A stretch of 25,050 bases of DNA, from positions 1-25,050 of the IMG/VR virus record IMGVR_UViG_3300023179_000483; one strand, 5' to 3'. This document shows positions 1 to 25,050 of the stretch, piece by piece. The number at the start of each line of letters is the position of its first letter. The first letter of the stretch is position 1. The notes under the pieces are model-generated. The model was not told where the DNA came from. It did not search any database and saw only the letters and a list, made by a program, of their open reading frames with translations. A program made the position numbers and the translations under genes. The DNA comes from a virus.

Positions 1-95
1 CTTGGTGAAGATGAAGGTGAGTAACTAAGTGATGGTGATGGGCTAGGTGAAGATGATGGTCCTGACGCACTTGGTGAAGATGATGGTGATGGGGC
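1..95 (-). repeat. Codon-level Ser/Pro/Gly repeat at the window edge
   Basis: The first 95 bases contain four imperfect copies of a unit around ggtgaagatgatggtgatgg. Read on the minus strand they encode a Pro-Ser-rich stretch (PSPSSSP-like). This is a low-complexity coding repeat inside the partial structural gene, probably an extended linker or stalk. It probably continues beyond the window. Confidence 0.7.
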
Positions 96-1580
96 AACAT
101 ATACATAACAATCTATATACTGTTCAAGTGGTTCACAATACATGCTACGCGGTTCATATTGGCTACCCCATTCCTCTAACGGGTAATCTGACCAACCCCG
201 AGATGCACAACAGTTATAAGGAGGTGGAGCAGTGGTAGTGCATTTTTCTAGTTCTCCCTTAATTCCATCAGCGAATTCCCACTGAGTATTGTTCTGAACA
301 TATACTTCTCCACTAACTAAGCCAGTTGGAACATTGGCAGGATTAGTAGGATCATACTTCTCACAATTACTTAATTCATAGAAATATAAATCATTTTTCT
401 GATAGAAAACATTGTTGAAATCGTTATCTGCTGCACAATCATCATAGAAAAATTCAGGTAAACATATGGGACATAAATCTATTCCTACTATAACTCCTGC
501 CTGAAACTGATACTTAAATCCGTTTTTAGCATATGTCCCTTCAACTAAATTTTCTGTTTTTTTAGGTATTTCGGTGTACCAGTATTGATCACATTTATAT
601 AGTAAAGTACTATTACCATTTTCGCCACAAAATGTATCAAACTCTTCTGATGTACACGGGGCAGGAGTAGTTGTAGTACATCTATCACCATCACCTTGTA
701 TAAATCCATTAACAAAATCATATCTATACCCAAATCTAAAACCAGAACCTGTATATGGTACATCCCCATCATAGAATTTCCCACAACAGTAATCTAATGT
801 AAAACCACCTTCTCCGTCTTCGGGGAAACATTCCGAATCAAACCCATACGTGGTACAGGGACAAGGAGTGGTTGTTGGAGGGGGAACGGTAGTTACGGGA
901 ATTACTGGAAAATCAATATTTATATATGGTTCTTCTGGTATACAAACTCTGTCCATCCTAGCTAATAGACCATTCCAGAAGGTATATCGAAAGGTGTAAT
1001 TATACCATGAGCCAGTAACTTTATCCCCATATAGGGTATTATAATGCCACAGTCCTTCCTTACCATCAAAGTAAAATAAATTATCCGGTACTAAATTACA
1101 TGCAGTTGCAAAATATTGAGTGGAGCCTAACCATATTTTATTTTCACTATATGCAGTATTACATAGACCTGTAATACCCACTTTAAAAGAGGTTCCATGT
1201 AGGGACGGGTCAAATGGTGGTAATGTATAGAGATACTCTGTTGCGCTCGCAATAGGCACTCCGTTTTGATACCATTGGTAGTTTAACGATTCGGTTGATC
1301 CTCTGGTAGTTACAAATAAATTAGCAGCGGTTCCCACCATTAGAAACCGTTCCTGAACCTCATCCCATATAACAAAAGTTGCACTACATGCAGGACAGTC
1401 TTGAACAGTAGATAACCCTAAAATATCGTATTCATTGTTTAATAGTATGGCAGAAGATGGGTATATTGCTGTATCATCGAGAGGTCTAACAGTAAATTTT
1501 CTATGCACGCCTCCCATATCGAGATTGATATGTTTACCCACATAATCTTCTAAATCTATGTTAGCACTTATAAAGTTCAT
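1..1580 (-). CDS. Virion-surface/adhesin-like protein with Ig-like domain, 3' end outside window
   Basis: An open frame runs from ATG at 1580 leftward off the window, with about 526 codons visible and no stop. The ATG overlaps the upstream gene's TGA (ATGA), so the two are probably translationally coupled. Around residues 85-150 there is an Ig-like segment (YQWYQNGVPI followed by a strand-rich stretch). After it come Cys-rich modules joined by Thr/Pro linkers (TTTPCPC, TTTTPAPC, TTTAPPP). From about residue 497 the protein becomes Ser/Pro low-complexity. This organisation, and its place after other structural genes, suggest an exposed head or tail decoration or adhesion protein. That role is inference; I do not recognise the exact family. 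Confidence 0.8.
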   Translation of the reverse strand, partial: MNFISANIDLEDYVGKHINLDMGGVHRKFTVRPLDDTAIYPSSAILLNNEYDILGLSTVQDCPACSATFVIWDEVQERFLMVGTAANLFVTTRGSTESLNYQWYQNGVPIASATEYLYTLPPFDPSLHGTSFKVGITGLCNTAYSENKIWLGSTQYFATACNLVPDNLFYFDGKEGLWHYNTLYGDKVTGSWYNYTFRYTFWNGLLARMDRVCIPEEPYINIDFPVIPVTTVPPPTTTPCPCTTYGFDSECFPEDGEGGFTLDYCCGKFYDGDVPYTGSGFRFGYRYDFVNGFIQGDGDRCTTTTPAPCTSEEFDTFCGENGNSTLLYKCDQYWYTEIPKKTENLVEGTYAKNGFKYQFQAGVIVGIDLCPICLPEFFYDDCAADNDFNNVFYQKNDLYFYELSNCEKYDPTNPANVPTGLVSGEVYVQNNTQWEFADGIKGELEKCTTTAPPPYNCCASRGWSDYPLEEWGSQYEPRSMYCEPLEQYIDCYVYVAPSPSSSPSASGPSSSPSPSPSLSYSPSSSP

Positions 1581-2611
1581 GGTATTGCAGTTTCTCCGTA
1601 TGATGCATTAGGTAATTCACATTCTATCAATTCATATACTGCACGGTATTGACAATTTCTATCTTTATAAATTTTATCAAGGTCAATATAATCATAACAT
1701 GAATTACAATTGGTTATTTGTGGAACAGATTTTATAATATTTGGCACATATTTCCAAAATTTACCATTTTTTGTAAATGTGAAATGATGTACGAAATTTG
1801 TATATATGAGTTTGTTATCAAAACGTGAAATGATGTTTGCAGGTATATCAGTAGGAATACTGATAAGACTTTTGAGTTTTGGTAAGAAAATAGTAAAATA
1901 TTGATCAAATAGACAATATATTAATTGAATGTCTATGATATTGAAATCTGCAAGAAGAGTAGCAGTGAAAACTCCCTTATTAAAAACTATATCCTCTGAT
2001 ATAAGTTTAATCTTTTCAGGACTATCCAGTATAAAATCTGGCTTTTTCATTCTAACAAAAATAGCATTTATAGCATTTATAACGGTTTTACATTGGTTAT
2101 CTACTGTTATATAGTCGATGATGTCCTTAATTTTATGGTTATAAGAATTTGCAATACTGGTTAATGAAGTATATGCTAGTTCACTGATAGAATAATTATT
2201 CATTATTTTAGGATCATATGTTTTAATTAAAAACTCCAGTCTAACCTGTTGTCCATCAATAAATTTGTCCGCTGGAAAATTAACATCTAACCATTTCTGT
2301 GCCTCTATGTAGTTGCCTACCACACTAAATCCTTCACTATATACAATAGTCATAGGTTCTTTCCAGAACTCTTGAGCATTATAAACTATATTTGCCGCAT
2401 CTGTAAATCTTTGTGCATATACGTTGAGAAATTTAACCTGATTATTCTGTTTTGTTTTTAAATTATTCACAGAATCGGCAAAATTTTGCCATCTATTCAT
2501 ACTTTCCTGTAAAACGCATATACGGTTATTCATTAGATGGAAATTTCTATTCATATCCTCTAATGTATTCCCTATAGGGCTATAATCGTGTAGGTCTAGT
2601 AAAGTTGACAT
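1577..2611 (-). CDS. Virion structural protein, 344 aa, paralogous to its upstream neighbour
   Basis: Starts at ATG 2611, two bases after the stop of the upstream gene, and ends with ATGA overlap into the next gene, so it belongs to the minus-strand late operon. Residues 1-80 look alpha-helical. At about residue 83 begins a block (FWKEPMTIVYSEGF, later AQKWLDVNFP) that matches the neighbouring protein (FWLKPITIVYPFPF, later AAWVNENFP). The two therefore appear to share a domain and to have arisen by tandem duplication. Function is unknown; a tail or baseplate component is likely from context. No Shine-Dalgarno sequence is seen. Confidence 0.8.
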   Translation of the reverse strand: MSTLLDLHDYSPIGNTLEDMNRNFHLMNNRICVLQESMNRWQNFADSVNNLKTKQNNQVKFLNVYAQRFTDAANIVYNAQEFWKEPMTIVYSEGFSVVGNYIEAQKWLDVNFPADKFIDGQQVRLEFLIKTYDPKIMNNYSISELAYTSLTSIANSYNHKIKDIIDYITVDNQCKTVINAINAIFVRMKKPDFILDSPEKIKLISEDIVFNKGVFTATLLADFNIIDIQLIYCLFDQYFTIFLPKLKSLISIPTDIPANIISRFDNKLIYTNFVHHFTFTKNGKFWKYVPNIIKSVPQITNCNSCYDYIDLDKIYKDRNCQYRAVYELIECELPNASYGETAIP

Positions 2612-2612
2612 C

Positions 2613-3317
2613 TTAGTTAAAAAGTATAGAATCTTGCTGCCAGATTAAACTGATAGGATCAATAATATATTTAAATCCTACAAATCTATTTAGATATTTA
2701 TCTGGCACGTCAATGGTGGCAGTAATGCTACCACAATCAACATTTCCATAACTAACATAGGAATACGTTCCTCGTTTAATACAACTACAGAAACATGTAA
2801 CCCCTACGGTTTTGATACCTTGATTTACAGTTTTGGATAAAAATCTATTGATTTCACTGTATTGTGGGGTGAATATGTATAATTCTTGACCTACGATGAA
2901 GTTGAAACAAACCCCGTTGCGAATAGGGAAGTTTTCATTCACCCATGCGGCTATGTTAGCACTCATCTGTTCATTGTTTTCATTTTCAAAAGGAAACGGA
3001 TAGACTATTGTTATAGGTTTTAACCAGAATGCACTAGATTGTGAAACAGTGGTATAAGTATCCTGCCAACAAGAACTTAGAGTTGATACTGTTTGTTCTG
3101 CGCCTGCCCAATCTGCGCTCAACTGTGCAAAGGAATTGTATGCATGATTCCATAAAGTCCGCGCACTAAATTCTAAATTACAGGTTTGTATATCAAGATT
3201 TCTGAAATTATATACAATAGACGATAAAGAGTTTCCGATGCTTTCTCCCCATGTAATAGGGATAACATGCTGACACGTCTCATCCATTTTACATAATTGA
3301 TTATTTAAATAATTCAT
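2613..3317 (-). CDS. Virion structural protein, 234 aa, shares domain with downstream gene
   Basis: I chose ATG 3317; an in-frame TTG at 3332 would overlap the upstream stop. The N-terminal third is helical with repeated Trp/Ser-rich turns (LWNHAYNSFAQL, LSSCWQDTYTTV). It is followed by the FWLKPITIVYPFPF...NFP block shared with the downstream 344-aa protein, and a Cys-containing C-terminal region (CFCSC). It is packed tightly between the giant fibre-like gene and its paralogue. A TTAAATA late-promoter-like element lies just upstream of the ATG. Probable tail or fibre accessory protein; the exact role is not recognised. Confidence 0.78.
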   Translation of the reverse strand: MNYLNNQLCKMDETCQHVIPITWGESIGNSLSSIVYNFRNLDIQTCNLEFSARTLWNHAYNSFAQLSADWAGAEQTVSTLSSCWQDTYTTVSQSSAFWLKPITIVYPFPFENENNEQMSANIAAWVNENFPIRNGVCFNFIVGQELYIFTPQYSEINRFLSKTVNQGIKTVGVTCFCSCIKRGTYSYVSYGNVDCGSITATIDVPDKYLNRFVGFKYIIDPISLIWQQDSILFN

Positions 3318-3325
3318 AATCTTAT

Positions 3326-6300
3326 TTAACAAAGATCAATACAGTTATCAAAGATTTCTCTAGGCTGTTGGCAACAATTATCTTCTAAATCTTCCCATGT
3401 TCTTTCGTAACGGGTTCCCGGCATAATCTGATCCCATCTTAGAGGATGAATACATTGAATGGACATTTGTTCCCACACCCAACAAATAGGGAATTGGTTA
3501 TCAACACCCGGATTCACAAAAGATATGTTGTCCCATGTTATTCCACTAATGAGAGGATTAATTATGGATTGGTTTTTAGTCAATTCTGCCCATGTGAACG
3601 GATTTTTCGATTTACTAGTGAATTGTGGAGAGTATATACGATGGTAATCCCATACCCATATAATCTCGGAAGACGTAACGCATTCGACACGAACATCAAT
3701 CATTTCTCGAACCGCATTGATATTATCACTGATAATATTGAAGTTTCTGTTTATTGTCTCATAGCTTACCACTTCATTCGCTCCTAGAAGCTGTAATGAT
3801 GTCAATGTAGGAATTTCAGAATTGTTTATCGGGGAGAGGGTTTGTGTAATGAAATTACCGAGAGCATCAACTCTGTAAACAAATTTATCAACTATATCAT
3901 TTTTTAGATTGCAGATATTGTTTGACATTTTTAGGAAACTATTATTGAATACAATATCAGACACGAACTCATTAGGGATTATTTCACACGCCGACATATC
4001 CCATGAAGATACTGAATAATTGTTATTAAACACGGAGAATGTTTGTAGATAGTCAATCATTTTTAATATGATTCCATCACATATAATGTATATTTCTTTA
4101 TTCTTTATTTTTATAGCATTGATTTGTTTAACAGCTTCAAATGTTTGACTACCTAAAGAAGTACCATTTAGATAATATATATACAGTGTATTGTTCGTAT
4201 AAGTTAATATTCTATATGATTCATTATCAGGTACCACAAGAGCATCCCCGTCAATGTTCTCCAAAATATTAATTACTTCTAATTTATTATTAAGAACAAT
4301 GATCTGTTTATTATCGGTTAGGATATATATGTTATCACCGAGGCGATCCATTGCTACAGGTAGGGCATGTATGCCATAATCTGCTAAGATTATGGAGGAA
4401 GTCCAGTTGAGATATTTGTTGTATATTTTAATATTTCCGCTGTCCTTATCTACAATATATAGATTACCATCCACATCTAATTTGAAATCTGTTGGATTGT
4501 TTAATCTAGTACGGCTATCCTTCTTACCAACACCGCCCCAATAATGAGAGAACTTTACCGCATGATTATCGAAATCTATGTTGAACACGAACACTTTTTT
4601 GAGAATGGTGTCGAGTAGGTATAATACATCACCATGAACCAATATCTTATTAGGATTAGTGAATATTTCAGCATTAGGCACACGATAGATGTCGAATATT
4701 TCTGTTAGATTTATATCATCGCTGCGGAATGAAATCTTACCATCTGCAAGCAGTATATAATGATCATTGTAGAAACACAAATCCTTAAGATTCTTAAAGG
4801 TATAGTTATGGTATTCTGTTTTATATGATTCGTCAAATCTCCATTTAACCACATTACGACGTTCTCCGAACCATCCGATATATTTTTTAGGGAAATCGGG
4901 ATTGACTATTGTGTAGTTGTCTTTAATAGTTTCGAGATTGGTGAAAATCTTTGACACCTGTTCATTATATACATCTGCAAACTGCCATTCATCTGCATCA
5001 ATGTGGATATTATTATAAGGTAGAGAAATGTTATCAGGAATATACCGGAATAATTTATCATTATAATCCTCGAAAATATCTCTAACCATTAACAAATCGG
5101 TGTAAACTCTTCTAGAAGGCGGATACAAACTGTTGAAACTGGTTACAGACGGGCTGTAATTTCCCGCAGACGGATATATAGCGGTTATTACTCTATTATG
5201 AGTAAAGGAATGTATGTTACCAAGTCCATCATCTAACTGGTAGTTATAGTAGAAACATGATTGAGGGAATGCTGTAGATATACTAACTAATTCTCCCGAT
5301 GATAATAATGATTTATTAACATATATATCTAGTGCAGGATAGTCAAATGCTGAAACATTTATCTGATTAGTTATAAAGGTTTTTGGTATAGGACACATAT
5401 TAGAATCACTAATGGTGACATATGCTATACCACTAGCATACACATTAAACGATGTGTCTGTATTTTCTTTAATAGATAATACTCTAGTCGGATCAGTAGT
5501 AAATCTATCAACATAGTCAATCTTATTACCGTTACCTGCTAAATGTATAGGATATGTAGTTAATCCATCATCCACAACCAAATCATATGTAACATTTCGG
5601 ATTTGTAGAGGTTCAATTTGTAATATAAAATCTACAAAATCTAGGGGTTTGGCTACATGGAAATGATTACCGTTAGATGATAATGTTGCATTAAAGGTTG
5701 GAATATCGACAAATCTTAAATGCTGTTTATATAGCGAACTATCATCTGACGAGACAGAATTGTATATGGTATCACCGTCACCGGGAGAGAAGTAATGGCT
5801 ATATGCACGGATTTTCAATGGTAATGCAGAGGTTGAAGATATGGTTGCATTGTCTATTGGATAATAGAAGATCGGTGATGTAGAGGACAGACTAGGACCA
5901 TTTGCTAATTCATATACATAATTTGCAAACCCTTGGGTTGCTGAAATTACAATCGAATTATTGATACATGGTACATTATAGGATGTTAATCCATTGGCAG
6001 ATAGATAGTAGTTATTAACATTTAACTCTATTTGCGGACTTCCTACATATCGAGGGAAACTGATATAATCAAATGGTTCAATACCTGTTAATAAGAAAAC
6101 ACATGTGTCTTCCATGAAATTATAAGTGTTGAAGTTACCTATATATGGTTTAGCATCATATGCGGTTACGCTGGCACATACTGAACTTATGACAGGAACA
6201 CTTACCGACAATCCTGAATAACTTATATTGTTTACTGTCCAATTCACAGTACTTGGAACTGCGGAAATTGCATTAATATTAACTGATAATATCGCATTGG

Positions 6301-8935
6301 CAGATGATGTGAAGAAGGTGTTTCTGAAATCCTTACTATCCACATACACTCCGTTGTCTGCTGAGAGAATTATGGAGAAATTACTAGCAGGGAATTGTCT
6401 ATATGATAACATTTTATCAGTAACAAGATTATACAATCTATGTGATATGTTACAATTGACATTGAATGGAACTAGAACTGGATCATTGGAAGTTTTTACT
6501 GTTTTAAAAGTAGGAGATATTACCGAATAATCAAATGTTGCAGGATATATGACATTTTCGATCATGTCATTTCTGTTATAATCTTTTAAACGGAATTCAC
6601 CAAAGGAATTATTTAAGGTTTCTTTCCATGATATATTTGCATCTAATGGTACACGATAATTTAGATTATTATATACACAGAATGCAGTCATCGGTGTAGT
6701 GTTAATATAAGCATTATCATCTATGTCATTTTTAATAATAAGATTGACATTTTTCCATATAGAAGATGCAGTAGGATACCATGTAACGGAACCCGATAAA
6801 TCATATTCTTCAGAATATAGTGTGATAGTGGTTTTATCTACTCCCAAATTACCAACATATGCATCTAATGCTCCTGCGCCTACTAAGGTATTTGGCTCGA
6901 TTCCGATAAATTGAAATGGGGGGGTTTTAATGGAAACAACTTTCCATGCACCCTGCCACCCTGCACCTACTCCCGGTTCATATCCATAAGAATAGTGATT
7001 ATTAATACATACATAGTTAACTCCACGGTTAGATAATGCTGTCCCTGCATATATTATTCGGACAGGTAATACATTCCATGAGGGGGACATTACATCAGTA
7101 TATGGAATAACTGGTAATTTCCAAACATTTCTCCATCCTGCTGCCACTCCCGGTTCATATCCATAAGAGTAGTGAGCATTTATAGATTCATATACACGCC
7201 CCTCATAAGATGCTTGTGTTCCTACATAGTATATTCCATAAGAAGGTTTCCATCTTGGTACATATAATGTAGCATCGGGGGTATAATTGACATAATCTTT
7301 AAATGATGAAAATGTGATATTTTCTGGAGGAAATGCGCTCCATTTGATCTGTGCATTCGGATCATAATTAGGGAACATTGTAACATTCAAGAATATTTTT
7401 GTATCAGATAATGCAGAAATTGCAAAATTCATAGATGCAAGATTTTTATTTAAAATAAAAGTATATTGATCCGAATAATGATAAGACCCTGTAAAAGTAC
7501 TAGTTTCAAAAACTACTGTATGGTTATTTGCAACATTATTATTAAAGAATCGAATATTGCTATTAATAGGGAACCAATCTCCTGCTTTATATAATTCATC
7601 TGTTGCTACATTTCTAGCACTCAAGGTAGGGTCACTGGATAATTCTGTAAATTTGGCACGAATTTTGTCCCGTCCTTCTGATATAGCAAACTTACTTTGA
7701 TAATAATTATCCATCATACATGCAGAGAACTGCACCGACGATAAAGCTTTGTTGATTAAATCAAATTTAGGATAGAAACTTAAGCTGTAACCGGGGTAAG
7801 TTACATTAGGAAGTAAACCAGTAGAGGAGGTAGTGAAGTCAAATGTGGAAAAATATATACTTTCTGCCGAACTCAATTGATACACACTTGGAGATAGGTT
7901 TGTTATAGAAAATTTACTTGGGTTTAGAGCAGGCGGGCGTGTTTGGTAGGTAACATGTATAGGAGTATTTCTAGGGATAAACACATTATTATCTAAGTCC
8001 AGATAAACTAGTCCAGTTGCATAATTAATATTGCTGCTACTGTTGACATATGGATATGTCACATTATAGTTTTCCAACTCTCGTCCTGCTAACTTGGTAT
8101 TATCACTATCTTTACCCCATACAGTATAGTCATATGTTAATTGGGGAATATAATCAATGATATTGGCAGTGTTCTGATATAACTGATAAAATTGACTATA
8201 TGAATACCCTAAATGCGGGTCAACAAAATTTGACCAACGATATAGTAAATTATACCGTAATGCTTGTAGATACGTTAGAAAGCTTGGTGGGGACAATGAT
8301 AATGCCGTAACGGTTTTAAATGATATAGATAAGGACTCTGGTATGATATTGCTGTCCAATTGAAATTGAAGACTGTCAGTGGGGTTCTGAATATAATATG
8401 ATACGAAATCTTTCTTAAGAACTGAGAAATATGCAGAAGTACAGATTATTTGACAGTTATATGCACTAGGAGGTTGTAAAGTAGGATTTAGGTTGTTTTG
8501 ACGAAATTCATTCTTCGACATTAAATCATTTTCCAAATAAGGCGCAATAAGTCCCGAACTTACATTAATGATATTAGTGCTTATGGTTTCTATGGCTGGA
8601 TATGCATGGGTGGGAAATATAGTAAATGCAGAAGTTCCTGCGGAAAATGACCCATATAAATAATGATTTGAAGCAGAAACGGTCCATGTTGCCGGAAAAT
8701 TATCAGGTAATGTCACATAACAAGATGGAGTAGTGAATGTAGAATAAGGAGGATTAACACTTCTAAGACCATAATTTCCCGTTGTTTTGAACCTATCAAC
8801 TCCTAAATTATAGATACTATCATAGAAATAAATCCCTAAACGTTCTTTGGTGGCTGCTACATCAATCGGATTCAACGAAACTTGAATAATTTCGTTGGGA
8901 AAGTTACTTAATGCCGAAATACTGTTAATAATCAT
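3326..8935 (-). CDS. Giant tail/fibre protein with carbohydrate-binding-like repeats and beta-propeller
   Basis: A 1,869-aa protein beginning at ATG 8935. Visible parts: a long beta-rich N-terminal half; two near-identical modules at about residues 560-670 (each with YxxGTxxxxxGxxY, then HYSYGYEPGVxAGW and a final WK), resembling chitin-type CBM5/12 carbohydrate-binding modules; PKD/Ig-like segments around 950-1250; an NHL-like propeller around 1380-1650 (NPTDFKLDVDGNLYIVDKD); and a Trp-rich C-terminus (VWDYHR, TWEDL) ending Cys-rich. The size and mixture of binding and scaffold modules indicate a host-recognition fibre or tail-associated protein. A late-type element, AATAAATA, lies 14 nt upstream. 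Receptor identity cannot be read from the sequence. Confidence 0.88.
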   Translation of the reverse strand: MIINSISALSNFPNEIIQVSLNPIDVAATKERLGIYFYDSIYNLGVDRFKTTGNYGLRSVNPPYSTFTTPSCYVTLPDNFPATWTVSASNHYLYGSFSAGTSAFTIFPTHAYPAIETISTNIINVSSGLIAPYLENDLMSKNEFRQNNLNPTLQPPSAYNCQIICTSAYFSVLKKDFVSYYIQNPTDSLQFQLDSNIIPESLSISFKTVTALSLSPPSFLTYLQALRYNLLYRWSNFVDPHLGYSYSQFYQLYQNTANIIDYIPQLTYDYTVWGKDSDNTKLAGRELENYNVTYPYVNSSSNINYATGLVYLDLDNNVFIPRNTPIHVTYQTRPPALNPSKFSITNLSPSVYQLSSAESIYFSTFDFTTSSTGLLPNVTYPGYSLSFYPKFDLINKALSSVQFSACMMDNYYQSKFAISEGRDKIRAKFTELSSDPTLSARNVATDELYKAGDWFPINSNIRFFNNNVANNHTVVFETSTFTGSYHYSDQYTFILNKNLASMNFAISALSDTKIFLNVTMFPNYDPNAQIKWSAFPPENITFSSFKDYVNYTPDATLYVPRWKPSYGIYYVGTQASYEGRVYESINAHYSYGYEPGVAAGWRNVWKLPVIPYTDVMSPSWNVLPVRIIYAGTALSNRGVNYVCINNHYSYGYEPGVGAGWQGAWKVVSIKTPPFQFIGIEPNTLVGAGALDAYVGNLGVDKTTITLYSEEYDLSGSVTWYPTASSIWKNVNLIIKNDIDDNAYINTTPMTAFCVYNNLNYRVPLDANISWKETLNNSFGEFRLKDYNRNDMIENVIYPATFDYSVISPTFKTVKTSNDPVLVPFNVNCNISHRLYNLVTDKMLSYRQFPASNFSIILSADNGVYVDSKDFRNTFFTSSANAILSVNINAISAVPSTVNWTVNNISYSGLSVSVPVISSVCASVTAYDAKPYIGNFNTYNFMEDTCVFLLTGIEPFDYISFPRYVGSPQIELNVNNYYLSANGLTSYNVPCINNSIVISATQGFANYVYELANGPSLSSTSPIFYYPIDNATISSTSALPLKIRAYSHYFSPGDGDTIYNSVSSDDSSLYKQHLRFVDIPTFNATLSSNGNHFHVAKPLDFVDFILQIEPLQIRNVTYDLVVDDGLTTYPIHLAGNGNKIDYVDRFTTDPTRVLSIKENTDTSFNVYASGIAYVTISDSNMCPIPKTFITNQINVSAFDYPALDIYVNKSLLSSGELVSISTAFPQSCFYYNYQLDDGLGNIHSFTHNRVITAIYPSAGNYSPSVTSFNSLYPPSRRVYTDLLMVRDIFEDYNDKLFRYIPDNISLPYNNIHIDADEWQFADVYNEQVSKIFTNLETIKDNYTIVNPDFPKKYIGWFGERRNVVKWRFDESYKTEYHNYTFKNLKDLCFYNDHYILLADGKISFRSDDINLTEIFDIYRVPNAEIFTNPNKILVHGDVLYLLDTILKKVFVFNIDFDNHAVKFSHYWGGVGKKDSRTRLNNPTDFKLDVDGNLYIVDKDSGNIKIYNKYLNWTSSIILADYGIHALPVAMDRLGDNIYILTDNKQIIVLNNKLEVINILENIDGDALVVPDNESYRILTYTNNTLYIYYLNGTSLGSQTFEAVKQINAIKIKNKEIYIICDGIILKMIDYLQTFSVFNNNYSVSSWDMSACEIIPNEFVSDIVFNNSFLKMSNNICNLKNDIVDKFVYRVDALGNFITQTLSPINNSEIPTLTSLQLLGANEVVSYETINRNFNIISDNINAVREMIDVRVECVTSSEIIWVWDYHRIYSPQFTSKSKNPFTWAELTKNQSIINPLISGITWDNISFVNPGVDNQFPICWVWEQMSIQCIHPLRWDQIMPGTRYERTWEDLEDNCCQQPREIFDNCIDLC

Positions 8936-8948
8936 CTGTTAATCTTAT

Positions 8949-8956
8949 TATTTATT
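8949..8956 (-). promoter_or_regulatory. T4-late-like promoter element before the giant tail gene
   Basis: On the minus strand the sequence reads AATAAATA, 7 of 8 matches to the T4 late promoter TATAAATA, 14 nt before ATG 8935. It is the only evident promoter for the minus-strand structural operon. Confidence 0.5.
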
Positions 8957-8983
8957 GCTTCGATAGATAGGTTGTGGTATAAT
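8955..8983 (+). promoter_or_regulatory. Sigma70-type promoter giving a leaderless mRNA
   Basis: TTGCTT at 8955-8960, 17-bp spacer, TATAAT at 8978-8983, with TGG immediately before the -10 (extended -10). The ATG of the next gene begins 6 nt after the last -10 base, at or next to the expected transcription start, so the mRNA should have no leader. Confidence 0.75.
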
Positions 8984-8988
8984 AATCC

Positions 8989-9213
8989 ATGTTCTGGATC
9001 GTAATTTATATTATATACTCATTAGGCGGGTTTTTCTTTATGTATGATTATTACCATAAATGTGCCATAGGAAATGTTATTCCATTTAATCAATCACTTG
9101 TTAAGTTTATAAGTGCATCATTATTATTAGGATTAATTACTACAATAATATTATTATATACTATTTTTTCGGTGTTATGGGATTCTCTCAAAGATAGTTG
9201 TAAAAAAGATTGA
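8989..9213 (+). CDS. Small membrane protein, two predicted TM helices
   Basis: A 74-aa protein. Residues 1-20 form a hydrophobic helix (FWIVIYIIYSLGGFFFM) and residues about 40-64 a second one (FISASLLLGLITTIILLYTIF). A polar connector lies between them, and the C-terminus is charged and Lys-rich. It therefore probably lies in the inner membrane as a hairpin. The ATG coincides with the expected start site of a consensus promoter, making the message leaderless. It stands alone, divergent from the tail gene. I do not recognise a family; holin-like or superinfection-related roles are possible but unsupported. Confidence 0.72.
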   Translation: MFWIVIYIIYSLGGFFFMYDYYHKCAIGNVIPFNQSLVKFISASLLLGLITTIILLYTIFSVLWDSLKDSCKKD

Positions 9214-9238
9214 CATGGCTTCGTATATGAGTTATAAT
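9210..9238 (+). promoter_or_regulatory. Perfect consensus sigma70 promoter upstream of the first tRNAs
   Basis: TTGACA at 9210-9215, exactly 17 bp, TATAAT at 9233-9238: 12 of 12 consensus positions. The -35 overlaps the stop codon of the small membrane-protein gene. It points at the CAT-anticodon tRNA trio and probably the ligase operon. Confidence 0.85.
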
Positions 9239-9472
9239 AACAATGTTGAGAGAAATTTAAGAGTTTTCGATTCGAACGTTTGGCTAAATCATATTAGATT
9301 GAGGATAAACTACAGATGAACGCCGCTTAAAGTTTTTAAAATAAAACGCTGAAAATTAATAGTAAGAATCCGAGTAATAGTTTAAAATAAAATAGTATTA
9401 AGAAACCTCCTTTCCTATCTTAATAAAGATTCTGGTAAATCCAGATTACTCAAAAATTTAGTAAATATAAAA
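9239..9472 (+). other. 234-nt transcribed leader without a clear gene
   Basis: AT-rich stretch between the consensus promoter and the first tRNA. The only reading frame is 34 codons (ATG 9215 to TGA 9319), but it starts upstream of the predicted transcription start, so I do not call it. A short hairpin (TCTGG/CCAGA around 9430-9444) is the only local structure noticed. Confidence 0.4.
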
Positions 9473-9547
9473 TAACAGGTAAGTGGTCTAGTGACCATCG
9501 ACGGCTCATAACCCTCGGAGCGTGGTGCGAATCCCGGCCTGTAACCA
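9473..9547 (+). tRNA. tRNA-like, anticodon CAT (degenerate Met-type)
   Basis: CCA at the 3' end, an acceptor with one A:A mismatch, D stem GTGG/CCAT, and anticodon loop CTCATAA in stem GACGG/CCCTC (one C:C mismatch). The T stem is poor (CGTGG against CCCGG) with loop TGCGAAT. Depending on register, position 1:72 is unpaired as in initiator tRNA. It may be a decaying or highly divergent tRNA-Met. Confidence 0.6.
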
Positions 9548-9555
9548 ATTTAAAT

Positions 9556-9642
9556 CGCGGTGTGTCAGAAGTCTGGTATCTGGAGAGTCTCATAAGCTCT
9601 TGGCTAAGTCCCTCAGAGGTTCAAATCCTCTCACTGCATCCA
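9556..9642 (+). tRNA. tRNA-Met (CAT), initiator-like
   Basis: Acceptor CGCGGTG pairs with CACTGCA except for C1:A72, the hallmark of bacterial initiator tRNA. The 5' CGCGG and T loop TTCAAAT also match E. coli tRNA-fMet. Anticodon stem AGAGT/GCTCT lacks the three G-C pairs typical of initiators. The variable region is unusually long (14 nt). CCA is encoded. Confidence 0.8.
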
Positions 9643-9652
9643 TTTCAATAAT

Positions 9653-9729
9653 GCTTCTTGGCTGGTAGTGGCTATCAGGTCTGTTTCATAAGCAGATTAA
9701 ATCGGTTTCGAGTACCGGACGAAGCACCA
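9653..9729 (+). tRNA. tRNA with CAT anticodon (elongator Met or Ile2)
   Basis: Acceptor GCTTCTT/ACGAAGC (G1:C72 paired), D arm CTGG/TCAG with GG in the loop, anticodon stem TCTGT/GCAGA with loop TTCATAA, T stem TCGGT/ACCGG, loop TTCGAGT, CCA encoded. It could be elongator Met, or Ile if the C34 is modified to lysidine; sequence alone cannot decide. Confidence 0.85.
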
Positions 9730-9757
9730 GTATTTAAATAAATTATAAAATAAAAAA

Positions 9758-10924
9758 ATGCAATTTGTTACATTATATGCTCGCACTAGCACAGGTGCCG
9801 TCCAGCAATGGACAATTACCGTAGAAGATAATTATTATACTACTACCTACGGTCAAAAAGACGGAAAGTTAGTAACCACCTTACCCACCTATTGTACAGG
9901 TAAAAATATTGGTAAGAAAAATGAAACCTCTCCCCAAGATCAAGCAATTAAGGAAGCAGAAGCTATTTTTGTAAAAAAACTTAAAGAAGGTTATAAAGAA
10001 GATGTTGCCGGTATTGACGAAATTACCTTTTTCCAACCACAATTAGCGAAATCTTTTATCAAATATATTGATCGAGTGGTTTATCCATTAGGTGTAGAGG
10101 ATAAGTTGAATGGTGTCAGATGTGTAATTAATCGAAAAGGTGCATTTTCTCGAACAGGTGAAGAATTTCATTGTCTTGACCATATTAAAGAAGAATTATT
10201 GCCACTTTTTGAACAAAATTCTGAACTAGTACTGGATGGGGAATTGTTTAACCCTTTATATAGAAATGAACTTAGTAAGATTACATCTTTGGTTAGTGTT
10301 AATAGAAAAGCTAAAGATGTAACTGATGAAGATCGTCAAAAAGCAAAAGATATTGTGCAATTTCATTCATATGATGGGATGTTCTATACCTTACAAGATG
10401 CGGAAACAGGGCCAGTAAACATTGATAATGATTCGTCTTTAATTTATAGAAAAGCAGGATTGAAAAGATTAGTGGCAAATTTAACATATGTAAAATATCA
10501 CGATTATGATGTTGTTCATTCTTATGAAGAAATTGATGCATTGATGCAAATTGTTAAGGCTGAAAATCGAGAAGGATTGGTTATTAAAGTATTAAATGCG
10601 CCTTATCTAAATAAGCGTTCGTCTAATATGCTTAAACTTAAAGTCTTCATGGACGAAGAATTTGAAGTTGTTGACTTCTTAGAAGGAACGGGTAATTGGG
10701 CAGGTAAAGTTAAAAAAGTGGTATGCAAACTCAATGTTCCTGCCACTAATGGAAAAACCACCTTTGAATCAAATATCCGTGGTTCTATGCCAGAACTAGA
10801 AGAGTTATGGAATACCCGTGCTCAACATATTGGTAAGAAGGTTACGGTTGACTTTCAAGAGTATAGCCCATATGGTATCCCCTTAATTCCTTATTGTTAT
10901 GCAATGTTCCGTGATTATGAATGA
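9758..10924 (+). CDS. ATP-dependent DNA ligase
   Basis: A 388-aa ligase sealing nicks in duplex DNA through an AMP-lysine intermediate. Residues about 1-85 are a WGR-like N-terminal domain (YGQKDGKLVT, then QDQAIKEAEAIFVKKLKEGY). The nucleotidyltransferase domain follows: motif I EDKLNGVR with the AMP-accepting Lys near residue 118, motif III ELVLDGELF, motif IV EGLVIKV and motif V LKLKVF. The C-terminal segment is OB-fold-like. It follows the CAT tRNA trio by 28 nt with only an A-rich leader and no Shine-Dalgarno. Its stop overlaps the next gene by 8 nt. Probable role is phage DNA replication and repair. Confidence 0.93.
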   Translation: MQFVTLYARTSTGAVQQWTITVEDNYYTTTYGQKDGKLVTTLPTYCTGKNIGKKNETSPQDQAIKEAEAIFVKKLKEGYKEDVAGIDEITFFQPQLAKSFIKYIDRVVYPLGVEDKLNGVRCVINRKGAFSRTGEEFHCLDHIKEELLPLFEQNSELVLDGELFNPLYRNELSKITSLVSVNRKAKDVTDEDRQKAKDIVQFHSYDGMFYTLQDAETGPVNIDNDSSLIYRKAGLKRLVANLTYVKYHDYDVVHSYEEIDALMQIVKAENREGLVIKVLNAPYLNKRSSNMLKLKVFMDEEFEVVDFLEGTGNWAGKVKKVVCKLNVPATNGKTTFESNIRGSMPELEELWNTRAQHIGKKVTVDFQEYSPYGIPLIPYCYAMFRDYE

Positions 10925-11345
10925 TGTAGTCCCTATTACTGGAAAAGTTTTGGTTGATTTTGTAATCAACCAAAATTCAAAAAGAATTAGACAAACCTCT
11001 GTTGATTTTTATCGAAATGCCACCGAATTGAAAGATTTTGTGGCATTTGGTATATATAATGAAAAAGAATTGATTGGGGTAACAGCAGGGGCATTTACCA
11101 ATCAATTCGGCATCACATTAGTTGATGAAGCATTTAGGAATCAAGGACTAGGAACTTTTTTATTACGGAACAAGATTGATCATTTTAGAAACAAAGGTTT
11201 ACAATATAAAACATTGGTGGCAGAAGATAATCATCAAAGTAAAAGAATGTGTGACAAAACACAGTTGACATTGATAGATATTACAGAAAGATCACGTTCT
11301 TCGGGAAAATATAATATCTATCATTATGTTGATATTCTTCTATAA
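10917..11345 (+). CDS. GNAT-family N-acetyltransferase
   Basis: I start at ATG 10917, overlapping the ligase stop, giving 142 aa; an in-frame upstream ATG at 10899 would overlap more. GNAT features: beta-strand segment KELIGVTAGAF, then VDEAFRNQGLGTFLL, which is motif A with the acetyl-CoA pyrophosphate-binding Q/RxxGxG turn. A later region (TLVAEDNHQSKRMCDK) corresponds to motif B. Substrate unknown; it could modify a host protein, a metabolite or a tRNA. Ligase and acetyltransferase appear co-transcribed. Confidence 0.85.
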   Translation: MNDVVPITGKVLVDFVINQNSKRIRQTSVDFYRNATELKDFVAFGIYNEKELIGVTAGAFTNQFGITLVDEAFRNQGLGTFLLRNKIDHFRNKGLQYKTLVAEDNHQSKRMCDKTQLTLIDITERSRSSGKYNIYHYVDILL

Positions 11346-11352
11346 AAATAGT

Positions 11353-11380
11353 TTGAAGTTTGGCGATTCTGTGGTAATAT
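11353..11380 (+). promoter_or_regulatory. Promoter giving a leaderless mRNA for the 118-aa gene
   Basis: TTGAAG at 11353-11358, 16-bp spacer, TAATAT at 11375-11380 preceded by TGG. ATG 11386 lies exactly 6 nt after the last -10 base. Confidence 0.65.
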
Positions 11381-11385
11381 AAGAT

Positions 11386-11742
11386 ATGTTCAATAATATT
11401 AAACAGTTTTTTAAACGGTCTATAGTACCGCCACCTTTAAAAGAACCTTCTTTACAAGATAAAGTTTTCCAACGTGTTATGGATGATTTACGTAAATATC
11501 CTGCTCAGGAATGGAAGAGAGTTAGGATGACAATTGATCAATGGGAGCATCCTAATGTTCCATATATAATCAGGCGTGAAAGCCATAGATATATGGAACC
11601 TGTTGATGTTCCTTATGATTTTTTAACCGCTAATCAACAAATGCGCCTTGCTGCTTTATGGAATAAACAACAGAGTAATTTCGATACCCGAGTTGAACAA
11701 GAACAATTCAATAAATTTCTTACAAACACCGGATTGAACTGA
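11386..11742 (+). CDS. Hypothetical protein, 118 aa
   Basis: Not recognised. The N-terminus is basic and Pro-rich (KRSIVPPPLKEP). The remainder is charged and helical with several Trp/Tyr residues (WKRVRMTIDQWEHPNVPYIIRR) and a Gln/Asn-rich C-terminus. There is no signal peptide or membrane segment. Its ATG falls at the expected transcription start of its own promoter, so it is probably expressed from a leaderless early-type message. The next gene follows after 11 nt. Confidence 0.7.
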   Translation: MFNNIKQFFKRSIVPPPLKEPSLQDKVFQRVMDDLRKYPAQEWKRVRMTIDQWEHPNVPYIIRRESHRYMEPVDVPYDFLTANQQMRLAALWNKQQSNFDTRVEQEQFNKFLTNTGLN

Positions 11743-11748
11743 TACTAT
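11720..11748 (+). promoter_or_regulatory. Weak sigma70-like promoter, leaderless for the 184-aa gene
   Basis: TTACAA at 11720-11725, 17-bp spacer, TACTAT at 11743-11748. Hexamer matches are modest, but ATG 11754 again lies exactly 6 nt after the -10, as at the stronger examples. Confidence 0.45.
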
Positions 11749-11753
11749 CTTAT

Positions 11754-12308
11754 ATGAATATCTTTGTGATTGGAGAAAATAGCTGTCCTATACTTTCTGC
11801 TAAAGAGTTATGCAATCGGCATAGCTCCCGAATGCCCTTAGAGACTATGGGAATGTTGATGTTTGCTTTCCCAGAAGGTTCAACACCATCCCCTAATCCA
11901 TATACTAACAGACACTACTCACACCCCGCAAGTATCTGGTTAAGAGACTCTAAGGATAATTTCGAATGGGGATTAATTCATGGGTTAGCCCAATGCGAAG
12001 AATATACTAGACGATATAAACGAGAACATGATTCTCAAAAACATATCGAATGGGCAGAACAAAATTATCATTATTTAACTTTCGAGAAAATCGGATTGAC
12101 CCCTTTTGCGCGGTGTTTCGGTCCTTTTAAACAGGAATTAGATAATACTGAATCGGATACATTACAGGCATACCGTAAATTTTATTGGCTTGATAAAAAT
12201 AATTTTGCCAAATGGCCTAGTAAACAAATGATCCCTGATTGGTGGCAAGAAACCTCAGATATATTTGTTGACAAAACTTTTAAAGATGGTATCTACACTA
12301 AACGATAA
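11754..12308 (+). CDS. Conserved large-phage hypothetical protein, 184 aa
   Basis: The pattern is one I recognise from hypothetical proteins of T4-like and other large phages: an N-terminal MNIFVIGEN strand, CNRH...RMPLETMGML, HPASIWLR, GLAQCEEYTRRYKREH, LTPFA and a C-terminal YRKFYWLDKNNFAKW. In related proteins the first part reads like CDKHVVKMxLET. No biochemical role is known to me. Conserved His, Cys and Glu residues could suggest an enzyme or metal site, but that is inference. It is soluble, with no membrane segments. Confidence 0.8.
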   Translation: MNIFVIGENSCPILSAKELCNRHSSRMPLETMGMLMFAFPEGSTPSPNPYTNRHYSHPASIWLRDSKDNFEWGLIHGLAQCEEYTRRYKREHDSQKHIEWAEQNYHYLTFEKIGLTPFARCFGPFKQELDNTESDTLQAYRKFYWLDKNNFAKWPSKQMIPDWWQETSDIFVDKTFKDGIYTKR

Positions 12309-12316
12309 TAACTAAT

Positions 12317-12487
12317 ATGGGATTTATGGCAGAACGAACAGAGGATAGGCGACCTATCCCAGCATGGGAGCCTACTATTTTATTCACAGAAGAAGAAGTG
12401 GAATCAGTGGATTGGGAAAAAGTTTTTAAAGAATGGATGATGAACGATGATGAAGAAACCGAAAATAAACACGATACGTTACTATGA
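12317..12487 (+). CDS. Small acidic hypothetical protein, 56 aa
   Basis: ATG 12317 lies 8 nt after the previous stop, and the ORF overlaps the next gene by 41 nt. The product is strongly acidic, with TEEEVESVDW and NDDEETEN segments, and has Trp-containing helices. Acidic miniature proteins of this kind are common in phage early regions, often as protein-binding inhibitors or DNA mimics; no specific function can be assigned. An in-frame internal ATG (MAERTEDRR) is an alternative start. Confidence 0.6.
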   Translation: MGFMAERTEDRRPIPAWEPTILFTEEEVESVDWEKVFKEWMMNDDEETENKHDTLL

Positions 12488-12758
12488 TTGGGATTTAGCA
12501 TGGGATTATATTAAAGAAAAATATAATTTCAAATGTGAAAAACTTTGGAACCATATATGCGATACCCATGAAATATATAATGGTAAGATTTTTACCTTAT
12601 CTAATTGGGAATTAATTCATAATAATGGACAATTTGCTTATACTGTTCCTGAATGGTATCAACCTATCCTAAAAGCATTCGTAGATGAATTTGGAGAAAT
12701 TGATACACGATGTCTTACAGAAGGAACAAAAACCGTCAATTTTCGATATTCGTGGTAA
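12447..12758 (+). CDS. Hypothetical protein, 103 aa
   Basis: Not recognised. Aromatic-rich protein (YYDWDLAWDYIKEKYNF, LWNHICDTHEIYNG, WELIHNN, VPEWYQPIL) with a basic start MMKKPKINT. It overlaps the upstream acidic gene by 41 nt in another frame, so one of the alternative starts (ATG 12450) may be used. It ends 6 nt before the -35 of the next promoter. No membrane segment or obvious metal site. Confidence 0.7.
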   Translation: MMKKPKINTIRYYDWDLAWDYIKEKYNFKCEKLWNHICDTHEIYNGKIFTLSNWELIHNNGQFAYTVPEWYQPILKAFVDEFGEIDTRCLTEGTKTVNFRYSW

Positions 12759-12764
12759 AAAGAC

Positions 12765-12793
12765 TTGACTGAACCTTTTTTGTATGTTATTGT
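12765..12793 (+). promoter_or_regulatory. Promoter for the structured RNA and tRNA-Asn
   Basis: TTGACT at 12765-12770, 17-bp spacer, TATTGT at 12788-12793 with a TGT extension. It directs transcription into the structured RNA beginning near 12800. Confidence 0.65.
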
Positions 12794-12799
12794 AGAAAC

Positions 12800-13195
12800 G
12801 TAACATTTAAACAATAAATAGAATATAGAACAACATGTCCTCGCAAAATACAATATCAAAACAACGTAGTAGCTTAAGAAGCTATCCGTTGTCCCATACC
12901 CTCCAAGGGAATTGGGTTAATGGTAGTATTTGCGAGGTCGCTAAACCCGATTTTCGCAACTAGCACCAGAAAGTACTTGATCAAAAGAGACTTCGGTGTT
13001 AGAATAGAGAAACGAAAGGGTTTTCATGGTTCACCGAAAGACAAGTAACCTAGCGAGCGAGACACTGATAATACAGTGTGAACGAGGACGAGACTAAAAA
13101 TCTGGTGAAAATAAAAGCAATAATATTGCCTATTAGCATTTTGCGATGCGCTCCCACCGGAGAGAGGTCTGTCAATTCAGACATAGGCAATTCAA
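12800..13195 (+). ncRNA. Large structured non-coding RNA (about 400 nt), class unidentified
   Basis: No credible ORF, own promoter, and many consistent helices. An 11-bp stem of 12839-12850 (CCTCGCAAAATA) with 12927-12937 encloses hairpin ACAACG/CGTTGT plus TAGCTT/AAGCTA (12861-12892) and hairpin CCCA-CCCT/AGGG-TGGG (12893-12916). Further stems: CACC/GGTG with AAGT/ACTT (12964-12998); TTCACC (13030-13035) with GGTGAA (13104-13109), enclosing ACACTG/CAGTGT. The 3' domain 13125-13191 is a four-way junction shaped like tRNA. It is not tmRNA: no GGATTCGAC motif and no CCA. GOLLD- or ROOL-like phage RNAs are possible relatives. Confidence 0.65.
13125..13191 (+). other. tRNA-shaped cloverleaf without an anticodon loop
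   Basis: A 9-bp acceptor-like helix (ATTGCCTAT with ATAGGCAAT) closes three hairpins: GCAT/ATGC at the D-arm place, CTCC-CACC-GGAG at the anticodon place (only a 4-nt loop, so no anticodon), and GTCTG/CAGAC with a 6-nt loop at the T-arm place. No CCA. Its 5' part resembles tRNA-Gln at 16117 (TGCC[C/T]ATTAGCAT), suggesting derivation from a tRNA. Confidence 0.55.
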
Positions 13196-13207
13196 TTTTA
13201 AGAAAAA

Positions 13208-13283
13208 TCCCAAGTAGCTCAGCGATAGTAGCGGATGACTGTTAATCATCAGGTCGTAGGTTTGATCCCTACCTTGGGAGCCA
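13208..13283 (+). tRNA. tRNA-Asn (GTT), copy 1
   Basis: Acceptor TCCCAAG/CTTGGGA, discriminator G, CCA encoded. Anticodon stem GATGA/TCATC, loop CTGTTAA. T stem GTAGG/CCTAC with loop TTTGATC (T56) and D loop with GA at 18-19. The body is almost identical to tRNA-Val(TAC) at 23518. Confidence 0.92.
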
Positions 13284-13286
13284 ATT

Positions 13287-13439
13287 ATGAAAGTTAAAGT
13301 AGCAACAGCAGCAGAAATGCGACAAATTCGTCTTGACTCCGCAAAAAAAGCGGCTATAATGAGCGAAGAAGAGTTAGAAAACGATTTAAAATCCAAAGGG
13401 TTTACAAAAATAGACCATTTACATTGGATTAAAAAATAA
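13287..13439 (+). CDS. Small hypothetical protein, 50 aa, directly after tRNA-Asn
   Basis: ATG lies 3 nt after the tRNA CCA. The product is helical: MKVKVATAAEMRQIRLDSAK, then an acidic patch EEELEND and C-terminal HLHWIKK. No known family recognised. It ends 6 nt before the next tRNA, filling the gap between two tRNA-Asn genes. Processing of the tRNA 3' end would leave an almost leaderless message. Confidence 0.55.
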   Translation: MKVKVATAAEMRQIRLDSAKKAAIMSEEELENDLKSKGFTKIDHLHWIKK

Positions 13440-13445
13440 TTAAAA

Positions 13446-13522
13446 TCCCGTCGGGCTGGCAAGTGTTAAGCGGTACCCTGTTAAGGTATTTAAGTATGGA
13501 GCGTTACCATGGACGGGAGCCA
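13446..13522 (+). tRNA. tRNA-Asn (GTT), copy 2, atypical T loop
   Basis: Acceptor TCCCGTC/GACGGGA, G73, CCA. Anticodon stem GTACC/GGTAT, loop CTGTTAA. T stem TATGG/CCATG with loop AGCGTTA in place of TTCRANN; the D loop GCAAGTGTT has no GG. Confidence 0.85.
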
Positions 13523-13538
13523 GTTTAGAGTTAGATAG

Positions 13539-13608
13539 GTAAATGCGTGAGTGGTTGAAACGGATAGTCTCCAAAACTATTGATGAAAGTCCGCGTGGGT
13601 TCAAATCC
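13539..13608 (+). pseudogene. Truncated tRNA with CCA anticodon (Trp-type), 3' end missing
   Basis: Good D-region (GTGAGTGGTTGAAA), anticodon stem ATAGT/ACTAT with loop CTCCAAA, a long variable region, then GTGGG and T loop TTCAAAT. The sequence then stops matching: no 3' T-stem strand, acceptor or CCA. The break coincides with the end (13609) of the convergent HNH gene. An intact tRNA-Trp(CCA) lies on the other side of that gene. Confidence 0.65.
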
Positions 13609-14154
13609 TTATAATGTTTTGGACACTTTATATCCGAAGTTTTCTAGCACTTTTTGACAGTGAATTAGATATTCATCTAATGACATATCAGATTTGGAGC
13701 GATTAGCAATATCAGTGCATACGCCTAAATTTTCAAGAGAGTTTGTTCCGCCCCTGGAAACAGGGATGATATGATCAAGGGATATTCCTCTTGCTTGATT
13801 TAAATCAAGCAAATCACCTGTTAAATAACATTTCGGATTATTTTGTATTAATTGATATACATCCTGCCAAGAAAAATTCATTAATTGTGAATCATATGGA
13901 ATTTTTCTCCCATTACCAATATTATTTTGGCTATGTTGGAATCCCTCAGTTTTAACTTTTAAACGATTTTTGAAATTGGACACTTTCACAATTAAAGGAT
14001 TGTCAATTTTAAGTTGTTTAAAACGGTTTATAACTTTTTCTTTTCCAGAAGGAGCACAATAGTAATTAATAAGTGATTTGGAACAATTTAGTAGTTGACA
14101 TATCTCCTGATATGATTTACCTTCTTCTCGTAGTTTTAAAATTTTAGTTTTCAT
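13609..14154 (-). CDS. HNH homing endonuclease with N-terminal HTH
   Basis: A 181-aa free-standing homing endonuclease. Residues 1-35 form a resolvase-like helix-turn-helix (KLREEGKSYQEICQLLNCSKSLINYY). The C-terminal HNH nuclease shows CYLTGDLLDL, then LDHIIPVSRGGTNSLENL with the catalytic His, and a final N/K segment (DIANRSKSDMSLDEYL). It is convergent to the tRNA array, abuts a truncated tRNA at its 3' side and lies upstream of an intact tRNA-Trp. A perfect late element TATAAATA lies 10 nt before its ATG. It probably cleaves tRNA-bearing DNA of related phages. Confidence 0.88.
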   Translation of the reverse strand: MKTKILKLREEGKSYQEICQLLNCSKSLINYYCAPSGKEKVINRFKQLKIDNPLIVKVSNFKNRLKVKTEGFQHSQNNIGNGRKIPYDSQLMNFSWQDVYQLIQNNPKCYLTGDLLDLNQARGISLDHIIPVSRGGTNSLENLGVCTDIANRSKSDMSLDEYLIHCQKVLENFGYKVSKTL

Positions 14155-14164
14155 AGTTCAAATG

Positions 14165-14172
14165 TATTTATA
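14165..14172 (-). promoter_or_regulatory. T4-late-type promoter TATAAATA before HNH gene
   Basis: Minus strand reads TATAAATA, an 8 of 8 match to the T4 late promoter, 10 nt before ATG 14154. The spacing implies a leader of only a few bases. Confidence 0.65.
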
Positions 14173-14194
14173 TAGATTCGAACAACAAATCAAT

Positions 14195-14269
14195 AGGATA
14201 GTAGCCTAAAAGTGAGGCAGCGGATTCCAAACCCGTACGAAGTGGGAGCGTTACCTACCTATCCTGCCA
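14195..14269 (+). tRNA. tRNA-Trp (CCA), atypical T loop
   Basis: Acceptor AGGATAG/CTATCCT, G73, CCA. D arm GCCT/AGGC with loop AAAAGTG (no GG). Anticodon loop TTCCAAA in stem GCGGA/CCCGT, whose loop-closing pair is A:C. T stem GTGGG/CCTAC with loop AGCGTTA. Confidence 0.88.
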
Positions 14270-14516
14270 CAGAGACGTTAGAAAGGGTACCTGAAAAGGT
14301 AACGGGCAGAAATCCTTTATTAAAAGAAAGTTGGCTTAGAGGCAGCCATCTTATAATGAGTGAGACGAAGTACTGGCAACCGCGAAATGCTATCTTGATA
14401 TGGTAAGAGTATGTGATAGTGATGTGGGTACAGATAAATATGGAAAGTAAAAAGGCACCCCGTAAATGGTAAGGCTTAATTTCTCTTTGGCGTAGCAGCA
14501 CACTTTTAATATTTTA
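14270..14516 (+). ncRNA. RNA carrying a 23S rRNA GTPase-associated-centre (L11 site) hairpin
   Basis: This 247-nt gap between tRNA-Trp and tRNA-Lys has no plausible ORF. Bases 14330-14350 match E. coli 23S rRNA 1059-1079 (H43, as I recall it) at 20 of 21 positions. The thiostrepton/L11 loop CTTAGAGGCAGCC keeps A1067, and the only change is A1070 to G. It continues into TTATAAT, GAGTG (14358-14362, as in the B. subtilis-type H44) and ACTGG (14372-14376, H42 3' strand). The H44 loop and the 5' H42 strand are not preserved. An upstream hairpin (CGTT/AACG enclosing ACC/GGT, 14276-14304) and TATC/GATA downstream suggest a folded RNA. Role unknown. Confidence 0.7.
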
Positions 14517-14602
14517 TGCGGATGTGACAGAACGGTTATGTAGCGGCCTTTTAAGCCGCGCTGGTAACAGCTACGTGGGTTCGATTCCCACCGTCCGCAC
14601 CA
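14517..14602 (+). tRNA. tRNA-Lys (TTT), copy 1, with long variable arm
   Basis: Acceptor TGCGGAT/GTCCGCA, CCA. Anticodon stem GCGGC/GCCGC, loop CTTTTAA. T stem GTGGG/CCCAC, loop TTCGATT. The variable region forms a hairpin GCTG-GTAA-CAGC, a class II feature not expected for tRNA-Lys. Confidence 0.85.
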
Positions 14603-14609
14603 ATTTATT

Positions 14610-14762
14610 ATGAAATATTATGAAACAGTAACAGCACAGAAGATTAAACCTTCGGAAGAATATATAAATTATTTGCAAGAAGCATTAGTATATGCTATAG
14701 CACATGGTTTTAAAGTAAAAGTTTTTAATACTAAAGGAGAATTGATTGCCCTTCAAGGGTAG
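14610..14762 (+). CDS. Small hypothetical protein, 50 aa, after tRNA-Lys
   Basis: ATG is 7 nt after the tRNA CCA; no Shine-Dalgarno. Sequence begins MKYYETVTAQKIKPSEEYIN and ends in a strand-like HGFKVKVFNTKGELIALQG, suggesting a small helix-plus-hairpin fold. It resembles no family I can name. It fills the interval before tRNA-Pro and is the same length as the 50-aa ORF after tRNA-Asn, although the sequences differ. Confidence 0.6.
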   Translation: MKYYETVTAQKIKPSEEYINYLQEALVYAIAHGFKVKVFNTKGELIALQG

Positions 14763-14779
14763 ATTTTGAGATAGAAAAA

Positions 14780-14856
14780 CGTCCATTGGCGGAGTGACTC
14801 AACGCGCATGTTTTGGGAACATGTATTCACAGGTTTGAATCCTGTATGGGCGACCA
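14780..14856 (+). tRNA. tRNA-Pro (TGG)
   Basis: Acceptor CGTCCAT/ATGGGCG, A73, CCA. Anticodon stem CATGT/ACATG, loop TTTGGGA. T stem ACAGG/CCTGT with loop TTTGAAT (T56), and GA at D-loop 18-19. Confidence 0.92.
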
Positions 14857-14869
14857 ATTAGTTAGATAA

Positions 14870-14918
14870 GCGGGATTATTTTAATGGTAAAATATCTTCC
14901 TTCCAAGTCTGATATTTC
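14870..14918 (+). pseudogene. Truncated tRNA-Gly (TCC), 3' third missing
   Basis: Begins GCGGGATTATTTTAATGG, a typical tRNA-Gly acceptor and D arm (TTTT/AAAA with GG in the loop). The anticodon loop CTTCCAA follows. The similarity ends near TTTCG before any T arm, immediately upstream of the late-type promoter and HNH gene. An intact tRNA-Gly(TCC) lies at the far end of that gene. Confidence 0.65.
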
Positions 14919-14920
14919 GT

Positions 14921-14928
14921 GATAAATA
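14921..14928 (+). promoter_or_regulatory. T4-late-like promoter GATAAATA before HNH gene
   Basis: GATAAATA matches TATAAATA at 7 of 8 positions and ends 9 nt before ATG 14937. Confidence 0.5.
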
Positions 14929-14936
14929 CTATTGGA

Positions 14937-15482
14937 ATGGTAGATTATACAAAAAGATTAATAGGTAGTAAATTTGGAAAGCTTGAAGTAATTGATTTTT
15001 CAGGTTATTCTAAAGGAAATAAAACTCGTTGGTTATGTAAATGTGAATGCGGTAATACAAAAATAGTTAGAAACGATTGTTTACAATCATTAGCTACACA
15101 GAGTTGTGGATGTATAAATAAACAAATTGGTTCGGATAGTAAATCATATAAAGGGTATGAAGATTTAGCACTATACTTCTTCAATAGTATGAAGAATGGT
15201 GCTATTCGGAGAAATCTAGAATTTTCAATTACGATTGAGGATGCGTGGAATTTGTTTCTGAAACAGAATAAAAAATGTATATATAGCGGATGGGATTTAC
15301 TTCTTCCGAGTTCTAAAAAATTAGAAAAAACTGCATCATTAGATAGAATTGATTCAAGTAAAGGATATACAGTAGATAATATTCAATGGGTACATAAAGA
15401 TATTAATGTAATGAAGATGAATTACTCACATGAGTATTTTATGAAGATAGTTCAAGCAATAGCTAAAAATAATGCGGTATAG
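14937..15482 (+). CDS. Zinc-finger homing endonuclease (HNH-related)
   Basis: Starts at ATG 14937 (an upstream GTG at 14919 is possible), 181 aa. The N-terminus MVDYTKRLIGSKFGKLEVI is followed by WLCKCECGNTKIV and SCGC, a Cys-rich module common in phage homing endonucleases. The C-terminal part has a degenerate HNH-like fold: KCIYSGWDLLLP, ASLDRIDSSKGYTVDNIQWVH and NVMKMNYS, typical of proteins of this group. Its stop codon TAG lies inside the acceptor stem of the downstream tRNA-Gly, so coding sequence and tRNA overlap by 9 nt. A truncated tRNA-Gly precedes it. Confidence 0.85.
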   Translation: MVDYTKRLIGSKFGKLEVIDFSGYSKGNKTRWLCKCECGNTKIVRNDCLQSLATQSCGCINKQIGSDSKSYKGYEDLALYFFNSMKNGAIRRNLEFSITIEDAWNLFLKQNKKCIYSGWDLLLPSSKKLEKTASLDRIDSSKGYTVDNIQWVHKDINVMKMNYSHEYFMKIVQAIAKNNAV

Positions 15483-15551
15483 GTGTAGTTGGCGGCACGT
15501 CGCACTTCCAATGCGAAAGATTAGTCGGTTCAAACCCGACATACCGCACCA
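15474..15551 (+). tRNA. tRNA-Gly (TCC)
   Basis: Acceptor GCGGTAT/ATACCGC, A73, CCA. Anticodon stem TCGCA/TGCGA, loop CTTCCAA. T stem GTCGG/CCGAC, loop TTCAAAC. The first 9 nt overlap the end of the HNH gene. Confidence 0.92.
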
Positions 15552-15553
15552 AT

Positions 15554-15703
15554 ATGGAATACACCAAAAATAATAGGGAAAAGAAATTAACTGCAAAGAA
15601 AGAGAAATTTTGGTGTAGATGTGATTTGGCGCATATTGGTCAATACGGTAAATGCCCTGTATGTGGTAGAAAATCAGAAAAAAGAAAGTTGAAAAATTAT
15701 TAA
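15554..15703 (+). CDS. Small zinc-ribbon-like protein, 49 aa
   Basis: ATG lies 2 nt after the tRNA-Gly CCA. The protein is Lys-rich at both ends. It has a CRC pair (residues 21-23) and a CPVCG knuckle (34-38) with an intervening His, consistent with a single-zinc ribbon. It could bind nucleic acid or a protein partner; the family is not recognised. It stops 2 nt before tRNA-Ile. Confidence 0.65.
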   Translation: MEYTKNNREKKLTAKKEKFWCRCDLAHIGQYGKCPVCGRKSEKRKLKNY

Positions 15704-15705
15704 AT

Positions 15706-15781
15706 GCTCCAATAATTCAATTGGTAGAAATTTCGCCCGATTAGCGAAAAGTTGAGGGTTCGAATCCTTCTTGGAGTACCA
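15706..15781 (+). tRNA. tRNA-Ile (GAT) with C33
   Basis: Acceptor GCTCCAA/TTGGAGT (G:T first pair), CCA. Anticodon stem TTCGC/GCGAA, loop CCGATTA, so the usually invariant T33 is C. T stem GAGGG/CCTTC, loop TTCGAAT. Confidence 0.85.
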
Positions 15782-15792
15782 GTTTAAAATAA

Positions 15793-16011
15793 ATGAAACA
15801 ATTATATCTAATAACATCGGAAGGTGATAGACACGAAGATCATATTCCTCTTGGATTTTTTGATTATGACGAATTACAAATAAAATTTGACCTAGTTGAA
15901 ACCGAAGAAGAAATTAGTCAGGTTTATAGATGGAAGAAGTGTCTCAATATATATGATGAGCCTTACTATGTAATTCCTGTTAAAGGAAACCGCTGGATAC
16001 CACAAACATAA
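15793..16011 (+). CDS. Hypothetical protein, 72 aa
   Basis: ATG 11 nt after tRNA-Ile. The sequence starts with a strand (MKQLYLITSEGD), continues with GFFDYDELQIKFDLVE and an acidic EEEISQ helix, and ends in YYVIPVKGNRWIPQT. It looks like a small alpha/beta protein of the type frequent in T4-like genomes. No enzymatic motif seen. It ends 7 nt before tRNA-Gln. Confidence 0.65.
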   Translation: MKQLYLITSEGDRHEDHIPLGFFDYDELQIKFDLVETEEEISQVYRWKKCLNIYDEPYYVIPVKGNRWIPQT

Positions 16012-16018
16012 ATTATAT

Positions 16019-16093
16019 TGCCCCATGGTGTAATGGTTAGCACCGGAGATTTTGAATCTCCTAGTCAAGGTTCGAGTCCTTGTGGGGCAACCA
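16019..16093 (+). tRNA. tRNA-Gln (TTG), copy 1
   Basis: Canonical: acceptor TGCCCCA/TGGGGCA, D arm GTGT/GCAC with GG, anticodon stem GGAGA/TCTCC, loop TTTTGAA, T stem CAAGG/CCTTG, loop TTCGAGT, CCA. Confidence 0.95.
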
Positions 16094-16116
16094 AAATAAA
16101 CAATTTATAGTTAAAT

Positions 16117-16190
16117 TGCCCATTAGCATAGAAGCAATGCAGACGCCTTTGAAGCGTAAAACGAGGGAGAGTTACCTTCATGGGCTACCA
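16117..16190 (+). tRNA. tRNA-Gln (TTG), copy 2, atypical loops
   Basis: Acceptor TGCCCAT/ATGGGCT with a T1:T72 mismatch, CCA. D arm GCAT/ATGC with loop AGAAGCA (no GG). Anticodon loop CTTTGAA. T stem GAGGG/CCTTC with loop AGAGTTA. Confidence 0.82.
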
Positions 16191-16194
16191 TTAT

Positions 16195-16268
16195 ACTCCA
16201 TTAGCACAGAATCAATGCACTCGACTCTGAACCGAGATAAGATGGCGAGATACCATCATGGAGTACCA
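16195..16268 (+). tRNA. tRNA-Gln (CTG), atypical loops
   Basis: Acceptor ACTCCAT/ATGGAGT, CCA. D arm GCAC/ATGC with loop AGAATCA (no GG). Anticodon stem CTCGA/CCGAG (A:C at loop end), loop CTCTGAA. T stem GATGG/CCATC with loop CGAGATA. Clearly a paralogue of the Gln copy 4 nt upstream. Confidence 0.82.
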
Positions 16269-16269
16269 A

Positions 16270-16458
16270 ATGAATACCACATATATTATAGAATACAATA
16301 GAGGATTAATTCAAGATGTTATAGGGAGGAAGTTTCTATATAAACCAATTTATAGTTCTTCTCGAAAAGAGTTTGAGAAAGAGCTAGACAAAAGAGAAGA
16401 AGCAGAGTATCTTGAACGAGTATATGGAGTAACAAATAAATTTAAAATCTCTTCGTAA
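16270..16458 (+). CDS. Hypothetical protein, 62 aa, between tRNA-Gln and tRNA-His
   Basis: I use ATG 16270, one base after the tRNA CCA; an in-frame ATG at 16258 lies inside the tRNA. The product starts MNTTYIIEYNRGLIQDVIGR, has a charged helix (RKEFEKELDKREEAEYLERV) and ends FKISS. The last three codons and TAA stop lie in the acceptor stem of tRNA-His. Release of that tRNA by RNase P would therefore remove the stop codon from the message. Function unknown. Confidence 0.6.
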   Translation: MNTTYIIEYNRGLIQDVIGRKFLYKPIYSSSRKEFEKELDKREEAEYLERVYGVTNKFKISS

Positions 16459-16524
16459 CCTAACGGGCTAAGGTTCGGCTCTGTGAAAGCCGCTAAGAGA
16501 GTTCAAGTCTCTCCGAGGGAACCA
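16449..16524 (+). tRNA. tRNA-His (GTG), copy 1, lacking the usual G-1:C73
   Basis: Anticodon stem CGGCT/AGCCG, loop CTGTGAA. D arm ACCT/AGGT with GG. T stem GAGAG/CTCTC, loop TTCAAGT. The acceptor CTCTTCG/CGAGGGA has C1:A72 unpaired and A73, so the G-1:C73 identity element of tRNA-His is absent. Confidence 0.85.
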
Positions 16525-16528
16525 ATTT

Positions 16529-16756
16529 ATGAAAAAGAATAAAAAAAGATTTTGGTTTCATTATAATAAGCCTTATTCCCAAAAGTATAAGGTAAACAAA
16601 TGGAGCGTTCATTATGATAAAGTTTGTCACATTGTTGACTCAATTGAGTGTCATGTTTCAACCTTTAGCAGAGAAAGAAAACACCAACCTAGAGTTGTGA
16701 TGGTAGGAGACTGCGCTTCTTTTGAAGTTGAAGATGGTAAAGCAGTGATAAGATAA
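16529..16756 (+). CDS. Conserved-type phage hypothetical protein, 75 aa
   Basis: ATG is 4 nt after the tRNA-His CCA. The layout (FHYNKPYSQKYKVNKWSVHYDKVCHIVDSIEC, then HVSTFSRERKHQPRVVMVG, ending FEVEDGKAVI) resembles short proteins I have seen in many phages; none has a known role to my knowledge. It is basic with two Cys and several His residues that might hold a metal. It ends 8 nt before tRNA-Arg. Confidence 0.7.
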   Translation: MKKNKKRFWFHYNKPYSQKYKVNKWSVHYDKVCHIVDSIECHVSTFSRERKHQPRVVMVGDCASFEVEDGKAVIR

Positions 16757-16764
16757 GTTTAAAT

Positions 16765-16845
16765 GGGTGTGTATCTCCTCTCGCTTCTAACGAGTAGAAA
16801 GAGTAATGGATTAACATGGGGGTTCGAATCCCTTCTAGCCCACCA
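16765..16845 (+). tRNA. tRNA-Arg (TCT) without a D arm
   Basis: Anticodon hairpin CTCG-CTTCTAA-CGAG begins only 7 nt after the acceptor 5' strand, leaving no room for a D arm. A 22-nt segment containing GG (TAATGGATTAA) lies between the anticodon arm and T arm. T stem GGGGG/CCCTT, loop TTCGAAT, CCA. The acceptor GGGTGTG/CTAGCCC has two mismatches. Confidence 0.72.
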
Positions 16846-16871
16846 ATAAAGTAATGGTTCAAATCAAAAAT

Positions 16872-16948
16872 GCGCTTGATGCTACAGTAGATCGGCACCC
16901 GACTTTTAATCGGATATGATGAGGTTGCAACTACCTCCGAGCGCACCA
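16872..16948 (+). tRNA. tRNA-Lys (TTT), copy 2
   Basis: Acceptor GCGCTTG/CGAGCGC, A73, CCA. Anticodon stem CCCGA/TCGGA, loop CTTTTAA. T stem GAGGT/ACCTC with loop TGCAACT. The D arm is weak and has no clear loop GG. Confidence 0.85.
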
Positions 16949-16960
16949 ATTTAGTTAGAT

Positions 16961-17036
16961 GGAGTCTATAGTTCAAAAGTAAGAATCCCGCACTGTGAAT
17001 GCGGATATTCGGGAGCGTTACCCGATAGACTCCCCA
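16961..17036 (+). tRNA. tRNA-His (GTG), copy 2, with G-1:C73
   Basis: The 5' G at -1 faces C73, the expected tRNA-His identity pair; acceptor GAGTCTA/TAGACTC, CCA. Anticodon stem CCGCA/TGCGG, loop CTGTGAA. T stem TCGGG/CCCGA with the atypical loop AGCGTTA; D loop AAAAGTAA lacks GG. Confidence 0.88.
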
Positions 17037-17039
17037 ATT

Positions 17040-17726
17040 TTAGAATAAAATATTATTACGTTTACAGAAATTTCGGACAGCATTGTCACTGACATTTAAG
17101 TCTTGTGCAATACTTACAAAAGTTTTTGTTTTAAGCATATCAGTCATATCTTGAATAGAAGGCCAAATAATTTTAGGTTGATAACTAGGAATACATTTTT
17201 TACACATCCGACCTTTGTTTTTCACTTCTTCTAAATTACATTTAATACATTTAAATGATGGTTGTTCTTTTATGCGATTTTTTGTTCCGAATGTAGAAGT
17301 TTGACTATGGCAATTAGGACATAAAAATCTTAAATTTGATAGTTCGTTATTAAACGGGTTTCCATCTATATGATCTAATTGTAAGGTTAATACTTTATTA
17401 TTCCATTCAGGAGATAAATTACATTCTTGACATTTATGTTCAAGAATATTAAATTTTAACAAATAATGTCTAATTTTTTTAGATGTGTTTAATTTTTTTA
17501 AATATTTTTCAATAAAATCATTTTTAGTTAGTGGAATGAATTGACCCTCTTTTTTATGTTTGATATAATGATCAATATTAAAATTGTTTTCTTTCACAAT
17601 TTTATGAAAGGTTTTATATTTTCCTCCTTTAGGACTTAGATTGAATTTCTGTAGAAATTCTGATATTGAATTTGTTTCTTGTATAGTGGTTTGAAAAAGA
17701 TTAAGAGGAATATTTCGAAGTCTCAT
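17040..17726 (-). CDS. HNH homing endonuclease with C-terminal HTH
   Basis: A 228-aa protein convergent with tRNA-His, ending 3 nt from it. Order of parts: an N-terminal helical region; CQEC zinc half-site (about residues 94-97); the HNH motif LQLDHIDGNPFNNELSNLRFL with CPNC completing the zinc site and the ββα-metal fold; a second Cys cluster (CIKC...CKKC); and a C-terminal helix-turn-helix (SIQDMTDMLKTKTFVSIAQ, DNAVRNFCKRNNI). It is clearly paralogous to the HNH at 21333-22040. A 13-bp inverted repeat spans its start codon, and a late-like AGTAAATA lies upstream, suggesting late-only translation as in T4 homing endonucleases. Confidence 0.9.
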   Translation of the reverse strand: MRLRNIPLNLFQTTIQETNSISEFLQKFNLSPKGGKYKTFHKIVKENNFNIDHYIKHKKEGQFIPLTKNDFIEKYLKKLNTSKKIRHYLLKFNILEHKCQECNLSPEWNNKVLTLQLDHIDGNPFNNELSNLRFLCPNCHSQTSTFGTKNRIKEQPSFKCIKCNLEEVKNKGRMCKKCIPSYQPKIIWPSIQDMTDMLKTKTFVSIAQDLNVSDNAVRNFCKRNNILF

Positions 17727-17760
17727 ATTAGTATATTTACTCTCAAAGAGACTTCGAAAT
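17712..17760 (-). promoter_or_regulatory. 13-bp inverted repeat spanning the HNH start codon
   Basis: ATTTCGAAGTCTC at 17712-17724 is the perfect reverse complement of 17748-17760, with a 23-nt loop. On the minus-strand mRNA the 3' arm is the start region (last base of ATG and codons 2-5), so a read-through transcript would hide the start. The late-type element lies in the loop. Confidence 0.65.
17734..17741 (-). promoter_or_regulatory. Late-like promoter AGTAAATA inside the hairpin loop
   Basis: 6 of 8 matches to TATAAATA, ending 8 nt before ATG 17726. Transcripts starting here would lack the upstream arm of the hairpin, freeing the start codon. Confidence 0.4.
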
Positions 17761-17782
17761 GAGAAATTAATAAATTTAATTC

Positions 17783-17810
17783 TTGACTAATGTGTAAAAT
17801 GTGTTAAGAT
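17783..17810 (+). promoter_or_regulatory. Sigma70-type promoter for tRNA-Glu
   Basis: TTGACT at 17783-17788, 16-bp spacer, TAAGAT at 17805-17810 with a TGT extension; 13 nt upstream of tRNA-Glu. Confidence 0.7.
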
Positions 17811-17823
17811 TAAACAAGTAAAT

Positions 17824-17903
17824 GACGGTGCAGAGAAGAGTGGTTGTATCTCGACAGTCTTTCAAACTGTAGTTTGTGGGTTCGACGCCCATCACCGTTG
17901 CCA
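17824..17903 (+). tRNA. tRNA-Glu (TTC)
   Basis: Acceptor GACGGTG/CACCGTT, G73, CCA. D arm GAGA/TCTC with a 12-nt loop containing GG. Anticodon stem ACAGT/ACTGT, loop CTTTCAA. T stem GTGGG/CCCAT, loop TTCGACG. Confidence 0.93.
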
Positions 17904-17916
17904 TTTTAGAAAGTCA

Positions 17917-17945
17917 TTGACAGTGATAAGTAAGTGTGTTAGTAT
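17917..17945 (+). promoter_or_regulatory. Sigma70-type promoter for tRNA-Asp and tRNA-Tyr
   Basis: TTGACA at 17917-17922, 17-bp spacer, TAGTAT at 17940-17945 with a TGT extension; 16 nt upstream of tRNA-Asp. Confidence 0.75.
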
Positions 17946-17961
17946 AAAGAGTAATTTAATT

Positions 17962-18039
17962 GGAGTTGAAGTCAAACAGCATTGACGCTACCCTGTCACG
18001 GTAGAGATAAAGTCGGGGCGGCACCGATCAACTTCGCCA
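17962..18039 (+). tRNA. tRNA-Asp (GTC), atypical T loop
   Basis: Acceptor GGAGTTG/CAACTTC, G73, CCA. D arm GTCA/TGAC with loop AACAGCAT (no GG). Anticodon stem CTACC/GGTAG, loop CTGTCAC. T stem GTCGG/CCGAT with loop GGCGGCA. Confidence 0.87.
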
Positions 18040-18050
18040 TAACTTAAACA

Positions 18051-18158
18051 ATGTTAAACTGGATGAATAATCCTTTCAAGGCTGGGCTTGCTATCCACAG
18101 AGGAGATAGTAATTTTTTAAGTTATAATAAGGGAAAATATCCGCACACTGGACTGTAA
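18051..18158 (+). CDS. Possible 35-aa protein ending in the tRNA-Tyr anticodon
   Basis: ATG 11 nt after the tRNA-Asp CCA. The 35-codon frame starts MLNWMNNPFKAGLAIHRGD and ends KYPHTGL, with its TAA stop formed inside the anticodon loop of tRNA-Tyr. It follows the local pattern of ORFs starting after one tRNA and ending in or near the next. It is short and unrecognised, so it may be fortuitous. Confidence 0.4.
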   Translation: MLNWMNNPFKAGLAIHRGDSNFLSYNKGKYPHTGL

Positions 18159-18214
18159 ATCCGGGGCTACCTAGTGCGGTGGTCAAGCAACTAGTTCGAT
18201 TCTAGATTTTCCCA
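18131..18214 (+). tRNA. tRNA-Tyr (GTA) without a D arm, CCA not encoded
   Basis: Acceptor GGGAAAA/TTTTCCC, A73, followed by CAG rather than CCA. Anticodon stem CTGGA/TCCGG, loop CTGTAAA, starting only 10 nt after the acceptor strand. CCGCAC (18141-18146) can pair with GTGCGG (18174-18179) beyond the anticodon arm, replacing the D arm. The 3' linker contains GTGGTCAAGC, like a displaced D loop. T loop TTCGATT. Confidence 0.75.
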
Positions 18215-18233
18215 CAGTATATACAACAATAAG

Positions 18234-18262
18234 TTGACCTATGTGCCCTCTAATGGTATATT
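18234..18262 (+). promoter_or_regulatory. Sigma70-type promoter for the 73-aa/82-aa gene pair
   Basis: TTGACC at 18234-18239, 17-bp spacer, TATATT at 18257-18262 with a TGG extension. Transcription would begin about 6 nt before ATG 18276, which excludes the longer TTG start at 18234. Confidence 0.7.
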
Positions 18263-18275
18263 TCAATTTAAAACA

Positions 18276-18497
18276 ATGAACAAATTTAAACATTTAGTAT
18301 ATGATGGGTATCTTGACGAATTAGATGTTCCGGTCAAGAATGACTTATCTTGGCCTTGGACTCCAATTCCTGAATGTCCTTCAACAATAGACCCTGATGT
18401 TACAGTAGAGGATATTGTTGAGGTTCTAGAGGAATATTTTAAGAAACAACGTATTCAATATGATTTATATAAGGATTCATTAATACAAAATATATGA
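18276..18497 (+). CDS. Hypothetical acidic protein, 73 aa
   Basis: The start ATG 18276 is set by the promoter just upstream. The product begins MNKFKHLVYDGYLDELDVP, has a Trp/Pro segment (DLSWPWTPIPECP) and an acidic helix (VEDIVEVLEEYFKKQRIQYD). Its TGA overlaps the next ATG (ATGA), so the two genes are probably co-translated. No family recognised. Confidence 0.7.
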   Translation: MNKFKHLVYDGYLDELDVPVKNDLSWPWTPIPECPSTIDPDVTVEDIVEVLEEYFKKQRIQYDLYKDSLIQNI

Positions 18498-18742
18498 TAG
18501 ATAATTCAGTTATAGGTTTTTCTAAATTCTTTAATAAAGAAGCAGGTCGAATTCATTATGGATGTAGAGGAATTGGATCGAAATACGATGAATTCTATGA
18601 TTGGTTGAAAACCAAATCATATAAAACTACTTCCCGCGATTGGCCTTGGCATTATTTTAGATTTGAAAAAAGTGAAGATGCAGACGAGTTTGAGAAAAGA
18701 TATTCACATGAATATTTTGACGACTCTACAAAAAAAGATTAA
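18494..18742 (+). CDS. Hypothetical protein, 82 aa
   Basis: Second gene of a pair, starting within the ATGA overlap. Sequence features: GFSKFFNKEAGRIHYGCRGIG, an aromatic-rich WPWHYFRFEKSEDADEFEKRY stretch and an acidic C-terminus. The WPW motif also occurs in the upstream partner (SWPWTP), a small coincidence worth noting. Soluble, function unknown. It ends 32 nt before tRNA-Ala. Confidence 0.7.
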   Translation: MIDNSVIGFSKFFNKEAGRIHYGCRGIGSKYDEFYDWLKTKSYKTTSRDWPWHYFRFEKSEDADEFEKRYSHEYFDDSTKKD

Positions 18743-18774
18743 TAAATTGGGGCGTTAGTATAGTTATAAAATAT

Positions 18775-18850
18775 GGGTTAGTAGCTTAATTGATAAAGCA
18801 TTCGCCTTGCACGCGAACGAGTGAGAGTTTGAGTCTCTTCTAATCCACCA
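18775..18850 (+). tRNA. tRNA-Ala (TGC)
   Basis: Acceptor GGGTTAG/CTAATCC, A73, CCA. D arm GCTT/AAGC with loop AATTGATA (GA at 18-19). Anticodon stem TTCGC/GCGAA, loop CTTGCAC. T stem GAGAG/CTCTT, loop TTTGAGT (T56). Confidence 0.92.
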
Positions 18851-18864
18851 GATAGGTGCATTGA

Positions 18865-18889
18865 TATTTACTCCACCGAAGAGTAAATA
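18865..18889 (+). promoter_or_regulatory. 9-bp hairpin 5 nt before an endonuclease ATG
   Basis: TATTTACTC (18865-18873) and GAGTAAATA (18881-18889) form a perfect stem with loop CACCGAA. The 3' arm contains the late-like element, so early read-through transcripts would carry the hairpin next to ATG 18895 and late ones would not. Confidence 0.6.
18882..18889 (+). promoter_or_regulatory. Late-like promoter AGTAAATA before PD-(D/E)XK endonuclease gene
   Basis: 6 of 8 matches to TATAAATA, ending 6 nt before ATG 18895, embedded in the hairpin's 3' arm. The same GAGTAAATA string precedes the HNH gene at 17726. Confidence 0.4.
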
Positions 18890-18894
18890 CTGTA

Positions 18895-19713
18895 ATGGTG
18901 AAAATAGTAGAAATAATATGTCCGATATGTGACAAAATCGCTTCGAAGGAAAAGAAAGAAGTTACTAGGCAAACAAAAAAGGGTAATCCTATTTTCTGTT
19001 CTAAGGAATGCGCTCGGATAAACTGTTCTAGAAAAAAGACCATACATTCTGAAATAGTTAAAAACTGTCCAATATGTTCAAAGGCTTTTACTAGCACTAC
19101 ACATAAACGAGCGAGAATTTGTTGCTCAAATCAATGTGCTAATCAATATGGGCATACATCCTCTAGTAGAGAACAAGTATCTAAATCTTTAAGAGATTTT
19201 TATCAGAAAAATACCCATCCAATGCTAGGGAAGAAATATCCATTTAAACCTCGTCCATATCAACGTTCAGATGGGTTTAAAGTGATAAGAACGTGTACTT
19301 TCTGTGAAAAAGATTTCGAGCATCCGACAAGGACAACATGTTCAAAAGAATGTCATCATAACAGATTATCTGATAAGTGTGGTGGTGAAACCAATTATAA
19401 GAAGTTTCAATATAAAGAAATTTGGATGGATTCTTCTTGGGAAGTTGATCTAGCTAAATGGTTTGATGAAAATCAGATTGAATGGATTAGGGATAAGAAG
19501 ATAAATTTTGTTTGGATTGATACTAATCAAGTTTCTCATAGATATTATCCTGATTTTTATCTTCCAAAATATAATGTTTATATAGACCCGAAGAATAAAT
19601 TTTTACAAGAAAAGGATAAAGAAAAGCTTGATTATGTTAGAGAACATGATAAAGTAATGTTGTTAACGGGTTTTATAGAAGATATAAAACAAGAGTTAAA
19701 AAAATTTAGATAG
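18895..19713 (+). CDS. Zinc-finger homing endonuclease with PD-(D/E)XK-like nuclease domain
   Basis: A 272-aa protein. The N-terminal 160 residues hold three Cys-rich modules (CPIC...CSKEC; CPIC...CCSNQC; CTFC...CSKEC), typical DNA-binding zinc fingers of phage homing endonucleases. The C-terminal region reads EVDLAKWFDEN, then YYPDFYLPKYNVYIDPKNK. The spacing of E, PD and DPK fits the PD-(D/E)XK (Vsr-like) nuclease fold rather than HNH. It lies alone between tRNA-Ala and tRNA-Leu. A hairpin 5 nt before ATG probably limits translation from read-through transcripts. It is presumed to cleave tRNA-region DNA in competing phages. Confidence 0.85.
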   Translation: MVKIVEIICPICDKIASKEKKEVTRQTKKGNPIFCSKECARINCSRKKTIHSEIVKNCPICSKAFTSTTHKRARICCSNQCANQYGHTSSSREQVSKSLRDFYQKNTHPMLGKKYPFKPRPYQRSDGFKVIRTCTFCEKDFEHPTRTTCSKECHHNRLSDKCGGETNYKKFQYKEIWMDSSWEVDLAKWFDENQIEWIRDKKINFVWIDTNQVSHRYYPDFYLPKYNVYIDPKNKFLQEKDKEKLDYVREHDKVMLLTGFIEDIKQELKKFR

Positions 19714-19721
19714 TAAAAAAT

Positions 19722-19798
19722 GCTCCTATAGCCCAACGGCAGCAGGCGAGGCACTTAAAATGCCTAAAGTGTCGGTTCGAATCCGACTAGGAGTACCA
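19722..19798 (+). tRNA. tRNA-Leu (TAA) with a short variable loop
   Basis: Acceptor GCTCCTA/TAGGAGT, CCA. Anticodon stem AGGCA/TGCCT, loop CTTAAAA. T stem GTCGG/CCGAC, loop TTCGAAT; GG in the D loop. The variable loop is only 5 nt, whereas bacterial tRNA-Leu is normally class II with a long arm. Confidence 0.88.
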
Positions 19799-19990
19799 GT
19801 AATTTCTGCCCCTGAATAAGGCTAGGTATAGAGCGAAATTGGCTTTATTCCGAAAAGGAGAGAGACAAAAGTATCAATCGGTTCAATTCCTACTCTGGTG
19901 AGGATTGATGCTAATGGAACGTTCGTGAAATCCTCTGAATAAAATTTTAAATAAACAACAATGCGGATGCATTACAGATAATTTATAAAT
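19799..19990 (+). ncRNA. Structured 190-nt segment with alternative hairpins
   Basis: No ORF or complete tRNA. GAATAAG near 19813 pairs with CTTTATTC near 19845. Downstream, TCAATTCCT (about 19883-19891) pairs with AGGATTGA, while the overlapping GAGGATT can instead pair with AATCCTC (about 19929-19935), so two folds exclude each other. It also holds a T-arm-like GGTTCAATTCC. It may be a regulatory RNA or a decayed tRNA/intron. Confidence 0.4.
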
Positions 19991-20084
19991 GCTAGTGTGG
20001 CGAAACTGGTTGAAACGCATGGGTCTTAGAAGCCCACACCCAAGAGGTTAAACATTGTGGGTTCGAATCCCACCACTAGCACCA
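19991..20084 (+). tRNA. tRNA-Leu (TAG)
   Basis: Canonical class II: acceptor GCTAGTG/CACTAGC, A73, CCA; anticodon stem TGGGT/GCCCA, loop CTTAGAA; long variable arm; T stem GTGGG/CCCAC, loop TTCGAAT; GG in the D loop. Confidence 0.94.
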
Positions 20085-20091
20085 TTTTAAA

Positions 20092-20166
20092 CGCTGCTTA
20101 ACTGAGATGGATTAGTGTGCGCCTGAAAAGTGCAATAGGTCGGATCGTTACCGACAGCAGCGACCA
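20092..20166 (+). tRNA. tRNA-Phe (GAA), atypical T loop
   Basis: Acceptor CGCTGCT/AGCAGCG, A73, CCA. D stem ACTG/TAGT with GG in the loop. Anticodon stem TGCGC/GTGCA, loop CTGAAAA. T stem GTCGG/CCGAC with loop ATCGTTA, in which T54-A58 appears swapped to A54-T58. Confidence 0.88.
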
Positions 20167-20204
20167 AATTTAAAAAGTATGAAACCATTAAGAGCATTAT
20201 AGCG

Positions 20205-20233
20205 TTGACTGCCAACTATTTCTATGGTATCAT
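20205..20233 (+). promoter_or_regulatory. Promoter giving a leaderless HNH mRNA
   Basis: TTGACT at 20205-20210, 17-bp spacer, TATCAT at 20228-20233 with a TGG extension. ATG 20239 lies exactly 6 nt after the -10, which fixes the start in preference to ATG 20224 inside the promoter. Confidence 0.75.
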
Positions 20234-20238
20234 ATGGG

Positions 20239-20847
20239 ATGAAACAAGAAATTTTAAAGTTGAATGCAAATTTTTCGCCAATCGGAACAACGGATTGGAA
20301 AAAATCCATGATAGATATCGTATCTGGTGCAGCATATCCAGTTGACGTAACTTATTACCAGAATAAACAGGGTGAGGTTGATCTTGAAAAAGTTGAATCA
20401 CTTAATGTGATTAAAGGTTTTGAAGAATGGTTTGAATTACCTGTTCGTCCCTATGACGATTTTGCTAATTCTCCTAATCGAAGAGTTCGTATTCCGCCAG
20501 TGGTGGTATGTGCTCGCTTTGATAAAATCTTCCATAAGAAAGTAATTTTCCCTACTAAGAATAACATCTGGAAAAGAGATAATTACACTTGTGCATACAC
20601 GGGTAAGAAATTACATCGGGATGAATTATCAGTAGATCATATCATTCCTAAGAGCCGTGGGGGTGGTAACACTTGGACTAACTTGATTACTTGTGAAAAG
20701 GCTACTAATGTCTTAAAGGCAGATAGAACTCCAAGAGAAGCAGGTATGAGATTGTTATTCAAACCCGTACGTCCTGAAAATGGAATGATCTTTGATACTA
20801 TTCGTGAAGAATGGAATATGTTCCTAGATGTAGAAAAATATAAATAA
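20239..20847 (+). CDS. HNH endonuclease, 202 aa
   Basis: Begins MKQEILKLNANFSPIGTTDW. The N-terminal 100 residues match the conserved lead-in of a common HNH family (AYPVDV, VRIPPVVV). The HNH core follows: KRDNYTCAYTGKKL, ELSVDHIIPKSRGGGNTWTNLITC, then NVLKADRTPREAGMRL. In this family the first knuckle is usually CxYC; here the second Cys is Thr-Gly, so zinc binding may be altered, while the catalytic DH is kept. Unlike the other endonuclease genes it has a sigma70-type promoter, suggesting early expression. A broken tRNA-Leu-like sequence follows. Confidence 0.9.
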   Translation: MKQEILKLNANFSPIGTTDWKKSMIDIVSGAAYPVDVTYYQNKQGEVDLEKVESLNVIKGFEEWFELPVRPYDDFANSPNRRVRIPPVVVCARFDKIFHKKVIFPTKNNIWKRDNYTCAYTGKKLHRDELSVDHIIPKSRGGGNTWTNLITCEKATNVLKADRTPREAGMRLLFKPVRPENGMIFDTIREEWNMFLDVEKYK

Positions 20848-20871
20848 ACCTTTTTAAATGAAGTCGTTTCA

Positions 20872-20920
20872 ATGGAAGACCGTCTCAAGTGGACGATGCG
20901 AGTTTAGAATCTCGCCTTCA
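20872..20920 (+). pseudogene. Broken tRNA-Leu-like element (TTTAGAA loop), no T arm
   Basis: GGAAG and CTTC could close a structure with hairpin CGTC/GACG and an anticodon-like hairpin GCGAG/CTCGC carrying TTTAGAAT. A one-base deletion would explain the 8-nt loop. No T arm, no CCA. It follows the HNH gene; intact tRNA-Leu(TAG) lies on the other side. Confidence 0.5.
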
Positions 20921-20932
20921 ATTTAAAATTAT

Positions 20933-21006
20933 GCGGAATTAGTTTAGTGGTAGAACACTACTTTGACATGGTAGATAGAACAGTTCGATTCTGTTATTCC
21001 GCACCA
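20933..21006 (+). tRNA. tRNA-Val (GAC)
   Basis: Acceptor GCGGAAT/ATTCCGC, A73, CCA. Anticodon stem CTACT/GGTAG, loop TTGACAT. T stem AACAG/CTGTT, loop TTCGATT; GG in the D loop. Confidence 0.93.
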
Positions 21007-21012
21007 TTTAAT

Positions 21013-21092
21013 GGGTATGTATAGACTCTCCTTGCGAAGGAGTTGAAATCTTAATTGGATACATGCAGGTTCGAATCCTGTCTTGCCCACCA
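21013..21092 (+). tRNA. tRNA-Arg (GCG) without a D arm
   Basis: Acceptor GGGTATG/CTTGCCC (one mismatch), CCA. Anticodon hairpin CTCC-TTGCGAA-GGAG starts about 8 nt after the acceptor strand. The 3' linker of about 21 nt contains AATTGGATACAT, and its ATACAT complements ATGTAT just after the acceptor. T stem GCAGG/CCTGT, loop TTCGAAT. Confidence 0.75.
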
Positions 21093-21100
21093 TTTTAAAT

Positions 21101-21181
21101 ACCTTGGTAGCGGAACTGTCTTCGAAACAGTGCATAACCCGTAACGGACGCATGCAGGTTCAATTCCTGTTCAAGGTACCA
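21101..21181 (+). tRNA. tRNA-Arg (TCG) without a D arm
   Basis: Acceptor ACCTTGG/TCAAGGT, CCA. Only 7 nt (TAGCGGA) precede the anticodon stem ACTGT/ACAGT with loop CTTCGAA. A 22-nt 3' linker (with CCGTAACGG) precedes T stem GCAGG/CCTGT, loop TTCAATT. Confidence 0.78.
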
Positions 21182-21190
21182 TTTTATATA

Positions 21191-21346
21191 ATGAAAACTC
21201 CAACAAAAAAACAAAGATTAGATTATATCAAATTTTTGGAAAAGAGACTAGCAAGTAAAAATTTCAAATCGAATGTTTCAGAAGAAGAATATATGAAAAC
21301 GAAACAAAAGCTTGACAATGAACGATTAAAGGTTAAACTGATGTAG
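21191..21346 (+). CDS. Small basic hypothetical protein, 51 aa
   Basis: I start at ATG 21191, 9 nt after the tRNA-Arg CCA; the longer frame reads through the tRNA and is unlikely. Sequence MKTPTKKQRLDYIKFLEKRL, then EEEYMKTKQKLDNERLKVKLM: a Lys-rich, helical or coiled-coil protein. It is convergent with the HNH gene and overlaps its end by 14 nt. Not recognised. Confidence 0.55.
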   Translation: MKTPTKKQRLDYIKFLEKRLASKNFKSNVSEEEYMKTKQKLDNERLKVKLM

Positions 21347-22040
21347 TTGGATTATTTTTGATCCAAAAACCTTTAGGTTTTAAAGGAATATTATGTTTAT
21401 TACAAAATTTTCTAATACCATTGTCTGATACATGTAATATTTTACTTAATTCTGTAAGTGGATGAGAATTAACCAAATTAGTTAATTCTTCAACAGAAGG
21501 CCAATCTATTTTAGATTTATAAATTCTTTGTTTTTTATTTTTAGATTTTTTAATATTTTTTGAACCATATGTCGGTGTTTGTGAATGACAATTAGGACAT
21601 AAGAATCTTAAATTTTCTAAAAGATTATTGGAAGAATTTCCATCTATATGATCAAGTTGTAGCGTTAATGGCTTATCTAAATGTATACCTGTATTATTAC
21701 AGATATAACAAACATAAGGAATAAGATTATACTTAAATATTTTTTCTCTTAACATAGTACCTGATGCAGGATGCCCATGTTTACAAAAAACTTGTTCGAT
21801 AGGAATTTCTTGTAATTTATTTTTATTGATCCGTAAATTTTTTAATTTTTCATGTCTATTAAAATTAAGCTTTGATTGATCAATATTAAGTATCTTAGCT
21901 ATATATGATAATTCTCTCAGTCTCCAAGAACATTTATGAATTTTTAATTTTTGAAGGATTTCATTCTTTGAAGAAGAAGTATCAAAAAGTTCTTGCAATT
22001 GTTGAGTAGATAATGTAAGTTCAAGTCGGTTAGTATCCAT
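21333..22040 (-). CDS. HNH homing endonuclease, paralogue of the 17040-17726 gene
   Basis: A 235-aa protein. The N-terminal half is helical and basic. The zinc/HNH region contains CYIC (about residue 113), LQLDHIDGNSSNNLLENLRFL and CPNC, followed by a C-terminal helix-turn-helix (VEELTNLVNSHPLTELSKI, DNGIRKFCNKHNI). The HNH and HTH blocks align with those of the 17040-17726 protein (LQLDHIDGNPFNNELSNLRFL), so these are diverged copies of one mobile endonuclease. A perfect TATAAATA late element ends 7 nt before ATG 22040. It lies between tRNA-Arg and tRNA-Cys. Confidence 0.9.
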   Translation of the reverse strand: MDTNRLELTLSTQQLQELFDTSSSKNEILQKLKIHKCSWRLRELSYIAKILNIDQSKLNFNRHEKLKNLRINKNKLQEIPIEQVFCKHGHPASGTMLREKIFKYNLIPYVCYICNNTGIHLDKPLTLQLDHIDGNSSNNLLENLRFLCPNCHSQTPTYGSKNIKKSKNKKQRIYKSKIDWPSVEELTNLVNSHPLTELSKILHVSDNGIRKFCNKHNIPLKPKGFWIKNNPTTSV

Positions 22041-22046
22041 TACTAC

Positions 22047-22054
22047 TATTTATA
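22047..22054 (-). promoter_or_regulatory. T4-late-type promoter TATAAATA before HNH gene
   Basis: Minus strand reads TATAAATA (8 of 8), followed by six bases and ATG 22040, so the late transcript would be essentially leaderless. Confidence 0.65.
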
Positions 22055-22065
22055 GTTCGATTTAT

Positions 22066-22141
22066 GTCTGTGTGACCCGAAAGGTTAGGGTACGGTCTGC
22101 AAAACCGTTTTATGTTGGTTCGATTCCAATCACAGACTCCA
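22066..22141 (+). tRNA. tRNA-Cys (GCA)
   Basis: Acceptor GTCTGTG/CACAGAC with T73, the tRNA-Cys identity base, and CCA. D arm ACCC/GGGT with GG. Anticodon stem ACGGT/ACCGT, loop CTGCAAA. T stem GTTGG/CCAAT, loop TTCGATT. Confidence 0.95.
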
Positions 22142-22144
22142 TTT

Positions 22145-22174
22145 AGTAGAGTTCGATTCTCTATGTGCGCTCCA
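22145..22174 (+). pseudogene. 3' tRNA fragment (T arm, acceptor strand and CCA)
   Basis: AGAG-TTCGATT-CTCT T arm followed by an acceptor strand ending GTGCGC-T-CCA. No 5' half is present; the fragment directly follows the intact tRNA-Cys. T73 suggests Cys or Thr origin. Confidence 0.6.
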
Positions 22175-22182
22175 AATAAGTG

Positions 22183-22210
22183 TTGACAAACACTTTCAAT
22201 ATGGTAGAGT
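22183..22210 (+). promoter_or_regulatory. Sigma70-type promoter for the 145-aa gene
   Basis: TTGACA at 22183-22188, 16-bp spacer, TAGAGT at 22205-22210 with a TGG extension. ATG 22218 is 8 nt after the -10, so the leader would be at most about two bases. Confidence 0.65.
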
Positions 22211-22217
22211 ATTTCAT

Positions 22218-22655
22218 ATGAAAAATAAAAAATTACCATCAACTTTCTCCCCTTACTGTCCTCCTCATTTTTATAGCAAAGAACCTGTCGAAAATAAAGA
22301 ACAGTTAATTTTAGAAAGTGTTAAAAGATGGAGCGATGGCGAGATTGTGGAAGAAACTGCCACACATAAAACAATTGTTCACTTGGAAAGTAGTTACGAA
22401 GGTTGTTATTATGAATCGGATACTCCTAGTATAGAGTGTGAGTTTCGTACATATAAGAAAGAAATTACCCCAAATAAAATCTTCAATAAAGAATTGGCAG
22501 CATTTAAGCAGGCAAAAGCTTCGCATGTGAAACAGCTTGCAGAATGGAAAGCAAACAAAAAGATTTGGGATGCACAAGAAGCAGAGAAAACCTTGAAAAG
22601 GGAAAAAGCACTTTTCACTGCATTGAAAAAGAAATTTGGGTCAGAACAGAATTAA
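22218..22655 (+). CDS. Hypothetical protein, 145 aa, helical C-terminus
   Basis: Not recognised. The N-terminal half has mixed strands with acidic residues (SPYCPPHFYSKEP, THKTIVHLESSYEGCYYESD). Residues about 90-145 form a long Ala/Lys/Glu helix, probably a coiled coil (ELAAFKQAKASHVKQLAEW, AEKTLKREKALFTALKKKF). Own promoter with near-leaderless start. Soluble and presumably early-expressed. A truncated tRNA-Ser-like sequence follows. Confidence 0.75.
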   Translation: MKNKKLPSTFSPYCPPHFYSKEPVENKEQLILESVKRWSDGEIVEETATHKTIVHLESSYEGCYYESDTPSIECEFRTYKKEITPNKIFNKELAAFKQAKASHVKQLAEWKANKKIWDAQEAEKTLKREKALFTALKKKFGSEQN

Positions 22656-22662
22656 TATTGTT

Positions 22663-22698
22663 GGAATGGCTGAGTGGTCTAAAGCACTAGTCTAAGTA
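22663..22698 (+). pseudogene. 5' half of a tRNA-Ser-like gene
   Basis: GGAATGGCTGAGTGGTCTAA followed by AGCACTAGTCT matches the acceptor, D arm and anticodon 5' stem of tRNA-Ser(TGA) at 23250 (GGAAGATTGGCCGAGTGG, then GCTAGTCT). It ends inside the anticodon loop and is followed at once by tRNA-Thr. Confidence 0.65.
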
Positions 22699-22702
22699 AT
22701 AA

Positions 22703-22780
22703 GCAGGTATGGCAGAGTTGGCTATATGCACCTTTCTTGTAAAGAGGACTACGTGGGTTCGAATCCCTCTACCTGCTCCA
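22703..22780 (+). tRNA. tRNA-Thr (TGT)
   Basis: Acceptor GCAGGTA/TACCTGC, T73, CCA. D arm with GG. Anticodon stem CCTTT/AGAGG, loop CTTGTAA. T stem GTGGG/CCCTC (one T:T mismatch), loop TTCGAAT. The 3' 32 nt overlap the end of the convergent HNH gene. Confidence 0.92.
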
Positions 22781-23162
22781 TTTTATTTCTTATTCTTTTA
22801 CTATTTTTGTTTAATGCTCTAAAATTAGGTGTAAGTGAATGACAATTTGGGCATATAACTTCTAAATTTGAAGGAAGATTATTAGTTACATTACCATCAA
22901 TATGATTAATCTCTAGTGGGACTTGATGAGTGATTGGATTAATTTCATTCCATCCACATTTAGAACATTTACCATTGGCTTGTTTTATTAGAAATTTTCT
23001 AATACAAGGTTTCATTTTCATAGTTTTACCAGTTATAGCGATAAAATTCCCTTGTTGCCATGCGACTAAATTTTCATTAGTGCGATATTTATTTTGGCAT
23101 AGATTATTACAAAATTTAGTTCCTTTTCCTAAAATTATATTATTACAATATATACAGTTCAT
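22749..23162 (-). CDS. Short HNH homing endonuclease overlapping tRNA-Thr
   Basis: I start at ATG 23162 (MNCIYCNNIILGKG), 137 aa, because the longer frame begins with a hydrophobic unlikely leader. There is an N-terminal zinc knuckle (CIYC...CNNLC). The nuclease domain is KCSKCGWNEI, LEINHIDGNVTNNLPSNLEVI, CPNCHSLTPNF. The last residues (VEGFEPT) are encoded by the antisense strand of tRNA-Thr, whose complement supplies the stop; such EGFEPT endings are typical of reading a tRNA backwards. A TTTAAATA late-like element precedes the ATG. It lacks the HTH of the larger HNH paralogues. Confidence 0.85.
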   Translation of the reverse strand: MNCIYCNNIILGKGTKFCNNLCQNKYRTNENLVAWQQGNFIAITGKTMKMKPCIRKFLIKQANGKCSKCGWNEINPITHQVPLEINHIDGNVTNNLPSNLEVICPNCHSLTPNFRALNKNSKRIRNKMEQVEGFEPT

Positions 23163-23167
23163 AAAGA

Positions 23168-23175
23168 TATTTAAA
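23168..23175 (-). promoter_or_regulatory. Late-like promoter TTTAAATA before the short HNH gene
   Basis: Minus strand TTTAAATA matches TATAAATA at 7 of 8 positions and ends 6 nt before ATG 23162. Confidence 0.45.
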
Positions 23176-23204
23176 ATTAAGTACAACATATAGCAAGAAA
23201 TCAC

Positions 23205-23233
23205 TTTACATCTTCAAGAAAGTGTGGTAAAGT
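23205..23233 (+). promoter_or_regulatory. Sigma70-like promoter for tRNA-Ser and following genes
   Basis: TTTACA at 23205-23210, 17-bp spacer, TAAAGT at 23228-23233 with a TGG extension; 16 nt upstream of tRNA-Ser. Confidence 0.55.
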
Positions 23234-23249
23234 ATAAATAAGTTAATAA

Positions 23250-23342
23250 GGAAGATTGGCCGAGTGGTTTATGGCGCTAGTCTTGAAAACTAGAGAGTGC
23301 CGTCAAAAGCCTCCGTGAGTTCGAATCTCACATCTTCCTCCA
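23250..23342 (+). tRNA. tRNA-Ser (TGA)
   Basis: Class II. Acceptor GGAAGAT/ATCTTCC, T73 (tRNA-Ser usually has G73), CCA. Anticodon stem CTAGT/ACTAG, loop CTTGAAA. Long variable arm, T loop TTCGAAT, GG in the D loop. Confidence 0.94.
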
Positions 23343-23349
23343 TTTAAAT

Positions 23350-23538
23350 ATGAAATATAGAGTAGGCGATACATACACAGGAACAATATATGGTAAAGAG
23401 AAGAGTACGTTGCAAATTTTATCATATAATAATCACAGCAAAAAATATTTTGTTACAATAGGATGTTGTCTTCGTGAATTTTTAAGCGAAGAGAATTTAG
23501 ATAAAGTAGTTTCAAATGCCCAAGTAGCTCAGCGATAG
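23350..23538 (+). CDS. Hypothetical protein, 62 aa, ending inside tRNA-Val
   Basis: ATG 7 nt after the tRNA-Ser CCA. The sequence (MKYRVGDTYTGTIYGKEKST, then LQILSYNNHSKKYFVTIGCCL) looks like a small beta-barrel, followed by a helix. Its last seven codons are the first 20 bases of tRNA-Val, with TAG supplied by the tRNA D loop. Transcript processing to release the tRNA would remove the stop. Function unknown. Confidence 0.6.
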   Translation: MKYRVGDTYTGTIYGKEKSTLQILSYNNHSKKYFVTIGCCLREFLSEENLDKVVSNAQVAQR

Positions 23539-23592
23539 AGCCGCGCACTTACACTGCGAAGGTCGTAGGTTTGATCCCTACCTTGGGTACCA
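23518..23592 (+). tRNA. tRNA-Val (TAC)
   Basis: Acceptor GCCCAAG/CTTGGGT, A73, CCA. Anticodon stem GCGCA/TGCGA, loop CTTACAC. T stem GTAGG/CCTAC, loop TTTGATC (T56); GA at D-loop 18-19. Apart from the anticodon arm, 1:72 pair and base 73 it is nearly identical to tRNA-Asn at 13208. Confidence 0.92.
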
Positions 23593-23596
23593 TATT

Positions 23597-23827
23597 ATGT
23601 ATGAAGAAATGATGTATGCAGATGTCGATAAACAATTTATCGAGAAAGTCGAAGCAACTATTGCTCATGATAAAAGAAAAGATGCTTCTTTTGACCGAAT
23701 GGAAATGGAAGCAGAACTATTTCAACAATTTAAAATAATTAATAAAATTAACAAGGCCGAGAACGTGCCACTAATAATGGACTTGTGGCAAGATTTTAAA
23801 GTTCTTGAAAAGAGAACAAGACCGTGA
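23597..23827 (+). CDS. Hypothetical helical protein, 76 aa
   Basis: ATG 4 nt after the tRNA-Val CCA. Acidic and basic residues alternate in long helices (MYEEMMYADVDKQFIEKVEA, FDRMEMEAELFQQFKI). Met-rich; no cysteine or membrane segment. It ends 6 nt before tRNA-Ser(CGA). No family recognised. Confidence 0.65.
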   Translation: MYEEMMYADVDKQFIEKVEATIAHDKRKDASFDRMEMEAELFQQFKIINKINKAENVPLIMDLWQDFKVLEKRTRP

Positions 23828-23833
23828 TAATAT

Positions 23834-23921
23834 GGTAGGTGACTGGAAGCACGAAGAAAGCGTCTCGAAAACGCCTACGGCCTAAAAACCGTCCAGAGTT
23901 GGAATCTCTGACTTACCGCCA
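23834..23921 (+). tRNA. tRNA-Ser (CGA)
   Basis: Class II. Acceptor GGTAGGT/ACTTACC, G73, CCA. Anticodon stem AGCGT/ACGCC, loop CTCGAAA. T stem CAGAG/CTCTG with loop TTGGAAT (G56). The D region GAAGCACGAAG has GC where GG is expected, and its stem is weak. Confidence 0.88.
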
Positions 23922-23922
23922 A

Positions 23923-24420
23923 ATGAAAAAGAAAATAGATTTATCTACTGTATCTGAAGAAGACTTACGTGACGAATTAAATAAACGCCATGTAAAAGCA
24001 ACCACATCAGCATTACGAGGATGTATTGCTAAATGTTGGCATTGTGAAAAAAGTTCGAATCTGAAAAAATGGTTTCATATTGAAAGTTACTCGTTTGAGG
24101 ACAATGTTTATACTTCCAATTATAATTTAGAAGATGATGTAAAAGTAGTATGCCCTAATTGTAATACTGCTAATAAAACCTGTAAAAAATGGAGATATGA
24201 AATGTTGAAACCTAACGAGCGAGATTTACACCAATTAACACTTTATGAGTTAATACGTAAATTTGAAAGAAACGGGGGTATTTTTACCAAGTATTATAAA
24301 TATTACGGTCCAAGTCATTATGGAGAAAAAGGACAATATTACGAAGTTCCTGATAGACACACATTTTCTTTTAGTATGGATTCGGAAAAGTATAAAAAAG
24401 TGGAGGTATCATTTCGATGA
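23923..24420 (+). CDS. Zinc-binding hypothetical protein, 165 aa
   Basis: I use ATG 23923, one base after the tRNA-Ser CCA; the longer GTG-initiated frame lies inside the tRNA. Residues about 13-37 look like a SAP-type helix pair (SEEDLRDELNKRHVKATTSALRG). CWHC (about residues 40-43) and CPNC (about 78-81) form a zinc ribbon, with W and F residues between. The C-terminal half is Tyr-rich (KYYKYYGPSHYGEKGQYYE). A DNA- or RNA-binding role is plausible. It overlaps the next gene by ATGA. Confidence 0.7.
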   Translation: MKKKIDLSTVSEEDLRDELNKRHVKATTSALRGCIAKCWHCEKSSNLKKWFHIESYSFEDNVYTSNYNLEDDVKVVCPNCNTANKTCKKWRYEMLKPNERDLHQLTLYELIRKFERNGGIFTKYYKYYGPSHYGEKGQYYEVPDRHTFSFSMDSEKYKKVEVSFR

Positions 24421-24659
24421 TTAAGCCTTTCTGTGATATGTGTGGACTAGATTTAGATGATTTAGATGATTTCGGGGGATTAATATTTTCCCCTCCTATG
24501 GGTAATGACGTTGTAATCAAACAACATATCTGTAAGGACTGCTACACAAAAAACATTGTCCCCTTATTAAAAGCATCCAATGTATATTCTAAAGATATAT
24601 GGGTTCGATTAGATAAAGCAACAGAATCTAATTTAAAGAAGTTGTTGACAGAATCTTGA
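24417..24659 (+). CDS. Hypothetical zinc-binding protein, 80 aa
   Basis: Starts in an ATGA overlap with the upstream gene; GGAGG 10 nt before the ATG is one of the few Shine-Dalgarno-like strings in the window, though it also encodes residues of the upstream protein. CDMC (residues 6-9) and CKDC pairs flank an acidic stretch (LDLDDLDDFGG), suggesting one zinc site. Function unknown. Confidence 0.72.
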   Translation: MIKPFCDMCGLDLDDLDDFGGLIFSPPMGNDVVIKQHICKDCYTKNIVPLLKASNVYSKDIWVRLDKATESNLKKLLTES

Positions 24660-24673
24660 TGATATGTTACTAT
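24645..24673 (+). promoter_or_regulatory. Promoter giving a leaderless mRNA for the last complete gene
   Basis: TTGACA at 24645-24650, 17-bp spacer, TACTAT at 24668-24673 with a TGT extension. ATG 24679 lies exactly 6 nt after the -10. Confidence 0.75.
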
Positions 24674-24678
24674 CAACC

Positions 24679-24999
24679 ATGAAGACATGGTATGAAAAGC
24701 ATAAAGCGAAAGAGAAAAAACGCTTTGATAAAATGGAAGCCAAGAGAGTAACTCTCAAAAATCCAGTTTATGTTATCACGCCATGGGAACACGGAAATGG
24801 TGGATGGTGTGGAGCAACTATCCACGGTGTATACGAACTTGAGTGGATTCTAAGAAGAAATCCTGTAAAAATGTTTCATAATAATCATTATGATCCTTCA
24901 TGGGGAAGTCAAATTGTCTTGAACAATATTCAAGATGCCAATTATCCAATGTATAAGTTTGATCATGAGGATACTCATACATGGGTAAAACCGAAATAA
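24679..24999 (+). CDS. Hypothetical protein, 106 aa
   Basis: The promoter just upstream argues for ATG 24679 (MKTWYEKHKAKEKKRF) rather than an in-frame ATG at 24664 that lies before the -10. The N-terminus is a very basic helix. The body is aromatic and Gly-rich (VYVITPWEHGNGGWCGATIHGVYELEW, in pieces) with several His residues towards the end (FHNNHYDPSW, FDHEDTHTW) that could bind metal. Not recognised. Confidence 0.7.
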   Translation: MKTWYEKHKAKEKKRFDKMEAKRVTLKNPVYVITPWEHGNGGWCGATIHGVYELEWILRRNPVKMFHNNHYDPSWGSQIVLNNIQDANYPMYKFDHEDTHTWVKPK

Positions 25000-25006
25000 T
25001 TTTAAT

Positions 25007-25050
25007 GGAGTTGACGCGAATGCTGGTTTTTCGCGCTCGTTTGCTAAACG
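25007..25050 (+). tRNA. tRNA-Ser (GCT), 5' part, cut by window end
   Basis: Begins GGAGTTGA; a D-arm-like hairpin CGCGAA/TTCGCG with GG follows, then an anticodon 5' stem CTCGT, loop TTGCTAA and the start of the 3' stem ACG. The rest lies outside the window. Confidence 0.7.

Follow-up and report, generated by a model that had tools for sequence, protein, structure and literature searches.

The window, by which we mean the whole 25,050-nucleotide stretch of DNA analysed here, is part of a phage genome, and its 25 kb hold a tRNA array (20 tRNAs by ARAGORN) interspersed with HNH-type ORFs. By eye, many ORFs with Cys/His patterns resembling those of HNH or homing endonucleases occupy either strand in the gaps of the array (Table 1). 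The Rfam tRNA model marks four additional tRNA-like stretches missed by ARAGORN (14195–14266, 16117–16187, 16195–16265 and 21101–21178), the first being the tRNA-Trp that adjoins the RNA described below, and the array therefore exceeds the count of a single caller. A further stretch at about 13542–13620 (TGAGTGGTTGAAACGGATAGTCTCCAAAACTA...GGGTTCAAATCC), reported by neither caller, resembles a degenerate tRNA, possibly a tRNA-Trp that has decayed or been interrupted, next to a gene of HNH type. Within this array, where the initial annotation had placed it, and more precisely between tRNA-Trp and tRNA-Lys, lies a complete copy of the GTPase-associated centre (GAC, helices H42–H44) of 23S rRNA, opened by an inserted domain between positions 1090 and 1091. 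Cleavage by RNase P at the 5′ end of tRNA-Lys would, we infer, free the 3′ end of this RNA at 14517.

Table 1. Features of the RNA locus and neighbouring genes (window coordinates)
Feature	Position	Strand	Basis
HNH-/homing-endonuclease-like ORF	13609–14154	−	By eye
tRNA-Trp (CCA anticodon), upstream, encoded 3′ CCA	14195–14269	+	cmscan tRNA 38.5 bits at 14195–14266; CCA read at 14267–14269
Leader from tRNA-Trp to RNA core, with small hairpin TACCT-GAAA-AGGTA (14288–14301)	14270–14317	+	Sequence; not conserved in family
P1/H42 5′ strand (= 23S 1047–1055)	14318–14326	+	9 standard pairs with 14503–14511
H43 thiostrepton hairpin (= 23S 1057–1081); A1067 = 14338, 1072 = 14343	14328–14352	+	20/21 identity; 1058–1080 covariation
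H43/H44 junction (= 23S 1082–1090); tertiary pair A14353-U14357, A1088 = 14359	14353–14361	+	1082–1086 pairing in family
Inserted domain closed by P2 (14362–14365/14482–14485)	14362–14485	+	P2 closing pair 117/117; related inserts aligned
Insert inner helix with conserved internal loop	14380–14395/14415–14427	+	
Insert hairpin CCG-UAAA-UGG	14460–14469	+	
UUUG + H44 3′ half (= 23S 1091–1103); A1095 = 14494	14486–14502	+	Motif linkage; 1092–1099 double changes
P1/H42 3′ strand (= 23S 1104–1112)	14503–14511	+	Pairs with 14318–14326
tRNA-Lys, downstream	14518–14602	+	ARAGORN; cmscan 57.6 bits
HNH-/homing-endonuclease-like ORF	14919–15482	+	By eye
HNH-/homing-endonuclease-like ORF	17040–17726	−	By eye
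HNH-/homing-endonuclease-like ORF	18895–19713	+	By eye
HNH-/homing-endonuclease-like ORF	20224–20847	+	By eye
HNH-/homing-endonuclease-like ORF	21333–22040	−	By eye
HNH-/homing-endonuclease-like ORF	22749–23204	−	By eye

The first clue to this RNA was the resemblance of bases 14330–14350 to 23S rRNA 1059–1079, for which the identity of 20 out of 21 positions given in the initial annotation is confirmed; a chance match is ruled out for this hairpin, as the top match to the same 21-mer in eight simulated windows of equal composition was 14–15 of 21. Elements of H44 and H42 had been described as following in the native order at nearly native spacing. The GAC mimicry itself stands, as does the H44 element GAGTG, the counterpart of 1087–1091, but the uninterrupted order does not, since the insert splits H44 and the earlier description covered the 5′ half only. 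Likewise, the ACTGG at 14371 proposed as the partner strand of H42 lies inside the insert, the true 3′ strand being found some 130 bases downstream. In BLASTN against phage records, conservation falls into two blocks. One is the H43 hairpin; the other, which lies 130 bases further on and ends in TTTGGCGTAGCAGCACAC, corresponds to the 3′ portions of H44 and H42 (23S GCGTAATAGCTCACTGG). The true 3′ half of H44 is GCGTAGCAGCACAC (equivalent to 1091–1104), which together with the 3′ strand of H42 occupies 14490–14511, and once this downstream half is used all expected GAC pairs form in the window. Here the tertiary pair 1082–1086 is A-U, a double change relative to the U-A of rRNA.

The Rfam bacterial LSU model (RF02541), another proposed check, bore out the resemblance in part, giving in permissive mode a match at 14325–14374 (E = 0.0043) that scores 16.9 bits against a gathering score of 50; its colinear alignment up to 14374 was discarded, the downstream half being preferred. 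With this score, its position between phage tRNAs and its non-contiguous 1090 and 1091, the RNA is not a member of the LSU rRNA family. Single-sequence folding is uninformative, the minimum-energy fold of the window RNA alone being no better than that of shuffles (z = +1.1).

The window RNA belongs to a family of at least 117 distinct versions (less than 80% identical) found in phages and prophages, in viruses from metagenomes and on one plasmid. Among named phages it is present in Aeromonas phage 4_4572, in Pseudomonas phages Milchi, Astolliot, pf16 and UNO-G1W1, in Serratia BF, Erwinia jumbo phages, Pectobacterium CBB and Cronobacter GAP32 (GAP32, CBB and BF being jumbo phages as well), in Xanthomonas XbC2, XacN1 and XaC1, in Acinetobacter ME3 and in Vibrio 2.275.O. 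Scans of IMG/VR retrieved at least 119 stretches by the 3′ motif alone and 104 by the 5′ motif, and the two halves are reciprocally linked: an H43-like element lies within 520 bases upstream in 117 of the 119 stretches found by the 3′ motif only (0 of 118 shuffles), and the 3′ element is present in all but a handful of 81 stretches found by the 5′ motif only, the exceptions including one real 23S rRNA. About 15 more members reside on bacterial genome contigs from several phyla, and the two that were inspected (L275 and L213) are surrounded by prophage-like genes. A full member near TraT and HU genes on plasmid 1 of Aromatoleum aromaticum EbN1 (NC_006823.1, 186824–187106; L394) means that the RNA is not confined to phages. 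Its usual setting is a tRNA array, a tRNA being located within 1 kb in 104 of 172 members and on the same strand in all 104. With similarity extending well past the 21 bases and conservation in related phages, the core of the initial annotation, a phage RNA mimicking the L11/thiostrepton region of 23S rRNA, is well supported.

Tandem copies occur in Milchi and at a metagenomic locus (L068, minus strand), and Astolliot probably carries two as well; in the tandem pairs (L003, at about 2155–2475 and 2487–2664, and L068) one copy has C1072·C1092-G1099 and the other U1072·U1092-A1099. Several matches were set aside, those in Bacillus phage CM1 (L298), a Salmonella plasmid (L393) and Klebsiella ‘nucleotide kinase’ records as chance, and those in Paenibacillus Pd_22F (L301) and at L193 as genuine 23S rRNA.

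Covariation was read in 117 members of less than 80% identity, collected by exact motifs and retained by tolerant patterns, so that conservation within the fetching motifs is partly imposed. The comparison of related phages for compensatory changes, which the initial annotation had called for, finds covariation at all variable helix pairs. Pairs 1054–1105 and 1058–1080 are each formed in 116 of the 117, the latter by near-equal types (GC 41, TA 41, AT 30); the closing pair of P2 forms in every member, with five pair types; and stem 1048–1053/1106–1111 is paired in 87–106 members using all four Watson-Crick types (shuffles about 50). The 7-bp P1 is 87% paired across the sample, and 31–46% when slid by 1–3 columns. 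RNAalifold, given 20 members and no structure, recovers P1/H42, H43, P2 and H44 with double-sided changes at 16 of 24 pairs; it shifts the H44 hairpin slightly (UGGC/GCACA), a reading indistinguishable from ours because the closing pairs are invariant.

The covariation extends to tertiary structure. The non-nested pair 1082–1086 is formed in 107 of the 117 (UA 61, CG 30, AU 16; shuffle mean 64, maximum 75), a slide control being weak at this pair because G1087 can wobble; in bacterial 23S rRNA (32 types) it is U-A almost without exception, 1082 being U in all types that are readable and 1086 being A in 31 of the 32. The H44 pair 1092–1099, chosen as a prospective test, shows the U-A double change at 38 loci and single changes at 5 and 3. 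In the ribosome 1072 forms a base triple with this pair, and in the family it tracks it, being C in 72 of 73 C-G RNAs and U in 22 of 23 U-A RNAs. U1060 and A1088 are both invariant, which is compatible with their long-range pair and leaves no covariation to read. Within the half not used for fetching, where drift is still bounded by the later tolerant filter, positions 1059, 1060, 1063, 1071, 1079, 1085, 1087–1090, 1091–1094 and 1098–1103 are invariant, 1072 is kept in 65 of 66, and 1061, 1067–1070, 1096 and 1097 vary. In loci fetched by the other motif half the loop apex 1067–1070 is looser than the core; 1068, 1069, 1070, 1096 and 1097 are variable, 1070 and 1096 more so than in the sampled 23S, and A1067 is replaced by G or another base in 17 of the 117 members, G at this position being found also in three Bacteroidota 23S types. 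An association of A1067G with 1097C, possibly tracking the host, is weak by eye.

A covariance model built from 14 short-insert members, with the window left out, finds the window RNA at 91 bits (E = 9e-30) and also detects the named phages and the plasmid, genuine bacterial 23S GACs scoring 47–65 bits. Since helices, tertiary pair and base triple covary, these RNAs evolve as expected of a folded GAC. To judge from these substitution patterns, the family almost certainly keeps the three-dimensional GAC fold, and maintenance of this predicted fold by selection is shown by the same patterns.

The likeness to the GAC of 23S rRNA (E. coli 1051–1108, within RF02541) encompasses H42, H43 and H44, the 1082–1086 pair, the 1072·1092-1099 triple, the bases U1060 and A1088, A1095 and usually A1067. 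Unlike its model, the phage RNA stands alone, falls short of the RF02541 threshold, contains the insert at 1090/1091, an extra UUUG and an A at 1101, and ends in a free stem, variable in sequence, where the ribosome has lower H42 with its L10 site. Small non-coding RNAs in phage tRNA arrays have a precedent in the T4 stable RNAs C and D; a relation to these was rejected upon reading their sequences, and the family model has no match at rnaC/rnaD. GOLLD and ROOL are likewise structured RNAs associated with phages or prophages and with tRNA arrays, but they are larger and differently folded, and Rfam matches to either are absent from 20 member loci. At the window and in these 20 loci Rfam 15 reports no family above its cut-off other than tRNAs. 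Mimicry of protein-binding sites on rRNA is familiar from ribosomal-protein mRNA leaders, including those of L1, S8 and L10 (reviewed in PMC10931766), but these are cis-regulatory and lie beside ribosomal-protein genes, whereas the phage RNA is trans-encoded between tRNA genes, and an L11 gene is absent from all 50 carriers searched. In agreement with the initial annotation, which knew of no such phage RNA, a literature search that covered mainly papers outside the subscription journals returned ribosomal-protein leaders and other phage RNAs and no phage GAC mimic. The principle is known; its stand-alone version in mobile elements is, to our knowledge, new.

What such an RNA might do is suggested by the biochemistry of its model. 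In isolation, the 58-nt GAC RNA binds L11 and has its tertiary fold stabilised by the protein (PMC10161774). Since this fold alone suffices for uL11, host uL11 is the most likely ligand of the phage RNA. A host origin of the partner would follow from the lack of an L11 gene in each of 50 carriers, and the substitution of lower H42 by a plain stem of variable sequence suggests that L11 rather than the stalk is the target. L7/L12-like domains are found in only 7 of 44 carriers, and RelA/SpoT partner genes in none of 44. Under the proposed mechanism the RNA would be co-produced with the phage tRNAs, probably trimmed by tRNA processing, and, if abundant, would act as a decoy for host uL11. Sequestration of newly made or exchangeable L11 would give rise to L11-poor ribosomes, and these, in what is the weakest step, might activate RelA and (p)ppGpp synthesis less strongly and shift L11-dependent factor steps to the benefit of the phage. 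That the family RNA binds L11 in the cell is quite likely, and we regard as reasonably probable the explanation as a whole, in which GAC-fold phage RNAs capture host uL11 and perhaps thereby blunt the stringent response or L11-dependent steps; that this consequence is the selected function can be put forward only tentatively. Several points weigh against it. With L11 already on ribosomes, competition must be for new or exchanging protein only; strong L11 depletion should be costly for an F-like plasmid carrying a member; and, against exact mimicry, H44 differs from that of rRNA, 1101 being A rather than U and UUUG preceding 1091.

The same fold could serve other ends. It might draw a host attack away from the ribosome by occupying whatever recognises the GAC (a defence nuclease, a toxin, a modifying enzyme or a thiopeptide antibiotic), much as phage tRNA arrays are able to replace tRNAs cut by host nucleases. 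This parallel would fit its place among same-strand tRNAs (104 of 172 members), its carriage by a plasmid as well as by phages, and a factor-contact loop around A1067/A1095 that is mostly kept. It is nevertheless an unlikely role, as we know of no defence effector targeting 23S 1051–1108, and the thiostrepton determinant A1067 is changed in 17 of 117 members, although some hosts (the three Bacteroidota 23S types) likewise have G.

With or without L11, the RNA might instead act as a translation-factor or tRNA-elbow mimic, binding and titrating EF-G, IF2, RelA or tRNA. A1067 stacks on the elbow of A/R tRNA in RelA complexes (PMC5829649), and binding of EF-G to thiostrepton-loop oligonucleotides has been reported (Munishkin & Wool 1997, as cited in PMC5829649). 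This is hard to reconcile with an apex that varies at 1068, 1069, 1070, 1096 and 1097 while the L11-binding and tertiary core is fixed. Factor affinity for an isolated GAC is also expected to be low, and we consider such titration quite improbable.

A similarly low probability is assigned to the GAC being merely an anchor, with L11 stabilising or localising the RNA and the inserted domain acting as effector. Sub-classes of inserts do have conserved hairpins of their own, such as CACCCC-GNRA-GGUAAGG in 31 of the 117, yet inserts vary from 23 to 419 nt across the family, have no common sequence, and in two unrelated members (L116 and L226) consist of a 23-nt hairpin only; the existence of such inserts implies that the constant GAC part is the likely effector. 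Finally, fragments of rRNA are found in viral contigs, and genuine 23S rRNA was recognised at L193 and L301, but a captured fragment or functionless chance match is extremely improbable here and is refuted by covariation, given the double compensatory changes, the covarying triple, pair types hardly used by rRNA, the conserved insertion point and the reciprocal linkage of the 5′ and 3′ motifs.

Of the functions put forward in the initial annotation, which also included competition for EF-G/EF-Tu or RelA-linked signalling, an antibiotic decoy and ribosome modification, capture of L11 is ranked first. On balance, we favour a view of the family as an ancient and large group of mobile-element RNAs that may copy a ribosome centre, tertiary base triple included, as a trans-acting decoy, stripping away or diverting host L11 or another reader of the GAC. 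If true, we would know of no earlier case of a stand-alone phage RNA modelled on a functional centre of the ribosome, and phages would have an undescribed way of controlling translation or the stringent response. It would open a concrete and testable approach to how phages redirect host translation or its alarm response. The family also amounts to a widespread unannotated RNA class in cultured phages, including pf16, GAP32, CBB, BF, Aeromonas 4_4572 and ME3.

Some minor observations concern individual carriers and inserts. Of the seven carriers with L7/L12-like domains, a 533-kb phage (L440, G125:C1:186003-186209) has its domain (E = 2.6e-21) within a frame of 235 aa; in the six others the C-terminal domain of L12 is matched in part. 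Many inserts (in the window, 14380–14427 and 14456–14474) contain the same internal loop, GCGAAAUG/GUGAUGUG, along with a hairpin of the form CACCCC-GNRA/UMAC-GGUAAGG, and those of jumbo phages share ACCCUUAGAG; these elements look like further structured modules. A gapped pattern of the insert module gave no matches in viral contigs. The GAC is a classic model for RNA tertiary folding and for L11 and thiostrepton binding, of which the family supplies several new natural variants. Among these natural mutants, the H43 pair 1064–1074 is changed from C-G to A-U in L013 (also in L042, L061 and L067), L226 and L232, and in L013 the hairpin loop around this pair is altered too.
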